A DNA stretch of 64,000 nucleotides from an uncultured Fimbriimonas sp. (GTDB taxonomy: Bacteria; Armatimonadota; Fimbriimonadia; Fimbriimonadales; Fimbriimonadaceae): contig CAMFIS010000003.1 in NCBI GenBank assembly GCA_945952345.1, positions 1 to 64,000 of the forward strand, in the 5' to 3' direction. Position 1 is the first letter of the stretch, and every line of letters starts with the position of its first letter. A program made the translations under genes and the position numbers. Shown piece after piece: positions 1 to 64,000 of the stretch. The notes beneath the pieces are model-generated. The model was not told the origin of the DNA. It made no database searches and worked only from the letters and a program-made list of their open reading frames with translations.

Positions 1-1770
1 GTTTAGGCCAGGGAAGTAGGTCCATTCCTCGATTGCGGCTTGCTTCACCAAGCTGCGCGAAATTCCACCTTTCAAATCCAGATGAGAGTTGAACTCGTCG
101 ACCGACATCCCAACTTTGATCGTGATCTTGGCGTCGACGGTGCGGTTCGAGGGAACGATGTCCACAAAGGCACCAGGCTTGTAACTGGTGATTCTCAGCA
201 CCTCGCTAAATGATTCGTCGCCAGCCTTTCGGTAATCGGTGATCACCGCGAAGTTGCCCGAATCCCACACGTATTCCTTGAGACCTTCAAAATTGTCGCT
301 ATACCGTAACGCGTTCTCGGGTTTGCCCATCATCTTGAGGACCTCATCGATTGGATCGAGCATCTTGACGACTTTCCCGCCAATGTTCATGCTGACGATC
401 CGAGCCAGGTAAATCGGCGAACCTTCAATCTTGCGAGCTTCGACTCCGAATTTGCTGCAGATCGAGGCATAGTTGGCCATTGCTTTGGCATAGCCTTGCG
501 CATCGGCTGGGGTGCGAGTTAAGTAGGTGTACAGAACCTGCTCGACCTTGATCGCATCCGACTTGAATTCGTCGCCCGGGACCTGCTGGCCGAGATTGAC
601 GGCTAAATACGAGTTGTACTTGTTTGAACTTCGTTGGGCAATCACGAGCGTCTTCAAGGCTTCGGTAACATTGCCCGATCGTTGGTAACCCAGCGCCAGA
701 TTGTTGGCAATTCGAAGCTTGTCCGACTCGGACATTGCCTTCGCCATCGCTCCCTGCAGGGATTTGATGCCGTCCTGCAGATTTTGCGGCTTTCCGTCTG
801 GATCCAGAACCAGCGCGAGCCCTTGCAATTCCAGCGATTCCTGCCGATTCGGATCGGCGTCGACTGCGATCTTGACGTGGGCCAAGGCGGTTGCATAGTT
901 TGCTCGATCTCCATCGGTCAAAGCCGGAGCCTTGCTGCTGGGACTGGGCATGGCCAACACGGGACCAAAGTCGGGAAGATACCAGGCCTCTAGCACGTTC
1001 CTGGCGACGTTGGTGTAGTAGTTCAGCAGCGATGCCTGGGCCGCGTTGTACTTGCTTTCGTAAAACTTCGGAGCATCGGCAACCGCTTTGTCGTAAGACT
1101 TCATGGCCGCGTCGTACAGGCGGGCATCCATGTACGCCTCGCCATCTTGGAACGACACCATCGACCGGAGCACGAGGTTATTGGTTCCTACTGCAGCGGC
1201 GCGACGGGCGCAATCCGCGTGATCTCCCAATACCTTCACCGTTCCGGGCCAATCCTTCGCAGATTCACCAAGCTTAAACAGCATATCGGCCATATCGTTG
1301 CGGCTGTATCCTGCCTTCTCGAGGGCAACCGCGCCACTTGAGTCCGCTTCGTATTCCTGCTGCCGAGTGAGCATCAAATCCAAGTCCTGAACCTTCATGC
1401 CCTTGCCCAAGTGCTGCTTGGCCAGGTGCGAAAGTTCGTGGGCCACCACCGCTCGAACCAAGCGAATGTCCTTCATGAAATCGAGCAAGCCGGTGTACAC
1501 CGTCATCGTCGCTTGCGGTTTGGCATCCTTTGCAGTCGAGTCTGACTTCGTGTAGCTGGCATTGGCGTTCACATCCTTCTTGTCCACCACCACACACTTG
1601 ATCGGGTATGCCAATCGAGGGTCCTCGGCCAGATATGGCTTTAGTTCGTTCACCATCTTCTGCAAGTCCTCGACGGTGAATTTTGCCTGCTGATGTCCAG
1701 CGGCAAATCCCATCGCTACCATCGTCATCATCGCCGCCCCAACGGCGAATTTCATATTTTTCAACTTCAT
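1..1770 (-). CDS. M48-family metallopeptidase with C-terminal helical/TPR-like region (partial)
   Basis: The gene runs off the left edge; 590 codons are visible without a stop. The ATG at 1770 is followed by a hydrophobic segment ending near Ala-Gly (residues 7-25), a likely signal peptide, so the protein is probably exported. The zinc-protease motif HELSH is at residues 111-115, and a downstream EYEAD segment supplies the third zinc ligand expected in M48 (BepA/Oma1-like) peptidases. The rest is alanine-rich and helical, compatible with TPR-like repeats, followed by a less typical C-terminal portion. BepA-type proteins act in outer-membrane protein quality control; that role is inferred. No leaderless -10 is seen before this start. 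Confidence 0.88.
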   Translation of the reverse strand, partial: MKLKNMKFAVGAAMMTMVAMGFAAGHQQAKFTVEDLQKMVNELKPYLAEDPRLAYPIKCVVVDKKDVNANASYTKSDSTAKDAKPQATMTVYTGLLDFMKDIRLVRAVVAHELSHLAKQHLGKGMKVQDLDLMLTRQQEYEADSSGAVALEKAGYSRNDMADMLFKLGESAKDWPGTVKVLGDHADCARRAAAVGTNNLVLRSMVSFQDGEAYMDARLYDAAMKSYDKAVADAPKFYESKYNAAQASLLNYYTNVARNVLEAWYLPDFGPVLAMPSPSSKAPALTDGDRANYATALAHVKIAVDADPNRQESLELQGLALVLDPDGKPQNLQDGIKSLQGAMAKAMSESDKLRIANNLALGYQRSGNVTEALKTLVIAQRSSNKYNSYLAVNLGQQVPGDEFKSDAIKVEQVLYTYLTRTPADAQGYAKAMANYASICSKFGVEARKIEGSPIYLARIVSMNIGGKVVKMLDPIDEVLKMMGKPENALRYSDNFEGLKEYVWDSGNFAVITDYRKAGDESFSEVLRITSYKPGAFVDIVPSNRTVDAKITIKVGMSVDEFNSHLDLKGGISRSLVKQAAIEEWTYFPGLN

Positions 1771-1941
1771 GTTTTCTGAGTGATCGGCTCGTGGCCTCAA
1801 TCCAGAGTTATCCAACGTGCGATCTCGTTAAGCGTTACACATTGGTGCCCGGGACAGCCTACAAGACCGGGAATTTCCTTCCATAATTATGGGTGAAGAC
1901 ATCCTTTGTCCAACTACAAAGGCGTTGTTGGTTTGTCTCCT

Positions 1942-3108
1942 ATGAATACTCGATACCTTGTCCTTGGGGCAGGAATGCAGGGCACCGCCGCCGCATTCGA
2001 TCTCGTCAAACACGCCCATCCTGCGTCTGTCGTCATGGCCGACGCCTCCCTCGAACAAGCGCAAAGGGCTTGCGATCGTGTCAACCGCCTGACCGGTTCA
2101 GACATGTGCCACGCGCGCCAAGTCGATGCCTTGAATGCCGCCTCATTGGGAGCATTATTAGCGGACGCCGATATCCTTCTGAGCTGCGTGCCGTACTGGA
2201 TGCATCCCTGCATCGCCGACTGTGCCATCGAACATAAGGTGAGCATGCTCGACCTCGGCGGCAACACCGACGTCACCCGCAAAACCCTGGCCAAAAATGA
2301 CGAAGCCGTCGCAGCTGGCGTTTCCTTGGTTCCCGACTGCGGTCTTGCGCCAGGGTTTGTGAATTCTCTCGGTATGTGGCTCGTCGAGCATTTGGATACG
2401 TGCGATTCCGTCAAGCTCTATTGCGGCGTCCTGCCGCAAAACCCGGTGGCCCCACTGAACTACAAAACCACATTCAATGTGGAGGGTTTGGTCACCGAGT
2501 ACGACTACAGCGCGGTCGTTCTTCGCGATGGTGAGATTCAGATGATCCCCACCCTGTCCGAACTTGAATCACTTCAGGTGGAAGGACTTGGAGAAATGGA
2601 ATCCTTCGTCACTTCGGGCGGCACCAGCATGGCGCCGTACTCGGTCCAAGGCAAGGTCACGAACTATCAATACAAAACCATCCGCTTTCCGGGCCACTGC
2701 AACGCGATGCGGCTTTACAAAGACTTTGGTTTGTGGAGAGAAGACGAGATCGATATCAAGGGCGTGAAGGTTCGGCCCAAGGATGTTTTCTGTCGCGTCT
2801 TCGGCGAAGAGCTCTCCAAGATCAAAGATGTCGACCAGTGCATTGTCCGGGCGGTGGGCATCGGTACTCGCGACGGCAAACCTATTCAACTGCAAATCGA
2901 CATGCATGATCGGCAATGCGAAGAGACAGGATTTACATCGATGGAACGCCTGACCGGGTTCTCACTCGCGACTTACGCGCACCACATGGCGCAAGGGAAA
3001 ATGCCAAAAGGAGCGTTGCGATACGAACTTGCGATGACGGGCACCGACTTCGTGGAAGAAATCCAGCGACGTGGAATCAAGATGAGGTTTAGCGAGCAAG
3101 CCATTTAG
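1942..3108 (+). CDS. Saccharopine dehydrogenase-like NAD(P)-dependent oxidoreductase
   Basis: About 388 residues. The N-terminus carries a Rossmann dinucleotide motif (LVLGAGMQG), then the layout of saccharopine/lysine-ketoglutarate reductase family enzymes, with a substrate-binding insertion (VPDCGLAPGFVNS) near the middle. I chose the ATG at 1942 because it directly precedes the Rossmann strand; an in-frame TTG at 1906 would add 12 residues of no recognisable function. Related proteins act in lysine metabolism, but the substrate cannot be fixed from sequence. The gene stands alone and converges on the thioredoxin-like gene, with a strong hairpin between them. Confidence 0.85.
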   Translation: MNTRYLVLGAGMQGTAAAFDLVKHAHPASVVMADASLEQAQRACDRVNRLTGSDMCHARQVDALNAASLGALLADADILLSCVPYWMHPCIADCAIEHKVSMLDLGGNTDVTRKTLAKNDEAVAAGVSLVPDCGLAPGFVNSLGMWLVEHLDTCDSVKLYCGVLPQNPVAPLNYKTTFNVEGLVTEYDYSAVVLRDGEIQMIPTLSELESLQVEGLGEMESFVTSGGTSMAPYSVQGKVTNYQYKTIRFPGHCNAMRLYKDFGLWREDEIDIKGVKVRPKDVFCRVFGEELSKIKDVDQCIVRAVGIGTRDGKPIQLQIDMHDRQCEETGFTSMERLTGFSLATYAHHMAQGKMPKGALRYELAMTGTDFVEEIQRRGIKMRFSEQAI

Positions 3109-3114
3109 TCAGCC

Positions 3115-3160
3115 GTCGGCAGTTGGCAGTTAGCAGAAAACACATCTGCCAACTGCCGAC
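3115..3160. terminator. Bidirectional terminator-like hairpin between convergent genes
   Basis: Perfect 15-bp stem, GTCGGCAGTTGGCAG at 3115-3129 and its complement at 3146-3160, with a 16-base loop. It lies between two convergent genes, so termination for both strands is likely. There is no clear T-run, so it could instead be a repeat-type palindrome. Confidence 0.6.
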
Positions 3161-3169
3161 TGACAGCTA

Positions 3170-3706
3170 TTAATGTGGAGCGTTTGCCGTTAACCAAGCT
3201 TGAATCTTGGCTTTGTCGGTGCCTCGAAGCTTCTTCGCGCCCATATCCAGCATCTTCATGAAGTGCTTGATCTCCTCGGGCTTGGCAGGATAGCCGGTGT
3301 TCGAAGCTTGATCCTTCTCCTTCATCAGGGAATTCACGACCATCTTGCCCGTTTTCGAATCGATGATCGCCATAAACGGCAGTCCGGCATCCTTACCACC
3401 AAGCTCGGTCATGAAGTCGACACCGCCTTCGTTCTCATTTACTTTTTGCTTCGGATCGTTCTCGAGTACGGTGACATGAACGATTTCGAGGCCGTTCTTC
3501 ACCAGCTTGCCTTCGTCGGTCTTTTCCAAGAAGTCATCGAACTTGTGGCACCAACCGCACCACGACGCGTGGAAGATTACGAGCACATTCTTTCCACTCT
3601 TTAGGCCGTCAGCCTGAGCCTTGGTCAAGAGTTCCTTGGTCGTTGGGGCGGTCGCCATGCTGAGGGCAGCGACACACAAAAGCGAAAGCGTGGAGACGAG
3701 TTTCAT
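3170..3706 (-). CDS. Secreted thioredoxin-fold protein with CGWC active site
   Basis: 178 residues with an N-terminal signal peptide (MKLVSTLSLLCVAALSMATA) and a thioredoxin-like active site in HASWCGWCHKFDD, giving the CxxC pair CGWC. The family (thioredoxin_7/DsbD-gamma-like) typically performs thiol-disulfide exchange outside the cytoplasm. The ATG at 3706 is preceded by TATGCT exactly 6 bases upstream, so the mRNA is probably leaderless. The SGNH hydrolase gene ends 15 bases upstream on the same strand; the two may be co-transcribed as well as separately promoted. The redox partner is unknown. Confidence 0.88.
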   Translation of the reverse strand: MKLVSTLSLLCVAALSMATAPTTKELLTKAQADGLKSGKNVLVIFHASWCGWCHKFDDFLEKTDEGKLVKNGLEIVHVTVLENDPKQKVNENEGGVDFMTELGGKDAGLPFMAIIDSKTGKMVVNSLMKEKDQASNTGYPAKPEEIKHFMKMLDMGAKKLRGTDKAKIQAWLTANAPH

Positions 3707-3712
3707 GCAGTA

Positions 3713-3718
3713 AGCATA
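3713..3718 (-). promoter_or_regulatory. -10 element of a predicted leaderless promoter (thioredoxin-fold gene)
   Basis: TATGCT on the minus strand, exactly 6 bases before the ATG at 3706, which puts the expected transcription start on the first base of the start codon. Confidence 0.55.
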
Positions 3719-3721
3719 CGA

Positions 3722-4378
3722 CTATTTCGCCGTGGTTTTCTTCTTGAGTAAGACGAATGCCACCTGATTCGCAAGTTTCTGGCAGCCCTTTTCGCTCATA
3801 TGGATGCCATCTGGAGTGTAACAATCCCGAGTACTGATGGCAGTTCGAGTGTCGATGACCGATAACGCCATGGATCGCGCAAACTCTCGAAGCATCGGTG
3901 GCAACTGCTGGTTGACATTGTTGCAATGCTCATCGTCCAGGACTCCTTTTTCAGCCTTTGTACATATTCTCGGCGGAATGAGGATGTACACGCGGGGGTG
4001 ATTCGAGATTGTAAGATAGCTCTTCGCCAGCGCCTTCAGATCGTCGTTGAACTGGCTTACATGCGCCCAGTTTCTTGGAGCGCCATCGTTCGTTCCACCC
4101 ATGATCAGCACGATATTTGGCCGGTACTCGAGGGACTTCTTGTACTCATCGGTCTTCATGATCGGCGGTAACCAATCGAGATTCATGATCGTTGCACCCA
4201 TGTGTCCAAATGTTCGCACCTGGTAGCCGCCGCCCAGTTTGAAACCCAGTACGCCGGGGTAGTTGGTCTTGAGCCTGGTGTCTTCTGGCAATCCGTATCC
4301 GTAAGTGAGCGAGTCGCCGACGCAGGCAACACGGATTTGAGTTTGGGCGGCCAGCAGACCGGCGATGAGCGAGACCAT
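3722..4378 (-). CDS. SGNH/GDSL-family hydrolase (secreted lipase/esterase-like)
   Basis: 218 residues. A short hydrophobic N-terminus (MVSLIAGLLAAQ) looks like a signal peptide. Block I of the SGNH fold is ACVGDSLTYG (catalytic Ser), block III is MGGTND (oxyanion Asn), and block V is DGIHMSEKG with the catalytic Asp and His. Such enzymes cleave ester bonds in lipids or decorated carbohydrates; the substrate is unknown. The minus-strand TAAACT at 4390-4385 lies 6 bases before the ATG, suggesting a leaderless transcript. Confidence 0.92.
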   Translation of the reverse strand: MVSLIAGLLAAQTQIRVACVGDSLTYGYGLPEDTRLKTNYPGVLGFKLGGGYQVRTFGHMGATIMNLDWLPPIMKTDEYKKSLEYRPNIVLIMGGTNDGAPRNWAHVSQFNDDLKALAKSYLTISNHPRVYILIPPRICTKAEKGVLDDEHCNNVNQQLPPMLREFARSMALSVIDTRTAISTRDCYTPDGIHMSEKGCQKLANQVAFVLLKKKTTAK

Positions 4379-4384
4379 GCTGAT

Positions 4385-4390
4385 AGTTTA
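4385..4390 (-). promoter_or_regulatory. -10 element of a predicted leaderless promoter (SGNH hydrolase)
   Basis: TAAACT, 6 bases before the ATG at 4378. Confidence 0.55.
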
Positions 4391-4425
4391 CGACGGATTC
4401 GAGGTTGGAATGTTCAGCTGGGACC

Positions 4426-5553
4426 TCAACCTTCTACGGCAGATAGAGGGAGAACCTTTCGGAAACTCGCCATCCACGACTGGGCCTCGTCGAACCGCAG
4501 TGAGTATTCGCGTGGTTCTGGATCGCCATCGATCTCGACCGAGACTTTGGCGTGGGTCGGATTCGGATTGCGAGGCCGGAACAGATCCCGGGTGAACAGA
4601 TCGGGCTTGGTCGTCCGCATCCAAACTCGGCGAATCCTTGCATAGGGAATTCGCTCGATCTCGCTCGGACTCTCTTTGGGATGGAAGGCCACAAACATGT
4701 CTTCGGAAAATGGCGAGGGCGCGGATTGTCCCGCCGGATATTGACCGGTCGCTTCCCACTGCCAGATCTTTAGCTTGAGCATCAGGCAATTCGACCGGAC
4801 CGTCCGAAACTGAACCGCGATGAGGTTCATGATCGGACCGAGCATCATGATGAAAGCCGAATTGAAATCCTTTTTGAAGGTGTAGTGCAGCATAAATGCC
4901 ACGAGCATGAGCGAGAATGCCACGACCAAGCTGACCAAAATCCATCCCTCGCTCTTCACAAATCGACTAAATCTGGAAAGCTGAACGTGGTTAGTCTCGC
5001 CACTGGGTCGCTCTCCTTGCAGAATCCTTACCCATCGGTCTCGCTCTTCCACGTTTCGAAAGAACTCGAGGATGCCCTGGTCATCTCCCGGAATATAGAG
5101 CCAGGGCCGGTTGGGAGCTTCGTCGAGGAACTTGGTTGGTAACTTTGCTTTCGAAACAGTCTGTTCGGCGGCGAGCGAAAAGCCCTTGCCCGCCGTAAAC
5201 GCCATGCCTGCATGGAGCCGAATCTCGATTCGATCTTGTGAAGTCGAAGTGGACACGATCGACTCGTTCGTCAAGGCGATCCAGCCTTGGATTGTCGGTC
5301 TAATCAGAACTGCCCCTTCCAGTCCGGCAAGCGCACGGTCGACCTTATCTCGCCGGGCCGCATAGCAGCTTGTCATGAAGACCAGGAAGAGAATAATACC
5401 GGCCGCGATCACCACGAAGCCCATCGCTTCGTTCCAAAAGCTGGCAGCCATGCTACCTGCGATGAAGGTGGCCAGCGTCAGCATCACAAACGCCACGGTT
5501 TTGCGTTCGGTCCACTTCCACCACGGATCGGGTTGCACTTTACTCTTGATCAT
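4426..5553 (-). CDS. Membrane protein of unknown function with a soluble C-terminal domain
   Basis: 375 residues. Two hydrophobic helices lie near residues 20-68, a soluble segment follows, and two more helices lie around residues 205-260. The C-terminal 110 residues (from about FSEDMFVAFHP) look like a small beta-rich domain, perhaps PH-like, but I cannot assign a family. The two pairs of helices, each followed by a beta-rich segment, suggest internal duplication. It is divergent from the histidine leader region and 47 bases upstream of the SGNH gene on the same strand. Function unknown. Confidence 0.75.
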   Translation of the reverse strand: MIKSKVQPDPWWKWTERKTVAFVMLTLATFIAGSMAASFWNEAMGFVVIAAGIILFLVFMTSCYAARRDKVDRALAGLEGAVLIRPTIQGWIALTNESIVSTSTSQDRIEIRLHAGMAFTAGKGFSLAAEQTVSKAKLPTKFLDEAPNRPWLYIPGDDQGILEFFRNVEERDRWVRILQGERPSGETNHVQLSRFSRFVKSEGWILVSLVVAFSLMLVAFMLHYTFKKDFNSAFIMMLGPIMNLIAVQFRTVRSNCLMLKLKIWQWEATGQYPAGQSAPSPFSEDMFVAFHPKESPSEIERIPYARIRRVWMRTTKPDLFTRDLFRPRNPNPTHAKVSVEIDGDPEPREYSLRFDEAQSWMASFRKVLPLSAVEG

Positions 5554-5568
5554 CTGTTAACTGGGTCC

Positions 5569-5599
5569 TTGCCAATTCGTTCCTCAAAAGTGCAATACT
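5569..5599 (+). promoter_or_regulatory. Possible promoter for the histidine leader and operon
   Basis: A TTGCCA hexamer (5569-5574) and an AATACT hexamer (5594-5599) are separated by 19 bases and lie just upstream of the leader peptide start at 5610. The spacing is slightly long, so this is tentative. Confidence 0.3.
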
Positions 5600-5609
5600 T
5601 AAAACTCCG

Positions 5610-5660
5610 ATGAGCGGTTTCTTCCGACATCACCATCATAGCGGCCATCACCACGCTTAA
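5610..5660 (+). CDS. hisL: Putative histidine operon leader peptide with seven His codons
   Basis: An ATG at 5610 opens a 16-codon frame reading MSGFFRHHHHSGHHHA and ending in TAA at 5658-5660. Seven of 16 codons are His, four of them consecutive and three more after Ser-Gly. It ends 85 bases before hisG. This is the layout of the his leader peptide of enterobacteria, where ribosome stalling at His codons senses charged tRNA-His. The His codons overlap a strong hairpin (5646-5675), so stalling would open it. I see no classical T-run terminator, so control could act on translation or through Rho. The frame is real sequence; its translation and regulatory use are inferred. Confidence 0.72.
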   Translation: MSGFFRHHHHSGHHHA

Positions 5661-5714
5661 GCAAGCGTCGTGATGTTCTGTCGCCCCTGATGTCCCCCGT
5701 GCCAGCGTCGGCAC
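5646..5714 (+). promoter_or_regulatory. Attenuator-like RNA structures downstream of the His codons
   Basis: Hairpin 1 (5646-5675) pairs CATCAC/GTGATG and ACGCTT/AAGCGT around one C-C mismatch, with loop AAGC; its left arm contains the last three His codons. Hairpin 2 (5699-5714) is GTGCC-AGCGTC-GGCAC. The heptamer AGCGTCG occurs in both (5664-5670 and 5704-5710), so ACGCT at 5653-5657 could pair with either copy, giving mutually exclusive folds as in attenuators. Confidence 0.5.
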
Positions 5715-5745
5715 CTCTCCCTCTCCAAGCCCCAAAAGCCGATTT

Positions 5746-6606
5746 ATGTCTACCCTCGTTAAGCTCGCACTCCCCACTGGACGGATTCAACAGAACGTCT
5801 ACAAACTCCTCGACGACGCTGGTATTGAAGTTCATGGTGGACCACGCTCCTACCGACCCGCCATCTCTCTCGAGGGTTTCGAAGCCAAGATTTTGAAGAC
5901 GCAGAACATCGTGGAGATGCTGGATATCGGCCGCCGCGACATCGGCTTTGCCGGCGCTGACTGGGTGAAGGAACTGGACGCCGACGTGGTGGAGTTGCTC
6001 GATACCGGGATGGATGGTGTTCGAATCGTGGCGGCGGCTCCGGTTGGATTTCCCGATGCCGAACCTTACCAGGGCCGCCAGCTTATTGTTGCTACCGAGT
6101 ACGTTAAGATTGCCGAGGAGTGGGTTCGCAGCAAGGGTTGGGATGCGAAAGTTATTCGATCCTATGGCACCACTGAGGCATTTCCTCCCGAAGATGCCGA
6201 CTGCATTGTAGATAACACATCCAGCGGCGCGACACTCGAAGCTTCCAAACTCCAGATCATCGACACCCTTCTCAAGTCATCGACCCGAATCTTCGCGAGC
6301 CGGCAAGCCATGGCCGACCCGGAGAAGAAGGCGAAGATCGAGGACTTTGTGCTGATTATTCGCTCGGTTTTGAATGCGCGCACACGCGTGATGGTGGAAG
6401 TGAACGTAAGCAAAAATGACCTCGAAGCGGTGGCTTCGATTATTCCGTGTATGCGGCAGCCCACGATTGCCGCACTTCATGGGGAGGCTGGCTACGTGGT
6501 CAAGGCGGCGGTCTTGAAATCCCAACTCCCAACTCTCATCCCGATCATCAAGCAGAAAGGCGGCACCGACATCGTCGTTTCGAGTCTGTCGAACGTGATT
6601 CCATGA
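5746..6606 (+). CDS. hisG: ATP phosphoribosyltransferase, long form
   Basis: 286 residues. HisG catalyses the first step of histidine synthesis, joining ATP and PRPP to make phosphoribosyl-ATP. The N-terminus (KLALPTGRIQQ) and the GYADWVKEL-like segment (GADWVKELDADVVEL) are typical. A C-terminal HisG_C domain (about residues 210-286, ACT-like) marks the long, hexameric form that does not need HisZ and is usually feedback-inhibited by histidine. The gene is first in the operon, downstream of the His-rich leader. Its stop overlaps the hisH start by four bases (ATGA). No Shine-Dalgarno is obvious before ATG 5746. Confidence 0.97.
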   Translation: MSTLVKLALPTGRIQQNVYKLLDDAGIEVHGGPRSYRPAISLEGFEAKILKTQNIVEMLDIGRRDIGFAGADWVKELDADVVELLDTGMDGVRIVAAAPVGFPDAEPYQGRQLIVATEYVKIAEEWVRSKGWDAKVIRSYGTTEAFPPEDADCIVDNTSSGATLEASKLQIIDTLLKSSTRIFASRQAMADPEKKAKIEDFVLIIRSVLNARTRVMVEVNVSKNDLEAVASIIPCMRQPTIAALHGEAGYVVKAAVLKSQLPTLIPIIKQKGGTDIVVSSLSNVIP

Positions 6607-7202
6607 CCCGCTCGATCGCTGTCATCGACACCGGTGTCGCGAATATCGCATCGGTGCAATCCGCCTTCTCCAAGCTCGGATACGAAACCCACTTCGCCCA
6701 GTCCGACGACGAAGTGTTTGAAACCAACGCCGTCATTCTCCCCGGCGTCGGATCGTTTGCCGCCGGAATGGCGGCACTCAACAAGCTTGGCTTCGCTCGC
6801 GCGCTCAAGCTTCGCGCCGAGTCCAGCAAAGCGACACTCGCCGTCTGCCTCGGCATGCAATTGCTGTGCGAGTCGAGTGAAGAGAGTCCTGGTGTCGAAG
6901 GCCTGGGAGTCCTTCCCGTTTCGATTCACCGCTTTGGCGAGCATGTGCGCGTGCCCCACTTCGGATGGAACCAAGTTTCGTCTCCATCATCCTTTGTCGG
7001 CGAAGGCTACGCCTACTTCGCCAATTCGTACCGCCTGGAGAAAGCGCCGTATGGTTGGGAAGTCGCGACGTGCGACCATGGCGGTGAATTCGTCGCCGCG
7101 GTCCGGCATGGAAGTGTGTTGGCCGCGCAGTTCCACCCCGAAATTTCGAGCACGTTTGGTCGGCACGTTCTGGAGACTTGGCTGGAGGGTGTGAAGTGGT
7201 AG
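6603..7202 (+). CDS. hisH: Imidazole glycerol phosphate synthase, glutaminase subunit
   Basis: 199 residues, class I glutamine amidotransferase. HisH releases ammonia from glutamine and channels it to HisF. Visible motifs: oxyanion strand LPGVGSFAAG, nucleophile Cys in AVCLGMQLLCES, and the catalytic His-Glu pair in QFHPEIS. The start ATG at 6603 overlaps the hisG stop, indicating translational coupling. Unusually, about 480 bp of repeat-rich DNA separate it from its partner hisF. Confidence 0.96.
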   Translation: MTRSIAVIDTGVANIASVQSAFSKLGYETHFAQSDDEVFETNAVILPGVGSFAAGMAALNKLGFARALKLRAESSKATLAVCLGMQLLCESSEESPGVEGLGVLPVSIHRFGEHVRVPHFGWNQVSSPSSFVGEGYAYFANSYRLEKAPYGWEVATCDHGGEFVAAVRHGSVLAAQFHPEISSTFGRHVLETWLEGVKW

Positions 7203-7227
7203 CCTCGTCGCTGCAAGGTTCAAATAA

Positions 7228-7275
7228 CCCTCACCCGGTTCGTTCCTCACCATCCTCTCCCAAGGAAGAGGCATC
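7228..7275 (+). repeat. CCTCACCCGGTTCG palindromic element, intergenic copy
   Basis: It begins CCCTCACCCGGTTCG and ends in an imperfect hairpin (CCTCTCC..GGAAGAGG). The same element, reversed, lies in frame inside maf at 59872-59920. Confidence 0.65.
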
Positions 7276-7354
7276 TTGTTTCGACCGTAATTTGAAAGCT
7301 ATTCAATCGCCACACTTCCAAAATAGCAATTCGATATGGTTACGTCCAAGTCTG

Positions 7355-7505
7355 ATCCGGAGGATCACAGCTGGTAGCCAGGGTGTCGCAGCGAGGAACG
7401 AGCGGAGACCCCTGGATAGAATCCGTAATCGCAAAAGTCCGAGGAGCGACACGCCCGCCGAAGCGAGGCACGAGCGAAGGCAGGGAGCGACCCCGCCGAT
7501 AGGCG
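7355..7505 (-). repeat. Dispersed GC-rich element, copy 1
   Basis: Read on the minus strand it contains CGCCTATCGGCGGGGTCGCT, then TCCAGGGGTCT, CGACACCCTGGCTAC and GATCCTCCGGATC. The same blocks in the same order occur on the plus strand at 40573-40690. This copy carries about 40 extra bases in its first half. Confidence 0.7.
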
Positions 7506-7550
7506 AAAGAGAGCATTTTGAAGTTGGTGATACTAGAACGCAAGTAGTTA

Positions 7551-7613
7551 ACCACCCCCTCCGGTTCCTTCGTTCCTCAGTCATCGACTCCCCCAGGGGC
7601 GTAGCGTGGTTAG
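7551..7613 (+). repeat. CCAGGGGCG-GAGCGTGGT repeat, copy 1
   Basis: It starts ACCACCCCCTCCG and ends CCCAGGGGCGTAGCGTGGT. The two ends are imperfectly complementary, so the element can fold on itself. Other copies are at 45502-45567 and 60351-60452, with a divergent one near 63577. Confidence 0.6.
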
Positions 7614-7686
7614 TGCCCTTGAGCAAAATTCAGTTCCAGCACGAACCGGGGGATTGGCGACAATCTCGAACGGAAAGGAGCCAGCC

Positions 7687-8439
7687 ATGGTAACCAAGCG
7701 AATCATCCCCTGCCTCGACTGCAAAGACGGTCGGGTGGTGAAAGGCATCCAATTCCAGGGCCTCACCGACGCCGGTTCCCCGTCTGAACTCGCCGCGAGA
7801 TACGAACTTGAAGGTGCCGACGAACTCGTCGTCCTCGACGTTGGCGCGACGGGCGAGATCCGAAACATTCAAATTCAGACGGTAAGGGATGTAAGAAAAG
7901 AACTCTCGATTCCCCTCACCGTTGGCGGCGGCGTAAGAGCCGTCGAAGACATCGAAAAGCTCCTCCACGCCGGAGCCGACAAAGTCTCGATGAACTCGGC
8001 CGCTGTGGTCCGCCCTGAACTAATCCGGGAATCCAGCCAAGCCTTCGGGGCGCAATGCACGGTGGTCGCCGTCGACACCAAACGCTTCGGCAAGAAGTGG
8101 CAGGTTCTCACCAAATCCGGCACTGAAGTGCAGAACCTAGATACTATCGATTGGGCCAAGCAGATCGAGGACCTCGGCGGGGGAGAAATCCTTCTCACCA
8201 GCTTCGACCGCGACGGAACCCAGCAGGGCTACGACCTCGAACTGCTCCTCGCCGTCACCGACGCGGTCAAGATTCCCGTCATCGCCTCTGGCGGTGCTAA
8301 AGTCACCCAAGACCTCATTCACGCTTTCGAAGCGGGGGCCGACGCCGTCCTCGCCGCATCGATGTTCCACTACCAAATGACCACCATCGGAAAAGTTAAA
8401 GAAGAACTCCGGGCCGCCGACATCGAGGTCCGCCTATGA
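7687..8439 (+). CDS. hisF: Imidazole glycerol phosphate synthase, cyclase subunit
   Basis: 250 residues, a (beta/alpha)8 barrel. HisF uses ammonia from HisH to convert PRFAR into IGP and AICAR. The N-terminal KRIIPCLDCKDGRVVKG is diagnostic; the catalytic Asp is in CLDCKDG and the second in SFDRDGT (about residue 176-180). Phosphate-binding loops GGGVR and ASGGAK are present. The ATG at 7687 has a strong Shine-Dalgarno (GGAAAGGAG). Its stop overlaps the next gene's start (ATGA). Confidence 0.97.
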   Translation: MVTKRIIPCLDCKDGRVVKGIQFQGLTDAGSPSELAARYELEGADELVVLDVGATGEIRNIQIQTVRDVRKELSIPLTVGGGVRAVEDIEKLLHAGADKVSMNSAAVVRPELIRESSQAFGAQCTVVAVDTKRFGKKWQVLTKSGTEVQNLDTIDWAKQIEDLGGGEILLTSFDRDGTQQGYDLELLLAVTDAVKIPVIASGGAKVTQDLIHAFEAGADAVLAASMFHYQMTTIGKVKEELRAADIEVRL

Positions 8440-9695
8440 TCATTCCTTCGATCGATCTTCAGGACGGCAAGGCCGTTCAGCTCATCGGCGGTAAGGACTT
8501 TGCCATCGACGGCGGTGACCCGAATAACTGGGCGCGCGAGTTCGGATTGGCGTCCGAGATTGGCGTCATCGACCTCGACGCGGCGATGGGTAAAGGCTCC
8601 AATCGAGATGTCATCGTCTCCCTGTTGAAGGGTCGACGTTGCCGAGTAGGCGGTGGCATTCGGTCGGTCGAAGATGCCCTCTTCTATCTCAATGCCGGTG
8701 CTACTCAGGTCATCATCGGCACCAAAGCCACCCCGGAACTTCTGTCTCAACTGCCGAAGGAAAGGGTCATCGCTGCCCTCGACACCAAGCACGATGAAGT
8801 CGTGGTCGACGGTTGGGTCACGAACACCAAGGCTCGAATCGAAGACAAGATCGAGGAGCTGAAGCCCTACGTTGGAGGATTTCTCATCACATTCGTCGAG
8901 CTCGAGGGCCGGATGAATTCGATCGACATCGAACGTTCCCGTCGATTGAAGGAGCTCTGCAGAGACGTGAAGCTTACGGTTGCCGGTGGGGTCGCGAGGA
9001 CGGAGGAGATCGCCGAGCTGGATGCTTTGGGCATCGATGTGCAGGTCGGGATGGCGCTTTACTCGCGAAAGATGAACTACGCGGACGCGGTGATTGCTCC
9101 GCTTGTGAAAAGGATTCCAGAAGGTCCGTGGGCAACGGTCGTCTGTAACGAACACGGCGTTGCGCTCGGTCTGGCCTGGTCGACAATTGAGTCGATTCGT
9201 CTAGCTTTTGCGGAACAAAGAGGTATTTATTGGTCCCGTTCGCGCCAGGAGATTTGGCGCAAAGGCGCCACATCGGGAGCGACCCAAGAATTGCTGCGGG
9301 TCGACCTCGATTGCGACCGCGACGCGATTCGCTTTACGGTACGACAGAACGGCAGCGGCTTTTGCCACCTCGACACCACCACCTGCTGGGGCGAGGCAAC
9401 CGGATTTACCAAGCTTGAAGAGACGATGGCACATCGAAAGACCAACGCGGTGCCCGGTAGCTATACCAACCGCCTCTTTAACGATGGCGATCTCCTCCAT
9501 TCGAAGATCAATGAGGAAGCGAAGGAGCTGACCGAAGCCACCGAGCGGGATCACATTACGATGGAGGCCGCCGACGTACTATATTTCACACTCGCCAAAT
9601 TAGCAAAGGAAGGAATTCCATTGAGCGATGTGTGCGATGAGCTCGACTTTCGGGCTCGCAAGGTCACCCGCCGACCAGGAGACAAGAAATCGTGA
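8436..9695 (+). CDS. hisA-hisIE: Trifunctional HisA-HisI-HisE fusion protein
   Basis: 419 residues in one frame. Residues 1-228 are HisA (ProFAR isomerase): IIPSIDLQDGKAVQL with catalytic Asp7, VDGWV with Asp125, and phosphate loops VGGGI and VAGGV. Residues 231-320 are HisI (phosphoribosyl-AMP cyclohydrolase): YWSRSRQEIWRKGATSG, the DCDRD metal site (292-296), and Cys293, Cys310-His311 and Cys317. Residues 327-419 are HisE (phosphoribosyl-ATP pyrophosphohydrolase) with the EEAKEL and EAADVLYF helices. It would thus carry steps 2, 3 and 4 of the pathway. HisIE fusions are common, but a HisA fusion to HisIE is not one I know. No frameshift or start signal is visible at the junction. It overlaps hisF and hisD by four bases each. 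Confidence 0.93.
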   Translation: MIIPSIDLQDGKAVQLIGGKDFAIDGGDPNNWAREFGLASEIGVIDLDAAMGKGSNRDVIVSLLKGRRCRVGGGIRSVEDALFYLNAGATQVIIGTKATPELLSQLPKERVIAALDTKHDEVVVDGWVTNTKARIEDKIEELKPYVGGFLITFVELEGRMNSIDIERSRRLKELCRDVKLTVAGGVARTEEIAELDALGIDVQVGMALYSRKMNYADAVIAPLVKRIPEGPWATVVCNEHGVALGLAWSTIESIRLAFAEQRGIYWSRSRQEIWRKGATSGATQELLRVDLDCDRDAIRFTVRQNGSGFCHLDTTTCWGEATGFTKLEETMAHRKTNAVPGSYTNRLFNDGDLLHSKINEEAKELTEATERDHITMEAADVLYFTLAKLAKEGIPLSDVCDELDFRARKVTRRPGDKKS

Positions 9696-11020
9696 TTCCA
9701 ATTCTTAAGTGGGCTGAGACTTCTGCGGACGTACGTTCCAGGATTCTTGGCCGCGCCCAAGCTTCCTTTGCAGCCATCGAGCCCGATGTTCGATATTGGA
9801 TCGGCGAGATTCGAGCCCGGGGCGATCAAGCCATTCTCGATTACGTCAACCGATTCGATCTCCGCGATGGCATAATCGGCAAGTTCTCCGCCGAGCAGTT
9901 CACGGTTGGGAAGTTCCGCGTGACCGAGCTCGACATCGAACACGCTTATGACACCATCGACCGCGACCTACTGCTGAGCATCCGCAAGCAGGTCGAGCTG
10001 TCGCGCAAGTTCCACGAGGCGTACGCCGCGAACCTCCCTTGGTCATTTGAGATCGAGCAAGTGGCGGGCGTGACAGCCGGATATCGCCGGTTACCCGTCG
10101 CCTCGGCTGGACTCTATGTCCCTGCGGGCAAGGCTCCCCTCCCCACCGTCGCCCAGATCCTTACGGTCGCCGCGAAGTCGGCCCACGTTCCACGAACCGT
10201 AGTCTGCTACCCACCCACTACCGAGATCAGCGAAACCGCCATTTTGGTTGCCGCTAACGAGGCAGGTGCGGACGAGATTTATAGGGTCGGGGGCATCGCG
10301 GCGATTGCCGCTCTGGCGTACGGAACCGAGACGATTTCACCGGTGGATAAGATCGCCGGACCGGGCAATCCTTGGGTTCAAGCCGCAAAGCTCCTCGTTT
10401 CTGGACAGGTTGGAATCGATATGATTGCGGGTCCGAGCGAGGCGATGATCGTCGCAGACGATAGCGCTAAGCCAGCATACATTGCGGCCGACATTCCCGC
10501 CCAATGTGACCCCGGCTCGGATTCGGCGGGTGTGCTTGTCACGACATCCCCGGCTTTGACCGACAAGGTCAGGGCCGAGATCGCCAAGCAAATGGCAACC
10601 CTCGACCGCCAGGGCTATCTGGAGAAGTCGCTCAGCCAATTCTCAGCCCTCATCGTCGTGGATTCTGAAGATGAACTCGTTGAGTTGATGAACGAGTACG
10701 CACCCGAACACCTCGAAATCCACCTCGCGAATCCTGCAGCCTTTCTCGAAAAAGTGAAGAACGCCGGATCCTGCTTCCTCGGCAATGACTCGCCGATCGC
10801 GGCGGGCGACTACGCGACGGGCACCAACCACACGCTACCCACCGGAACCGCAACGCGCTACTCCTCGGCGGTTTCTCCGGAAACGTTCACCAAGACGATT
10901 CAGTATCAGCACGCGACGAAGGATGGCCTGAAGGAACTGCTGCCGATCGTCGAGCATGTTTCGGACGCTGAGGGATTGGACGCCCACAAGCGGTCCGTGC
11001 AGATTCGATTTGAAGAATAG
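9692..11020 (+). CDS. hisD: Histidinol dehydrogenase
   Basis: 442 residues. HisD performs the last two oxidations, from histidinol to histidine, using NAD+ and zinc. Typical motifs: GLYVPAGKAPLPT, IAGPGNPWVQAAK, IDMIAGPSE, the catalytic EYAPEHLEI and the zinc-site GTNHTLPT. It starts at GTG 9692, overlapping the previous stop (GTGA). hisB and hisC are not in this operon and must lie elsewhere. A two-hairpin repeat 12 bases after the stop may terminate the transcript. Confidence 0.97.
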   Translation: MIPILKWAETSADVRSRILGRAQASFAAIEPDVRYWIGEIRARGDQAILDYVNRFDLRDGIIGKFSAEQFTVGKFRVTELDIEHAYDTIDRDLLLSIRKQVELSRKFHEAYAANLPWSFEIEQVAGVTAGYRRLPVASAGLYVPAGKAPLPTVAQILTVAAKSAHVPRTVVCYPPTTEISETAILVAANEAGADEIYRVGGIAAIAALAYGTETISPVDKIAGPGNPWVQAAKLLVSGQVGIDMIAGPSEAMIVADDSAKPAYIAADIPAQCDPGSDSAGVLVTTSPALTDKVRAEIAKQMATLDRQGYLEKSLSQFSALIVVDSEDELVELMNEYAPEHLEIHLANPAAFLEKVKNAGSCFLGNDSPIAAGDYATGTNHTLPTGTATRYSSAVSPETFTKTIQYQHATKDGLKELLPIVEHVSDAEGLDAHKRSVQIRFEE

Positions 11021-11031
11021 GCACTGTTATT

Positions 11032-11086
11032 GGGAGGTGTGGGCTTCCAGCCCACATACGAGGTGGGCAAGATGCCCACCACTCCC
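11032..11086 (+). repeat. REP family B two-hairpin element (BIME-like), after hisD
   Basis: Outer arms GGGAG/CTCCC enclose two hairpins, GTGGGCTTCCAGCCCAC and GGTGGGCAAGATGCCCACC. The same element in the other orientation flanks the RAYT gene near 56 kb (55934-55991, 56668-56725). It lies between convergent genes and may also act as a terminator. Confidence 0.85.
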
Positions 11087-11094
11087 AAAGATCT

Positions 11095-11646
11095 TCACAT
11101 CAAGTCCGCTAGTGGCACCCACTCGTGCGGACGATGGAAGTCCACCGCTCCAAGCTTCACCGCCGAGTGGAGATTCTCCAGCGGCGGATCGACGTCGGGA
11201 CATCCGTCGAGAATCAGTGTAACGTTGGCGTGCAGATCTTCTGTTGACTGCAGACATCTCCGAATTTCGTCCCAAGAAACATAAATGGTAGAGAGCCAGC
11301 CAGACTTAGAATCCGCACGAGTCGTATCGCACTTCGGACGTTCGCACTCTTCGTCCCGGAGCCGAGGGGCAGAAAACACACATGCCCACCAAGCACCGTT
11401 AGGGGCCACATTAATCTCGATGTATCTCCCCGTGCTCGGCGAATAGAGCCAAAGCTCTCCGCAATCCGCACGCCAAAGGCCCTCAACAATGAAATCCAGG
11501 AAGCTCATCTTTAATTCGAGCGGGGTCTTAGACGCCATGAAGGAAACGAGCATTCCGGTGCCATCATCTTGAATTCGATATGCCGCCTCGTGCTTCGGCG
11601 GACCAGCGAAGCTTGTCTCGAACTGCCGCCACATACCCTCCGTCAC
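11095..11646 (-). CDS. CBM9/DOMON-like carbohydrate-binding domain protein
   Basis: 183 residues, no signal peptide. The stretch GLWRADCGELWLYSPSTGRY followed by EINVAPNGAWWA resembles the family-9 carbohydrate-binding-like domain (also called DOMON-like) found in stand-alone proteins of 170-200 residues. Its GTG start at 11646 overlaps the stop of the GH16 gene by four bases, so the two are translationally coupled and probably functionally linked. The ligand is unknown. Confidence 0.7.
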   Translation of the reverse strand: MTEGMWRQFETSFAGPPKHEAAYRIQDDGTGMLVSFMASKTPLELKMSFLDFIVEGLWRADCGELWLYSPSTGRYIEINVAPNGAWWACVFSAPRLRDEECERPKCDTTRADSKSGWLSTIYVSWDEIRRCLQSTEDLHANVTLILDGCPDVDPPLENLHSAVKLGAVDFHRPHEWVPLADLM

Positions 11647-12446
11647 TGCTGGTACACCCGCACATAGTCGATCTCGAAGCGCGACGGCATCGGCTCCTTC
11701 GAAGGGTCGCCACCCGTACTCCCCACCGCCAAATTCAGAATCATGTGCTGCTTCTGATGAAACGGATTGAACCCATCTTTATTGAGCGTCTTCGAACAAT
11801 CCGTCTCGTTCAGGAGCTGACCGTCGACATACAGCCTAATCCAGTGGACATCCCAATCCATGCGCCATATGTGGAACTTTGAGGCCCAATCTTTGTCCTT
11901 TTCGTAAAACGAAGCCATCGGCACCGCCTTCGAATTCCAAACACTATCACCATAAACTGTGTTGGCATGCAGCTTCTGTTGGTAGAACTCCATCAGGTCG
12001 ATTTCGCCATTGGTCGGCCAGGGATGGGTATCACCCACGAACCAGATCGCGGGCCACAGCCCGTCGTGGGGAATGATCCTCGCCCGAATCTCGAACCGAC
12101 CATACAGCCAAGAGTGCAGCCCCTTGGTATCCAATGCCCCCGACGTGTACTCCGCGTACTGCCGCGACCGTCGCCAATCTTCTTGAGGCTTCGCCGCCGA
12201 ACCGATCGGAGTAGACGCAACCGATGCCGAATACCCAGGATTGGGGTGCCGTTCTCGCCGAGCCTCGATCACGCACAATCCGTTCTCAACGTGAACATTG
12301 TTCCAGTGGTACCACTGCAGCTCCCGATTTCGCACGAAGCCAAGCTCATAGCCCCACTTAGAGACATCCACGCGCCCCGGAGTATCGAATTCGTCGCTAA
12401 AAACGAGGTGATAACCTGGCACTGCAAGCAAGAAAGGCAGCAGCAT
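11643..12446 (-). CDS. Glycoside hydrolase family 16 (beta-glucanase/laminarinase-like), secreted
   Basis: 267 residues from ATG 12446, which gives a hydrophobic N-terminus (MLLPFLLAVPG). The GH16 catalytic motif is visible as NGEIDLMEFYQ, with the nucleophile and acid/base Glu residues; SDEFDTPG near the N-terminus and the C-terminal FEIDYVRVYQQ are also typical. The family cleaves beta-1,3 or mixed-linked glucans or galactans. An in-frame TTG at 12497 would add 17 residues, but TACAAC six bases before 12446 supports the shorter form. It is coupled to a carbohydrate-binding-like gene downstream and divergent from the S41 peptidase. Confidence 0.9.
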   Translation of the reverse strand: MLLPFLLAVPGYHLVFSDEFDTPGRVDVSKWGYELGFVRNRELQWYHWNNVHVENGLCVIEARRERHPNPGYSASVASTPIGSAAKPQEDWRRSRQYAEYTSGALDTKGLHSWLYGRFEIRARIIPHDGLWPAIWFVGDTHPWPTNGEIDLMEFYQQKLHANTVYGDSVWNSKAVPMASFYEKDKDWASKFHIWRMDWDVHWIRLYVDGQLLNETDCSKTLNKDGFNPFHQKQHMILNLAVGSTGGDPSKEPMPSRFEIDYVRVYQQ

Positions 12447-12452
12447 GCGTCT

Positions 12453-12458
12453 GTTGTA
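12453..12458 (-). promoter_or_regulatory. Weak -10 element, 6 bases before the GH16 start
   Basis: TACAAC on the minus strand, 6 bases before ATG 12446. It fits the leaderless spacing but lacks the final T. Confidence 0.35.
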
Positions 12459-12545
12459 CCAAAACCGACTCAACCAAAACTGGCAAAACTGACTCAATAC
12501 TTATGGAAACCGGGCCGAGAAACCAATGCCGTATCCCGCCTCGTA

Positions 12546-12551
12546 TAGATT
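12546..12551 (+). promoter_or_regulatory. -10 element of a predicted leaderless promoter (S41 peptidase)
   Basis: TAGATT, 6 bases before ATG 12558; an overlapping TATAGA is 8 bases away. Confidence 0.5.
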
Positions 12552-12557
12552 GTCAAC

Positions 12558-13589
12558 ATGATCCACCGCGCCATTATCCCAACCCTTTTGCTCGCCATCG
12601 CAGCCTTTGGCAGTGCCGCCGATCTCACCACTTCTGACCGCCAGCAGGTTGTCGACAGCCTCGGAAAGAACATGATCGAGCGGTATGTGCTCAAGAGTAA
12701 AGGCGAAGAAGTTTCCAAAACCCTCAAAGCCAACCTCGCGAGCGGAAAATATGACTCGCTCACCGACGGCAAGGCGTTTGCCGCTGCCCTCGTCGCGGAT
12801 GCCAACGCCATCTGCAAAGACGCTCACTTCCGCATCCGGTACAGCGAGGCTGTTCTGCCCGAGCGAAAAGAGGCGGCGGCTCCAAGTCAGAAGGAAATCG
12901 ACCAGGAGAACAAATTAGTACGCTTGGCAAACGCCGGATTCCAAGAGGTCCAGCGTCTCGACGGCAACATCGGCTACATCCACTTCCGCGGATTCATGGA
13001 TCCCAAAGCGGCCGAACGCGCCATCCAAGCTTCCATGCAGTTCGTCGAGAACACCGACGCCCTCATCTTCGACATCCGCGACAACGGCGGCGGCGACCCA
13101 GAGACGGTCAAGATGATCTGTAGCTACCTCTTCGAGAAGCCCACGCTCATCAATACCATCCTCTTCCGACAAGGCGACAAGACCACGACCGTCGAATACA
13201 AGACTGGAAACCCGAAGGGCAAACGGTACGACAAACCTGTTTACGTGATCGTGAGTAAGCGCACGGGTTCTGGCGCTGAGGAGTTCGCCTACGACCTTCA
13301 GAATCAAAAGCGAGCCACCATCATCGGCGAGAACACGTGGGGCGGCGCGAACCCGGGTGGAAACGTACGACTGACCGACCACTTCATGGCGTTCATTCCC
13401 GTCGGCATGGCCAAGAATCCCATCACCCAAACCAACTGGGAAGGCACGGGAGTGACGCCCGACGTGAAATGTGACCCCAAGGAGTCACTCAAGCGGGCTC
13501 AGATCATGGCGATCGAGAAGCTCCTCGAGACTGCCAAGGACGATGACGTGGTCCGCCTCAACGATGTCCTGAAGGACCTCAAGGGCTAG
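12558..13589 (+). CDS. S41-family serine peptidase (C-terminal processing/IRBP-like), exported
   Basis: 343 residues with a signal peptide (MIHRAIIPTLLLAIAAFGSA). After an N-terminal helical region, the S41 core follows: IGYIHFRGF, then FDIRDNGGGDPETV, then the catalytic Ser in SKRTGSGAEEF with the Lys helix further on, and IIGENTWGG. The arrangement resembles the interphotoreceptor-retinoid-binding-protein-like subgroup, which lacks a PDZ domain. It probably degrades peptides in the periplasm. Its end overlaps the convergent small gene at 13586 by four bases. Confidence 0.9.
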   Translation: MIHRAIIPTLLLAIAAFGSAADLTTSDRQQVVDSLGKNMIERYVLKSKGEEVSKTLKANLASGKYDSLTDGKAFAAALVADANAICKDAHFRIRYSEAVLPERKEAAAPSQKEIDQENKLVRLANAGFQEVQRLDGNIGYIHFRGFMDPKAAERAIQASMQFVENTDALIFDIRDNGGGDPETVKMICSYLFEKPTLINTILFRQGDKTTTVEYKTGNPKGKRYDKPVYVIVSKRTGSGAEEFAYDLQNQKRATIIGENTWGGANPGGNVRLTDHFMAFIPVGMAKNPITQTNWEGTGVTPDVKCDPKESLKRAQIMAIEKLLETAKDDDVVRLNDVLKDLKG

Positions 13590-14035
13590 GGATTCTTCAT
13601 CAGGTATTCCCACACATCGGTAGTGTCGAACAAGGGGAAGGGCCACGGTTCTTCCCGACCCACGCTCGACCACTTCTTGATCGTGCCCTTGTATCGCACT
13701 TGCAGATAGAATTCGGTTCGGTCGCTTCGGATCTCGGACTTCTTGATCTTTTTGTGCCCGGCCAACACCGGCCAGTTCTGCGGGAAGTACTCCAGATTCG
13801 TCTGAAAGTCATCCCACTGCGCCGCATTCAGCTTCATCGTGTAGGTCTTGTTCCAGGCCTTGTCGATGACCGTATGATCCTTCTTCAGGATCAGAACGTT
13901 GCGGTACTTGCCGTAATCAGCTTTCCCACCCAGCTTCACCAAGCGCATCAGCTCATCCTTGCGAAGGCGGACTTCTGCTTTGGGTTCGAAGTTGTCCGTT
14001 AGCTGAGTCGCCAATATCCCCACGAGCAAAACCAT
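13586..14035 (-). CDS. Small exported protein of unknown function
   Basis: 149 residues. A short hydrophobic N-terminus (MVLLVGILATQL) could be a signal peptide. The rest is basic and aromatic-rich (HTVIDKAWNKTYTM, WPFPLFDTTDVWEYL), with no family I recognise. TATCAT lies exactly 6 bases before the ATG, which supports the start and suggests leaderless transcription. Convergent with the S41 gene. Confidence 0.7.
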   Translation of the reverse strand: MVLLVGILATQLTDNFEPKAEVRLRKDELMRLVKLGGKADYGKYRNVLILKKDHTVIDKAWNKTYTMKLNAAQWDDFQTNLEYFPQNWPVLAGHKKIKKSEIRSDRTEFYLQVRYKGTIKKWSSVGREEPWPFPLFDTTDVWEYLMKNP

Positions 14036-14041
14036 ATCGTC

Positions 14042-14047
14042 ATGATA
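14042..14047 (-). promoter_or_regulatory. -10 element of a predicted leaderless promoter (13586-14035 gene)
   Basis: TATCAT, 6 bases before ATG 14035. Confidence 0.55.
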
Positions 14048-14098
14048 GACGGATTGACTTGACGGGAGTTACCGCTTGAATTTCCTTGCACCCTTCTG

Positions 14099-14395
14099 AT
14101 GGCGTATACAGTACTTAAGTTAAACGGCTTGGGCCTCAATACGGTGGGAACTATGCACTACATCTATCTCATTCTCGGACTCGGATTTGGTATTGCTGGC
14201 ATCATCTGCTCGATCATGATCCTCATTGAAGCGTTTCAGGACGAGATCTGGAAGGGGTGCCTCTGCTTACTCTGCGGTTTCTACTTCCTTTACTATGCGA
14301 TCTTCGACTTCGAGCATGACAACAAGCTTATGTTGGTCTGCATTTCCTTGTTCGGAAACGCGATCGCGGTTGGATTCTTGGCAATGGCTCGATAG
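14099..14395 (+). CDS. Small integral membrane protein of unknown function
   Basis: 98 residues from ATG 14099, or 80 from ATG 14153 (MHYIYLILGLGFGIAG), which directly precedes the first membrane helix. Three hydrophobic helices (about residues 20-42, 50-65 and 75-95) alternate with short acidic loops. It is unrelated to its neighbours, and nothing else indicates function. It is followed by a long AT-rich non-coding region. Confidence 0.6.
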   Translation: MAYTVLKLNGLGLNTVGTMHYIYLILGLGFGIAGIICSIMILIEAFQDEIWKGCLCLLCGFYFLYYAIFDFEHDNKLMLVCISLFGNAIAVGFLAMAR

Positions 14396-15254
14396 AATCG
14401 AGGGACCATTCTCCCAATCATTTTCTTCGAGGAAAGTGATGTTCTATGAATAGATTGCTGAGAAGGCTAGAGGTAGCTTTCGGCAATGTGGCGCGATCGT
14501 CTTTCAACATGACCAAAAATGGGTTGTCTACCTGAAGTATTTACTTGCACCAATCCTTGCCGCCGCTTGTTGCTTCATTTCGTGCATGCAATTTCACTAG
14601 CTGATAATAATGCTTACAGCATAAATATCAGTTTTAGGTTCAATAGACCTGGTAATTATTCGGATATTTACCCTGTAAAAAGAGCGAGGAAATCCTGATA
14701 TTCTTGTCAGTTAGTATAAATACAGGTTTTTCAGGTAATCCTACTAATCAGCAATAAAACCTGATAGTATCTTTACTGTTCCAGGTGATTGCACTTGGCA
14801 ACAAAATAGTTAGGCTTGTAGAGATGAGATCAACTGGTCATCGACAATGATCGAAGACACTGGGGATCTCCGGCTGCGGGTTCTGGCTGAAGCGGAGCGA
14901 AACGGCGAATCGTGTCTCCCACGATCAGCTGTGTTGATAGGTCCCTTCGGTCTTGGCACCTAAAGTTAACTTTACGATGGCCGCTCCGCTCATGCGGAGC
15001 AAAGAAAGGAGACATTTGTAGGGTGCCCACCCGACGTCCACAATTGAATACGAATCCAATCTCGACCAGGTTTGCCCACCGTACGTCGAGAGAAAAGACA
15101 CTGGCGGCGTTGACTCCAAACAACTCGTCAACCACAACTAAATAGAGAAAACCTCCAAAAAGTATCATCCCGGTTTGCCCAATCGGGGAGAACAAAGAAA
15201 ATCTGAGGCGTACGAGGCGTTCCAGCCCGGCCCCCAGAACCAAACAAAATATTA
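14396..15254. other. Long gene-poor region, partly AT-rich, with palindromes
   Basis: About 860 bases without a convincing gene. 14560-14800 is clearly richer in A+T than its surroundings and contains CAGGTTTT/AAAACCTG arms at 14723 and 14756. 14830-15250 returns to normal composition and contains a perfect 14-bp palindrome TAAAGTTAACTTTA (14961-14974) and a 7-bp hairpin GCTCCGC-TCAT-GCGGAGC (14983-15000). A minus-strand open frame over 14830-15243 is possible but has no family resemblance. Confidence 0.55.
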
Positions 15255-15288
15255 GCGCCGCTCTTGCCCAAGAGCGGCGCCTTTTTTT
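15255..15288. terminator. Strong intrinsic terminator, probably bidirectional
   Basis: A 12-bp perfect stem (GCGCCGCTCTTG and its complement) with a CC loop is followed by CTTTTTTT on the plus strand and by an AT-rich TAATATTTTG tract on the minus strand. It lies just after the probable anti-sigma gene (minus) and can also stop plus-strand transcripts from the gap region. Confidence 0.9.
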
Positions 15289-15312
15289 GATCTTCGTGCG
15301 ATTAATTTGCGA

Positions 15313-16653
15313 CTACGGTCGAATGCCGTATTCGTACACGTCTTCGATGATCGCGTCCTTCTGGAACGGAGTCTCGAAGCGCAGGATCTTTGGCAATGCC
15401 GTCGACGGATCCACGTACAGCACGATCGGACTCACAGGACCCTTCAGCGTGAACTTATCCAGCTTCTGGCCACTGTAGGTCACTCCGCGCTCGATCGTCC
15501 ACTTCGACGTGTCCTTGAGGAGGCTGATCAGGTAATCGGCCGAGGTATTTCCGGATTGGACCATCATCGGCTTGCCGTCCTTGCCGTTCACCAAAGCCAT
15601 CGACTTAGTGAAGTTGACTTGGTCGCCTTTGGCCTTGCTGCCATTGTTGATCACCACGACGTTTCCGCCCTGCATGACCTTGTCCGAAGTCACGATATGC
15701 ACTTTGTCATTCAGTTCGGCGGGAAGCTTGTCGACTTCCTTTCCGTTCACGAAGTAGTACTTCTCTTCCTTTCCGTCCGCACCCTTCTTCATTTCGACTC
15801 GAACTTCCTTCTTGTCTCCGCCGATAGCGCCCAAGCTGCCCTCATCGTGCAGGACTTTGACATGGGCATCGACGCCGTCGGGAAGCTTATCGACTTCCTT
15901 GCCGTTCACGAAGTAATGCTTCTCTTCCTGACCGTCCGGACCTTTCTTGACTTCAACGCGCACTTCATGTCCCTTGCCGTTTCCGATAGGGCCATCGTGG
16001 AGGACTTCGAACTTTCCGTTCATGCCTTCGGGAAGCTTGTCCACTTCCTTTCCATTCACGAAGTAGTGCTTCTCTTCTTTTCCGTCCGGACTCTTTCGCA
16101 CTTCGACGCGGACTTCGCCCTTGCCATCGCCTCTTCCATCGAGCGTGATCTTGAATTTGCCCTTCATCGAGTCGAGCTCTTCTTTGCTCATGCTCTTCAG
16201 TCCACCATGGTCATCGGTGATGAAGCCCATGTTGACGGCGGTGTCGCCCACAAACACCTTGGCGTTCGCGTTGCTGGTGGTCTCCTTTCCGTGCGCGTCG
16301 TAGTACACGGCTTGTCGGTCCTTGCCGTTTACCGTTGTCTTCGACTGCAGATGGCGATCGTTGCCATTGATGACATACGATTTGATCGTGTAGTTCTTGA
16401 GGTCCTGGATCGCCTTAATCACCTTTTCGGGTGTGGCGGCCATGACCTTGGGTTGCGAAACATAAAAGACGCCGGCGATTGCGGCGATCGAAACGAGAGT
16501 CGGCAAGGTTGCTTTTCTGAGGATGCTCATTTTAGATTCTCTTCTTTCCTTTGCGAGGGCAAGGATCAGTTCCGCTTTCGCGTCTGGCCTTGGCGCCTCG
16601 TTCTGGAGCGCTTGGATTTCTCGTTGGATGAATGGGTTGTTATCGGCACTCAT
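15313..16653 (-). CDS. Probable membrane anti-sigma factor with three internal repeats
   Basis: 446 residues. A cytoplasmic N-terminal segment of about 45 residues precedes one membrane helix (TLPTLVSIAAIAGVFYVS) and a long extracytoplasmic part. That part contains three near-identical units of about 50 residues, each with EVRVEVKKGPDG then HYFVNGKEVDKLP. The C-terminal region resembles LolA/MucB-like sensor domains (YEYGI end), though weakly. The start overlaps the 3' end of the ECF sigma gene by 14 bases, the usual sigma/anti-sigma arrangement; the anti-sigma role is inferred from that position and the topology. Confidence 0.75.
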   Translation of the reverse strand: MSADNNPFIQREIQALQNEAPRPDAKAELILALAKERRESKMSILRKATLPTLVSIAAIAGVFYVSQPKVMAATPEKVIKAIQDLKNYTIKSYVINGNDRHLQSKTTVNGKDRQAVYYDAHGKETTSNANAKVFVGDTAVNMGFITDDHGGLKSMSKEELDSMKGKFKITLDGRGDGKGEVRVEVRKSPDGKEEKHYFVNGKEVDKLPEGMNGKFEVLHDGPIGNGKGHEVRVEVKKGPDGQEEKHYFVNGKEVDKLPDGVDAHVKVLHDEGSLGAIGGDKKEVRVEMKKGADGKEEKYYFVNGKEVDKLPAELNDKVHIVTSDKVMQGGNVVVINNGSKAKGDQVNFTKSMALVNGKDGKPMMVQSGNTSADYLISLLKDTSKWTIERGVTYSGQKLDKFTLKGPVSPIVLYVDPSTALPKILRFETPFQKDAIIEDVYEYGIRP

Positions 16654-17182
16654 AACGAATCTCCTGATAGGTGCTTCCGAGCATGGTTTGCAACCTCGTT
16701 CTTGCGTGATGCAAACGAGATTTTACGGTGCCCACCGGTGAGGCGGTCAAGTCGGCAATCTCTTCGATCGACATTTGCTGCACTTCGTACAACAAAAACG
16801 CCTCGCGAAGAGCGCTGGGAAGCGTGTGGAGAGCGGCTAGCAGAACCTCACCGTCCTCGACCGATCGATAGCCGGAATCCTCTTTTGGACCCAGGTGCTC
16901 GAGCGGGTAGAACAAGCGGCGTTTGCGTCGCCAGGCGATGTATTCTCGAAACGCGATTCGACTGAGCCACGTTCGGTGACTCGCCTCGCCGCGATAGCTT
17001 GAGAGAGATTGGATGGCTTTGAAAAAGGTCTGCTGGGCGAGATCCTCAGCGGTCTCTGCATGCCGAGTCAGGTGACGTAATAATCGATAAATGTCATCGT
17101 AGTGACGATGAACCCAGTTATTGAGCGCCTCAGCATCCCGATTTCTTAGCTTGTCCAATTGCTCGCAAGGTTCGAGATCCAT
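16640..17182 (-). CDS. ECF-type RNA polymerase sigma factor
   Basis: 180 residues. Region 2 (about residues 25-90) contains HYDDIYRLLRHLTRHAETAE and DLAQQTFFKAIQ; region 4 (about 115-170) contains LPSALREAFLLYEVQQMS and an HTH with VGTVKSRLHHARTRL. It directs transcription of a regulon, probably including its own operon. The ATG at 17182 has a GGAG Shine-Dalgarno 4 bases upstream, unlike the leaderless genes around it. The following gene is its likely anti-sigma factor. Confidence 0.93.
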   Translation of the reverse strand: MDLEPCEQLDKLRNRDAEALNNWVHRHYDDIYRLLRHLTRHAETAEDLAQQTFFKAIQSLSSYRGEASHRTWLSRIAFREYIAWRRKRRLFYPLEHLGPKEDSGYRSVEDGEVLLAALHTLPSALREAFLLYEVQQMSIEEIADLTASPVGTVKSRLHHARTRLQTMLGSTYQEIRYECR

Positions 17183-17268
17183 CTTTCTCCACTGGGTATT
17201 GAGAGAATACGCACGTGAAAGGTTGAGTAAGTTTCCCGATCAGCCCGAAAATATGATCGGAGATCCAA

Positions 17269-18009
17269 ATGCTGGCAACAATTCTCGGGCTTGGCCCCGT
17301 CCACGACGATGGACCGATCGCACTTCGGTTTCGTCCGGCAGTGGGTGAGAAGTATCGGTACCAATTGCGGTTGGAGGATGACAAGGGCTCGTTCATTCCC
17401 GCCGGCAGCCAGGCGTCCCTGGTGTATAAGATCGCGGGCATCAAAAGCGGGGTTTACACCATTGTTACGAGCTTCGAAAAGGACGGACATGCGGTAAGTC
17501 CATCGAAAGCGCCACCGCAAACATTCTCGGTGGATCAGTTTCTGCATTGCATGAAAGAGGCTCAGACGTTCGGCGTATCTCCCGGCCCGGACCTCCTTGC
17601 CACCGACCTTGCCGGCAAGTTTGGCGTGCGATTTCCTTCAACGCTGCCCAAGGTAGGGCAATCTTGGACGACCGACGAGTCCAAAGGGCCCTGGCTCAAA
17701 CGGGTGTTGGACTTTGCGAATGTCGACAAGTCGAAAGTGGCGGAGTCGCCAGCCTCTGTTCAGATGACGGTCGGCGACTTGACCTCCACCACCGTCGAAA
17801 TTCGGACAAAGATGACTGCCTTCTTGAAGCTTTCGGATAAAAAAGATTCGTTAACCTTTGACTTCTCTGGGACTCAAACAGCGTTGTTCGACCTCAAGAC
17901 GGGTATGCCGATCTCCCTTTGCCGGGTGGCCAAGATGAAAGTGAAATTTCCCGGAGATGAGTTCGAAGATTCGAGTATGTTGCAGCTGAGCCGCGTAAGC
18001 GCTCAGTGA
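17269..18009 (+). CDS. DUF6263-like protein, copy 1
   Basis: 246 residues. It starts with a short hydrophobic segment followed by LRFRPAVGEKYRYQL, the opening strand of DUF6263-like proteins, which are predicted to be exported beta-rich proteins of unknown function. The C-terminal half (TGMPISLCRVAKMKV) matches its neighbour. ATG 17269 has GGAG 6 bases upstream. It is a tandem paralogue of the next gene and divergent from the sigma factor. Confidence 0.75.
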   Translation: MLATILGLGPVHDDGPIALRFRPAVGEKYRYQLRLEDDKGSFIPAGSQASLVYKIAGIKSGVYTIVTSFEKDGHAVSPSKAPPQTFSVDQFLHCMKEAQTFGVSPGPDLLATDLAGKFGVRFPSTLPKVGQSWTTDESKGPWLKRVLDFANVDKSKVAESPASVQMTVGDLTSTTVEIRTKMTAFLKLSDKKDSLTFDFSGTQTALFDLKTGMPISLCRVAKMKVKFPGDEFEDSSMLQLSRVSAQ

Positions 18010-18053
18010 AAATTGGTCTTCGCGGGTGTTTCTCCAGTTGCGGAGATAAGCGG

Positions 18054-18059
18054 TACATT
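18054..18059 (+). promoter_or_regulatory. Possible -10 element of the second DUF6263-like gene
   Basis: TACATT, 8 bases before ATG 18068; slightly longer than the leaderless spacing. Confidence 0.35.
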
Positions 18060-18067
18060 CATTGCAG

Positions 18068-18802
18068 ATGTTCTCTCTTCTGGTCGCGTCAGCCATCAAC
18101 CAAGGCACCGCCACATTCAAATTTCAGCCAAAAGTCGGCGATAAATATCGCTACGCCACAACCATGACGGATGAGGATGGACATGAGATGATCCCACCTG
18201 GCCACAAGATGTACTCAGCATTTAAGGTGGCCGGACAGAAGGATGACAAATTCACCGTTCACCTGTTGAACACGCAAGATTCCGGCGAGCCAAACGTTGT
18301 AGGGACTTTTCGAGTTTTGCCCACGCTGAGAAGTGAGATGATTGCTACCGATCAAGCTACCGACGAGGGAGCTGCCGGTGCATCGTTAGCGGTAAACCTC
18401 ATCGGAGCCTTTGGCTTGGAGTTCAGCGATAAGCCGGTCAAGGCGGGCGACACATGGAATCCCCCGTTCGATGCCAAGGCGATTGGGGCCGCATTCATCG
18501 AAGGAACCACGCATAGCACCACCGCCAAAGTAGATTCCGAGGGATCGGTGACTATCACCCTTCAAAAGCTCGATGAAAAGTCAGGGACGTTTCTGTCCAC
18601 TATGCATGTCAAATTCTCTTCTGATTTACAGGAAGGCGGCCAGACCCATCATGTAACGTTCACCATGGATTGTGATCAGACCACCGTGATCGAGCGGACT
18701 TCCTGTATTCCAATTTCCATCGATCGTAAAATCAAAATGCTGATGAAAGCGGACGCCGAAACTCAAGCGACCTCGTTGATCATGCATCTCGTGCGGGTTT
18801 AA
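18068..18802 (+). CDS. DUF6263-like protein, copy 2
   Basis: About 244 residues. A hydrophobic start (MFSLLVASAIN) precedes FKFQPKVGDKYRYATTM, matching copy 1, and TSCIPISIDRKIKMLM near the end aligns with copy 1. ATG 18068 is preferred over TTG 18062. The two copies are of similar length and probably arose by tandem duplication; they share the overall pattern rather than high identity. Function unknown. Confidence 0.75.
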   Translation: MFSLLVASAINQGTATFKFQPKVGDKYRYATTMTDEDGHEMIPPGHKMYSAFKVAGQKDDKFTVHLLNTQDSGEPNVVGTFRVLPTLRSEMIATDQATDEGAAGASLAVNLIGAFGLEFSDKPVKAGDTWNPPFDAKAIGAAFIEGTTHSTTAKVDSEGSVTITLQKLDEKSGTFLSTMHVKFSSDLQEGGQTHHVTFTMDCDQTTVIERTSCIPISIDRKIKMLMKADAETQATSLIMHLVRV

Positions 18803-18843
18803 TCCACAAGCGAAAAGGTCGGTCTAGCTTCCTGAAGTTCCCA

Positions 18844-19986
18844 CTACTTTGCGTAGGGTGAGCACAGCGGGTCGCCGATCACAATGTCTTCCCATCCCAC
18901 GAACCGAGACGCCGCATAGTAGCTCTCTGCCAACGTCCACCCCGACGTATAACGATCAAAGAGTATCGTGGGTGAAGCGACTGCCTGGAGCAAAGGCTCG
19001 TCGCAGTAACCCTTCGCTCCCGTCACTCGGCCCTTGATCAAATCGACGATAAGCGATTGCCCACCCGAGGTTGGCAAGAACGTCCGCGCCGAGGTCGAAA
19101 CCGCGGTCTCGGCGATCGCGCCAGGATCGAAGCGCAGCATCAGATAGCCTTGAGCATCGAACTTGGGATCGTTGCTGCCCCACGAACTGTAGCCTGCGAT
19201 TCCGCTCTTTCGGCCGATGAACACGTCGGTCCGATCGACCATGACGGGAATGCCCTTCTTCTCCAACAGCTTGCCCGCCACCACCATGTCGGCGTCCCAC
19301 TCGTTGTAGGCCATCTCGTTGATCATATGCATGTCCAGCTTGCCATCGGTGATCGCCGACAATGGGACCTTATCGACACTCCCAATTCCATGTCCCTCGG
19401 CCACGTCGATCAGGAATTTGCCCGTTGGCCTTTGCTTCTCGGATTGCATGGCAAACGTGGTGAGAAGCTTGGCGTCGTCCGCCGTGTAGCCGTCCAGTCT
19501 GGTGACCAAATAACCGCCAAACTTAGCGTGAGTAAATCGCTCCCTCGAATTCCAAAATCGGTTCGACCAGCACTTGCCGGTGAAGCCGGAATCGTTCAAC
19601 TGAATCGGGATTGAGTCCTTACGGTCGGCGTAACCGATAGCCGCAATTGTGGAATCGAGCGAAGGTTGAGTCCCGCTCACCCCGGTCGTCGCCCCCGTTA
19701 ATCGAATCGGTATGCCTTTGGTGAGCACGATGAAGTCAATACCCGGTTTCTTGGCCAGAATTGTCCGCAGAGGTTTGTCGATCTTCTCCAAGAATTCCCC
19801 GTACTTCATGGTCTCGTTTTGCGTGCTCACGCCGGAATCCTGGCACTCAACCTTCAGCACGTTCGTCACGCCCCGCTTCTGCATATAGTCCGACGCGATT
19901 TCCACGGACATCGGGCTAGCGGTATTCTCGATCACCAATACGCGGGCGGCATTAGAGGCGATGACAACGGCGAGAGAAGCGAGCAT
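18844..19986 (-). CDS. TIGR03790-family exported protein
   Basis: 380 residues with a short signal peptide-like start (MLASLAVVIASNA). The conserved set of this uncharacterised family is visible: FIVLTKGIPIRL, GIAGYSSWGSND, RVTGAKGYCDEPLLQAVASP and the C-terminal LAESYYAASRFVGWEDIVIG with a final GDPLCSPY. The family is found in Planctomycetes, Armatimonadota and relatives; its role is unknown. TAGTAT lies 6 bases before the ATG. Confidence 0.88.
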   Translation of the reverse strand: MLASLAVVIASNAARVLVIENTASPMSVEIASDYMQKRGVTNVLKVECQDSGVSTQNETMKYGEFLEKIDKPLRTILAKKPGIDFIVLTKGIPIRLTGATTGVSGTQPSLDSTIAAIGYADRKDSIPIQLNDSGFTGKCWSNRFWNSRERFTHAKFGGYLVTRLDGYTADDAKLLTTFAMQSEKQRPTGKFLIDVAEGHGIGSVDKVPLSAITDGKLDMHMINEMAYNEWDADMVVAGKLLEKKGIPVMVDRTDVFIGRKSGIAGYSSWGSNDPKFDAQGYLMLRFDPGAIAETAVSTSARTFLPTSGGQSLIVDLIKGRVTGAKGYCDEPLLQAVASPTILFDRYTSGWTLAESYYAASRFVGWEDIVIGDPLCSPYAK

Positions 19987-19992
19987 AGGCGA

Positions 19993-19998
19993 ATACTA
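19993..19998 (-). promoter_or_regulatory. -10 element of a predicted leaderless promoter (TIGR03790 gene)
   Basis: TAGTAT, 6 bases before ATG 19986. Confidence 0.55.
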
Positions 19999-20562
19999 TC
20001 ACATCGCCAGGTGATTCCGAATCGCCTTCGCACACTGCTCGGGACTCATGGCCGAGGTATCGACCTCAAAATCGTAGGTTCGATTTTGGTGAACCGCATC
20101 TTGCCATCTCTGAACGGGCTCAGGAATATCGGGACCCTTGACATATCCCGATTCAGTGGCATTTCGTCGTTCCATGATTGTCTCGATCGGGCAACGGATA
20201 CCCACAAAGAGCACAGGCAAGTCCTGTAAGTAGTGCAAACCATATTGGTACGGATCGAATGGATCGGCGTACCAAGTGTGGTAGCCAACATCCATCACGA
20301 CGTTCTTGCCTTGCATGGCTTCGGCGGCGACGATTTGGTGGAGGGCGGCATACAGCATCCGAACCATCGACTCGATCTCAGGCTTTTCACCGCCTGGGCG
20401 CAGGCCGATGCCCGGCCAAAACCGTTCTTCGGTCATCTCGCGCATCGACCAATCGACACCGAGATTCACCCAATCGCCAGGAAATGTCTCGACGATGACG
20501 TTGGCAATACTCGATTTCCCAGAACGAGGAACGCCGTTGAGGATGATGATCTGTCCGGCCAT
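19999..20562 (-). CDS. Chloramphenicol phosphotransferase-like P-loop kinase
   Basis: 187 residues. A Walker A motif (LNGVPRSGKSS, residues 8-18), the GVDWSM segment, VLFVGIRCPIE and the C-terminal YDFEVDTS follow the order seen in chloramphenicol 3-O-phosphotransferase (CPT). CPT phosphorylates the drug; most chromosomal relatives have unknown small-molecule substrates, so I do not call it a resistance gene. It follows the MFS gene by six bases on the same strand, so the pair may share a transcript. Confidence 0.8.
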   Translation of the reverse strand: MAGQIIILNGVPRSGKSSIANVIVETFPGDWVNLGVDWSMREMTEERFWPGIGLRPGGEKPEIESMVRMLYAALHQIVAAEAMQGKNVVMDVGYHTWYADPFDPYQYGLHYLQDLPVLFVGIRCPIETIMERRNATESGYVKGPDIPEPVQRWQDAVHQNRTYDFEVDTSAMSPEQCAKAIRNHLAM

Positions 20563-20568
20563 TCTGGA

Positions 20569-21816
20569 CTAAGCAGGGGCGGGCTCTTCATCCTCGTGAT
20601 GCTTCACTTCAGGCATGGTGAAGGCAAGGATGATGACGATGATATAGAAGAATCCGACATAAAGAAACCCGAGCCTCGGTTCGGGAAGCATGCCTGCGTA
20701 CAAGGTTCCTATCGCGGTAATGATGCGCCCCATGTTGTAGCAAAATCCCGCGCCTGTGGTGCGCAGCAATGTTGGGAAGAGGGCTGGGAAGTACAGTGGA
20801 AAGGCCCCGAACACACCAAGACTAAAGAATGCAGCGGCAATCACCCATACGCGGAATTCCTCTAGCGAGCGCTGATGGGCGAAGCCGTAGGTAAAAACGA
20901 ACAGCGCGCCAATGAGCATGATAGCGAAGCCCTTGCGGAATCCCAAATACCTTGTAAGGAAAGCGGATAGGAAGTTACCGACGATGTTCCAAAGCGTGTA
21001 CGTGATGGTCAAATTCGACACCATGGATTTGACCTCCGCCTTCGGCAGGCCTTTCACATCAGGGTGCGTTTGAACCAACTGACTGGAGAAGAAAAGGACC
21101 GTCCACGCCCCGCATAGCGTGATCGCAGACATAATGAGCACCTTCATCGTGGTGGGGAAAATAGCCTTCGTGAACAGAGCGCTGATGGGTGGCGTGGCCT
21201 CTCGCTCTTTCGCACCCGACCATTCTTCGGGTTCCGGAACAGCTTTGCGAATCCAGAGAGTTGCGAAAGCGGGAATGATTCCAACAAGAAAGACCATGCG
21301 CGGCTGGGCGATGAGACTGGTCGCGACCGAAGCCATGATCATGCCGGCCATGTATCCGCTCTGGAGAATCGCGCCGCCGAGGTAACGGTGCTTGCGGTGC
21401 AGAGTTTCGGAGACGAGGGCCGCACCCGCTGCCCATTCGCCGCCGATGCCGAGGGCGGCAAGGAAACGGAAAACCATGAGCTGCTGCCACGAGCCAGAAA
21501 GGGCGGCGAGGCCCGTGAAGCAGGCATAGAAAAGGATCGTGATGTTCAGCGTTTTGGTTCGACCAAGTTTGTCGCCGAACCGTCCGAAGACCGCGCCACC
21601 CAGCGCCCAACCGACCAAGAAGACGGCTTGGATTATCGCGGCTTTGGATTTGGTTTCGGGATCGCCTGGAGCCTTGCCCAGAAGTTCGCCCACAAATGGC
21701 AACGCGACAAGCCCGTACATGAAACCATCGAGGCCATCGAAAGCCCAGCCGAGCCATGCGGCGGCAAAGGCTTTGAATTGCTGTTTTGTGATCGTCGTCG
21801 ATCGTGCCGCTTGCAT
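20569..21816 (-). CDS. MFS transporter (SHS/metabolite:H+ symporter-like)
   Basis: 415 residues with about 12 membrane helices. FAAAWLGWAFDGLDGFMYGL in helix 1, FGRFGDKLGRTKTL in the loop 2-3 signature and RFLAALGIGGEWAAG in helix 4 are typical of the sugar/organic-acid symporter branch. The substrate is unknown. TATAAT lies 8 bases before the ATG. It is followed by the CPT-like kinase. Confidence 0.9.
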   Translation of the reverse strand: MQAARSTTITKQQFKAFAAAWLGWAFDGLDGFMYGLVALPFVGELLGKAPGDPETKSKAAIIQAVFLVGWALGGAVFGRFGDKLGRTKTLNITILFYACFTGLAALSGSWQQLMVFRFLAALGIGGEWAAGAALVSETLHRKHRYLGGAILQSGYMAGMIMASVATSLIAQPRMVFLVGIIPAFATLWIRKAVPEPEEWSGAKEREATPPISALFTKAIFPTTMKVLIMSAITLCGAWTVLFFSSQLVQTHPDVKGLPKAEVKSMVSNLTITYTLWNIVGNFLSAFLTRYLGFRKGFAIMLIGALFVFTYGFAHQRSLEEFRVWVIAAAFFSLGVFGAFPLYFPALFPTLLRTTGAGFCYNMGRIITAIGTLYAGMLPEPRLGFLYVGFFYIIVIILAFTMPEVKHHEDEEPAPA

Positions 21817-21824
21817 TGCAGACG

Positions 21825-21830
21825 ATTATA
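21825..21830 (-). promoter_or_regulatory. -10 element before the MFS transporter gene
   Basis: A perfect TATAAT on the minus strand, 8 bases before ATG 21816; a very short or absent leader is expected. Confidence 0.5.
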
Positions 21831-21903
21831 ACGGTTTTACGATTTTGAATCCAGAACGCGTCGAAAACTCCGTCGCTTTTTCGAACGGATTAGGAATTCA
21901 AGT

Positions 21904-22557
21904 CTATCCCGATGATGCTTTGAAGCCAGCGGCATCCAGTTTCGGATTGTCCATCTGGCCCTTATATTCCATCCACCCCGATTGTTCGCCAGCTTTGTAC
22001 TCGTTGCCAAGCAGGTGCTTTCGCTCTGGATCAAAGTAGACGCTGATCGAATTGTCGACCGAGCCCGCGATGACTTTGATGACAATTTCCGAAACCTTAT
22101 GATCTCGCCAAGTGTCCTTCTTTCCCCACGAAAATTGAAATTCGATTCCCTGGGGTGGATTCATAAGCACCCGTTTGTTGGGCGTGTTCAGAAGCCAAGT
22201 CATGATCAGCCCGCCGGTGACCTCGTAGCCTGGCGTAATGTTGGGATCGGTGTTCAGGGCTTGAACTCCTCCCGGCCCCCCAACTGTCGTGACATTCTTG
22301 CCGTCACAGTAATAGTCCGGAGCAATTTCCTTCGGACGATCGCCAGACTTCTGGCCTTTAACCACCAACTTGAATCCGCTTTCCTTGATGTACTCAAGGT
22401 GTTGCTCGTATTTGCCAGGAAAGAGTCCCGAGCTCTTGTCATGGATCAGATCGGCCGAGAACGACTTGAGCTTGGAGTAATTCTCCATCGCTTTGAGGAA
22501 CGCTTCCTTGGGGGAGTCTTCATGGATGGCGCTGATAGCAAGGATGGTGGCAATCAT
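21904..22557 (-). CDS. LolA-like exported protein
   Basis: 217 residues from ATG 22557, giving a hydrophobic start (MIATILAISAI). The sequence KAMENYSKLKSFSADLIHD and the following beta-strand pattern resemble LolA/LolB-type lipoprotein carriers and DUF-type relatives, which form a half-barrel. A longer frame upstream exists, but its first 77 residues are basic, low-complexity and overlap the neighbouring MFS gene. The family call is tentative. Confidence 0.7.
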   Translation of the reverse strand: MIATILAISAIHEDSPKEAFLKAMENYSKLKSFSADLIHDKSSGLFPGKYEQHLEYIKESGFKLVVKGQKSGDRPKEIAPDYYCDGKNVTTVGGPGGVQALNTDPNITPGYEVTGGLIMTWLLNTPNKRVLMNPPQGIEFQFSWGKKDTWRDHKVSEIVIKVIAGSVDNSISVYFDPERKHLLGNEYKAGEQSGWMEYKGQMDNPKLDAAGFKASSG

Positions 22558-22682
22558 ATCTAGTGGCAATGACGTTAGCGACGCCAGTTTCGTTGCGCAG
22601 GTTGGTCGTACTCGCTTAGAGAACAGCTTGGCGACTCTCGGATTACTCAGCCCGTCCACTCGTCTACGATTTGGCGGGTTTT

Positions 22683-23954
22683 TTAGTTCGCTTTTGGGAG
22701 AAGCCCCTGCCCTTGGTACACGATTCGACTCTCGGCGTTGACCTTCGGCAGTTGCGTGGTGAACCAGGCGAAGCCGAGCAGGCTGCACACGCCGGTGATC
22801 ATGACCGTTATCGGAGCCCCGACGATATGGGCGAGCGTTCCCGCGAGGAGACTGCCGATAGGTGCCGCGCCGAAGAACGCCATGGTGTAGTAGCTCATGA
22901 CACGGGCGCGCTTGTCCTCGCTCACCAGCGACTGGATGACCGTGTTGCTGGCCGAGGCGGTTTGCATGAGACCGAAGCCGACGAAGATCATGAGGACCAT
23001 CGAGAGCCAGAGATTGGTCGAGAATCCGAAGAGGATGAGCGCGGTGCCCAGCATGGCGGCCGATATCTGGATCATGCGGCTGAGGCCGACAACCGACTTT
23101 CGAACCGCGAGCGAGAGAGCCGAGACAAGGGCTCCGACGCCGGTGGCGCCCATGAGCATTCCAAGTGTGGTCGGACCGCCGTGAAGAATGTCCGTCGCGA
23201 AGACGGGCATGAGCACTGCGTACGGATAGCCCATGAAGCTAATGAGACTGAAGAGTATGAGGATGGTGCGGATCGGGACGAAGCTGCGAACGTAGTCCCA
23301 TCCCTCGCGCATCTGCTCGAGCATCGGGGCCTTGGATTGGGGCCACTCATGCGGTCGGACCTTCATGACCAAGAGCGAAGCGATGACCGCGATGTAGCTA
23401 ATGCCGTCGATGAAGAAACACCAACCCTCGCCAACGGCGGCGATGACAAAACCGGCGATTGCGGGTCCGATGAGGCGAGCGCCATTGACCATCGACGAGT
23501 TGATCGCGATGGCATTGCCGAGGTCGCGGCGATCCTCGAGCATGTGGACAAGGAACGATTGTCGGCCCGGCATATCGAGCGAGTTGATCGCGCCTTGGAA
23601 GGCCGAGAGGGCGATGACTTCCCACAGGTTGATGACATGGGTGAGGGCAAGGGCAGCCAAAGATAGGGATTGAATCGCAGCGAGAATTTGAGTCCAAACC
23701 AGGAGCTTCTGGCGGTTCAGTCGCTCAACGATGACGCCTGCGAACGGGCCTAGGATAAAGGCGACGATCTGCCCGGAGAAGCTGACCACGCCAAGGAGGA
23801 GGGCGGAGTGGGTGAGGTGGTAGACCAGCCAGGTGGTGGCGAGGCGCGTCATCCAGGTTCCGATAACGGAGATGGTTTGCCCAAAGAAGTAGAGCTTAAA
23901 GTTACGGTGGCTGAGGGCGCGCCAGGCGTAGGAGAATTCTTTGGGTCGGATCAT
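22683..23954 (-). CDS. MFS transporter, DHA3/EntS-like exporter
   Basis: 423 residues with about 12 membrane helices, starting at ATG 23954 (MIRPKEFSYAWRALSHRNFK), a start typical of the MFS_3 family. LYFFGQTISVIGTWMTRLA and the loop FAGVIVERLNRQKLL are typical. The family exports siderophores or drugs. It overlaps the MarR gene by four bases (ATGA), so the regulator and exporter form one operon, and the substrate is probably a compound sensed by that regulator. Confidence 0.92.
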   Translation of the reverse strand: MIRPKEFSYAWRALSHRNFKLYFFGQTISVIGTWMTRLATTWLVYHLTHSALLLGVVSFSGQIVAFILGPFAGVIVERLNRQKLLVWTQILAAIQSLSLAALALTHVINLWEVIALSAFQGAINSLDMPGRQSFLVHMLEDRRDLGNAIAINSSMVNGARLIGPAIAGFVIAAVGEGWCFFIDGISYIAVIASLLVMKVRPHEWPQSKAPMLEQMREGWDYVRSFVPIRTILILFSLISFMGYPYAVLMPVFATDILHGGPTTLGMLMGATGVGALVSALSLAVRKSVVGLSRMIQISAAMLGTALILFGFSTNLWLSMVLMIFVGFGLMQTASASNTVIQSLVSEDKRARVMSYYTMAFFGAAPIGSLLAGTLAHIVGAPITVMITGVCSLLGFAWFTTQLPKVNAESRIVYQGQGLLPKAN

Positions 23955-24373
23955 TGGTCTCCCATTTGGCGCATGATCTTGGCTGCTTCGAAGAGGGTCT
24001 TTTGCTGGGCCGCTGTTAGCTGAGCGACTTGATCTCCGAGCCATGATCGCCTTGCAGCTCTCATTTCGCTCTGCACGATTTGCCCTTCGCGGGTGAGGAC
24101 GATGTTGGTCTGGCGGCCGTCGGTGGGGTGGGCCCGGCGCTCGACCATACCAAGTTCCTCGAGGTTGGCGACGGTCGTGCTCATCGATTGCGGCTTCATT
24201 CCCTCGGCACGGGCAAGGTCGCTGATGGTTCTTTCGCCTTCTCGGGCCAGCCTAGCAAGGACGGCTCGCTGGGTGAGCGAGAGTTCGTGCTCGGCGGTTT
24301 CGAATCGGAGCCGGCGGACAAGGGTTCCGATCGAGGAGGCAAGGTCGTCGACGTAGGCGTCGAATTCTGTCAC
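23951..24373 (-). CDS. MarR-family transcriptional regulator
   Basis: 140 residues from GTG 24373, the usual MarR length. The winged helix is visible: LSLTQRAVLARLAREGERT, then EGMKPQSMSTTVANLEELGM (recognition helix) and RRAHPTDGRQTNIVLTREG (wing). In-frame ATGs up to 24487 would add 38 residues, but the candidate operator at 24401-24421 lies inside that stretch, so I prefer the shorter form. It is upstream of and coupled to the MFS exporter, which it probably represses. Confidence 0.88.
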   Translation of the reverse strand: MTEFDAYVDDLASSIGTLVRRLRFETAEHELSLTQRAVLARLAREGERTISDLARAEGMKPQSMSTTVANLEELGMVERRAHPTDGRQTNIVLTREGQIVQSEMRAARRSWLGDQVAQLTAAQQKTLFEAAKIMRQMGDQ

Positions 24374-24401
24374 TATGACTGTTTCTACGTTGTTTGCAGG
24401 C

Positions 24402-24420
24402 AAACTGTTCAGTTTAACTG
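24402..24420. promoter_or_regulatory. Candidate MarR operator
   Basis: Inverted repeats AAACTG-TT-CAGTTT (24402-24415) and the overlapping CAGTT-T-AACTG (24410-24420) lie about 30-50 bases upstream of the MarR start in a short AT-rich patch. Confidence 0.5.
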
Positions 24421-24468
24421 AAGATATTTTTAGAAATGGGTCTGCTGGGAAGGAAACGACATTCATAA

Positions 24469-24627
24469 GTGGCACTGGCTCCGACATCTGGCTTGAACGA
24501 AGTGAGCCTGGGAGAAGCCAGTGTTATCCTCCGACAGAGAACACTGGTAACTCTCAGCCTCAGTCCGTTCTCACTCGTACCTCGTGAAAATGAACGAACT
24601 CAAGGCAGATCTCGTTACCAGTGCCAC
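24469..24627. repeat. Structured intergenic element built from four CACTGG/CCAGTG arms
   Basis: CACTGGCT (24473) pairs perfectly with AGCCAGTG (24516), and CACTGGTAAC (24543) pairs perfectly with GTTACCAGTG (24614). The outermost GTGGCACTGG and CCAGTGCCAC (24618-24627) are also perfect complements, so two alternative folds exist. It fills the gap between the MarR gene and the alpha/beta hydrolase. No gene is visible inside. Confidence 0.6.
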
Positions 24628-24722
24628 ATCTAGTCGCTAAGCAAAGGGCCTCAAAAGCTCCGTCTACCCTCTTCCACAGCTCACTCCTTCGACGCAATTG
24701 GGGCAGCGAAGATTGGTCCTTC

Positions 24723-25577
24723 TTAGTTCTTCAAAACCTTCCTCATCACGCCTTCGATGCGGTCGACGTATTCCTTACCGCACGATTCGCAGTCGGCATG
24801 GCTGGCGCCGGGGACTTTCCAATATTCGGCCCCGCTAACCTTCGCCAATTCCTCGCCTTGGGAGATGGGGATGAGCTGATCTTCACCCGCATGCATTACC
24901 AGCGCGGGCTTGTGGTGATCCCACTTCGCTGCGGTCTCGACCGGATTGATGTCGCTGGGGTTGAGGCCCACCTTCCACGACGCGATCCAGAGCACGGGTT
25001 TGAAGATGATATCGCCGTGGTTCATGATGCGGTTAAACCACACATGAGTGATCGGCTCCAGCCGTCCATAAGCGGATTCAGTAACGACGCCATCGACGCG
25101 AGGATCGTCGGACGCCATCCAGGTGGCCGCCCCACCCATCGAGGTTCCGACGAGGACGATGTGATCCGCCTTCACGGCGGCGATTGTCTCACGGATTAGC
25201 TTGGATTCCGAGGTACCAAATCCGACCGTCTTCTCCGGATTCTCATCGTGTCCAGGCATGGGAAGAACGACGGCGTCGTATCCGCGCTTCATCATTTCTC
25301 CGGCCGTCACGGCAAAGAAGCTGCGATCGGCTTTGATGCCATGCGAGAAGATGAAAACATTCTTCGCGGTGCCCTTGGCGACGGCGGGGGATACCCAAGC
25401 GGGAACGCCTTTCACGGGCTCCCAAAGCACCATCTCTCTCGGCTTGACCGGGATATGGCGTTTGGGGGAGATGAGCGTGCCTGCGACGTAATAGCAGAAG
25501 GCGAGGTGGATCACCAGGACGGTGACCACGATAAAGGTCACGCTACGAAATAGTCTTCTCAGCCGCTTCAACTGCAT
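24723..25577 (-). CDS. Membrane-anchored alpha/beta hydrolase
   Basis: 284 residues. One N-terminal membrane helix (VTFIVVTVLVIHLAFCYYVA) anchors it, with the enzyme outside. The oxyanion strand is FIFSHGIKADRSF, the nucleophile elbow is GTSMGG, the acid is probably in AGEDQLIPI, and the His in GASHADC. CESCGKEY adds two Cys near the end. Such enzymes are esterases or peptidases; the substrate is unknown. Its start overlaps the end of folD by 35 bases on the same strand. Confidence 0.88.
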   Translation of the reverse strand: MQLKRLRRLFRSVTFIVVTVLVIHLAFCYYVAGTLISPKRHIPVKPREMVLWEPVKGVPAWVSPAVAKGTAKNVFIFSHGIKADRSFFAVTAGEMMKRGYDAVVLPMPGHDENPEKTVGFGTSESKLIRETIAAVKADHIVLVGTSMGGAATWMASDDPRVDGVVTESAYGRLEPITHVWFNRIMNHGDIIFKPVLWIASWKVGLNPSDINPVETAAKWDHHKPALVMHAGEDQLIPISQGEELAKVSGAEYWKVPGASHADCESCGKEYVDRIEGVMRKVLKN

Positions 25578-26388
25578 TCATCAATAGGCTGGTGACGGTC
25601 ATCGGTCCTACGCCGCCCGGCACCGGGGTAATTGCTCCGGCAACTTCAACAGCAGATTCGAAGTGAACGTCCCCAACATCGCCTTTTCGGCCCTCGACTT
25701 TGTTATATCCCGCATCGATGACAGTGGCTCCCGGCTTGATCCAATCGCCTTTGATCATTTCTGCGCGGCCCACGGCGGCGACCAAGATGTCCGCCTCGCG
25801 GCACCTATCAGCCAGATCGAGCGTCTTACTATGCGCGATGGTAACCGTGGCGTTCCGCTCGAGGAGCATCAGCGCCATCGGCTTCCCAAGGATATGGCTG
25901 CGGCCAATGACGAGGGCACGCTTGCCGGTGCAGTCGATGTTGTAGTGGTCGAGAATCTTGGTGATGCCGAGCGGGGTGGCGCAGCGGAAGCCCGGCAGTC
26001 CGGCGGTGAGTCGGCCCAGCGACTGCGGCGTAATGCCGTCAACGTCCTTCTCGGAACCGAGGGCGAGCAACGCAGCGTCCTCGTCGAGGTGCTTCGGTAA
26101 CGGGTGTTGGAGGAGAACTCCATGCACGCGGGAGTTGCCGTTCAGCTTATAGATTTGTTCGATCAGTTCGTCTTGCGAAGTTGTGTCGGAAACCTCGAAG
26201 TACTCTCCTTCGATTCCGGCGGCGGCGGCCCACTTGCGCTTCATGTTGACATAGGCGACCGAAGCAGGATCTTGGGCAGCGACGATCACGTCGAGCCGCG
26301 GGACAACGCCTCGCTCTCGTAGCCGATCGACCCTTTCTTTCAGTTCAATCCGCAATTGTTTCGATAAAGCCAATCCATCCAAAATCAT
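25543..26388 (-). CDS. folD: Bifunctional methylenetetrahydrofolate dehydrogenase/cyclohydrolase
   Basis: 281 residues from ATG 26388. FolD interconverts 5,10-methylene-THF and 10-formyl-THF with NADP. The catalytic region SVAYVNMKRK, VLLQHPLPKH, the KDVDGITPQS loop, the Rossmann-like VIGRSHILGKP and the terminal TPVPGGVGPMT are all present. The start overlaps the nusB stop by four bases (ATGA), so folD follows nusB in one operon, with the hydrolase gene next. Confidence 0.97.
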   Translation of the reverse strand: MILDGLALSKQLRIELKERVDRLRERGVVPRLDVIVAAQDPASVAYVNMKRKWAAAAGIEGEYFEVSDTTSQDELIEQIYKLNGNSRVHGVLLQHPLPKHLDEDAALLALGSEKDVDGITPQSLGRLTAGLPGFRCATPLGITKILDHYNIDCTGKRALVIGRSHILGKPMALMLLERNATVTIAHSKTLDLADRCREADILVAAVGRAEMIKGDWIKPGATVIDAGYNKVEGRKGDVGDVHFESAVEVAGAITPVPGGVGPMTVTSLLMNAVEAAEKTIS

Positions 26389-27020
26389 TCTTTTTCTCCT
26401 TTCACTTTCCAAACTCCCCATCGTTTGGCAATCTTCCCTTCTTCCGAGTCGGCGTCCACAGTCTCTTCCTCGATGACTGGGGCCGGGGCTTTGATAATCT
26501 TCTCGATCTCGCCGAGGTCGGGGTCATTCGGCGCAGATTTAGGGTCGAAATCTCTTTTGTCCGTTTGCTGTAGCAGGGTGTGAAGCACACCATTCACGAA
26601 CTTACCGCTCTCGGTCGTCGAGTACTTCTTGGCCATCTCGATGGCTTCGTTGAGGGTTACCGCGGGCGGGATGTACGGAATCTCTTTGAGCTCGTAGAGG
26701 GCCAGACGAAGAACAGTGCGGTCGACCAAGGCGAGCCGACTGAAATCGTAATCCGGGATCGCGGCCGAGATGGCACGGTCCAAGGCGACGCGGCTCTGCC
26801 AGGTTCCCTCGGCGAGCTTACGCGCGAAACGAGAAATGAGGTCGAGGAGAGCGTCGGTAAGTTCGACTTCCTCAAGGAGGTCTTCCGATTGCTCCTCGTC
26901 TTCAAGAGAGTCTAGGACCAAATTGAGGGCGTCCCCGAGAGTTCCTTGGCCCAGGTCGGCGGTGTAAATGGCTCGAAGCGCGCACTCGCGGGCGATGCGC
27001 CGCCAGGCAAATGGGTTCAT
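26385..27020 (-). CDS. nusB: Transcription antitermination factor NusB with a C-terminal tail
   Basis: 211 residues. The NusB fold covers about residues 5-150 (RIARECALRAIYTADLG, YDFSRLALVDRTVLRLALYE and SGKFVNGVLHTLL). NusB binds boxA RNA with S10 and supports rRNA antitermination. Usual length is 130-150 residues; here about 60 extra residues, rich in Asp/Glu and Pro, follow (IIKAPAPVIEEETVDADSEE). The tail has no known function. Upstream of folD in the same operon. Confidence 0.95.
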   Translation of the reverse strand: MNPFAWRRIARECALRAIYTADLGQGTLGDALNLVLDSLEDEEQSEDLLEEVELTDALLDLISRFARKLAEGTWQSRVALDRAISAAIPDYDFSRLALVDRTVLRLALYELKEIPYIPPAVTLNEAIEMAKKYSTTESGKFVNGVLHTLLQQTDKRDFDPKSAPNDPDLGEIEKIIKAPAPVIEEETVDADSEEGKIAKRWGVWKVKGEKE

Positions 27021-27128
27021 CGGTCGCCTCCGCAGTTTGGTGCGAGCGAGCAGCGATTACAGCGTGATAAATCTCGCAGGACAAAGCGCGAATGAATTCG
27101 CGCACTCCAAAGGAATGAATCAACCATC

Positions 27129-28484
27129 CTAGGTAGCCTCGCCATCCAGGAACTTGGGGACGAAGCCAGTATCGAACTCACCTTTAACCCACGAGGGAGT
27201 GGCGCAAAGGCGGCGAAGGAACGGGATGTTGGTCGAGATTCCTTCGACTTCGAATTCGTGAAGGGCGGCCTGCAACTTCCGCACGGCGTCCGCGCGATCC
27301 TCACCCCAGACGATGAGCTTGGCCAATAGCGGGTCGTAGAACGGGGAGACGGTGAAGCCCGCATAGCAATGGCTTTCCATCCGGACGCCTCGGCCCATCG
27401 GTGCCCGCCAGCCGGTAATAGTCCCGGTCGAAGGTGAGAAATCGTTGTCGGGGTCTTGAGCCGTGATTCGAACTTCGATCGAGTGTCCCTTGAGTTCGAT
27501 GTTCGCTTGCTTGAGCGGAAGCTTCTCTCCGCTGGTGGTGCGAAGCATCATATAAACCAGATCGCATCCGGTCACTTCTTCGGTTACCGGATGCTCGACC
27601 TGAAGTCTTGTGTTCATCTCTAGGAAGTAAAAGTTGAACTTATCGTCCACGAGGAACTCGACCGTTCCCGCGTTTTGATAGCCAACGCTCTTCGCCACTC
27701 GGACGGCGGCCTCACCCATTTTCTTCCGCACTCGTTCGGGAAGCTGAGCGTATGGCGCTTCTTCGACAATCTTTTGGTGGCGAAGATTTTGAATGGAGCA
27801 TTCGCGTTCACCCAAGTAGACCATGTTGCCGTGTTGGTCGCCAAAGACTTGAATCTCGACGTGGCGGGGGTTCTCGACAAACTTCTCGACGAGCATCTCG
27901 CCGGAGCCAAACGAGGCCTGAGCTTCGGCGGTGGCGATTCGCCATGCGTCGCCGAGCTCTTCAGGAGAATTAACGCGTCGAATTCCACGTCCTCCGCCAC
28001 CAGCGACGGCCTTGAGGAGAACCGGATAGCCGATCTTCTCCGAGACTTTGAGGGCTTCGACGTCGGTCGGAACGGGACCATCCGAACCGGGGACAACCGG
28101 ACATTTAGCCGCGATCGCCGCTTTCTTGGCACTGGCCTTATCGCCCATCGATTCAATTGCGCCAGTGGGAGGTCCTATGAATTTGACTCCCAGGGCTTCG
28201 AGTGCAACCGCAAAGTTTGCCCGCTCGCTGAAGTAACCATAACCGGGGTGCACGGCTTCGGCTCCACTGATCTGAGTTGCCATCAGCACGTTGGCAAGGT
28301 TGAGATACGAATCCGTGTTGGTACCTGCGCCCACGCAAATGGCCTCATCGGCGAGTTTAACGTGAAGGCTTTCGCGGTCGGCTTCGGAGTAGATGGCAAC
28401 GCTTTTGACGCCGAGTTCGCGGCAAGCACGAATGACTCGGCAGGCGATCTCTCCGCGATTGGCAATGAGGACTTTCTTGAGCAT
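27129..28484 (-). CDS. accC: Acetyl-CoA carboxylase, biotin carboxylase subunit
   Basis: 451 residues. AccC carboxylates biotin on the carrier protein using ATP and bicarbonate, the first half-reaction of fatty-acid synthesis. Visible: N-terminal KVLIANRGEIACRVIRACRE, the ATP-grasp lid KAVAGGGGRGIRRV, and the active site MNTRLQVEHPVTE. The enzyme looks intact. It is the last gene of an unusual cluster: BCCP-like protein, pilin-like protein, accC, all on the minus strand. Confidence 0.97.
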   Translation of the reverse strand: MLKKVLIANRGEIACRVIRACRELGVKSVAIYSEADRESLHVKLADEAICVGAGTNTDSYLNLANVLMATQISGAEAVHPGYGYFSERANFAVALEALGVKFIGPPTGAIESMGDKASAKKAAIAAKCPVVPGSDGPVPTDVEALKVSEKIGYPVLLKAVAGGGGRGIRRVNSPEELGDAWRIATAEAQASFGSGEMLVEKFVENPRHVEIQVFGDQHGNMVYLGERECSIQNLRHQKIVEEAPYAQLPERVRKKMGEAAVRVAKSVGYQNAGTVEFLVDDKFNFYFLEMNTRLQVEHPVTEEVTGCDLVYMMLRTTSGEKLPLKQANIELKGHSIEVRITAQDPDNDFSPSTGTITGWRAPMGRGVRMESHCYAGFTVSPFYDPLLAKLIVWGEDRADAVRKLQAALHEFEVEGISTNIPFLRRLCATPSWVKGEFDTGFVPKFLDGEAT

Positions 28485-28499
28485 GGAGGGTGGAGGGGA

Positions 28500-28862
28500 T
28501 TAAAACTTTTCGTGACCGAGGTGCGGGCAGTGGACTTTGCCTTCTTCGTCGATGGTGTACGGCTCATGGCCAACAGGACAGGTGGAAACTGCGGCGGCTC
28601 CTGGGATTTCGGCAACCGTCTTCGGCTTGAATTCGTCGTCACCGGCCTTAGCGGTTTCCAAAAGAGCGCGAACTTGAGCGATGTTGCTTCGGCAGACTTC
28701 GTCTTGCGCGCTGGCGCGTGCATTTCCAAGAACCGTTTTGCCGCGGCCGTCGGCCTTGGGGGTTGGCTTGGCTCCCGCGAATCCGCCATAGATGACGGCA
28801 GCCGCGATGAGGATGATGACAATGACGATCAGGCTGGCAACGAGGGTTTGGCCACGCTTCAT
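28500..28862 (-). CDS. Pilin-like or single-helix membrane protein with a Cys-bearing C-terminus
   Basis: 120 residues. A positively charged start and one helix (MKRGQTLVASLIVIVIILIA) are followed by a soluble domain with a helical region and a C-terminal CPVGHEPYTIDEEGKVHCPH segment, recalling the C-terminal loop of type II secretion pseudopilins. The GFTLIE prepilin signature is not fully present. It lies between the BCCP-like gene and accC, overlapping the former by four bases (ATGA). Its role there is unknown. Confidence 0.7.
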   Translation of the reverse strand: MKRGQTLVASLIVIVIILIAAAVIYGGFAGAKPTPKADGRGKTVLGNARASAQDEVCRSNIAQVRALLETAKAGDDEFKPKTVAEIPGAAAVSTCPVGHEPYTIDEEGKVHCPHLGHEKF

Positions 28863-29275
28863 TCGACCTCCACGACGACCAGTATCTGGCCGTACTCGAC
28901 CGCTTCTGAATCTAGGACATTTACCTCTGCAATCTTTCCTTGAACCGTGGAGACGACGTCGTTGGCAATGCCAAGGGCTACAACTGCGCCGATCACATCG
29001 CCGACATTGATCTCCTGGCCGACCTTGAGGTGGTGGCCCTGATCTCGATAGATGCCCACATTGTGGCTTTTGATGGCTTTCACTTTGCTGGCAGGTTCTT
29101 CCTGCTTGCTCGACGCTGCCGTGGTGGCCTTCGGCTTCGTTGCAGGTTTGGCAGATTTCTCATCGAGAACGGCATGAAATTTCGATTCGCCGATCTCCAG
29201 ATCAACCTCGTCCATTCCGGTGTTCTTTGCCAGATTGAGGGCGTGCCGTACAAGCGCAAAGTCCATCGGAGCCAT
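28859..29275 (-). CDS. BCCP-like protein lacking the biotinylated lysine
   Basis: 138 residues with the AccB layout: an N-terminal amphipathic helix region (MDEVDLEIGESKFHAVLDE), an Ala/Lys/Pro linker (residues 40-62) and a C-terminal biotinyl-like beta-barrel. In true BCCPs the hairpin reads EAMKM, with biotin on Lys. Here the matching segment reads VALGI (within GAVVALGIANDVV), so the target Lys is Gly and both Met are changed. The reading is direct from DNA; there is no frameshift. It is coupled to a pilin-like gene and 375 bases from accC. TAAACT lies 6 bases before the ATG. It may be a regulatory decoy like plant BADC proteins. Confidence 0.88.
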   Translation of the reverse strand: MAPMDFALVRHALNLAKNTGMDEVDLEIGESKFHAVLDEKSAKPATKPKATTAASSKQEEPASKVKAIKSHNVGIYRDQGHHLKVGQEINVGDVIGAVVALGIANDVVSTVQGKIAEVNVLDSEAVEYGQILVVVEVE

Positions 29276-29281
29276 GACGTT

Positions 29282-29287
29282 AGTTTA
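29282..29287 (-). promoter_or_regulatory. -10 element of a predicted leaderless promoter (BCCP-like gene)
   Basis: TAAACT, 6 bases before ATG 29275. Confidence 0.55.
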
Positions 29288-29411
29288 CCAACCTTGAGTT
29301 CGCTTGCCAAGCGCGACGCCGCTGTTAGCAAAATGGCGGGTACTGGTATTTCTACCTTGCGGTTATATTGCTGGGTGTGGCAATCCATGCATGGAAACCA
29401 GGGATAGGGCC

Positions 29412-30266
29412 ATGTGGGAAGTTAAAGACGTTATTAAACGCGCAAGCGATCTGCCTTCGATGCCAGACGTAGCATTCGAAGTCATTAGAGTAGCCGATCA
29501 GGCCGAGTCGAGTGCCTCGACGGTTGCGGCAACACTTTCACGAGATCCAAGTCTCAGCGCACGAGTCCTTCGGCTGGCAAATTCAGCGTTCTATGGAATG
29601 GCCCGGGATGTCCATTCCATACAAGAGGCGGTTGTCGTATTGGGAATGCGAACAACCAAGAGCCTTTCGCTCGTCGCCGCGAGCTTCCCTTGGCTAAACG
29701 TTGCCTTGAAAGGCAAGGGCCTCAGCCCCAAACAGCTCTGGAGCCATTGTTTGACCTCTGCGACCTTGAGCAAGAAGCTTTCACACCACCTATCCTGCGC
29801 CGACGCCGAACAGGCATTTTGCATCAGCCTGCTGCACGATATGGGAACGGTTGCTCTTTATCTAACCTTGGAAGACGAGTACAAATCGGTCGTCGAGTTG
29901 GCCCATTTCGATCAGCGAGCATTCGATGTTCTGGAACGAGAGAACTTCGGCTTCGACCATGCCGAACTCGGCGCCGCTCTTGCGGAAAGTTGGAATCTTC
30001 CCAAGTCTTATTGTCAGAGCATTCGCTACCATCACCGGCCATCGGATATTGAAGGCTACGATCGGCTGACCGATATCATTCACGTTGCCGACATGCTTGT
30101 TCGAGAAAACGGGATTTCTGAGGGTTTGGCCAGCGTGACTTTCGGTCGTGACGAACAGGCATTTGCCCGGTTAGGGATTGACGAAGACATGCTTCAGGCT
30201 TTGGCTGAGGCCGCATTGCAAGAAGTTAAAGAGAGCGGATTCGATACTTTCTCGGAGGCAGCATAG
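29412..30266 (+). CDS. HDOD-domain signalling protein
   Basis: 284 residues. The HDOD fold covers nearly the whole protein: LPSMPDVAFEVIRVADQ, LSARVLRLANSAFYG, IQEAVVVLGM, and the degenerate metal motif in ISLLHDMGTVALY, plus YHHRPSDIEGYD. HDOD proteins are non-catalytic relatives of HD-GYP phosphodiesterases and act in signalling. ATG 29412 follows GGGATAGGG; ATG 29391 would add seven residues. It is first in a cluster with cheB, cheR, cheY and cheX, two bases from the cheB start. Confidence 0.9.
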   Translation: MWEVKDVIKRASDLPSMPDVAFEVIRVADQAESSASTVAATLSRDPSLSARVLRLANSAFYGMARDVHSIQEAVVVLGMRTTKSLSLVAASFPWLNVALKGKGLSPKQLWSHCLTSATLSKKLSHHLSCADAEQAFCISLLHDMGTVALYLTLEDEYKSVVELAHFDQRAFDVLERENFGFDHAELGAALAESWNLPKSYCQSIRYHHRPSDIEGYDRLTDIIHVADMLVRENGISEGLASVTFGRDEQAFARLGIDEDMLQALAEAALQEVKESGFDTFSEAA

Positions 30267-30268
30267 CC

Positions 30269-31309
30269 TTGACCCGAGTTCTGGTTGTCGACGACTCCAT
30301 CTTTATGCGCCGAGTTCTTTCGGACGCCCTCAATAAAGAAGCAGATCTCGAAGTCTGCGGTGTCGCCGCGAGTGGCGAAGAGGTGGTCGATAAGATTCGC
30401 GAATTGAAACCCGATGTGGTTACGATGGACATCGAGATGCCGCGCAAGAACGGCCTCATGGCATTGAAGGATGTGATGGAGCAAGCACCAACTCCAGTCG
30501 TCATGTTCTCCACATTGACCTCGATGGGAGCCGATGCAACCATGATCGCGCTCGAACTTGGCGCCGTCGATTTTGCTTGCAAGCCAGATGTCATCACCGG
30601 AGAGACTCTCTCCAAAATCTTTCTCGAACTTGTACCCAAAGTGCGCACCGCAGCAACGGTTCGTTTGCAGCGCGTTCGCCCACCAAGGCCGGCAAGGGTT
30701 GCATCGACCCCTGCCCCTAAAGTCTCGGGACAGCAAACTCTTCTCATCGCGAGCTCGACCGGGGGCCCGAAGGCCCTCATGACGCTCTTCGAGACACTCC
30801 CGAAGAATTTGATGGTCCCGTGCCTGATGGTGCAGCACATGCCAGCGGGATTCACTCGTAGCCTCGCCGAGCGTCTCGACAAGATCGGAGTCTTTAAAGT
30901 GCGAGAAGCGCAAGACGGCGACTGCATCGAACCTGGCGTTGCGCTCCTTGCACCAGGAGGCAAACACTTGCAAGTGGCGAAGGGCAATCGGGTTGTACTT
31001 AACGATGGCCCGGATCGCAATGGAGTCAAGCCTTGCGCGGATTATCTCTTCGAAACTGCCGCGCAATACCTAGGTAAGGATTGTTTGGTTGCAATTTTGA
31101 CGGGAATGGGTAAGGACGGTACCGCTGGGGCCAAAGCGCTGAAACAACGCGGAGCCACTGTTTTTGGCGAAGACGCGTCAACATGCGTTGTCTACGGCAT
31201 GCCCAAGGCAGCGAAGGACGCGGGCGTCATCGACGCTGAGTTTCCAATTGACCAAATGGGTACGGCCATTGCCGCCATGCTGACCGGAGGAAAACGTGCA
31301 AGCGCCTAA
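30269..31309 (+). CDS. cheB: Chemotaxis response regulator/protein-glutamate methylesterase
   Basis: 346 residues. Receiver domain 1-120 with Asp8, Asp9 and phospho-acceptor Asp54 (TMDIEMP). Methylesterase domain from about 155: catalytic Ser in ASSTGGPKA (residues 161-169), His in QHMPAGFT and Asp in GMGKDGTAG. CheB removes methyl groups from chemoreceptors and deamidates Gln. It starts with TTG 30269, two bases after the HDOD stop. Its end overlaps cheR by 14 bases. Confidence 0.96.
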   Translation: MTRVLVVDDSIFMRRVLSDALNKEADLEVCGVAASGEEVVDKIRELKPDVVTMDIEMPRKNGLMALKDVMEQAPTPVVMFSTLTSMGADATMIALELGAVDFACKPDVITGETLSKIFLELVPKVRTAATVRLQRVRPPRPARVASTPAPKVSGQQTLLIASSTGGPKALMTLFETLPKNLMVPCLMVQHMPAGFTRSLAERLDKIGVFKVREAQDGDCIEPGVALLAPGGKHLQVAKGNRVVLNDGPDRNGVKPCADYLFETAAQYLGKDCLVAILTGMGKDGTAGAKALKQRGATVFGEDASTCVVYGMPKAAKDAGVIDAEFPIDQMGTAIAAMLTGGKRASA

Positions 31310-32108
31310 CGACATTCAGTGGCTCACGTTCTACCGAAAGTTCCGCGAACAGACCGGTATCGACTTCAACCTTTATAAACAGAATCAGCTTCAGAGACAG
31401 ATCTTGATGCTTGCCGATCAGCGGCGAGTCGAAGATTTTGAAGCACTGTCCCGACTCGTGCTGGACAATCGCGACGAGCAAGTCTGGTTTTTAGATCGCC
31501 TGGCCATTAATGTGACGGAGCTCTTCCGAAATCCTGAACTTTGGCGCGACCTCGAGAAGTTGGTGAAGAACGAACTGGTTCCTCAGGGTCGTGGCATCAA
31601 AGCGTGGAGCGCAGGCTGCTCGGTAGGCGCGGAAGCTTACAGCCTGGCTGCCGTTTTCGACAAGTTTAGTCCTGGAAAATTTCACAAAATTCACTGTACC
31701 GATATCGACTCGAGTGCCCTCGAACAAGCGAAAAAGGGCCACTTCAACCGAATGGAAGCGCGGATCATTCCGCAGGAATTCGACAAATATTTCGTACAAA
31801 CCGATGACGGCGCCGAAGTCGTTCCTCAGCTCAAGAATTACCTCACCTTCCAAAAGCACAACTTGTTGGCAGACCCTTATGGGTCGAATTACGATCTGAT
31901 TGTATGCCGCAACGTTCTGATCTATTTTGTCGACGAGGCAAAAGATCAGATCTTTCGACGTTTCTACAATGCGTTGCGCCCCGGTGGCTACCTTTTCATA
32001 GGCAGCAGCGAACGCATCTTTAACAATCGGGATATTGGGTTCGAATGTCCGAAACCTTATTTCTACATGAAACCCTGCGAGGAGAAAGTATGGCAAAACG
32101 CATCTTAA
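31296..32108 (+). CDS. cheR: Chemotaxis protein methyltransferase
   Basis: 270 residues. CheR methylates glutamates of chemoreceptors with SAM. Motifs: FLDRLAINVTELFRNPELW (N-terminal domain), AWSAGCSVGAEAYSLA (SAM motif I), CTDIDSSALEQAKKG and DLIVCRNVLIYFVDEAK. It starts at GTG 31296. Its end overlaps the cheY start by 19 bases. Confidence 0.96.
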   Translation: MQAPNDIQWLTFYRKFREQTGIDFNLYKQNQLQRQILMLADQRRVEDFEALSRLVLDNRDEQVWFLDRLAINVTELFRNPELWRDLEKLVKNELVPQGRGIKAWSAGCSVGAEAYSLAAVFDKFSPGKFHKIHCTDIDSSALEQAKKGHFNRMEARIIPQEFDKYFVQTDDGAEVVPQLKNYLTFQKHNLLADPYGSNYDLIVCRNVLIYFVDEAKDQIFRRFYNALRPGGYLFIGSSERIFNNRDIGFECPKPYFYMKPCEEKVWQNAS

Positions 32109-32452
32109 TTACGGATGACGCGCTTTTCATGCGCGTCACATTGAAACGCATCCTGACCGATGCGGGATTTGAAGTCGTTGGCGAGGCAGCAAACGGTGTG
32201 GAGTCGGTGGCTCTGTACGATGATTTGAAGCCCGATCTCGTTACCATGGATATCACCATGCCCGAGATGGACGGTATCGAAGCGCTGAAGGCGATCAAGG
32301 GTAATGACCCAAATGCAACGGTCGTAATGTGCTCGGCAATGGGTCAACAGAATTTAATGGTAGAAGCACTCCAAGCGGGGGCCAAGGAGTTCATCACCAA
32401 GCCATTCCAGGCTGAAAAGGTCCTGGAAGTTATTCGCCGGCATGCGGCGTAA
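32090..32452 (+). CDS. cheY: CheY-like single-domain response regulator
   Basis: 120 residues from ATG 32090, which follows a GAGGAG Shine-Dalgarno. Receiver motif: Asp9 and Asp10, phospho-acceptor Asp54 (LVTMDITMP), Ser in VVMCSAMG and Lys in FITKPF. It lacks an output domain, like motor-binding CheY proteins. It sits between cheR and the CheX-type phosphatase. Confidence 0.94.
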   Translation: MAKRILITDDALFMRVTLKRILTDAGFEVVGEAANGVESVALYDDLKPDLVTMDITMPEMDGIEALKAIKGNDPNATVVMCSAMGQQNLMVEALQAGAKEFITKPFQAEKVLEVIRRHAA

Positions 32453-32483
32453 CGAAAAAGTACCTATAAGGATAAAGAGAGAA

Positions 32484-32966
32484 ATGAAAGCAGAGTTTAT
32501 TGCTCCCTTCGCCGAAGCAGCGACTTCGGTTGCGGAGATGATCATGGGCGCTCAGCCGATCCGGGGGGATTTGTCGGCGAAGCAGGTTTTGTTTACTGCA
32601 CTCCCCGTCAACATCTTGTGTGGAGTCAACGGCGATCTTGAGGGATTGGTCATGTATAGCATGTCCAAAGACACGGCGCTGAAGATTGCTGAACTGATGA
32701 TGGGCACAACTCCAAAAGTGTTTGACCAAATGGTCGCATCCGCGATCTCGGAACTTGGAAATATGATCACGGGAAACAGTTCGTCGATCTTCTCAGGCAA
32801 GGGCATGGTGTGCAACATTACGCCTCCAACGCTCGTTCGGGGCAACAATATCCGAATCTCGACCTTTAACGTTCCCACGTTGGTGATTCCGTTCACCTTC
32901 GACGGCATTGGGTCGATTGAAGTGAACGTAAGTCTGCGCGAAACCAAGATCGCGCTGGCGGCCTGA
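32484..32966 (+). CDS. cheX: CheX-type CheY-P phosphatase
   Basis: 160 residues from ATG 32484. The CheC/CheX/FliY motif is SAISELGNMITG, with the paired E and N residues that attack phospho-CheY. Size and the single active-site helix indicate CheX rather than FliY. It probably dephosphorylates the product of the preceding gene. A stable hairpin 29 bases after the stop closes the operon. Confidence 0.92.
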   Translation: MKAEFIAPFAEAATSVAEMIMGAQPIRGDLSAKQVLFTALPVNILCGVNGDLEGLVMYSMSKDTALKIAELMMGTTPKVFDQMVASAISELGNMITGNSSSIFSGKGMVCNITPPTLVRGNNIRISTFNVPTLVIPFTFDGIGSIEVNVSLRETKIALAA

Positions 32967-32994
32967 CATTTCCCCAAGTTCAGACCAAGGAATT

Positions 32995-33024
32995 ACGCCT
33001 GCAACCCATTCGGGTTGTAGGCGT
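32995..33024 (+). terminator. Terminator-like hairpin after cheX
   Basis: A 13-bp stem with one G-T pair (ACGCCTGCAACCC and GGGTTGTAGGCGT) and an ATTC loop. The T-tract is short (ATCCTATTT). Confidence 0.65.
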
Positions 33025-33038
33025 ATCCTATTTCACAT

Positions 33039-33890
33039 ATGAGTGAACGAAAGATCTTAACCGGCATCACGGCAGACGCTTTTGTCAGCGATGCCGACAA
33101 ATGGGCACTGGACAAACTGAAGAGTTTGCCGCTCGTACCGCAGCTCGTTTCGAAGTTCTACGAAGTCGGAATCGACCGGTGGCTGTACTGCTACAACATG
33201 AGCAGCTCGATCCGTTGCGGACCAAACCAATATCCCACGCTGTACAACATCATGCGCGAATCGTGCAAGGTGATGGACATGCCCGAGCCGGAACTGTACG
33301 TATCCAACAACCCATTCCCGAACGCCTTTGCCGGTGGCGTCGAACGACCTTATGTGACGCTTCGTTCGTCGATGATCGACACGATGACCGACGAAGAACT
33401 GTACTTTATCATGGGTCACGAACTTGGACACATCAAGTCCAATCACGTCCTCTACCGGTCGGTGGGTTACCTGCTCTTTCCGTTGCTCGAGCTCCTGGGG
33501 CGGCGTTCGATGGGATTTTCGGATATTGCAACCTACGCGTTGTATCTGGCCTTTTTCGAGTGGTCGCGCCAGTCCGAGTTTTCTTGCGACCGGGCAGGAA
33601 TGTTGGTTTCCCAAGACATGTCAGATTCGATTCAATCGCTCATCAAGCTTGCCGCTGGACCCTCACGCCTCTCGCACGAACTGAACCAGGATGCCTTTAT
33701 GGATCAAGCCCGGGCCTACCAGGATGCAGACTCGCTCGACAAACTGGGCAAGGTTGTCTTGTTTGCCACTCTTGGCAAAACACTGACGCATCCGATGCCG
33801 GTGCATCGCACGCAGGAATTGGAACGATGGGTGCAGAGCGGGGCCTATGAGCGGATTATCAATGGGGACTACGCTCGGGTAGCTTCCTAA
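33039..33890 (+). CDS. M48-family metallopeptidase, soluble or membrane-associated
   Basis: 283 residues. The zinc motif HELGH is at residues 127-131 and the third ligand is in EFSCDRAGML. There is no signal peptide. The central SVGYLLFPLLELLG is hydrophobic and may associate with the membrane. The set resembles short M48 proteins of unknown substrate. The 3' end overlaps the convergent lpxB by four bases. TATCCT lies 9 bases before the ATG. Confidence 0.9.
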   Translation: MSERKILTGITADAFVSDADKWALDKLKSLPLVPQLVSKFYEVGIDRWLYCYNMSSSIRCGPNQYPTLYNIMRESCKVMDMPEPELYVSNNPFPNAFAGGVERPYVTLRSSMIDTMTDEELYFIMGHELGHIKSNHVLYRSVGYLLFPLLELLGRRSMGFSDIATYALYLAFFEWSRQSEFSCDRAGMLVSQDMSDSIQSLIKLAAGPSRLSHELNQDAFMDQARAYQDADSLDKLGKVVLFATLGKTLTHPMPVHRTQELERWVQSGAYERIINGDYARVAS

Positions 33891-34972
33891 GCTCCAAGAA
33901 TAAGTTCGGCGGTTCGCGAGATGCAATCGTCGCCGCCGAGCAGTTCACTGATTTCTTCAAAGCCGAGACGCTGCTTCTGGGCGACGGCGTCGGTTTGGAT
34001 TTCGTCGATTGATCGCCTGAGCGAGTCGACGCTGAGACCCTCCTGAAGCAGCTCCGGCACGACTTCGCGCTGGAGGAGGATATTGGGTTGGCTTACGAAC
34101 TGCGGACGCTTGAATCCAATGATCTTGGTTTCGATCTCCACCATCTTCGAGACTTTGTAAATGACCGTCATTGGGGTGCGGGCAAGAGCTGCCTCCAGCG
34201 TTGCGGTTCCACTGCAGATAATGCCGGCTTCACTTGAGCGAAGTGTATGCATTACCGCACCAGTTTTGGCTCCGTTAATGACCTGGTCCTTGTGTCGAAG
34301 CCACTTTGAAATGGTGTAGGGAACGAAGGTCTTTGGCACGGGGAGTCGAATGAGACCCGGATAGTCCGAAACTGCCTGACGAACGACGGGAAGTAGCTGC
34401 TCCAACTCAGATCGTCTCGAACCCGGGAGCACGGCCAGTCCCTCGCGAGGAAAATCGGTCTCGATCAGCTCCTTATGGATCTGCTTCAGCGGATGCCCGT
34501 AGAAGTGGACGTTCGCTCCCATGCCCTTCAATATCTCGGCGCTCCACGGGAACGGCGTAACGATGGCGTCAGCAAGCTTCGGTACGTCCTCACCTTGCCG
34601 GTCGCGACGCCATGAACCGGGCGGGACAAAATACACGATCTTCCAGCCTGCGGTCTTGGCCTCGCGGCAGAAGCGGATGTTTGCGAATCCGAAGTCGATG
34701 GGAACGAAGATGCCCGGCTTCTCGGTTCTGAGCGTCCGCTTGAACGCAAGGTAGTGGCGAAGAATGCTGAAGCCTTCTCGAAAGGATTGAGTGATCGATA
34801 TTGCGCCCCAGGTCGATGAGTTGGCGATCAGCGGTTCAGTTGCGACTTGCTGGAAACGAGATCCGCCAATTCCACCAATCGAGAGCGAAGGATCGAGATG
34901 AAGCAGTTCTCGGGTGAGCGAGGCGGCGTAGAGATCGCCTGAGGCCTCACCGGCGGAGAAGAGAACGCGCAT
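33887..34972 (-). CDS. lpxB: Lipid-A-disaccharide synthase
   Basis: 361 residues. LpxB condenses UDP-diacylglucosamine with lipid X to form the lipid A disaccharide. MRVLFSAGEASGDLYAA, the PIDFGFANIRF segment (PDFPDFN-like), GHPLKQ, VLPGSRRSEL and CSGTATLEAALARTPM are typical. Its start and the lpxA stop share one base (TGATG). Confidence 0.95.
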   Translation of the reverse strand: MRVLFSAGEASGDLYAASLTRELLHLDPSLSIGGIGGSRFQQVATEPLIANSSTWGAISITQSFREGFSILRHYLAFKRTLRTEKPGIFVPIDFGFANIRFCREAKTAGWKIVYFVPPGSWRRDRQGEDVPKLADAIVTPFPWSAEILKGMGANVHFYGHPLKQIHKELIETDFPREGLAVLPGSRRSELEQLLPVVRQAVSDYPGLIRLPVPKTFVPYTISKWLRHKDQVINGAKTGAVMHTLRSSEAGIICSGTATLEAALARTPMTVIYKVSKMVEIETKIIGFKRPQFVSQPNILLQREVVPELLQEGLSVDSLRRSIDEIQTDAVAQKQRLGFEEISELLGGDDCISRTAELILGA

Positions 34973-35760
34973 CAGCGTTGGTCGCCGCGGCCGTTGCGAC
35001 CGCTAAATCGGCGCTCCTCGAACTTGATGAGGTACTGGACTTCCTCGGTCTGCATCACTTCCTCACGGACGATTTCGAGGGCGTTCGAAAGTCCAATCTT
35101 GGATTTAAACAAAAGCTTGCACGCCTTGTGGAGAGCCAATCGCTCATCTTGTGTGACGCCAAGGCGGCGAAGTCCGACGGCGTTGATATCTCTTACCTCT
35201 TCTTCGGCGCCGTCGACGAGGCAGAACGGAGGCACATCGCGCGTAATCTTGGTGAAGCCACCGACCATGGCGACTTTGCCAATGCGGCAAAACTGGTGAA
35301 TACCCGACATGCCGCCGATGTTCACCAACTCTTCGATGGTGACGTGGCCCGCGACTCCGACTGAGTTCGCGATCGTGACGCGGTTGTGCACGTGGCAGTT
35401 GTGTCCCACGTGGCAGTACGCCATGATGAAACAATCGTCTCCGATAATGGTGGACTTCCCTTCACCGGTTGCTCGGTGGAGCGTGACGTACTCGCGGAAG
35501 ACGTTGCGATCGCCAATGGTGAGGAAGGTTGGCTCGCCCGCGTATTTGCGATCCTGGGGATCTCCGCCGATGACGCTGCCTTGGCCAACATAGTTGTCAA
35601 TTCCGAGCGTCGTCGAGTGCTTGATCGTCGCATGCGAATCGATGACGGTGCCAGCGCCAACTACGGCGCCAGCTTCGATAAACGAGAAGGGGCCGACGAC
35701 CACGTCGTCTGCTAATTCCGCCTTTGGATCCACATATGCGAGCGGGTGAATCTTGGCCAA
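34972..35760 (-). CDS. lpxA: UDP-N-acetylglucosamine acyltransferase
   Basis: 262 residues: a left-handed beta-helix of hexapeptide repeats, with catalytic-loop CHVGHNCHVHN and GVAGHVTI, then a helical C-terminus. LpxA starts lipid A synthesis by acylating UDP-GlcNAc. It begins at TTG 35760 (MAKIHPLAYVDPKAEL), directly after the fabZ stop. fabZ, lpxA and lpxB form one minus-strand operon. Confidence 0.95.
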   Translation of the reverse strand: MAKIHPLAYVDPKAELADDVVVGPFSFIEAGAVVGAGTVIDSHATIKHSTTLGIDNYVGQGSVIGGDPQDRKYAGEPTFLTIGDRNVFREYVTLHRATGEGKSTIIGDDCFIMAYCHVGHNCHVHNRVTIANSVGVAGHVTIEELVNIGGMSGIHQFCRIGKVAMVGGFTKITRDVPPFCLVDGAEEEVRDINAVGLRRLGVTQDERLALHKACKLLFKSKIGLSNALEIVREEVMQTEEVQYLIKFEERRFSGRNGRGDQR

Positions 35761-36198
35761 TTACATGTCCCTTGGAGCCATCTTAAAAACCATGGTCATT
35801 TCGGCAACTACGTCGCCATTGACCCTTGCAAAGCCTCTCATTTTTCCGATGTCGCCTCGGAATTTGAGGATTTCGACTTCGTGAATTAATTGGTCGCCCG
35901 GTTTGACAACCTTGCGGAATTTGGCCTCTTCGATCGAACCGATCAAGGGGATCTTGCCGGCAAGCGAAGGGGTCGTCATCAATAAGGCGGCTCCAACCTG
36001 GGCCATGGATTCAAGAATCAGCACGCCCGGCATAATCGGAATGCCCGGGTAGTGACCCTGAAAATATGGCTCATTGATTGAGACGTTCTTGAGCCCCTTG
36101 CATCTCATATGATCTTCGCTGATCTCGAGAATCCGATCGACAAGAAGGATCGGGTATCGGTGGGGGAGTACCGAAAGAAGCTGTTGAATATCGATCAC
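35761..36198 (-). CDS. fabZ: 3-hydroxyacyl-ACP dehydratase
   Basis: 145 residues. FabZ dehydrates beta-hydroxyacyl-ACP in fatty-acid elongation, the pool that also feeds LpxA. Hot-dog fold motifs: LPHRYPILLVDRI, GHYPGIPIMPGVLILESMAQ with catalytic His and Glu. It starts at GTG 36198. Confidence 0.96.
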   Translation of the reverse strand: MIDIQQLLSVLPHRYPILLVDRILEISEDHMRCKGLKNVSINEPYFQGHYPGIPIMPGVLILESMAQVGAALLMTTPSLAGKIPLIGSIEEAKFRKVVKPGDQLIHEVEILKFRGDIGKMRGFARVNGDVVAEMTMVFKMAPRDM

Positions 36199-36239
36199 GC
36201 TAGGTCCAAACTCCTAATTCCCCCATAGGGTACCCGGTA

Positions 36240-36277
36240 CAAAAAAGTCCCCCGGGCCATTGGGCACCCGAGGGGAA
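36240..36277 (-). terminator. Intrinsic terminator of the gene at 36305-36868
   Basis: On the minus strand TCCCCTCGGG pairs with CCCGGGGGA across a short loop and is followed by TTTTTTG. Confidence 0.75.
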
Positions 36278-36304
36278 TGCATGTGGGGTTTATTGGAGCG
36301 GTCA

Positions 36305-36868
36305 TTAAGCTTTTAATATCAGCACGTGACACCGATTGGGTTTGGTGAGCTGGGCTAACCCAGCCAACTTCCGTGCCACCTGCTTCGCGGCCGAACAGTC
36401 AAAGTTCGCGATGATCAAATTTGCTCTTGTCGCTAAGACTGCGGCTGCAACCTGGTTGACGAATGGATGGCTCTTATCTTTCCATACGTCCTTTTCCGAT
36501 GTAATTTGTGTGTCTTCGACAACAACTGCCCCAGCAAATCCATAGGGTCGCATTCGTTTGAAACTCTCCAGATTTGCTTCGGCCCGGGCCGAGTGGTCCG
36601 TGGTGTAAATCACTTTTGGCTCGACATTGACGTCCGCTTCCGAATTGAAAAGCAATACTGACTCGGGCAACACCTTGCAGGGGATGTTGATCTCGTCCTG
36701 ATTCCAGTGGTGGCTAGCCGGTTCGACTTTGATGCGAAACGCTGCTGCCTCCTCACTAGACTCGTCTTGAGTTTGGAAGTCCAGATTCGGTATTCGGAGT
36801 CCGGCCAGAAAATCTTCCACCTGGCGCTTATCGAGGCTCTCTGAAATCTTTATCAATACGTTCATCAT
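36305..36868 (-). CDS. Unknown protein divergent from a LuxR-PAS regulator
   Basis: 187 residues from ATG 36868 (or 36865). No family recognised. It has a mixed alpha/beta composition with strands AGAVVVEDTQI and ANLIIANFDCSAAKQVARKL and looks cytoplasmic. It faces a LuxR-type regulator across 226 bases containing an inverted repeat, which suggests it is a target. A longer frame to 37030 would run through that repeat and lacks sense. Confidence 0.6.
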   Translation of the reverse strand: MMNVLIKISESLDKRQVEDFLAGLRIPNLDFQTQDESSEEAAAFRIKVEPASHHWNQDEINIPCKVLPESVLLFNSEADVNVEPKVIYTTDHSARAEANLESFKRMRPYGFAGAVVVEDTQITSEKDVWKDKSHPFVNQVAAAVLATRANLIIANFDCSAAKQVARKLAGLAQLTKPNRCHVLILKA

Positions 36869-36962
36869 ATCTGCTGCCCGGCAGAGCTTCGCTACGTCCT
36901 GTCGCGAAGAGTGATTGCGCGGGGAAGCCGAGGAAACGCATCGTTGAATTCCATCGACAAGT

Positions 36963-36980
36963 GTACATATGTAAATGTAC
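36963..36980. promoter_or_regulatory. Candidate LuxR-type operator
   Basis: A perfect inverted repeat, GTACAT-N6-ATGTAC, in the divergent intergenic region upstream of a LuxR-family regulator; size and symmetry suit such proteins. Confidence 0.5.
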
Positions 36981-37082
36981 CGGCTATTGTTCGCTGGCCC
37001 ACGTAGCCATTTAGACGTCATGTATTCCATGCCATCGGAGTAAAGTCAGTGGTCCTGCGTCATCAGATCCAACGACATCGTT

Positions 37083-37088
37083 TATAAT
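37083..37088 (+). promoter_or_regulatory. -10 element of a predicted leaderless promoter (LuxR-PAS gene)
   Basis: A perfect TATAAT, 6 bases before ATG 37095. Confidence 0.6.
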
Positions 37089-37094
37089 CAGGCC

Positions 37095-37766
37095 ATGTCG
37101 AGACGCTCGAGTCCGGATGTTCAAAGCGGATTGAGCCAGAGGGAACTTCAGCTATTGGTGCTGGCCTCCAAGGGATTGACCGATCAGGCAATCGCGATCG
37201 AACTCGGCATCAGTCTGGCGACCATTGCAACTTACTGGGGTCGAATTCGGATCAAGCTTGGGCCGCTAAACCGAACCGAGTTGGTGGCGAAATACCTGGA
37301 TGCCAGGGCTCGAGAAGGCGTCATTGAACTTCAAAGTGAGATCACGCTGTTGAAAACACAGTTGGGTGAGGCCAAAGAGCAAGACGCCGAACTCTTGATT
37401 GCCCTGAACAAGGTTCCTCGAGCGATCATGATTATTAATCTGGAGGGTGAGATTCGTTATGCCAATGAGATGGCATGCCGCATCTTTGGCTACTTCGCCG
37501 ACGAATTGATCGGCACACCCTTTCTCGACATTTATCCCGAAGGCAGGCATGACATGTGGCAATCCTGGCTCGAGTCTTTTCTGGCGAATCCGTTAGATCC
37601 GGCGTATTCTCGACACCGAAGCGCATATGTTCGACACAAAGATGGACACATCGTCGAGGTCATTGGAGACGGAACTTTGTTCGAAAGCGCCTGCGGCAAA
37701 CGAATCATGTGGGTTGCCGAACCCGCCGAAGAATTTCGCGCATCGATGTCCCGAGACGGCGCATAA
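37095..37766 (+). CDS. LuxR-type HTH regulator with C-terminal PAS domain
   Basis: 223 residues. The LuxR HTH is at the N-terminus (LSQRELQLLVLASKGLTDQA, GISLATIATYWGRIRIKL, residues 15-68), followed by a coiled-coil linker (residues 76-105) and a PAS domain (RAIMIINLEGEIRYANEMAC to about 210). Usually the HTH comes last, so the reversed order is unusual. It probably senses a small molecule or redox state through PAS. Confidence 0.85.
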   Translation: MSRRSSPDVQSGLSQRELQLLVLASKGLTDQAIAIELGISLATIATYWGRIRIKLGPLNRTELVAKYLDARAREGVIELQSEITLLKTQLGEAKEQDAELLIALNKVPRAIMIINLEGEIRYANEMACRIFGYFADELIGTPFLDIYPEGRHDMWQSWLESFLANPLDPAYSRHRSAYVRHKDGHIVEVIGDGTLFESACGKRIMWVAEPAEEFRASMSRDGA

Positions 37767-38012
37767 CGGCATGATGAGCGGGTCCTAGGAACTATTCCCC
37801 GAAGTCGATCGTTTGTCTTTAGACTGGCTGGTCGTGTCCATCAGTGGATCTCCGCGAGTGTGGATAATTTGCCCTTCAGGATTTCCGAAGCGACCCGACC
37901 ATCTTTATGTTCCTTCCGTACCTAACACCTTTTGTTAGTGTTTGGCATGTTTGTGCAATTCGCCGGTCTGACGCTGTCGGCCGGGTGCTTAGGGACTCCC
38001 GTGACCTAAACT
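37767..38012. other. Intergenic region before the cysteine-hydrolase-like gene
   Basis: 245 bases. A small hairpin CTAACA-CCTTT-TGTTAG is near 37920. TAAACT abuts ATG 38013 directly, too close to serve as its promoter. No gene or known riboswitch is recognisable. Confidence 0.4.
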
Positions 38013-38816
38013 ATGTTTCCTTTCCTTGTAACAACCGCCGCATTTGTGGCCGTGCGTCTGCCGATGTATAACGTCAACCACCAGGCCGTTTATGGCCAGG
38101 AAGCTCCCGAAACCAATCAAGCCGTCTTGATGGCCATCGATGAGATTCAGGCCAGCGCGCCAAAGGGTGGTGGCTATTTTATGCGATCGGGAGCCAACCC
38201 TCCGGCATCTCCGATTGGCATTCCGCTCAAGCTCGCGAACTCCTCGATCATCACCCCCCAGCGGAAGTCGAGCTATTGTTCGGGTGCATCCTATGCCGCG
38301 TTCATTGGCGCGTTGGACACCGCAACCGTATCAATACGAAGCCAGATTAATTCTGACCAAATCGAAGCCCTACGCATGCAGGATTCCAAGGGCAACTTGC
38401 GCGAGGATATGTCGAAGATGTGGGGGTGCTGGAACGCGGACGGGCCAGGCTCGCTATTTGCCCTGTCGATGTTCTCGAATATGGGAGTCCGCATCGATCC
38501 GCTCGACGCGCGTCCCGGCGACTTCTGCAATCTCGACTGGAAGAATGGCTACGGCCACTCGGTCGTATTCCTCGGATGGGACACCACGACGGATGGAGAA
38601 ATGGCGATGCGATTTTGGTCAAGTCAAAAGAGCACAAATGGATTGGGAGACCGAACCGCACCACTGTCCACGATGAAATGTTTCGTCTTCTCTCGGCTTA
38701 CGAACCCCGAGAATGTGCTCACGATCGACCCGAATAAGCGGGTTCCGAAGACCAGCGTGGAATACGATTCAGCTAATGTCGTTGCAGCACAACTGAAACA
38801 AAGTGCCGGTCTCTAG
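38013..38816 (+). CDS. Exported NlpC/P60- or CHAP-like cysteine hydrolase (tentative)
   Basis: 267 residues with a hydrophobic N-terminus (MFPFLVTTAAFVAVRL). A likely nucleophile Cys lies in SSYCSGASYAAFIGA and a catalytic His in GYGHSVVFLGWD, the order and surroundings of papain-like peptidoglycan hydrolases (NlpC/P60, CHAP). No other domain is clear. Such enzymes cut cell-wall peptides. The last 44 bases overlap the convergent methyltransferase gene. Confidence 0.65.
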   Translation: MFPFLVTTAAFVAVRLPMYNVNHQAVYGQEAPETNQAVLMAIDEIQASAPKGGGYFMRSGANPPASPIGIPLKLANSSIITPQRKSSYCSGASYAAFIGALDTATVSIRSQINSDQIEALRMQDSKGNLREDMSKMWGCWNADGPGSLFALSMFSNMGVRIDPLDARPGDFCNLDWKNGYGHSVVFLGWDTTTDGEMAMRFWSSQKSTNGLGDRTAPLSTMKCFVFSRLTNPENVLTIDPNKRVPKTSVEYDSANVVAAQLKQSAGL

Positions 38817-39537
38817 CCCAATGCTCCTCAGTACAAAGGACCTCGAAGCCTTCTGTCTTTAAGCTTTCTGGCACGAGGATTTTCGCGCTGCGTGGCCCGG
38901 CGAAACACCGAACGTGCGTCGAGGAATGGGCAAGAACACTGAGCAATCCTTGGGGTTTTACGCAGCTTTTGGCCAGTTCAAAGTACTGAGGATCCCAACA
39001 GAAGTGCAGCAACACGAGGTTGAAATCGTGCTCGGGCGGGTATTCGTGTAGGTTCGCTTGGACCCAATGGATTGGATCATTCTCCGCGTAGGCTTGTCGT
39101 AGTTTTCGCAATGTCTCGATGTTGGATTCAAGGCGGTCGACAGCGGTGACTTCCCAACCGTTGGCTGCTAACCAAACAGCATCTCGGCCCGCTCCGCAAC
39201 CGAGATCGAGGGCGGTCCCGGGATAGACGTGCCGGGCGATTTCTTTCAGCACCGGATTGACGTTCCAGAGTCGGTTACCAGCCATATCGACCCCGGCAAA
39301 GCGGACGAGTCTTGGATTTCGTTTGAGGGATCTTAATGCTTCGCAAGCGACGTCCGCGTGCGGACCATCGAGAACGTCGATTTCGGCATAAGGTTCTGGG
39401 AGTTCGGCCTGGAATCCGTTGAAGAGCTCGATCCAGTCGAAGACGCTTTGGACGCCGGTTTTCTGGGCGGTGGATTCGAGGTCAAGAGGAGCTTTCGGGA
39501 GGCGGTCACGCCAGGGATGATTGGGCGTGAGGGGCAT
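38773..39537 (-). CDS. SAM-dependent methyltransferase (rhodanese-fusion-like)
   Basis: 254 residues from ATG 39537. SAM motif I is ALDLGCGAGRDAVWLAANGW and the acidic loop is VTAVDRLESNI. NRLWNVNPVLKEI just before it matches the linker in rhodanese-methyltransferase fusions, and the first 95 residues may be a decayed rhodanese. The substrate is unknown. TACAAT lies 6 bases before the ATG. An upstream frame to 39588 starts inside a repeat. Confidence 0.8.
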   Translation of the reverse strand: MPLTPNHPWRDRLPKAPLDLESTAQKTGVQSVFDWIELFNGFQAELPEPYAEIDVLDGPHADVACEALRSLKRNPRLVRFAGVDMAGNRLWNVNPVLKEIARHVYPGTALDLGCGAGRDAVWLAANGWEVTAVDRLESNIETLRKLRQAYAENDPIHWVQANLHEYPPEHDFNLVLLHFCWDPQYFELAKSCVKPQGLLSVLAHSSTHVRCFAGPRSAKILVPESLKTEGFEVLCTEEHWARDRHFVSVVLQRH

Positions 39538-39543
39538 AGGGAT

Positions 39544-39549
39544 ATTGTA
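39544..39549 (-). promoter_or_regulatory. -10 element of a predicted leaderless promoter (methyltransferase)
   Basis: TACAAT, 6 bases before ATG 39537. Confidence 0.55.
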
Positions 39550-39556
39550 GCAACCC

Positions 39557-39599
39557 CCATCCCAACCCTTCCCCCTCCCAAAGAGCAAGGGGAAGGGCT
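39557..39599 (+). repeat. CCATCCC-AACCC hairpin element, copy 1
   Basis: CCATCCCAACCC followed by stem CCCTTCCCC/GGGGAAGGG. A relative lies at 63804-63841. It separates two minus-strand genes and may also terminate transcription. Confidence 0.55.
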
Positions 39600-39607
39600 A
39601 TTTTGGA

Positions 39608-40468
39608 TTACTTCCTACCCAGAATGTAGTCCATCGCGTTCGAAGTGTTCTCGACGCGGGCCACGGGGAAAAGCTTATAGTGCGGAATCATCTCGGCGAC
39701 AACCGGGCCGTCGAATCCGATTTCGTTCAGTGCTTTTACCACTTCGGGGAAGTTGACATCGCCTTCGAGGAGGTCGACGAAACCTTCGGCCGTGCCGACC
39801 GACTTGCGGAAATCCTTGAAGTGGATCGCGACGATTTTGTCCTTCAGGTTGCGGATCCACATTTCGGGATAGCCAAACGGCATCACGTTTCCAACGTCGA
39901 AAAGGCACCCGACGAATGGCGAATTGAACTGGCTGATGAACGAATCCATTTCTCCGATCGTGATCAACATCTTGTTCCACACGTTCTCGATGCCCATCTT
40001 TACGCCACATGCTTCGGCGTGAGGCAGGAGCTCACCGATGCCTTCGGCGGCGTACTTCATGCAGTCGCCGTAGTCATGGGTTGGGCGGTCGGGGAGGAAG
40101 AAAACGTCGACGGCGGCCGGGATGGTGAGGTGGACTTTGCAGCCAAGCCAACTCGAAATCTGGAGCATTCGCTTCAGATCGTCCTTGGCTTGGGCTCGAA
40201 CGCCTGCGTCCGGGTCGCCCATGCTGCGTCCCCAATAGAGTCCCGAAGCGGTGGTCTTGAGCACAATTCCTTCAGTTCCGGCGGCTTCGACCAGCTCTTT
40301 GCACTTCTGCTCGGTGGCGTCGAGTCCGAACTGGGTGCCGGTTTCGCCGATACAGAGTTCAAGGGCTTCGTAGCCAGTTTGCTTCGCCATTTTGATCGCG
40401 TCGAACGGACAAACCTTGTCCTCGAATGAGCCTGGGAAGCACCAATAATTAATTCCTTTCAGCAGCAT
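39608..40468 (-). CDS. Sugar phosphate isomerase/epimerase (xylose isomerase-like TIM barrel)
   Basis: 286 residues, AP-endonuclease-2/TIM-barrel family. AIKMAKQTGYEALELCIGE, VKMGIENVWNKML (metal Glu), VGCLFDVGNVMPFG (metal Asp) and VAIHFKDFRKS (metal His) give the metal-binding set. Members isomerise or epimerise sugars, inosose or hydroxypyruvate; the substrate is unknown. Confidence 0.9.
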   Translation of the reverse strand: MLLKGINYWCFPGSFEDKVCPFDAIKMAKQTGYEALELCIGETGTQFGLDATEQKCKELVEAAGTEGIVLKTTASGLYWGRSMGDPDAGVRAQAKDDLKRMLQISSWLGCKVHLTIPAAVDVFFLPDRPTHDYGDCMKYAAEGIGELLPHAEACGVKMGIENVWNKMLITIGEMDSFISQFNSPFVGCLFDVGNVMPFGYPEMWIRNLKDKIVAIHFKDFRKSVGTAEGFVDLLEGDVNFPEVVKALNEIGFDGPVVAEMIPHYKLFPVARVENTSNAMDYILGRK

Positions 40469-40572
40469 AGATGGGTGGAATTTACCAGAGAATTGGCGGT
40501 GAGGAGTGGCGTCAAACGATTTCTGTTTGATGGGTAGTCAGCCACTTCAATACTTCTTCGCGTTTCTATTTA

Positions 40573-40690
40573 CCGCCTATCGGCGGGGTCGCTTCGCTCC
40601 TAGGAATTGAGCAATATTGCATTCTTCCAGGGGTCTGGGCTCGTACCTCGCTCCGACACCCTGGCTACTATATGCGATCCTTCGGATCGG
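40573..40690 (+). repeat. Dispersed GC-rich element, copy 2
   Basis: Contains CGCCTATCGGCGGGGTCGCT, TCCAGGGGTCT, CGACACCCTGGCTAC and a GATCC..GGATC palindrome in the same order as the reverse strand at 7355-7505. It lacks about 40 internal bases present in that copy. Confidence 0.7.
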
Positions 40691-40700
40691 GGCAGTTCCA

Positions 40701-41423
40701 TTAGCGGGGCTTTTCCCAGACTTGGAGATTGAAGAAGGGGCAGATGTTGTGATTCGCGAGGTCGGGGACTGCGGCTACTTCTTGCTCGGTGGGCAGCGAC
40801 TCTTGGAAGTCTCGGAGCAGAAATCCGGTGACGAGGAACGCCCGGAAATAAGTGGAGAGCGGCCGGTGGTAGTTGTTAACTCGGATCCCGTTCCATTCAG
40901 CGATTACTCGCTGCCTCGTTCCGTAGTGTTCGACTAACCAGGCCGACCGCCTACCGTCGTTATTCCGCTCCCAGAGTCGGTTAGACGCCGTATTCATACT
41001 AGTTGAATTCACCACGATGCACCGTCCGCCGGGCTTGAGGACGCGGAAAGCTTCCTCAAGCGCAGGCTCGAACGGCTCGATGTCGATGAGCACGAGATAG
41101 AACAGCACGGCATCGAAGGTTTTGTCGTCGAAGGGGAGTTTCTCACCTTGACCCTCGATATAGGTGGCTCCGCCAATTTTCTCTGCTTGTTCTCTTAGTT
41201 TCGGCGTTGGTTCGAGGCCGATGACATCGGCGCCGCGTTCGGCCAGTTGACGAGTGAATCGTCCCTCGCCGGATCCGATGTCGAGGATTCTCTTGCCTTG
41301 GACGTCCCCGAAGGCACGGTGGACGCGTGGGTCCATGAACTGACGCGATTGGTCGCCTCGGTTGCCGAGGTGGTTGATCCAGGCTTGGGCGGACTCTTCC
41401 CAGAGGGCCACGTCTTCGTTCAT
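40701..41423 (-). CDS. SAM-dependent class I methyltransferase
   Basis: 240 residues. Motif I is RILDIGSGEGRFTRQLAERG, the acidic strand DVIGLEPTPKL, then GEKLPFDDKTFDAVLF and FRVLKPGGRCIVV, as in ubiE/Methyltransf_11 enzymes. It is cytoplasmic; the substrate is not identifiable. TAAACT lies 6 bases before the ATG. Confidence 0.9.
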   Translation of the reverse strand: MNEDVALWEESAQAWINHLGNRGDQSRQFMDPRVHRAFGDVQGKRILDIGSGEGRFTRQLAERGADVIGLEPTPKLREQAEKIGGATYIEGQGEKLPFDDKTFDAVLFYLVLIDIEPFEPALEEAFRVLKPGGRCIVVNSTSMNTASNRLWERNNDGRRSAWLVEHYGTRQRVIAEWNGIRVNNYHRPLSTYFRAFLVTGFLLRDFQESLPTEQEVAAVPDLANHNICPFFNLQVWEKPR

Positions 41424-41429
41424 GGTGGG

Positions 41430-41435
41430 AGTTTA
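41430..41435 (-). promoter_or_regulatory. -10 element of a predicted leaderless promoter (methyltransferase at 40701)
   Basis: TAAACT, 6 bases before ATG 41423. Confidence 0.55.
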
Positions 41436-41450
41436 CTTTTGGTGTTAACA

Positions 41451-41891
41451 CTAGTCGAGTTCGTCCGGATCGAACTCAATATTTGCCAATCGGAAGAGCA
41501 TGATTCTTTCCTCTTCAAAAGTCATCGTCTTGTGATGCTCTTCTTGATTGTCGATGTACTTCGCGAGTCCGCTAAGCCTCTCAGCACTTACGGTAAACGC
41601 ACCATAGCCGACTTGCCAAGAAAATTCGGGTATCTCAGACCGAATCCAATTGGTCGAAGCCTTTTTGATCTCTCGTACAAGGTTGGCGACTGCGATTGTC
41701 GCATTTGTTTGGATGAGCAAGTGAACGTGATCGGGCATGCCACCGACGCGAATTGAAACCGCGCCAAGACCACCCACCGTGCCGCCGAGATATTCGAACA
41801 TGCGCTGCCGGAATTCATCGGTCAAGAATGGTTGGCGATGTTTGGTGCTGAAGACGACATGATAGTAGAGACTGAGATAGGTTGAACGCAT
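41451..41891 (-). CDS. tnpA: IS200/IS605-family Y1 transposase TnpA
   Basis: 146 residues from ATG 41891. YYHVVFSTKHRQPFL, the HUH metal motif MPDHVHLLI and the C-terminal LAKYIDNQEEHHK helix with the catalytic Tyr identify a single-strand Y1 transposase of IS200 type. No TnpB is present. The gene appears intact. The 330 bases upstream hold six hairpins. TATAAT lies 9 bases before the start. The sequence downstream is only 27 bases before the next gene, so the element's right end is short or missing. Confidence 0.93.
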   Translation of the reverse strand: MRSTYLSLYYHVVFSTKHRQPFLTDEFRQRMFEYLGGTVGGLGAVSIRVGGMPDHVHLLIQTNATIAVANLVREIKKASTNWIRSEIPEFSWQVGYGAFTVSAERLSGLAKYIDNQEEHHKTMTFEEERIMLFRLANIEFDPDELD

Positions 41892-42225
41892 TTGAATGGC
41901 ATTATATGGAATCTGCGACCCGCACTGGGTCGGCACTTTTCTTATCCAACCGGTGGTGCGAGCACACACCGGCTAACAGGCTGGGACCGCAAGGGTCCAA
42001 AGAAGTCAAATCCATATTTCTCTATGACACGCACTCCTCAAGAGAGGGTGATTTCTAAGATCGAGAAGGGCTTTTCTTCCATGCGAATCCTGACCCGAAG
42101 GGTCACAGCTTCTTAGCCGGGTGGTCGAAGACCCCCGGAACGGTTCGCGATTGATTCCGACCCCTTGCGGGTCGCAGACCTTCTCCGACTAATTCCCGAA
42201 AGGAAGGATGCTCACAGCTCCCAAA
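41892..42225. repeat. Six-hairpin array upstream of tnpA
   Basis: Hairpins with GACCC/GGGTC-type stems at 41917-41931, 41983-41998, 42091-42105 and 42158-42174, plus CCGGTG-type hairpins at 41950-41972 and 42117-42138. Loops are 3-5 bases. The array covers the expected left end of the IS200-like element but is richer in palindromes than usual. No gene inside. Confidence 0.7.
41901..41906 (-). promoter_or_regulatory. -10 element before tnpA
   Basis: TATAAT, 9 bases before ATG 41891. Confidence 0.45.
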
Positions 42226-43461
42226 TCAACTCCAAATTCCGACTATCTCCGGCATCTTCGGCGAGAGGAAGTCGGTCAGCACTTTTCGGTAATCGTTCAC
42301 CGGTTTGAGATCGCCATCTGCGTCCAGCTGATGTGGTGCGATGCCCGGCCAGTCGCCAAGAATCTTGCCACCCGGGACGTCGCCGAACGCCATCATCACG
42401 CTAGCACGGCCGTGGTCGGTGCCTAGGCTGGCATTCTCTTGAACGCGGCGGCCGAATTCGGTCATCACGATCAACGTCATTTCCGTTGCCTTCGGACCCA
42501 AGTCGCGCATGAACGCATCGACCGTCTTCGCCACATTGCTGAGGCCGTTGGCGTGGATTCCTGTGTCCGAACCTTGGGCGAAATGGGAGTCCCAACCGGT
42601 GTCTTCTAAGCAAGCGATCTCGAGTCCGAGGTCGGACTTCATCATGCAGGCGACTTCGCGGAAACCATTGCCGAGGGGCGTCGTTGGATACAGCGCCCCG
42701 CCAGAAGCTTTGTAGTTTTTGGGATCGAGGCTTTCGATCTTCGAGAGAGCATCCAGCGTGTTCGCCCCCGCCGAATGCATCAAGCTTCCTGTGCCTGCCG
42801 GCGAGGATTGATACTGCCGTTTCAAGTCCTCGATGAATTCGTCATCGGTGGCGAGATGGAAGTCGGTGATGGACTGAACCACGACGGGCGCTGGCGCGCC
42901 GCGTAAAGAATCGGGCATGCGTTCGGCCCAGGCGACGGACCTTAATGGAGTGTCTTCAGCCGAAGCCGTTTTGATGAGATAGCGGGCCAGCCAGCCGCTG
43001 GGGTCTCCGGCGTGGCCGGTCGCGGCGCCTCGCTCCATTGCCGACATTGCCTCGAAGTGAGAACGTGTCATGTCTTGCGAGCCAACCGCGTGGACCAACG
43101 CGAGCGAGCCCTCGTCGTACCAATGCTTGAGAGGAGCAAGGGAAGGGTGAAGGCCGAAGTAGTCGTTCACCTTTACTGCCCGAGCGCCTTCTTTCTTCGT
43201 CGCATCGTTGGGTTTTGCGATGGCAAGACTGGGGCGAGCGCGGTAGTAGGCGTCATCCGCGTACGGCACCAGCATATTGAGCCCGTCCGAGCCACCGCGA
43301 AGGAATAGAACGACCAACGTGTGGCCCCGGTTCTTACTCAGCTTTACTTGGCTGAGGGCGCTGGCGGAGAGCAGCCAGGGGACGAGGCCAATCGCGCCCA
43401 TCTTGAGGGCCGATCGGCGCGACATCGCGAATTTGTAGCTATCGCAGGAGGTGTCAGGCAT
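42226..43461 (-). CDS. DUF1501-family Tat-exported protein
   Basis: 411 residues. Twin-arginine signal MSRRSALKMGAIGLVPWLLS near residue 13, then LVVLFLRGGSDGLNMLVPY, GLHPSLAPLKHWYDEGSLAL and the C-terminal EFGRRVQENASLGTDHGRAS. DUF1501 proteins belong to the alkaline-phosphatase/sulfatase-like superfamily; their role is unknown. They often lie beside DUF1800 genes, as here: its start overlaps the DUF1800 stop by eight bases. Confidence 0.9.
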   Translation of the reverse strand: MPDTSCDSYKFAMSRRSALKMGAIGLVPWLLSASALSQVKLSKNRGHTLVVLFLRGGSDGLNMLVPYADDAYYRARPSLAIAKPNDATKKEGARAVKVNDYFGLHPSLAPLKHWYDEGSLALVHAVGSQDMTRSHFEAMSAMERGAATGHAGDPSGWLARYLIKTASAEDTPLRSVAWAERMPDSLRGAPAPVVVQSITDFHLATDDEFIEDLKRQYQSSPAGTGSLMHSAGANTLDALSKIESLDPKNYKASGGALYPTTPLGNGFREVACMMKSDLGLEIACLEDTGWDSHFAQGSDTGIHANGLSNVAKTVDAFMRDLGPKATEMTLIVMTEFGRRVQENASLGTDHGRASVMMAFGDVPGGKILGDWPGIAPHQLDADGDLKPVNDYRKVLTDFLSPKMPEIVGIWS

Positions 43462-44866
43462 ATTGAAACTCCGGAGCGGCGAGGTGGTTGGCGAGCAGCC
43501 GCATGCGCTGTTTGGTGAGGCCGCTTCCTTCGCCGACGATCTTCTCGATCATCGGCAAGGAATCGGCCTGAATGGTGGTGTTGGCGATCTTGCCGAAGGC
43601 GAGATCGTAGGCGAACTGCCACCGGGGCAAGACGATATTGGCCCAATTAAGCTGGTCGACCGGATAGCCATCGGGCATGGGCCATTCGTACATCGGCTGT
43701 CCGAGCTTACTGAGATGAGCCTGGACCGCTGGACCACCGTCCGTCAGCGCGCCTGAGCGTCGCAGGCAAGCAACCATGAAGTTGAAAGGCCGCTTCAGGA
43801 TCGGATCTCCGGCGAGCATTTCGTCAGATTGGAGGATCGGTCGCAGCATGCTCGGTATGTCTCCTTTCGTTCGCTGATATTCTCCCGCGACTCGAACTTC
43901 TAGTCCTTGCGACCGAGAGCCAGTGAAGAAAAGCACCAGTTTCTTGGCGAGATGCTTGGCGGTCGAGGGATGATCGATCGCGATTTGGACCACTCGTTCG
44001 CCGTCCTTAATTCCGCCACCAGCGGGAATGACCTGGCCGAGAACAAGTTTCTCGCCGTCGTCATGAACCTTCGGATCGAACCGGAAAAGACCCTGAGCGA
44101 CCGGCGGACCCTCGTGGGCAAAAAGCTGGGTGACGAGGTGGCGATCCTCGACTTTCCAGCCACTGAGGCACCGAGCAACTTCCTGAACATCCTTCTGGGT
44201 GTAGCCGCCGTAAATGCCAAGCGTGTGCAGTTCCAGCAGTTCTCGAGCATAGTTCTCGTTCGGGTGAGCTTTCACGTTCTGCTCGTTGTCCAGATACATC
44301 ATCATCGCGGGCGACTTCGACATCGCCTTCGCCATGTCGCCAAAGTTGCCCATCGCGTACTTGCGGATGATCTCCTCTTCCTCGACACCCTTAAAGAAAG
44401 CACCGTCCTTCTTTTGCGAGTAAATGTTAAAGTGGTTGCTCCAAAAGTCGACCATCCGCTCCTTCAATTGGTTCGCGCCGTAAGTGGCACGGAGGATGGC
44501 GGCGCATTGGAGATCTTCGATCACGCGCTCACGCGGAAAGTCCATCAGCTCGACCGGTTCCATGTTGATCGCGTCAACGCTTCCGAGCTGCATCTGGAGT
44601 TCGACCGGCTCGTCGAAGTCGGCTTTTAGCTGACGTTCAATATAAGTTTCCTTCCCCAAAGATGCATAAAGCTTCTCCTCGTCCGGAGACCAACCGAAGG
44701 TCATACGGTCGAGGAGTCGGGTCGTCTTTGGGTCGCTGGGTTCGCGCCAGGGCTCGGCGCCTTTGCGGCGTCGTACCTCGGACGCGACTCGGCCACAACC
44801 GGAAAGCGCGACGGCCCCCAGGCCCGCACCTCCGATGATGATGGCGTCGCGCCGAGAAATCGACAT
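43454..44866 (-). CDS. DUF1800-family exported lipoprotein-like protein
   Basis: 470 residues from ATG 44866 (MSISRRDAIIIGGAGLGAVA), with a Tat motif and a Cys after LSG that may be lipidated. Characteristic DUF1800 motifs: RLLDRMTFGWSPDE, MVDFWSNHFNIYSQKKD, NENYARELLELHTLGI and YTQKDVQEVARCLSGW. Function unknown. Its start and the stop of the preceding membrane-protein gene share one base. Likely operon: membrane protein, DUF1800, DUF1501. Confidence 0.9.
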   Translation of the reverse strand: MSISRRDAIIIGGAGLGAVALSGCGRVASEVRRRKGAEPWREPSDPKTTRLLDRMTFGWSPDEEKLYASLGKETYIERQLKADFDEPVELQMQLGSVDAINMEPVELMDFPRERVIEDLQCAAILRATYGANQLKERMVDFWSNHFNIYSQKKDGAFFKGVEEEEIIRKYAMGNFGDMAKAMSKSPAMMMYLDNEQNVKAHPNENYARELLELHTLGIYGGYTQKDVQEVARCLSGWKVEDRHLVTQLFAHEGPPVAQGLFRFDPKVHDDGEKLVLGQVIPAGGGIKDGERVVQIAIDHPSTAKHLAKKLVLFFTGSRSQGLEVRVAGEYQRTKGDIPSMLRPILQSDEMLAGDPILKRPFNFMVACLRRSGALTDGGPAVQAHLSKLGQPMYEWPMPDGYPVDQLNWANIVLPRWQFAYDLAFGKIANTTIQADSLPMIEKIVGEGSGLTKQRMRLLANHLAAPEFQYA

Positions 44867-45375
44867 TAGGCCGCCTCTTCTGCTCGGACGATCTTGAGGA
44901 CCGCCATCATGCCTGCGCCGCCGCCAATGAGCAGAACCAGCGGAGCGAAGAAGAACCAACCGAGGAGCGGGAGCATCGACGCGATCACAAGATATAGAGC
45001 TGCCTTGGCGTAGGAATCGAACAGGTTGCTCGCTCCTCCTTTCAAAGCCGCCATTCGCTCGGCCGCGAGCTTCGCGATACCGCTGGAGCCAATTGCAACC
45101 AGTGCGAAATAGCTACTGAGGAGCACGGTGCCGAGAAGTTTGGTCAACGGGTTTGGAATCTGCAGGATCATAAAAGTAACGATTCCAAATACGAGCGACA
45201 GAAAGCCCATGCCAATGCACGAGCCGGTCTTGAGCGAGACGGCAGTTCGTGCAGCCTCGACCCGCGCGGGAAACAATAGGGCACACGCAATCTCGAATGC
45301 CCAGACGGTTACGGCAACGCCACTAAGGGTTGCAACGACGGAGAAAGAGTCGCCGATGGTGGAAAAAGCAGCCAT
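44866..45375 (-). CDS. Four-helix membrane protein upstream of DUF1800
   Basis: 169 residues with hydrophobic helices at about 12-34, 48-72, 80-100 and 118-150. The end EEAA is soluble. No family recognised. It shares one base with the following DUF1800 start (TAATG), suggesting coupling and a possible shared role at the membrane. Confidence 0.7.
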   Translation of the reverse strand: MAAFSTIGDSFSVVATLSGVAVTVWAFEIACALLFPARVEAARTAVSLKTGSCIGMGFLSLVFGIVTFMILQIPNPLTKLLGTVLLSSYFALVAIGSSGIAKLAAERMAALKGGASNLFDSYAKAALYLVIASMLPLLGWFFFAPLVLLIGGGAGMMAVLKIVRAEEAA

Positions 45376-45501
45376 ATCTTCATCATCCTCTACTTGCGAA
45401 AGCGAATGCGTAGGGCAATGGGTTGCAAATGTTCCTTTTCCGGGTCAAACGTCCTGGGACTTAGGTTGGAGGGAGGGGTTTTCACTCCCTTGAATGCCGG
45501 A

Positions 45502-45567
45502 ACCACCCCCTCCGCCGCACGACAAAGTCACCGCGCAGCACCTCCCCCAGGGGCGGAGCGTGGTCAG
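45502..45567 (+). repeat. CCAGGGGCG-GAGCGTGGT repeat, copy 2
   Basis: ACCACCCCCTCCG at the left and CCCAGGGGCGGAGCGTGGT at the right, as in 7551-7613. Confidence 0.6.
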
Positions 45568-45598
45568 TCCCCAAAACCAAAATTCCTCAAAACAAAAT

Positions 45599-45632
45599 AA
45601 AGCGAGGGAGGCTTCTTGCGCTTCCCTCGCTT
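45599..45632 (-). terminator. Terminator of the ABC sugar-binding protein gene
   Basis: On the minus strand AAGCGAGGGA pairs with TCCCTCGCTT and is followed by TATTTTGTTTTG. The arm sequence AAGCGAGGGAAGCGC reappears after the permease gene at 50580. Confidence 0.75.
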
Positions 45633-45656
45633 CTTTCGCTGGCTTTGCCGCTCTCG

Positions 45657-47051
45657 TTAGCCGTGATGCTTCTTGATTGTCGAATCTTCGCGAACGGCTT
45701 CGGCTGCCTTCTCGACTCGATCCACGAATTGCTGAGCGGTCAGCTTCTTCGTGATCAAAGCAGTGATGCTGTCCTCGACTTCCTGCTCGAACGTGTCGTA
45801 CCACTTCCGGAACTTGATCGAATACTTGAACTTGGTGTTCTTAAGTGCTTCGGCAGGAGCCTTCAGCTCTTCGGGAAGATCGACGTCGTTGGAGCCTTTG
45901 ATCGCCATCAATGTGCCCTTCTCTTTCACGAACGCCTTGGCATTGTCGAGTGAGGTCATGAACTTGAAGAAGTCGGCGGCGAGCTGCGGATTCTTAGACT
46001 TACTCGGGATCATCCACGGTTCGATGTCGATCTGAATCGCGGTCGGGTCACCTTTGCCACCTTCAATGACGGGCGGAAGGAAGAACGCGATCTTCTGACC
46101 AGGCTTCATATGGTCCTTCATTTCGGTCTTAAGCCAGGTTCCGCAAGGGACCATGGCGGCTTTGCCGTTGAGGAATTCCTGCTCGGCTTCGGTGTGCGTC
46201 ATCGAAACTGCGCCATCTTCGAAGTAACCCTTATCGCGAAGCTCTTCGATCATCTGAGCGGCTTTGAGCACAGACGGAGACTTCCACGCGTTAGGTTCCA
46301 TGTTTTGGCAAGCCTGGAACGCCGATGGACCGCCTTCGCTGATGACCCACGGAATGAGCATGCCGTACATCATGTAGTACGGGTACTTGCCCTGGAAGGT
46401 GATGGGAGCCATGCCTTTTGCCTTGATCTTGGCGCAAAGGTCGAGGAGTTCCTTGTATGTTTTGGGAGCCGTCCACCCGTTCTTCGCGAATACGTCCGGG
46501 TCGTACCACCAGCCATACATCATGACGTAGTACGGAAGACAAACCTGTTTGCCATCGAGCTGGCCAAGTGCAAGCATGTCGGGATCGAAGGTGTCCTTCC
46601 ACGGCGTTTTTCCGTCAGCGGACGGAGTCTTCAGCACGTCCTCGAGGCCAAATATCTGACCTTCCTCGGCCGCCACCCAGTGGTTGAATCCCCAGCCCGG
46701 GAACATGAAGTCGGGCGGGTTGCCTGCATTCATCCTCGGCTGGATTTGGAGCCAAACCTTGGGGTCACCCTCAACTTTGACCGCTGCACCGGCATGCGCC
46801 TTGTTGTAGGCGTCGGCCATCTTTTGGTAAAAGTCGATTTCGTATCCACCTTTGAACGCTTGAACGTCCAGCGGCCCCATCTTCGGCGCATCCGTGGGAG
46901 CCGGGGGAAGATTCAATCGCGAGTCGTCGTTTTTCTCGTTGGAGGCGGTAACGGGCGAATTTCCGCCGTTGTCGGTTGTGGTCGAGCTACCGCCCGAACA
47001 GCCGATAACGCCAAGAGAAAAGAGTGCGAGTCCAAGTAAGCTCCTTCGCAT
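45657..47051 (-). CDS. ABC transporter carbohydrate-binding lipoprotein
   Basis: 464 residues. Lipoprotein signal with the lipobox Cys in GVIGCSG, a Ser/Thr/Asn linker (to residue 60) and an extracellular solute-binding protein family 1 fold: YQKMADAYNKAHAGA, NPPDFMFPGWGFNHW, NGKAAMVPCGTWLK. The relatives bind sugars such as chitobiose or GlcNAc, fitting the nearby GH20 gene. TAGAAT lies 7 bases before the ATG. It diverges from the oxidoreductase-permease operon, which probably supplies its membrane part. Confidence 0.92.
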   Translation of the reverse strand: MRRSLLGLALFSLGVIGCSGGSSTTTDNGGNSPVTASNEKNDDSRLNLPPAPTDAPKMGPLDVQAFKGGYEIDFYQKMADAYNKAHAGAAVKVEGDPKVWLQIQPRMNAGNPPDFMFPGWGFNHWVAAEEGQIFGLEDVLKTPSADGKTPWKDTFDPDMLALGQLDGKQVCLPYYVMMYGWWYDPDVFAKNGWTAPKTYKELLDLCAKIKAKGMAPITFQGKYPYYMMYGMLIPWVISEGGPSAFQACQNMEPNAWKSPSVLKAAQMIEELRDKGYFEDGAVSMTHTEAEQEFLNGKAAMVPCGTWLKTEMKDHMKPGQKIAFFLPPVIEGGKGDPTAIQIDIEPWMIPSKSKNPQLAADFFKFMTSLDNAKAFVKEKGTLMAIKGSNDVDLPEELKAPAEALKNTKFKYSIKFRKWYDTFEQEVEDSITALITKKLTAQQFVDRVEKAAEAVREDSTIKKHHG

Positions 47052-47058
47052 ACCGGTT

Positions 47059-47064
47059 ATTCTA
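47059..47064 (-). promoter_or_regulatory. -10 element before the sugar-binding protein gene
   Basis: TAGAAT, 7 bases before ATG 47051. Confidence 0.45.
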
Positions 47065-47078
47065 GCAATTTTCGCCGG

Positions 47079-47531
47079 CTACCGGGTGCCCCACTCCCAA
47101 ATGCCGTACGCGACTTTGTCCGAAAGCGGTGTTCCCGCTTGGCGAAGCGCAATCTCGACGCAGGTTCGGTGGAAGGTTTCGTGCGCAACCATGTAACCCA
47201 CGAATCCGCCAGCGTGGGGCTTGAAGCCTTTGATCTTTCCTTCTGGCGTTCCGGCCGAGGCGATGAGGTCATGGATCGCCTTCGTGGATTTGCTGAGCTC
47301 GTCCGTGAGGGTTTCTCGGGTCGCGGTCTCGTCGAGTTTGTTGAGTCCATCCATCAGGTTCGGGGCGGAAGCCTTTATCCACATCAAACGAACATTGTGG
47401 AGGTGGGTGAAATTGCCGAGGACGGTTTTTCCTTTGGCAAGTTTGATGGGAAGCTGATCGTCGGGGATGGCTTCTAGAAGGTAGAGGTTCAGCCGAGCAT
47501 TAATTTTCCATGAATCGAGGAGCGCTTCCAT
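47079..47531 (-). CDS. DinB-family protein (four-helix metal-dependent enzyme)
   Basis: 150 residues from ATG 47531 (MEALLDSWKINARLNLYLLE). The DinB/YfiT His set is visible: NFTHLHNVRLMW and MVAHETFHRTCVEIAL. These four-helix proteins bind metal and often act as thiol transferases. Function here unknown. It ends 28 bases before the sugar-binding protein start, on the same strand. Confidence 0.85.
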   Translation of the reverse strand: MEALLDSWKINARLNLYLLEAIPDDQLPIKLAKGKTVLGNFTHLHNVRLMWIKASAPNLMDGLNKLDETATRETLTDELSKSTKAIHDLIASAGTPEGKIKGFKPHAGGFVGYMVAHETFHRTCVEIALRQAGTPLSDKVAYGIWEWGTR

Positions 47532-47868
47532 GTTGTGAGTATTACTTAGAAAGGCTGCCCCAGGTCCAAATGAATTCTTCCGATCTTCGATAGAGTCACG
47601 AGCGGCCCCGCGGCTAAAGAGTTCATAGCTTCGGAGCGGCGGCATGGATTGTTGGAAGGCTTTCGATGTTCATTCGACCCTGGGCCGCGCTTTCACTGGC
47701 ATGCTCATCGGGTCAACTTCGGGAATTGGTCATTGCCAACTCGCGTGCCAGTGCCACGTCCTTGACGCGCTTGCTGGATGAACTGCAAACGTTTGACTTG
47801 GCCCGAAGCCTGCCGAACCTGAGTCCGGGGTTCCATTTCGAACCCATTTCAAGCTATTCTGTTCGCAC
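47532..47868. other. Divergent intergenic region (DinB gene / oxidoreductase gene)
   Basis: About 337 bases with no gene. TATTCT at 47855-47860 lies 8 bases before ATG 47869, a probable promoter. An open frame at 47666-47953 runs into the oxidoreductase gene in another frame and is not convincing. Confidence 0.4.
47855..47860 (+). promoter_or_regulatory. -10 element before the Gfo/Idh/MocA gene
   Basis: TATTCT, 8 bases before ATG 47869. Confidence 0.4.
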
Positions 47869-48846
47869 ATGTTACGCGTCGGACTTGTTGGTTGTGGCTT
47901 CATGGGGCGCATGCACGCCACCGTTTATGGGCAGCTCGCAGATGCCGAGCTAGTGGGCGTTTTCGACTCCTCACCGGAGCGAGGCGAGCCATTCGCGGCC
48001 GAACACGGCACGAAATACTATTCCGATTTCGATGCCCTTGCTGCTAACGTCGACGCGATCGACATTTGCCTTCCGACCTACCGCCACGCCGAGTTCACGC
48101 TCAAAGCCGCCGCCGCGAAGAAGCACGTGCTGTGCGAAAAGCCTATGGCCCTCAACGTAGACGAAGCACGCAAGATGAAAGTGGCGTGCGAAGAAGCCGG
48201 AGTTCGGCTGATGATCGCGCACTGCATCCGGTTCTGGCCCGAATACGCGTTGCTTCACCAGATCGCGATCACCGGAAACTTGGGCGATCTTCTCTCGATC
48301 AACCTCACTCGGTACGGCGAGTTCCCCCACTGGGGCAGCAACAACTGGCTAGCCGACGAGAGCAAAGCCGGCGGCGGTGCGTTGGATATGCACATCCACG
48401 ACACCGACTACGCACTTTTCTTGCTGGGTCAACCGAAGGAAGTCTTTAGTGCGGGAACCGTCGACGCTCGCGGCGTGAGCCACATCTTCTCGACCTTTGT
48501 TTACGACAAGACGGTTTGCCACCTCGAAGGCGGCTGGAACATGCCTCCTGGAACTCCGTTCAAGATGGCGTTTCGCGCGGTATTCGAGCAGGGTGCGATC
48601 ATCATGGATGGTGGCCCCATGACGGTTTACGAAAAGGATAAGCCGCCTTACGTGCCCGAGTTCCCCAAGATGGAAGCAAAGGGCGGAGGCAATATCAGCG
48701 ACCTTGGCGGTTATTACCACGAGATTGCCCACTTTGTGGACCGCGTCCTCACCGGTAAGCCATTCGACGTGACCAATCCCGACACTTCGATCCAATCGCT
48801 GGAGCTCACGCTGCGCGAAATCGACCTCGTGAAGAAGCGGAAATGA
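47869..48846 (+). CDS. Gfo/Idh/MocA-family NAD(P)-dependent oxidoreductase
   Basis: 325 residues. The Rossmann start is VGLVGCGFMGRMHA, the catalytic Lys is in KKHVLCEKPMALN, and the C-terminal domain contains GGALDMHIHDTDYALFLLG with the conserved His-Asp. The family oxidises sugars or inositol. It is in one operon with two sugar permeases (four-base overlap), so the enzyme probably acts on the imported sugar. Confidence 0.95.
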   Translation: MLRVGLVGCGFMGRMHATVYGQLADAELVGVFDSSPERGEPFAAEHGTKYYSDFDALAANVDAIDICLPTYRHAEFTLKAAAAKKHVLCEKPMALNVDEARKMKVACEEAGVRLMIAHCIRFWPEYALLHQIAITGNLGDLLSINLTRYGEFPHWGSNNWLADESKAGGGALDMHIHDTDYALFLLGQPKEVFSAGTVDARGVSHIFSTFVYDKTVCHLEGGWNMPPGTPFKMAFRAVFEQGAIIMDGGPMTVYEKDKPPYVPEFPKMEAKGGGNISDLGGYYHEIAHFVDRVLTGKPFDVTNPDTSIQSLELTLREIDLVKKRK

Positions 48847-49736
48847 AGGGACGAGCCCGATTCATCATCGGGTTTTTGAGCCCAGCCCTGCTGCTGTATG
48901 CGGGTCTGGTTGGCCTCCCGCTGGTCCAGAGCTTTTACTATTCGATGTTTAATTGGCGCGGCGTTTCGCCGAACAAAGCATTCGTTGGCGCGAAGAACTT
49001 GCAGACGTACGCGACCGATCCGATCATGATCACTGCGGCGAAAAACCAGTCGCTGCTCCTGATCTGCGGCGGACTGATGATTCTCATGTTCGCCGTTTCG
49101 ATTGCGCATGCGCTGCTGGTGCCATCCAAGACATCCAAGGTTGTCCAATCGATCATGCTCTTCCCGCAGGTGGTATCGATGGTTGTAGTTGGCATCATTT
49201 GGCAGTTCATGCTGCACCCACGATACGGCCTACTGATTTCTGTATGCCGTTCGCTACATCTTCCGATTCCCAAAGATGGTGTGCTGGGTGTCACGGGTTG
49301 GGCCAATCTTGCGGTTCTGATTGCCTTCGTTTGGCAGGCGATTGGGTTTTACGTGATGCTCTTTGGCGCGGGTTTGCGCAATATCGACGGCGAAGTGATC
49401 GAGGCATCGGAGCTCGATGGCGCTTCCGGCTGGACGCGGTTCAGGAAGATCACGTGGCCGTTGCTTTGGTCGGTCAAGAGAGTCGCGGTGATATATGTGG
49501 TCGCGAACGTCATGGGCACATTCGCCTTGGTCCAGTTGTTGACCGACGCTGGTCCGGACAATGCCACGCAAGTTTTCCTAACTTACATGTTTAAGAAGGG
49601 GTGGCAGCAGAACCAGATGGGTCAAGCTTCGGCGATCGCGGTGTACAGCTTCATCATTGCGATGGTGCTCGGCGCAGTGGTTTGGCGAGTGATCGGTCGA
49701 AATCCCGAGAATCCGCGGAGGTCGTCGGCGATATGA
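48843..49736 (+). CDS. Sugar ABC transporter permease (MalF-like)
   Basis: 297 residues with six hydrophobic helices. FIIGFLSPALLLYAGLVG at the start and the EAA-loop EASELDGASGWTRFRKITWP mark a carbohydrate-uptake permease of the MalF/UgpA type. It overlaps the upstream and downstream genes by four bases each. No ATP-binding subunit is encoded here; a shared MsmX-type ATPase elsewhere is likely. Confidence 0.94.
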   Translation: MKGRARFIIGFLSPALLLYAGLVGLPLVQSFYYSMFNWRGVSPNKAFVGAKNLQTYATDPIMITAAKNQSLLLICGGLMILMFAVSIAHALLVPSKTSKVVQSIMLFPQVVSMVVVGIIWQFMLHPRYGLLISVCRSLHLPIPKDGVLGVTGWANLAVLIAFVWQAIGFYVMLFGAGLRNIDGEVIEASELDGASGWTRFRKITWPLLWSVKRVAVIYVVANVMGTFALVQLLTDAGPDNATQVFLTYMFKKGWQQNQMGQASAIAVYSFIIAMVLGAVVWRVIGRNPENPRRSSAI

Positions 49737-50551
49737 CGAAGTTTTTCGGCAAACTGCTGCTGCTCGTCTTTGGCATCACGATCATAGTGCCGTTTCTTTG
49801 GGTGCTCGTTTCCTCACTCAAAACCGGCAATGAAATCTTTGCCTCGCCGTGGTCCTTGCCCAAGTCGCCTCAGTTTGTGAACTTCGCCCACGCCTGGGAG
49901 AAAGGCAGCATCGGCGCGAACCTTTTTAACTCCGTCGTGGTGACGCTTGGCACCCTCGCGATCCTCTTACCGATCGGATCGATGGCCGCGTATGTCCTGG
50001 TCAAATACCCGTTCAAAGGCTCGCGGCTCATCCTCAATTCGTTCATGGGCGGGCTGATGTTCCCGAACTTCCTCGTGATCATTCCGCTCTACTTGCTGAT
50101 CGCTCGACTGGGCCTACTCAACACCAAGATCGGCTTGATCCTCGTGTATGTGGCGTACTCGCTGGCGTTCACGGTGTTCGTTCTCAGTGGCTTCTTCGAG
50201 CAGTTGCCGAATGAACTCATCGAGGCGTCGTTCATCGACGGCTGTTCTCACTCACGCGCGTTCTGGAGCGTGATGTTTCCCCTCGCGAAACCGGGAATCT
50301 TGGTGGTCGCGATCTTCAATGCGATCGGGTTGTGGAACGAGTATCCGCTCGCCTTAGTTTTGGCGCAAGACTCGAATGTCCGGACGCTGCCGATTGGCAT
50401 TGCGACGCTGACGAACACTCAACAGTACGCGGGTGACTGGGGCGCGCTGCTGGCAGGAATCGTGATCGTCATGCTGCCGGTCATGATCATCTATCTCATT
50501 TTCCGCGAACAAATTCAGAAGACGATGCTTGCTGGTGCGCTGAAGGGCTGA
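49733..50551 (+). CDS. Sugar ABC transporter permease (MalG-like)
   Basis: 272 residues from ATG 49733 (MTKFFGKLLLLVFGITIIVP), with six helices. The EAA loop is EASFIDGCSHSRAFWSVMFP, the MalG/UgpE type. Partner of the preceding permease and presumably of the divergent sugar-binding lipoprotein. A repeat-rich region follows the stop. Confidence 0.94.
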   Translation: MTKFFGKLLLLVFGITIIVPFLWVLVSSLKTGNEIFASPWSLPKSPQFVNFAHAWEKGSIGANLFNSVVVTLGTLAILLPIGSMAAYVLVKYPFKGSRLILNSFMGGLMFPNFLVIIPLYLLIARLGLLNTKIGLILVYVAYSLAFTVFVLSGFFEQLPNELIEASFIDGCSHSRAFWSVMFPLAKPGILVVAIFNAIGLWNEYPLALVLAQDSNVRTLPIGIATLTNTQQYAGDWGALLAGIVIVMLPVMIIYLIFREQIQKTMLAGALKG

Positions 50552-50853
50552 CAGAAGCGAGAGAAGCGAGAGAAGCGAGAGAAGCGAGGGAAGCGCAGGA
50601 AGTTTAAAGAAGCGGTCATGGCAAAGACAATTCACTCCATCCTTGCTTCACTTCTTTGCGCTGGCTTTGCTTCTTCTTCCTCTTCTTCCGCTGGCTTTGC
50701 CGCTTCCTTGCGCTGGCTTTGCCGCTTCCGGGCGCTTCCGGGCGCTTCTTTTGCTTTTCTCCCAACAGGCACAAACTTAACCCAAACCGTAAAGGATTGG
50801 ACTCAGATAACCTAGAATAATTACGTGGCCAAAGTTGTCACAATGGAAAAGAA
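50552..50853. repeat. Tandem and dispersed repeats after the permease gene
   Basis: A 9-base unit AGAAGCGAG is repeated about five times at 50552-50590. Then CGCTGGCTTTGC occurs at 50659-50670, 50689-50700 and 50711-50722, with GGGCGCTTCC twice after. The same CGCTGGCTTTGC and AAGCGAGGGAAGCGC blocks occur at 45599-45649. A small frame over 50618-50815 is repeat-coded. No gene. Confidence 0.6.
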
Positions 50854-51372
50854 ATGAATCGAGGGATAATTCTTGGTCTTGCACTCGTGACGTTGAGCAG
50901 CGCGGCCATGGCTCAGATCAGCATCAGTGCCGGCACCTACATGCCGAAAGATGCAACCATTAAAAGCATTTTTGGCTCGTCGTCTTTTGCCTGGGGCATT
51001 GGCCTCGGCAAAGCTGACCGCACGAACCGAGCAGGCTTTGGTTTCGACGTAGCCGGAATTGGAATGACGGCGACAAACAACCGCTTCTTCTCGCTCGGCG
51101 CTACCTACGGCTACGAGGTCCAAAGCGGTTCGAAATCGGAGACGATGACCTATGCCCGAGTCGGCACTGGTATCGCCTACTACGACTACGACATGAACAT
51201 CGGTCTGAACAACTTCAAGGATCAAACCTTCAAGCCGATGACGGTGGCGGAAGCCGGCGTCGTCCTGGGCAAGCACTTCACGGTGAACGCTCAGTACCTC
51301 TTTATGCCGAAACTGAAGGGTCTGGATTTCAGCGGCGCGCGCATCCAGGCGATGTACACGTTCGGCGGTTAA
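50854..51372 (+). CDS. Small outer-membrane beta-barrel-like protein
   Basis: 172 residues with a signal peptide (MNRGIILGLALVTLSSAAMA). Alternating polar/aromatic strands (FAWGIGLGKADR, FFSLGATYGYEV, YARVGTGIAYYDYD) and a C-terminus ending in Phe-Gly-Gly suit an 8-strand outer-membrane barrel. No specific family. A strong terminator follows. Confidence 0.78.
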   Translation: MNRGIILGLALVTLSSAAMAQISISAGTYMPKDATIKSIFGSSSFAWGIGLGKADRTNRAGFGFDVAGIGMTATNNRFFSLGATYGYEVQSGSKSETMTYARVGTGIAYYDYDMNIGLNNFKDQTFKPMTVAEAGVVLGKHFTVNAQYLFMPKLKGLDFSGARIQAMYTFGG

Positions 51373-51389
51373 TCCTTAGAAAGGAAGTC

Positions 51390-51435
51390 ACACATCAGCC
51401 TCTCCGATTTTCGGAGGGGCTGATGTGTTTTTGAT
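51390..51435 (+). terminator. Intrinsic terminator after the beta-barrel gene
   Basis: ACACATCAGCCTCTCCGA pairs with TCGGAGGGGCTGATGTGT around a short TTT loop, then TTTTTGATTT. Confidence 0.92.
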
Positions 51436-51447
51436 TTGGTCTGCAGT

Positions 51448-51505
51448 GGGGCTTGGGCTTCCAGCCCGAGTAAAAAGAAATCGCGGCCAAGATGGCCACG
51501 CCCCC
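51448..51505 (+). repeat. REP family A two-hairpin element, left copy beside RAYT 1
   Basis: 58 bases, identical to 52112-52169. Outer arms GGGGC/GCCCCC enclose CTTGGGCTTCCAGCCCGAG and CGCGGCCAAGATGGCCACG, separated by an A-rich spacer. Confidence 0.92.
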
Positions 51506-51515
51506 GAAGCACCCA

Positions 51516-51521
51516 TAATCT
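51516..51521 (+). promoter_or_regulatory. -10 element of a predicted leaderless promoter (RAYT 1)
   Basis: TAATCT, 6 bases before ATG 51528. Confidence 0.5.
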
Positions 51522-51527
51522 TTAAGC

Positions 51528-52106
51528 ATGGAGGAGCACAAAGGCTGGTATCGTGGGCACAATTTGCCTCATCTCGATGCTGGCGGTGTGACGCAATATG
51601 TAACCATCCGCCTCGCCGACAGCGTTCCGCAATCTGTGATCGACGAACTTAACGAAGAACTCAAGTTACTGAAGCAAAGTGACAGGGAAATCGCTCGCAT
51701 CCGAAAAATCGAAAGGATGCTGGATATGGGAATGGGATCCTGCCTCTTAGGAAACCCTGCGTGCGCACAGATAGTTCACGATTCGCTCCAATTCCTAAGT
51801 GGGAAAATGTATGACCTCTTTTCCTGGGTTGTCATGCCAAACCACGCTCACTTCTTAGCACGATTCGATGACGCTCAATCCTTGCCCGATGCCCTTCACT
51901 CCTTGAAATCGTACACCGCAAATGAAGTTAATAAAGTTGCTGGTCGGAGAGGGCACCTTTGGCAAGACGAGTACTTCGATCGGTATATGCGAAACGAAGA
52001 TCATCGGTTAAGGACCATTCGGTACATTCACGACAATCCCATAAGAGCCAAGCTATGTAACAAGCCAGAAGATTTTCCATGGAGCAGCGCCAATAGGCAG
52101 GGCTGA
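51528..52106 (+). CDS. REP-associated tyrosine transposase (RAYT), copy 1
   Basis: 192 residues, Y1-transposase-like. HKGWYRGHNLPHLDAGG at the start, HUH-type motif MPNHAHFLARF, and the C-terminal LWQDEYFDRYMRNEDHRL and YIHDNPIRAKL helices with the likely catalytic Tyr. RAYTs process REP sequences and usually exist as single chromosomal copies. This one is framed by two identical 58-base REP elements in the same orientation, 22 bases before the start and 5 after the stop. Confidence 0.93.
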   Translation: MEEHKGWYRGHNLPHLDAGGVTQYVTIRLADSVPQSVIDELNEELKLLKQSDREIARIRKIERMLDMGMGSCLLGNPACAQIVHDSLQFLSGKMYDLFSWVVMPNHAHFLARFDDAQSLPDALHSLKSYTANEVNKVAGRRGHLWQDEYFDRYMRNEDHRLRTIRYIHDNPIRAKLCNKPEDFPWSSANRQG

Positions 52107-52111
52107 ACCTG

Positions 52112-52169
52112 GGGGCTTGGGCTTCCAGCCCGAGTAAAAAGAAATCGCGGCCAAGATGGCCACGCCCCC
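52112..52169 (+). repeat. REP family A two-hairpin element, right copy beside RAYT 1
   Basis: 58 bases identical to 51448-51505. Confidence 0.92.
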
Positions 52170-52214
52170 AGAATCTCCGGTACTTTTGCCAGAGTCTAGG
52201 ATGGCTTCATCTTC

Positions 52215-52220
52215 TATAAT
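52215..52220 (+). promoter_or_regulatory. -10 element of a predicted leaderless promoter (GH29 gene)
   Basis: A perfect TATAAT, 6 bases before ATG 52227. Confidence 0.6.
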
Positions 52221-52226
52221 CACCCC

Positions 52227-55200
52227 ATGCACGGTGCGACCCTCGTTTTCCTTGCTTTGCTTGCCGCGACTTCCGTTGCCCAACCTGCGCTCCCCGCTCA
52301 GCGCCAACTCGATTGGCAGAAGATGGGCACCTATGCCTTCGTGCACTTCGGACCCAACACGTTCTCGGGGCAGGAATGGGGCAATGGCAAAGAAAATCCC
52401 GAGACTTTCAATCCCAAGAAGCTCGACTGCAACCAATGGGTGAAGGCGTTCAAGAAAGCGGGCATGAAAGGGGTGATTATCACCGCCAAGCACCACGATG
52501 GATTCTGCCTATGGCCGTCCAAATTCTCCATCCACACCGTCGCCCAGTCACCCTTCAAGCGGGACATTCTGAAGGAACTTTCGGCCGCGTGCAAGAAGGA
52601 AGGAATGAAGATGGGCGTGTATCTTTCGCCCTGGGATCGCAACCATCCCACCTACGGAACCGACCAATACAATGACACGTTCGATGGCATGCTGCACGAA
52701 GTCCTCGCCAATTATGGCGACATTTTCGAGGTGTGGTTCGACGGCGCGAATGGCGAAGGACCGAACGGAAAACGACAAGTTTACGACTGGAACCGCTACA
52801 TATCGACGGTTCGAAAACTGCAGCCGAAGGCGGTCATCTTCAGCGACGCCGGTCCGGATATCCGGTGGGTTGGCAACGAAGGCGGCATCGCGAGTGAGAC
52901 AAATTGGTCGACGATTAACCGCAGCCGATACGTACCGGGCACGCCCCTTTACAAGGAACTTGGCGAGGGAACCGAGAACGGCAGCGACTGGGTTCCCGCC
53001 GAGTGCGACGTCAGCATCCGACCAGGCTGGTTCTGGCGCAAGAGCGAGGACAGCAAGGTCAAGACGGGTGCGCAGCTCGAGGATTTGTACTACAAGTCGG
53101 TCGGGCGGAACGGCTCGTTCCTGCTCAACGTTCCCGCCAACACCGACGGATTGATTTCTTCGCAGGACATCAAGGCTCTTGACGACTTCCACGACCGGAT
53201 CTCGAAGACATTCTTGAACAATCAGATCGTTGCCGGTCCGGACATGAGCGGACCGTTCCCGTTCCATATCTACAAGTCAGCGACGTTCGATGTGATCGAA
53301 CTCGGCGAAGACATTTCGAAGGGCCAAAACGTAGCCGAGTTCTCGCTGGAGGCGGAGATCGACGGCAAGTGGACACCGATCGCGAGCGGCACCACGATTG
53401 GCGCGAAGAGACTCATCCGCTGTGCGCCGATCACGGCGACGAACATCGCTCTCAAGATCCTCAAAGTACGACAAGGCGCGAAAATGTCCGACGTCAAGAT
53501 CTCGACCTGCGGACTCTACGCCTCACCAAACATCGGCAAGGACTTCACCCACGAAACCAGGGAGCAAAAGGACGCTCGAATGGCGTGGTGGCGTGACGGC
53601 CGATTCGGCATGTTCATCCACTGGGGCCTTTACTCCATCCCGGCGGGGACCTGGCAGGGCAAGGTCTACCCTGGCGCCTCCGAGTGGCTGATCTACTCAG
53701 CCCAGGTTCAAAGCAAGGATTGGGAACCGCTGCAGCAGCAATTCAATCCCGTCAACTTCGACGCCAAGAAGATCGTCGGCACCGCCAAAGCGGCGGGGAT
53801 GAAGTACATCGTCATCACCAGCAAGCACCACGAAGGCTTCGCGATGTACCCCTCGAAGGAAGGGACGTGGAACATCGGCCATACCAAGTTCAAACGCGAC
53901 CCGCTGAAGGAGCTGAGCGACGAGTGCAAGCGGCAGGGCATCAAGTTCTGTACTTACTACTCGATCATGGACTGGCACCATCCCGACTTCTATCCGCACG
54001 AGAAGTACGATAAGCGGGACACCAAGCACGCCAATTTCGAGAACTACATGAAGTTCATGAAGGCGCAGCTGAAGGAGATCATCACGCGCTACGATCCGGG
54101 AATCATCTGGTTCGACGGCGAGTGGCAGAACACCTGGAACCACGAGCGCGGCGTCGATCTTTACAACTATTGCCGATCGCTCAAGCCGAGCATCATCATC
54201 AATAACCGCGTGGATAACAACCGAGCGGGGATGAATGGAATGTCGACCTCGGCGGATGCGGTGGGCGACTACGGAACGCCAGAGCAGGAGATTCCCGCGA
54301 ACGGCATCAAATCGGATTGGGAATCGTGCATGACGATGAACGGCTCATGGGGCTTCCACGCAAACGACACGAATTGGAAATCGGCGGATACGCTGCTGTT
54401 CAACGTCGTCGATTGCGCATCAAAGGGTGGCAACTACCTGTTGAACGTTGGACCGACGTCGCTGGGCGAGATTCCGCCGGCATCGGTTGAGCGGCTGAAC
54501 ACGGTTGGCCAGTGGCTGAAGGTGAATGGAGAGGCGTTGTACGATACACAGGCCAGTCCGTTCCCGCGTCCGCTGAATTGGGGTCGGGTCACGCGCAAGG
54601 GCAACACGCTGTACTGCGTGGTCTTCAAGAACGATGAATTCTTGCCCGTTCTTCCGGGGCTGAAATCCCATATTGCCGCCGCTTCGATTTTGGGTCGGCG
54701 CGAAAGGATTGGAGTTGTGGAAACGATTCAGGGACCGGGACTAGATCTTCCTCATGACAAAAGGACGGAGCCCATCGTGATCAAGGTCACGCTGTCCGGC
54801 GAACCTGTCATCGAACCGACCCTCCCGGGTCAGAACTTGCATGGCTCCATCACCCTTTCGGCAACTGACGCCGAGGTTCAAGGCAATTCGGCCCGATTCG
54901 AAGACGCCAAGAAAGCGATCGGATTTTGGACCGACGCCAACGACGTGGTCTCTTGGGCGTTCCAGGTGACCAAGCCCGGCACCTACCGAGTCGTGGCGAG
55001 CGTGGCGTGCGACAAGGAGTCGGCGGGCTCGCTAGCGTCGCTGTACTATGAACGCCAAGAACGCCAGTTCGTGGTGAACGAGACCGGCGGCTGGGACCAG
55101 TTCAAGGACGTCGAGTTGGGGACGATTACGATCTCGAAAGAAGGTCCGGCCAAGGTTTCCGTCAAGGCCCGCATGAAGCCAGGATATGCCGTCATGAACC

Positions 55201-55235
55201 TCCGATCGCTGAAGCTGATTCCCAATGCTCGTTGA
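52227..55235 (+). CDS. Double-domain GH29 alpha-L-fucosidase, secreted
   Basis: 1002 residues. Signal peptide (MHGATLVFLALLAATSVAQP), then two GH29 catalytic barrels. Domain 1 (about 25-440) has FVHFGPNTFSGQEWG, ITAKHHDGFCLWPS and VWFDGANGEG with nucleophile Asp172. Domain 2 (about 443-790) has GMFIHWGLYSIPAGTWQG, ITSKHHEGFAMYPS and IWFDGEWQ with nucleophile Asp630. The last 150 residues (WAFQVTKPGTYRVVASVACD) look like a CBM-type beta-sandwich. GH29 enzymes release alpha-L-fucose; domain 1 resembles the B subfamily (linkage-specific) and domain 2 the A subfamily. Its 3' end overlaps cutC by 11 bases. Confidence 0.93.
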   Translation: MHGATLVFLALLAATSVAQPALPAQRQLDWQKMGTYAFVHFGPNTFSGQEWGNGKENPETFNPKKLDCNQWVKAFKKAGMKGVIITAKHHDGFCLWPSKFSIHTVAQSPFKRDILKELSAACKKEGMKMGVYLSPWDRNHPTYGTDQYNDTFDGMLHEVLANYGDIFEVWFDGANGEGPNGKRQVYDWNRYISTVRKLQPKAVIFSDAGPDIRWVGNEGGIASETNWSTINRSRYVPGTPLYKELGEGTENGSDWVPAECDVSIRPGWFWRKSEDSKVKTGAQLEDLYYKSVGRNGSFLLNVPANTDGLISSQDIKALDDFHDRISKTFLNNQIVAGPDMSGPFPFHIYKSATFDVIELGEDISKGQNVAEFSLEAEIDGKWTPIASGTTIGAKRLIRCAPITATNIALKILKVRQGAKMSDVKISTCGLYASPNIGKDFTHETREQKDARMAWWRDGRFGMFIHWGLYSIPAGTWQGKVYPGASEWLIYSAQVQSKDWEPLQQQFNPVNFDAKKIVGTAKAAGMKYIVITSKHHEGFAMYPSKEGTWNIGHTKFKRDPLKELSDECKRQGIKFCTYYSIMDWHHPDFYPHEKYDKRDTKHANFENYMKFMKAQLKEIITRYDPGIIWFDGEWQNTWNHERGVDLYNYCRSLKPSIIINNRVDNNRAGMNGMSTSADAVGDYGTPEQEIPANGIKSDWESCMTMNGSWGFHANDTNWKSADTLLFNVVDCASKGGNYLLNVGPTSLGEIPPASVERLNTVGQWLKVNGEALYDTQASPFPRPLNWGRVTRKGNTLYCVVFKNDEFLPVLPGLKSHIAAASILGRRERIGVVETIQGPGLDLPHDKRTEPIVIKVTLSGEPVIEPTLPGQNLHGSITLSATDAEVQGNSARFEDAKKAIGFWTDANDVVSWAFQVTKPGTYRVVASVACDKESAGSLASLYYERQERQFVVNETGGWDQFKDVELGTITISKEGPAKVSVKARMKPGYAVMNLRSLKLIPNAR

Positions 55236-55926
55236 GGTCATCGCCTGCTCTCTTGCCGACGCTGTTGTCGCGCGGGAGGCAGGTGCTGACCGGGTCGAGC
55301 TTTGCCTCGCCATGGAGGTTGGCGGACTTACGCCGTACCTCCACACGATTCGCGCGATGTCTCAGATGGATTCCTTTCCCGTGGCGGTCATGGTGCGTCC
55401 TCAGCCGGGCGGGTTTGTCGATCATTTGAGTTCAACGCTCGTTCAGATAGAAGAAATTGTCTCGCTCGGGCTTCCAAACTTGCACATCGTGTCCGGGGTT
55501 TTGAACTCGTCCAACGAGTTAGATTTGGCCGGAATGCGAGCTATTCGCCGCGCCGCGGGTTCCGTTCCGTTGGTCTGCCATCGCTGCTTCGACCTCACGC
55601 CGTATCCTCTAGTCGCCATCGAACAGCTCATCGATCTTGGGTTCAACCGCGTATTGACCTCGGGCCAGGCTCCGACCGCACTCCTCGGGGCGGAAGTCAT
55701 TTCTCGAATCCTCGACCAGACCGGGGATCGGATCGAGGTGATCGTTGGGGCAGGTATCCGTCCGCACAACGTACGGGAAATTATCCAGGCAACGGGCGTG
55801 AAGCAGGTGCACGCATCGTGCTTCGAAGACGCTCCGGCGTTGAGCGGAAATGTCGATTTTGGCGTGACGCTGAAGGTGAGTGGCGAGAAAGTTAAGGAGT
55901 TGGTGAAGGCGGCGAAGAAAAGTTAG
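55225..55926 (+). CDS. cutC: CutC family protein
   Basis: 233 residues, TIM-barrel family first tied to copper tolerance, though its actual role is unsettled. MLVEVIACSLADAVVAREAG, ADRVELCLAMEVGGLTP, VCHRCFDLTPYPLVAIEQLI and LTSGQAPTAL are diagnostic. It overlaps the fucosidase gene by 11 bases in the same direction, so it is probably co-transcribed. Confidence 0.95.
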   Translation: MLVEVIACSLADAVVAREAGADRVELCLAMEVGGLTPYLHTIRAMSQMDSFPVAVMVRPQPGGFVDHLSSTLVQIEEIVSLGLPNLHIVSGVLNSSNELDLAGMRAIRRAAGSVPLVCHRCFDLTPYPLVAIEQLIDLGFNRVLTSGQAPTALLGAEVISRILDQTGDRIEVIVGAGIRPHNVREIIQATGVKQVHASCFEDAPALSGNVDFGVTLKVSGEKVKELVKAAKKS

Positions 55927-55933
55927 GCCCATT

Positions 55934-55991
55934 GGGAGTGGTGGGCATCTTGCCCACCAATTAAGATGTGGGCTGGAAGCCCACAACTCCC
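55934..55991 (-). repeat. REP family B two-hairpin element, downstream of RAYT 2
   Basis: Outer arms GGGAG/CTCCC with hairpins GGTGGGCATCTTGCCCACC and GTGGGCTGGAAGCCCAC; the reverse of the copy at 11032-11086. Confidence 0.88.
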
Positions 55992-55997
55992 AGAGGG

Positions 55998-56576
55998 CTA
56001 CTCCTCGACGTAGGCACTACTCCATCGAAAGTCTTCAGGACGATCGCAGAGATTTGCGACCACAGGATTGTTGTGAATGTATTCAATTCGCCCTAAGTAG
56101 TGATCCTCGTTCCGAATGTATCGATCGAACGTCTCACCCTGCCAAATTGCCCCCATTTCAGGATGGAGTTTCTTGAGTTCATTCGCCGTGTATGACTTAA
56201 GCGAATGCATAGCTTTTTCGGTGGTCTGTCCAGGTTCAAAATAGGCGAGATAGTGAACGTGGTTTGGCATAACTACCCAAGCCCGCAGATCATATCGCTT
56301 ATCATCCAAGAACTTTAGAGCGTTCTGAACAACCTCGGCACAGCGGGCCTCTTGCAAGATGCAGGAACCTGAGCCTTTATCCAACCATTCTTCCAAGAGC
56401 CGGATCCTTTCCACTTCTCGGTCCTCGGCTTTGATCGACTGGAGTTCATCGGCCACTCGCTCCAACACTTCCCGAGGGAGGCTGTCGGCGAGACGAAATG
56501 TAAAGTATTGCGTGTAGCCACCAGCGTCAAAGTGTGGGAGCTTGCGATAGTGGTACCAACCCTTATGCTCATCCAC
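55998..56576 (-). CDS. REP-associated tyrosine transposase (RAYT), copy 2
   Basis: 192 residues, the same length as copy 1 and similar throughout: HKGWYHYRKLPHFDAGG, HUH motif MPNHVHYLAYFE, IWQGETFDRYIRNEDHYL and EYIHNNPVVANLC. It is flanked by family B elements: one full copy 6 bases after its stop, a half copy 20 bases before its start and another full copy at 56668. Unlike copy 1, its start is 10 bases from a TAGAAT. The two genes are paralogous but associated with different repeats. Confidence 0.92.
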   Translation of the reverse strand: MDEHKGWYHYRKLPHFDAGGYTQYFTFRLADSLPREVLERVADELQSIKAEDREVERIRLLEEWLDKGSGSCILQEARCAEVVQNALKFLDDKRYDLRAWVVMPNHVHYLAYFEPGQTTEKAMHSLKSYTANELKKLHPEMGAIWQGETFDRYIRNEDHYLGRIEYIHNNPVVANLCDRPEDFRWSSAYVEE

Positions 56577-56595
56577 TTGAGCATTCTACAATGTT

Positions 56596-56619
56596 GCGGG
56601 CTGGAAGCCCACATCTCCC
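56596..56619 (-). repeat. REP family B half element, upstream of RAYT 2
   Basis: A single hairpin GCGGGCTGGAAGCCCAC followed by ATCTCCC; only the first half of the element remains. Confidence 0.7.
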
Positions 56620-56667
56620 AAAAAGCTGAAAAACTCAAGTTGATGTAGTCGGGAAGGAAAGCTTTTT

Positions 56668-56725
56668 GGGAGCGGTGGGCATCCTGCCCACCATCTTTAG
56701 TGTGGGCTGGAAGCCCACAACTCCC
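56668..56725 (-). repeat. REP family B two-hairpin element, between RAYT 2 and GH20
   Basis: GGGAG/CTCCC arms with hairpins GGTGGGCATCCTGCCCACC and GTGGGCTGGAAGCCCAC; one base differs from 55934-55991 in the first loop. It lies 8 bases after the GH20 stop and could help terminate it. Confidence 0.85.
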
Positions 56726-56732
56726 AGGGTTC

Positions 56733-58601
56733 TTAACCCTTACTCACCACAATATCCCCATTCGAATCTCCGCCACCGTCCCCGCGAACCTTCGCGCGAA
56801 TCTCCACTTTCGAACCCGACTGAACCGCCGGCAGCTTCACCTTCCAAACGTTATCGACATGCTCGTTGCCGGTTCGGCCAAAGTGCGCATCCGTCGCCAC
56901 GACTTTGCCGTCGACCAGAATCTCGATGCCGTCGATATCCAACCGGAACGCGCCGGACGTGTATTGGAACAGGATCGAGTAATTACCCGCACCGGCGATA
57001 GCCGATGTGATGTTCCACGTCTTGGTTTGGTACGCATTGGAAACCTGGCCAGCCTTCCATTCAGCCGTCGGCAAGCCAAGATTGGCATCCAGCGGCCGCG
57101 CATTGATGTTCATTTTGGGAAGCTGAACTCGGGCTCGGTCGATGAAGTCTCGGAAGTTGCGCTTGGACCTCGGCGACCAAAACATCTCGGCGGCCGCGAG
57201 TCCTCGCGGGAAGGCCATGTACTCCACGTAGTCCGGCGTGCGGATGTATTCGGTCCAGATTTGGAATTGCCCACCGAGGATATGGTGCTGCTTTTCGGCA
57301 GGAATCGCCGCGGGAACGATATCGAAGTCGTACACCTTGCGAAGCGGGAGATTCCCGCCAATGGCATGCGGTTCGGTCTTGGGATCGGCTTGGTAATAGT
57401 CGAAGTACAACGCGTTGGTCGAAGCCATCACCACATCGTGGCCCGAATTCGCGGCTTGGATTCCGCCTGCCTCACCGCGCCAACTCATGACCGTCGCGCC
57501 GGGAGCCAGACCTCCCTCGAGGATCTCGTCCCAACCGATCAGTCGTCGACCCTTGGAGGCCAGGTAGGTGTCGATCTGCTTCACGAACCAGCTCTGCATC
57601 TCATGCTCGTCCTTAAGACCGCGTTCCTTGATGAGTTGCTGAACGCGAGGGGACGCCTTCCATTCGTCCTTTGGACACTCGTCGCCGCCGATGTGGATGA
57701 ACTTGGAGGGGAAAATCGCCATGACTTCGTCGAGCACATCCTTGAGGAACGCAATCGTCTTCTCCTCCGGGTTGTACACGTGCTTGATCACGCCCCACGT
57801 CGTCGCGACCTCGAGCTGTTGGCCGGTGTTGCCAAGCTCGGGATACGACGCAACCGCTGCCTGCGAGTGGCCGGGCATCTCGATCTCGGGAACGACGTTG
57901 ACGAACCGGTCGGCCGCATACTTCACGATCTCCTTCGCGTCTTCCTGCGTGTAGAAGCCGCCGTACGGAGTCTCGTCGTACTTGGCCGGGCTGTATTGCA
58001 GCATCGTCTTCGCTCGCTTCGATCCCACCTCAGTCAGCTTGGGATATTTCTTGATCTCCAGCCGCCAACCCTGATCTTCGGTCAGGTGCCAGTGAAACGA
58101 GTTCATCTTGTTGAGCGCCAGGGTATCGATGAACTTCTTGATGAACTCCTTGGGCATGAAGTTACGGCCACAGTCGAGCATGGCGCCGCGCCATTTGAAC
58201 CTTGGCTGGTCCTCGATGAGCACACTCGGAACTTCGAACGACTTGGCACCTTTCCATGCCTCGGCGGGCATGAGTTGCCGCAGACTCTGGAGCCCATAAA
58301 ACACTCCCGCCTCGCTCTTCCCCTGGATCTCAACCGTGTCCTCGTCGATGATGAGTCGATATCCTTCGTCGTTGAGGTTCAGCGACTTGTCGATTTTGAG
58401 AACCACCGCGTTCTTGGTTGCGCTGCCGTCGTGAATGGGCAGGTAGGTTCTGGCCATCGCCGACGCTTTCTTCAGTCCGCTGCCCGCGACGAGCACGGTT
58501 TGGTCGTTGAAAGTGAAGTGCCCGGGCTGCTGGATGAGCGTGACCGGCGCGGGGATGATGGGATATTGGTTCATGACGATCGCAGCGAGGAGGTGGACCA
58601 T
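56733..58601 (-). CDS. GH20 beta-N-acetylhexosaminidase, secreted
   Basis: 622 residues. GH20b-like N-terminal domain (about 15-145), then the TIM barrel: WRGAMLDCGRNFMPKEFIKK, MNSFHWHLTEDQGW, VPEIEMPGHSQAA and the catalytic Asp-Glu pair in IHIGGDECPKDEW (about residues 306-307). The last 120 residues form a beta-sandwich. It releases terminal GlcNAc or GalNAc. ATG 58601 starts a hydrophobic MVHLLAAIV; ATG 58574 is an alternative. With the fucosidase and the sugar ABC transporter it suggests glycan scavenging. Confidence 0.94.
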   Translation of the reverse strand: MVHLLAAIVMNQYPIIPAPVTLIQQPGHFTFNDQTVLVAGSGLKKASAMARTYLPIHDGSATKNAVVLKIDKSLNLNDEGYRLIIDEDTVEIQGKSEAGVFYGLQSLRQLMPAEAWKGAKSFEVPSVLIEDQPRFKWRGAMLDCGRNFMPKEFIKKFIDTLALNKMNSFHWHLTEDQGWRLEIKKYPKLTEVGSKRAKTMLQYSPAKYDETPYGGFYTQEDAKEIVKYAADRFVNVVPEIEMPGHSQAAVASYPELGNTGQQLEVATTWGVIKHVYNPEEKTIAFLKDVLDEVMAIFPSKFIHIGGDECPKDEWKASPRVQQLIKERGLKDEHEMQSWFVKQIDTYLASKGRRLIGWDEILEGGLAPGATVMSWRGEAGGIQAANSGHDVVMASTNALYFDYYQADPKTEPHAIGGNLPLRKVYDFDIVPAAIPAEKQHHILGGQFQIWTEYIRTPDYVEYMAFPRGLAAAEMFWSPRSKRNFRDFIDRARVQLPKMNINARPLDANLGLPTAEWKAGQVSNAYQTKTWNITSAIAGAGNYSILFQYTSGAFRLDIDGIEILVDGKVVATDAHFGRTGNEHVDNVWKVKLPAVQSGSKVEIRAKVRGDGGGDSNGDIVVSKG

Positions 58602-58722
58602 GTGGCTATCCGCAATTTTCCCTTATTTGGCGGGGGATTTGAAGGTGATGGAGTTGATTTTGGTTTGGAGTTTTGGGGCGAATTGGAAATGTTGCCTGCC
58701 CGTGAAGAGCTTGTGCGTGCTC

Positions 58723-58728
58723 TAATAT
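58723..58728 (+). promoter_or_regulatory. -10 element of a predicted leaderless promoter (58735 gene)
   Basis: TAATAT, 6 bases before ATG 58735. Confidence 0.5.
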
Positions 58729-58734
58729 AGAAGG

Positions 58735-59538
58735 ATGATTGCGTTGACGCTTGCGGCTATGGGGCTTCTCAAAGTCTCGCCGGATCTAGGGCTGGACCTA
58801 ACGAGTTGTGTTGATGATCAATTTCTTACTCAAAACGATTTTGTATTAAGGTCAAAGCTTATAGATCAAAAGGATTCTAATTCAAATGATCAATCTGCCA
58901 CGTTCCTGCTGAAAGACAAGAGTAGGGAAATCTTCATTCGAATCAGGATGACGGTATACCGTGATGCGTCCGCGGTGCCCAAAATGCCTACTCACCACAC
59001 AGAAGGAACGAATCCTCACTTTTCTTCCATGATCAGCAAGTTTGCGTCCGGCTCAGAATTCGACATTGTTGAGGGTGACGGCATACTTGCAGACCTTCGG
59101 GGTCGCCATGAGTTTTTGAATTTTGATTTGACTCCGATTGACTCGTCGAGTGATATCTCCAAGGAAATGGTTGTCCGAAATCGCAACCGATTTGAGGCAC
59201 TCGTGCGTCATGTGTATTCCCGTCTTGTCGCCGCGAGGACGACGATATGCCCGGCGATCGTTTGCGGATCAAGCACGGTATCGGCAAGGATGAACCAATT
59301 CGGCAACCAATGCTTTCTTAATCTGAATGAGTGGGCAAAGGCTCGGTCTTGGACTGTCGCCAAAGCCAGCGATTTCCCAGGATTCGTCCTTTCAAAAGGA
59401 ACGGATTTCATCAAGTTGCCAATTGGTGCTCACGAATGCTTTTGGGGAGATAAGAAGGTGCCGCTCGGTGACGCCATCATCGACGTGGATGGAACGTTCT
59501 TCGTTCCTGAATCAATTGATTCGGCAATTAAGAACTAG
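58735..59538 (+). CDS. Unknown exported protein
   Basis: 267 residues with a hydrophobic start (MIALTLAAMGLLKV). The sequence is polar and slightly AT-richer than its neighbours. The C-terminal 70 residues (FIKLPIGAHECFWGDKKVPL, VDGTFFVPE) resemble the copper-amine-oxidase N-terminal-like stalk domain found in exported proteins. Otherwise no family. Its end overlaps the convergent maf by four bases. Confidence 0.6.
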   Translation: MIALTLAAMGLLKVSPDLGLDLTSCVDDQFLTQNDFVLRSKLIDQKDSNSNDQSATFLLKDKSREIFIRIRMTVYRDASAVPKMPTHHTEGTNPHFSSMISKFASGSEFDIVEGDGILADLRGRHEFLNFDLTPIDSSSDISKEMVVRNRNRFEALVRHVYSRLVAARTTICPAIVCGSSTVSARMNQFGNQCFLNLNEWAKARSWTVAKASDFPGFVLSKGTDFIKLPIGAHECFWGDKKVPLGDAIIDVDGTFFVPESIDSAIKN

Positions 59539-60143
59539 CCAACCGTCCTAAGCAGACTGCGCGTTAACTCGATTGGCAAACCGACCACGTTATCGAACGG
59601 CCCATCCAGGCGTGCGATGAGGAAGCTACCCATGCCCTGCGCGCCGTACGCTCCGGCCTTATCCATTGGCTCGCCAGTGTCGACATAGTCGATGATCTGC
59701 TGATCCGAGACGTCGTGGAAGGTGACATCGGTGACGCAATGTCCGACGATGCTGGCGGTAGGCGTGAGGATCGCCACACCGGTGATGACCTGATGGGTCC
59801 GACCGCGCAACTCCTTCAAAATGCGGATGGCGTCATCCCGGTCGACCGGCTTGGCGTATTGAGCCCACCCGATTGCCTCTCCTTCTAGGAGAGGCCGGTG
59901 AGCCTGCGAACCGGGTGAGGTCCGCAGCGCGACTACAGTATCGCAACCAATGATCACTGGATTCTCGTAGCCGGCCGGAACCGCCCTCGCCTTCTCGTAA
60001 GCCAACGTCTCGGCCGTCACGATCGGGTCGCTCGTCGTCATCGCATCCTCGTCGATATTGGTCGGCACGATCAGGAAGTCATTCACGATCTGCTTGAGGA
60101 GTTCGTGGCGACGAGGCGACGCACTGGCGAGGATGACAGGCAT
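59535..60143 (-). CDS. maf: Maf-like nucleoside-triphosphate pyrophosphatase with an in-frame repeat
   Basis: 202 residues. ILASASPRRHELLKQI at the start, IIGCDTVVAL, AIRILKELRGRTHQVITGVA and GYGAQGMGSFLIARLDG-like GAYGAQGMGSFLI are typical of Maf/YhdE house-cleaning enzymes. A normal Maf has a few residues between the CDTVV strand and the KP turn; here residues 74-92 (TSPGSQAHRPLLEGEAI) are extra and are encoded by a repeat element (59872-59920). The reading frame stays open. TAAACT lies 8 bases before the ATG. Confidence 0.9.
   Translation of the reverse strand: MPVILASASPRRHELLKQIVNDFLIVPTNIDEDAMTTSDPIVTAETLAYEKARAVPAGYENPVIIGCDTVVALRTSPGSQAHRPLLEGEAIGWAQYAKPVDRDDAIRILKELRGRTHQVITGVAILTPTASIVGHCVTDVTFHDVSDQQIIDYVDTGEPMDKAGAYGAQGMGSFLIARLDGPFDNVVGLPIELTRSLLRTVG
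59872..59920 (-). repeat. CCTCACCCGGTTCG palindromic element inside maf
   Basis: Read on the minus strand it begins CCTCACCCGGTTCG and ends with the hairpin GCCTCTCC..GGAGAGGC, matching the intergenic copy at 7228-7275. Confidence 0.7.
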
Positions 60144-60151
60144 GAGCGATT

Positions 60152-60157
60152 AGTTTA
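60152..60157 (-). promoter_or_regulatory. -10 element before maf
   Basis: TAAACT, 8 bases before ATG 60143. Confidence 0.4.
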
Positions 60158-60480
60158 TCTGCGAGCCAAGCGAGAAAGGAGTAGGATGACTCGGCAACTA
60201 GAATGCCCACCGATTTGACGGATAGGTAATTAATCAGATGCATTCGTGATGCCGAGGCTATCGGCAAAACCTTGATAATGCGCTTGGCTCGTCAAATCTG
60301 CAAGCATCTCCGGCAAAGATGTCGCTCTCTTATCATGATTTGTACCTGAGCGCCACCCCCTCCGTCTCGATATTGCTTGTCATAAAACCTCCAGAGGTCT
60401 AGGCATTTATCGCTCCATCGATCCACCTCCCCCAGGGGCGGAGCGTGGTTAATCGGCACGAGCCAATGATGAAATCCACG
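60158..60480. other. Divergent intergenic region between maf and the TfoX-like gene
   Basis: About 320 bases without a gene. It holds two perfect inverted-repeat pairs (CGAGCCAAGCG at 60162 with 60281; GATTTGACG at 60212 with 60290) and a CCAGGGGCG repeat at 60351-60452. Confidence 0.45.
60351..60452 (+). repeat. CCAGGGGCG-GAGCGTGGT repeat, copy 3
   Basis: GCCACCCCCTCCG at the left and CCCAGGGGCGGAGCGTGGT at the right; the interior is about 40 bases longer than in the other copies. Confidence 0.55.
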
Positions 60481-60486
60481 TAGAAT
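60481..60486 (+). promoter_or_regulatory. -10 element of a predicted leaderless promoter (TfoX-like gene)
   Basis: TAGAAT, 6 bases before ATG 60493. Confidence 0.55.
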
Positions 60487-60492
60487 AGCTTC

Positions 60493-60825
60493 ATGACCAT
60501 CGAAGAAGCCGCGACCCTCCTGAGCGATGCTCCAAACCTGACCCACCGCGCGATGTTCGGCGGATACGGCATCTACACCAACGGACGAATGTTCGCGATC
60601 CTGGATGACGGCGTGCCGTATCTGAAGGGAGACGCGATCTCGGCGGCGGTTTACGAAGGAGATGGAGGCGAGCAGTTCTCGTACATGTCGAAGGATGGTC
60701 CGATGCAGATGAAGTATTGGCGCTTTCGGGATGACGAGACACTGCTGAGCCATCTGCAGGACGCGCTGGATACCGCGGCCCGGGCTCCGGCCCCAAAGCC
60801 GAAGAAGCCAAAGGCGAAGAAGTGA
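60493..60825 (+). CDS. TfoX N-terminal-domain protein
   Basis: 110 residues. MFGGYGIYTNGRMFAILDDG and the YWRFRDDE region match the TfoX/Sxy N-terminal domain; the C-terminal TfoX domain is absent, and a Pro/Lys tail (KPKKPKAKK) ends the protein. Sxy proteins control competence in gamma-proteobacteria, but stand-alone N-terminal versions are of unknown role. A longer antisense frame covers this gene but is not convincing. Confidence 0.85.
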   Translation: MTIEEAATLLSDAPNLTHRAMFGGYGIYTNGRMFAILDDGVPYLKGDAISAAVYEGDGGEQFSYMSKDGPMQMKYWRFRDDETLLSHLQDALDTAARAPAPKPKKPKAKK

Positions 60826-60829
60826 TTCT

Positions 60830-60853
60830 GGGGGCGTGGCCATCCTGGCCGCG
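60830..60853 (-). repeat. REP family A half element
   Basis: GGGGGCGTGGCCATCCTGGC then CGCG: the reverse of the second hairpin of family A, with one base changed. It lies between convergent genes. Confidence 0.7.
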
Positions 60854-60866
60854 TTCATTTCGAGGG

Positions 60867-61571
60867 CTACCTACCCCAGAACTTCCATTTGGGTTTTGCC
60901 TTACCGGAAGAGAACAAGCTCGGTCGATCCGGATCGAAGATGAGGAATTCTTCGATCTCGCGACCACGGCGTTCCATCTCGTCGAAAAAGCCCTCCTGGT
61001 AATGAGCTTTCGAGTATGCCCGCTCTTCGTCGGTAAGAAATCCTAACGTGAGGAGCGTGATGAATCGACCATCGTCCATCGTGAACGACCAGGATTCCGG
61101 CGGAAGAAGGAAGGATGGGTACAAAACTGCAACCGACAAATGCGAACCTGGGAATGGAACAGCGGGGTGATCGCCCACCGTATGCCCCGCCCAGAGCCAG
61201 GTCTCCACTTGATGCGGCATGCGGGCCAAGTTTCGCAGCATCATAAAGGGCCATTTTCCGGGCTTGCCATATTCTTCCTCTAGCTCTGCCGGCATTTGGA
61301 GAATCAATTCTGTGTATCGGAAGCTCTCAGCATTCTGCACCCGGGCTGGCACGTTCATCGGCTTTTCCGCCATTCCCGACGTCACGAAGGTCACCAGTCC
61401 CGAAACGGGATCGGGTCCGAATCGATGAACATCGATGCGGACGAAGTCGGAATTCTCTTCGTGGTACACAACGTCGGACTTCCCAAAGAGCTTCTCGCAA
61501 TGATCTCCAACCGCGATGATCAGATCGAGATCGCCTTCGGCTGCCGGTAGCTCATGCTGGAAATCGTCCAT
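60867..61571 (-). CDS. Suppressor-of-fused (SUFU) domain protein
   Basis: 234 residues. DVVYHEENSDFVRIDVHRFG, PVSGLVTFVTSGMAEKPM, YTELILQMPAEL and WPFMMLRNLARMPHQ follow the bacterial SUFU-domain pattern. In bacteria such proteins are often linked to immunity or polymorphic toxins, but no toxin gene is adjacent, so the function is open. Divergent from the next gene. Confidence 0.85.
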   Translation of the reverse strand: MDDFQHELPAAEGDLDLIIAVGDHCEKLFGKSDVVYHEENSDFVRIDVHRFGPDPVSGLVTFVTSGMAEKPMNVPARVQNAESFRYTELILQMPAELEEEYGKPGKWPFMMLRNLARMPHQVETWLWAGHTVGDHPAVPFPGSHLSVAVLYPSFLLPPESWSFTMDDGRFITLLTLGFLTDEERAYSKAHYQEGFFDEMERRGREIEEFLIFDPDRPSLFSSGKAKPKWKFWGR

Positions 61572-61624
61572 GCCTTCCCCATCTTAACCGAAACGAATCG
61601 CAATTCCATCTCGTTCTTCTTTTT

Positions 61625-62371
61625 GTGAACTCCAATCAAGGGTCGCCGATTGTGCTGGTCGTTTTCGGCGTCGTCGCGGTCCTTGTCTTCGTTATCGCTA
61701 TTCTCGCAAACAAGCAGCAGGAGAGCCGCCGCGAAGCCCTCCGTCTGTACGCGCAGCAAATGGGATTTCAGTTCGTTGAGGGCGAGATTCCGGTTGGTGG
61801 GAACAACCTCCTCGACCTGTTCTCGACACCGAATCTCCAAGGCGTGGAATTTGTTCAGTTCTTCGACCTCTTTCAGAGAGGGTCGTCGCGCAAGATTCAT
61901 CCGATGATGTTGGGGCAAGACAAAGCCGGGACCAATTGGTATCTGATGGACTACCAGTACACCACGAGCAACGGAAAGAGCACGACCACCCATCATTTCA
62001 GCGTCGTGCTTGGGCATCTGGCGCTCGCTTTTCCCGCCATGACGCTCAGCCCCGAGGGGCTCGGAACTGCGCTCGGCAAGTTGGTGGGGATGAATGAGTT
62101 GCAGGTGGAATCGGAAGAATTCAACCGACGATACTACATTCAAACGAGCGATCAGAAACTCTCGCTAGACCTTCTCCATCCGCTCGCGATTCAGGTCTTG
62201 CTGGCTCAGCCGATTCTGAATTGGGAATTTCGTGGGCCGTACATCATGCTTCACCTTGATAGCCGGGCAACGGTCGAGCAGTTCGACGCCATGCGGACCT
62301 ACATCGATCAATTTGTCGTCCAAATTCCCAACTACTATCGCCAAGACTATGGCCCTCACGGAATGCAGTAA
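61625..62371 (+). CDS. Membrane-anchored protein upstream of lemA
   Basis: 248 residues starting at GTG 61625. One N-terminal helix (IVLVVFGVVAVLVFVIAIL) and a basic stretch are followed by a soluble domain: YAQQMGFQFVEGEI, WYLMDYQYTTSNGKSTTTHH and FSVVLGHL. The pattern recalls DUF3137-like proteins that neighbour lemA. It ends directly before the lemA start. Confidence 0.75.
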   Translation: MNSNQGSPIVLVVFGVVAVLVFVIAILANKQQESRREALRLYAQQMGFQFVEGEIPVGGNNLLDLFSTPNLQGVEFVQFFDLFQRGSSRKIHPMMLGQDKAGTNWYLMDYQYTTSNGKSTTTHHFSVVLGHLALAFPAMTLSPEGLGTALGKLVGMNELQVESEEFNRRYYIQTSDQKLSLDLLHPLAIQVLLAQPILNWEFRGPYIMLHLDSRATVEQFDAMRTYIDQFVVQIPNYYRQDYGPHGMQ

Positions 62372-62929
62372 ATGGAAATCACCGTCGGAATTCTCCTCAT
62401 CGTTCTGTTCCTAGGCATCGTGATCCCAATCACGATCTCGAACAACATCATTCGCCTCAGCCGCATGTGCGATGAGGCTTGGTCTGGAATCGATGTTGCG
62501 CTCAAACGTCGTCACGACTTGATTCCGAATCTGGTGGAAGCTGTCAGAGGCTATATGGCGCATGAGCAGAGCGTGCTGAACCAGCTGACCGAACTGAGAA
62601 ATCAGGCGGCATCGGCTCACGGACCCGCGGGCGTGATGGCGGCAGAAAGATTGCTGGTTCCTGCGCTGACCGGATTCTTTGCCAAGGTTGAGGCGTATCC
62701 CGATCTCAAGGCTTCGCAGAACTTCCTACAGCTTCAGGAAGAGATGGTGAACACCGAAGACCGAATCGCGGCGGCTAGGCGGTTCTACAACAACAACGTC
62801 CGGCAATTTAATGTCGCGATCGAGACATTTCCAGGATCACTTCTTCGCGGCAACCGGTCCGCGAAAGAGTTCTTCGAAGTGGATGAGGCCGGGGTTCGGG
62901 CTCCGGTGAACGTGGTCTTCACCAACTAA
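62372..62929 (+). CDS. lemA: LemA family protein
   Basis: 185 residues. A single N-terminal helix (ITVGILLIVLFLGIVIPITI) is followed by the LemA helical bundle: MCDEAWSGIDVALKRRHDLI, PNLVEAVRGYMAHEQ, ENFLQLQEEM-like QNFLQLQEEMVNTEDRIAAA and RRFYNNNVRQFNVAIETFPG. The family is widespread and membrane-anchored, with unknown biochemical function. It directly follows the preceding gene. Confidence 0.95.
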   Translation: MEITVGILLIVLFLGIVIPITISNNIIRLSRMCDEAWSGIDVALKRRHDLIPNLVEAVRGYMAHEQSVLNQLTELRNQAASAHGPAGVMAAERLLVPALTGFFAKVEAYPDLKASQNFLQLQEEMVNTEDRIAAARRFYNNNVRQFNVAIETFPGSLLRGNRSAKEFFEVDEAGVRAPVNVVFTN

Positions 62930-62931
62930 AA

Positions 62932-62962
62932 AGCCCGGCTGACGAGGGCCGGGCTCTTAACT
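62932..62962. terminator. Bidirectional terminator between lemA and hsp20
   Basis: AGCCCGGC and GCCGGGCT form the stem with a short loop; AAAAA lies before it and CTTAACTAA after, between convergent genes. Confidence 0.75.
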
Positions 62963-62974
62963 AACAGGAGGAGA

Positions 62975-63415
62975 TTAGTTCTCCGTTTGGACTGGAATCC
63001 TGAGGGCTTTGGGTTTTTCTTCCTCGACCCGGGGGATCGTGATCGTCACGAAGCCGTTTTTAAAGGTCGCCGAAATAGCGTCCTGGTTGAGTTGCGCCGA
63101 AAGTCGAAGCGAACGGCTGAAGGATCCATAGGTGTTCTCGCGACGGAAGACCTTTGCAGTCTCGCTGACCGTTTCTGTCTTGTGTTCACCCTTGATGGTA
63201 AGGACGTTGTTCTCGATAGTGATCTCGAGTTCGTCGGGGTTGATTCCCGGTACGGCGGCCTTGATGGTGATCTTGCCTTCGTCCTCGATCACGTCAAGCG
63301 GGATCGTGAGTTGCGGGGTGTGGCTCGGTCGGCTGTGTTCGCCGAAGAGAGTTCCGAAGAACTCGTCGAGGTTGTTGAAATCATTAAAAGGTCGAATTGG
63401 GATCAGTGTGTTCAT
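62975..63415 (-). CDS. hsp20: Small heat-shock protein, Hsp20/alpha-crystallin family
   Basis: 146 residues. The alpha-crystallin domain (about 38-135) has LTIPLDVIEDEGKITIKAAV, VPGINPDELEITIENNVLTI, the FRRENTYGSFSRSLRL strand and GFVTITIPR (GVL-type turn). It is an ATP-independent chaperone. The start has a classical Shine-Dalgarno (AGTAGGAG) and a leader of about 50 bases, unlike the leaderless genes. A HAIR-like inverted repeat lies upstream. Confidence 0.96.
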   Translation of the reverse strand: MNTLIPIRPFNDFNNLDEFFGTLFGEHSRPSHTPQLTIPLDVIEDEGKITIKAAVPGINPDELEITIENNVLTIKGEHKTETVSETAKVFRRENTYGSFSRSLRLSAQLNQDAISATFKNGFVTITIPRVEEEKPKALRIPVQTEN

Positions 63416-63458
63416 GTTTCTCCTACTGGTTACATTTAATAGTTACGCCAACACTTTT

Positions 63459-63479
63459 CTTGAGCGTTGCACTGTCAAG
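63459..63479. promoter_or_regulatory. HAIR-like operator (possible HspR site) upstream of hsp20
   Basis: CTTGAGC-N7-TGTCAAG, close to the HspR-binding HAIR consensus CTTGAGT-N7-ACTCAAG (11 of 14 conserved bases). A minus-strand TTGACA (63478-63473) overlaps it. Confidence 0.5.
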
Positions 63480-63576
63480 TGATTTTTTTGTTTTCTTTCA
63501 ATGCCAGATTCGGCGGAGTTTGCTACCCCCACCGGTTCGCTGTTTGGGACCCATTCGATAACGCCTGGATAATGTC

Positions 63577-63704
63577 GCTCACCGACACCCCCAAGGGTGG
63601 AGCATGGTCAGTTCCATTTTTCCAAGCATCTTGATAAGTGAACGAGGCGGGGCTATCTTCAAGTCCAATAGCCAACGCTACACCCCTGGGGGTGTCGGTG
63701 AGCG
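63577..63704. repeat. Inverted 17-base repeat pair with CCAAGGGTGGAGC-type sequence
   Basis: GCTCACCGACACCCCCA (63577-63593) and its exact complement (63688-63704). The left arm is followed by AGGGTGGAGCATGGTCAG, a variant of the CCAGGGGCG repeat. Confidence 0.6.
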
Positions 63705-63803
63705 CGGGCATTAGAAGCTTTCCGAATTCAGATCGATCAGGGAACCGGTGGGGGTGGTAGGAGTGAGGAGCGTGTCCAGAGAGATTCTCGAATCCGATCC
63801 CCT

Positions 63804-63841
63804 CCATCCCCAACCCCTTCCTCCCCGAGAAGGAAGGGGCT
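63804..63841 (+). repeat. CCATCCC hairpin element, copy 2
   Basis: CCATCCCCAACCC followed by stem CCCCTTCCT/AGGAAGGGG, related to 39557-39599. It lies directly after the stop of the gene at the right edge (minus strand) and may terminate it. Confidence 0.55.
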
Positions 63842-63847
63842 TGTAGA

Positions 63848-64000
63848 CTAGAAACTCACTGAGTACCCAACCGAAAGGCGAACAGCCGCCGACAGATCGA
63901 ACTGGCCGGTCAGGCCAAGGTCGAACACCGATGTCGGGCCAGTCTGTAGTCGGAGTCCGGCGCCTGCGGAGAGTACATTTCTTTGAAGTCCAAGCTCACC
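63848..64000 (-). CDS. C-terminus of an outer-membrane beta-barrel-like protein (partial)
   Basis: 51 codons visible, running off the right edge and ending in TAG at 63850-63848. The reading GLQRNVLSAGAGLRLQTG and the end LSAAVRLSVGYSVSF show alternating strands and a terminal Phe, the outer-membrane-assembly signature. The rest is outside the window, so the family is unknown. Confidence 0.7.
   Translation of the reverse strand, partial: GELGLQRNVLSAGAGLRLQTGPTSVFDLGLTGQFDLSAAVRLSVGYSVSF

Follow-up and report, generated by a model that had tools for sequence, protein, structure and literature searches.

A conserved histidine-rich leader frame upstream of hisG in Fimbriimonas, with a putatively changed output

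The stretch of DNA analyzed here (the window, 64,000 nt from an uncultured Fimbriimonas sp. of the sparsely studied phylum Armatimonadota) includes a his operon with the gene order hisG-hisH-hisF-hisAIE-hisD (Table 1). The nearest long frame upstream (4426–5553) is on the opposite strand to hisG, so that 5554–5745 separates two divergent genes; the leader features discussed below are found in this intergenic region. Within the operon, a single frame matches HisA (TIGR00007 over 2–217) and then HisI plus HisE (HisIE over 241–408), and its predicted product is possibly a trifunctional HisA-HisI-HisE fusion. Between hisH and hisF are about 480 nt (7203–7686) with no obvious gene.

Table 1. Features of the hisG upstream region and his operon in the Fimbriimonas window.
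Feature	Position	Strand	Remarks
Weak -35 element, TTGCCA	5569–5574	+	Putative promoter, from alignment; TTGACA in three relatives
Extended -10 element, TGC-AATACT	5591–5599	+	Putative promoter; conserved in all six species
Leader ORF MSGFFRHHHHSGHHHA	5610–5660	+	16 codons; start ATG at 5610, stop TAA at 5658–5660; kept in 6/6 relatives with the same HisG type
Hairpin 1 (segment 1:2)	5646–5675	+	Alignment of six, covariation
C-rich, G-poor stretch to the hisG ATG	5676–5745	+	No Shine-Dalgarno sequence; candidate Rho loading region
Hairpin 2, GTGCC-AGCGTC-GGCAC	5699–5714	+	Compensatory GCGCC/GGCGC in G002
hisG (long form)	5746–6606	+	TIGR00070, TIGR03455 over cut-off
Rest of his operon	6603–11020	+	hisH, hisF, hisA-hisI-hisE fusion, hisD
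hisH	6603–7202	+	
hisF	about 7687–8439	+	
hisA-hisI-hisE fusion	8436–9695	+	
hisD	9692–11020	+	

The original prediction for this region was of a short His-rich frame with seven His codons, 85 nt upstream of hisG, and both the sequence itself and shuffling bear this out. The leader has its run of codons for the operon's own amino acid in two clusters, four at 5628–5639 and three at 5646–5654, and 85 nt separate its end from the hisG ATG. When the upstream region was shuffled 20,000 times (first-order), a short ATG frame with at least seven His codons came up once. On both strands of 464 kb of this genome (the basis, with a crude gene finder of our own, of all genome-wide statistics given here), the leader is the only ATG frame of 25 codons or fewer with at least six.

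Twenty genomes of the genus were sampled, of which six, including the window genome, have this type of HisG. All six have the leader, with frame and regulatory codons conserved (MSGFFRHHHHSGHHHA, MTGFFRHHHHSHHHHA, MNGFFHHHHTSHHLA, MLNLLHHHHIHHHCA, MLSLHHHHHIHHHCA, MLNLHRHHHIHRHCA); no His leader is found at the seven same-genus loci examined that have the other HisG type. HisG identity among the leader-bearing relatives is 73–90%. CAT and CAC are freely exchanged between species in the first His cluster, and the G015 leader has Arg codons in place of two of the His codons. Alignment of the hisG upstream regions of relatives had been suggested as a check: the His frame is conserved in all six, as is a stem with compensatory changes. 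The leader frame looks real and functional.

The stem is that of hairpin 1, in which the second His cluster, together with the Ala codon and part of the stop, is base-paired to the 15 nt following the stop (CATCAC-C-ACGCTT / AAGCGT-C-GTGATG, 30 nt with one C.C mismatch); the stop codon is in and beside the loop. The last His codons do therefore form one arm of a 30-nt hairpin, as first proposed, at exactly 5646–5675. In the alignment of six, 85.9% of cells are paired and 4 of 13 pairs have changed on both sides; the covariation score is higher than in 500 of 500 shuffles and in all slid controls (sliding the partner by 1–3 columns destroys the signal), but with the six species in two sub-clades these counts represent few independent events. 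One pair of the G015 stem has gone from A-T to G-C at the price of a His codon, now Arg, which suggests that the stem matters as such. The regulatory codons thus lie within a conserved RNA structure. In the window genome, the 3′ arm of hairpin 1 (5658–5681) can also pair with hisG codons from about +43 (5789–5824; -26 kcal/mol, z -3.9); this strong pairing is missing in the relatives.

The best conserved block upstream of the leader is TGCAA(T/G)ACT, kept in all six species and ending 10–12 nt 5′ of the leader ATG. Read as an extended -10 element, it would put the RNA start 2–5 nt before the AUG, at a predicted position of about 5605–5608, making the transcript near-leaderless. Leaderless transcripts are probably common in Fimbriimonas, to judge by a peak of TANNNT at -12 from start codons: it is about ninefold over its surroundings in the window genome, and clearly enriched in samples of relatives (9–10% vs. 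about 1–2%; G000 window with L162–L181, and five relatives with L182–L201). Shine-Dalgarno-like motifs are scarce (17% vs. 8% at a control position).

What is missing is the classical output. No intrinsic terminator (hairpin plus U-tract) is found between leader and hisG: five of the six Fimbriimonas loci have no U-tailed terminator, and the sixth (G018) has a C/T-mixed tail only. Positive controls for this search were most of the 34 related loci described below, and the ilvB leaders of the same genus. The absence of a T-run after the leader, noted in the original prediction, thus holds for the window, and the output step must differ from the textbook one. The genus is not without intrinsic attenuation, since its ilvB leaders have terminators. 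Ten genus genomes were examined for ilvB, and in all of them a short frame rich in Leu, Ile and Val codons lies upstream of it (L119–L126, L128, and L127 on G000 contig C13), with an antiterminator strand resembling CCGGGAAG after the stop codon and then a strong terminator; in most, this terminator reads CCTTCCCGG..CCGGGAAGG, and in most it has a T-run. By their sequences these are predicted to be textbook ilv attenuators in the Armatimonadota, and in several genomes they are apparently near-leaderless. A Trp leader was looked for before trpE, with no consistent candidate.

No antiterminator (2:3) was found either. Duplex energies for such a pairing are no better than shuffled in the six (z about -0.3 to +1.0); in many of the related loci z is -2 to -5. 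An antiterminator formed by the leader end or by the freed 3′ arm of hairpin 1 was rejected, there being no conserved other partner from hairpin 1 up to hisG +120. Hairpin 2 is at the site of the terminator in other phyla, with a C-rich tail and no U-tail. It is kept as a small stem, with a longer replacement hairpin in G001, G018, and G015, and its folding does not respond to simulated ribosome position, so that no switch was identified beyond hairpin 1. A switch based on the heptamer AGCGTCG (5664–5670 and 5704–5710), whose two copies were originally thought to permit alternative folds, is not supported: the second copy is the unconserved loop of hairpin 2, reading ACCGTC in the nearest relative (G002), and the energies are like those of shuffled sequences. 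The RF00514 (His_leader) covariance model does not match, and no Rfam family of any kind, T-box included, matches in 5000–6300 at E up to 1.

Outside the genus, a His-rich leader roughly 100–250 nt before hisG was found for 30 of the HisG relatives fetched from public genomes, in the Planctomycetota (mainly Phycisphaerae), Myxococcota/Deltaproteobacteria, Pseudomonadota, Acidobacteriota, and Spirochaetota; four more belong to other Armatimonadota within the order of Fimbriimonas, for a total of 34 related loci in at least six phyla. Most (L039, L042, L048, L055, L066, L069, L087, L094, L096, L100, L107, L111, and others) have a leader frame, then a hairpin of His codons with TGATGGTG around the stop codon, a frame end that reads GGCCGG or a covarying variant, and a terminator CGCCGGCC..GGCCGGCG with a T-run; in many, the complementarity of the frame end to the terminator's 5′ arm goes far beyond that of shuffled sequences. 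Most of these are, as far as sequence can tell, textbook attenuators. In 22 of the 34, the best promoter, chosen without regard to frame, ends 6–10 nt before an in-frame start of the His leader. Fourteen such loci were compared with Rfam, and no family matched. On the HisG tree the His-leader trait is scattered, with at least 20 changes, so it has been lost or transferred often; the six Fimbriimonas sequences are one clade (support 100) on a long branch. A family model built from the related attenuators (R1) gave hits in 9 of 291 Armatimonadota genomes, most of them with marginal E-values. The window was not among its matches at E 0.001; weak matches were seen to G002 (E 0.0048 in 23 kb) and to the window (E 1.1, leader part alone).

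The his-attenuation logic read from the window alone is supported on two sides: leader, His codons, and hairpin are kept in six of six species, and complete his attenuators occur in the HisG clade at large. Very probably, MSGFFRHHHHSGHHHA is the regulatory His leader of hisGHF(AIE)D, sensing charged tRNA-His via ribosome speed. In its working it would resemble a His leader attenuator, but the output features that define the classical ones are missing.

The original prediction was that this output may be translational or Rho-dependent, and it is the second possibility that the composition of the leader-hisG gap fits better. In the 60 nt before hisG the excess of C over G is 0.27 (mean 0.01, sd 0.10), second of 205 operon-first upstream regions in this genome; in five relatives the corresponding rank is 1 to 5 in samples of 18–32 upstream regions. 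The gap has more C than G and is G-poor in all six, with a weaker excess of C over G in G001, G018, and G015 (0.12–0.13 vs. 0.27–0.33). A rho gene is present, over cut-off. The region thus combines C-rich, G-poor, mostly unpaired RNA with a rho gene, as is necessary but not sufficient for a Rho-dependent leader; gap composition alone is no proof of Rho use, and for Rho to load there the gap is on the short side. With a rho gene but no terminator, the simplest account that also gives the right direction of control is Rho termination of the untranslated leader. Overall, this leader seems likely to combine a classical His sensor with an altered output, probably one that depends on Rho. The more specific proposal, termination by Rho when histidine is replete and its blocking by a ribosome parked on the His codons in starvation, is offered tentatively as something that may quite possibly be correct.

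From these features we infer a transcription start, polymerase pausing, Rho action, and direction of control as follows. With the start nearly at the leader AUG, the first ribosome would load on the 5′ end of the nascent RNA. Formation of hairpin 1 would depend on the ribosome's place on the leader, and the hairpin would probably also pause RNA polymerase, letting the ribosome catch up. When histidine is replete, ribosomes would finish the leader and leave, exposing naked C-rich, G-poor RNA as far as hisG; Rho could load there, and transcription would stop before or early in hisG. In histidine starvation, a ribosome parked on the His codons would block Rho, and the operon would be made.

The alternatives are, in order of likelihood, a translational output, a weak terminator without a U-tract, and a decayed relic. 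Under translational attenuation, the place of the ribosome on the leader would open or close the hisG start by refolding, with no transcription step. The terminator is indeed missing, attenuators with a sequestering hairpin in its place have been described (PMC9413887), and in the window GTCGGC (5707–5712) can pair with GCCGAT (5738–5743) just before the ATG. This pairing is not conserved, however, and folding predicts little change in the hisG start region, which is about 69–87% unpaired in each of the six species wherever the simulated ribosome stands. Folding gives no support to a state in which the hisG start is hidden, and a translational output seems unlikely.

Less likely again is that hairpin 2 or hairpin 1 stops RNA polymerase without a proper U-tract. 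Hairpin 2 is where the relatives have their terminator, and the weak alignment of model R1 to G002 extends across it, but the tails are C-rich and the stem is of only five pairs in the window. TTTTTT directly follows hairpin 1 in G001 and G018, but there is no T-run there in the other four species, and a terminator at hairpin 1 would have the wrong effect: the hairpin would form on a stall at the first His codons, turning the operon off in starvation. The same genus moreover uses U-tailed terminators, both in the ilvB attenuators and elsewhere in the window (15255–15280).

The leader could also be a relic, if the attenuator came in together with this hisG, then lost its terminator and now stands idle. 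Relatives in other phyla do keep the terminator and antiterminator missing here, and in G015 two His codons have become Arg codons. A 16-codon frame with no function would be expected to decay, however, and the leader, its His codons, the promoter spacing, and the hairpin have all been kept despite HisG differences of up to 27%, leaving this the least probable of the three. Small histidine-rich proteins exist, but that the frame is a metal-binding microprotein unrelated to his regulation, or a product of chance, is scarcely credible when it goes with a single HisG type in different species and with hisG in different phyla, and arises in one of 20,000 shuffles.

The leader resembles several known systems in part. 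The hisL leader of E. coli and its counterparts in the Enterobacteria and other gammaproteobacteria (RF00514) have in common with it a short His frame before hisG and a hairpin between His codons and the following RNA; the Fimbriimonas leader differs in its near-leaderless start and in having no Rfam match, U-tailed terminator, or antiterminator. The His-leader attenuators of some Firmicutes (PMC9413887; hisZ/hisS in PMC2965389) are likewise His-codon leaders outside the Proteobacteria, but in another lineage and with predicted terminator and antiterminator hairpins. The attenuators of the same HisG clade (e.g., L087, L066, L055, L100, L107, L011) share the leader position and a hairpin 1 over His codons and stop, and are mostly near-leaderless; they keep CGCCGGCC..GGCCGGCG terminators with a T-run and, mostly, a GGCCGG-like antiterminator strand, whereas the Fimbriimonas six have neither. 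Mycobacteria have leaderless polycysteine attenuators (Canestrari et al., 2020, cited in PMC9031893), in which a leaderless short frame with runs of codons for one amino acid likewise acts on a downstream operon, but for cysteine and in another phylum. For the output, a parallel is E. coli toiL-topAI (PMC12121999), a known case of an upstream ORF controlling Rho-dependent termination, where ribosome stalling relieves termination as proposed here; toiL, however, senses antibiotics and hides a ribosome-binding site, and no such hiding is predicted for hisG.

Reports of leader peptides for amino acid operons come mostly from Proteobacteria, Actinobacteria, and a few Firmicutes (PMC2965389, PMC9413887), and those of his leaders from Proteobacteria and some Firmicutes; upstream of the his operons of Actinobacteria, a search gave no conserved RNA structure (PMC9413887, PMC2965389, PMC1262725). 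No description of a his leader in Armatimonadota or Planctomycetota was found in the open literature, in agreement with the original suggestion of novelty for this lineage; Vitreschak (2004) and Lopatovskaya (2010) may list part of the wider family. It is conceivable, if on balance somewhat doubtful, that near-leaderless his attenuators travel with one HisG clade across phyla, and that one Fimbriimonas branch kept the sensor and swapped terminator and antiterminator for a Rho output.

The same sensing principle now extends to the Armatimonadota and, along with one HisG clade, to several more phyla, in an RNA element with no matching Rfam family. That related members occur with and without a terminator suggests that evolution can separate an attenuator's sensor from its output, and the terminator-bearing and terminator-less leaders are a defined pair for testing this separation.
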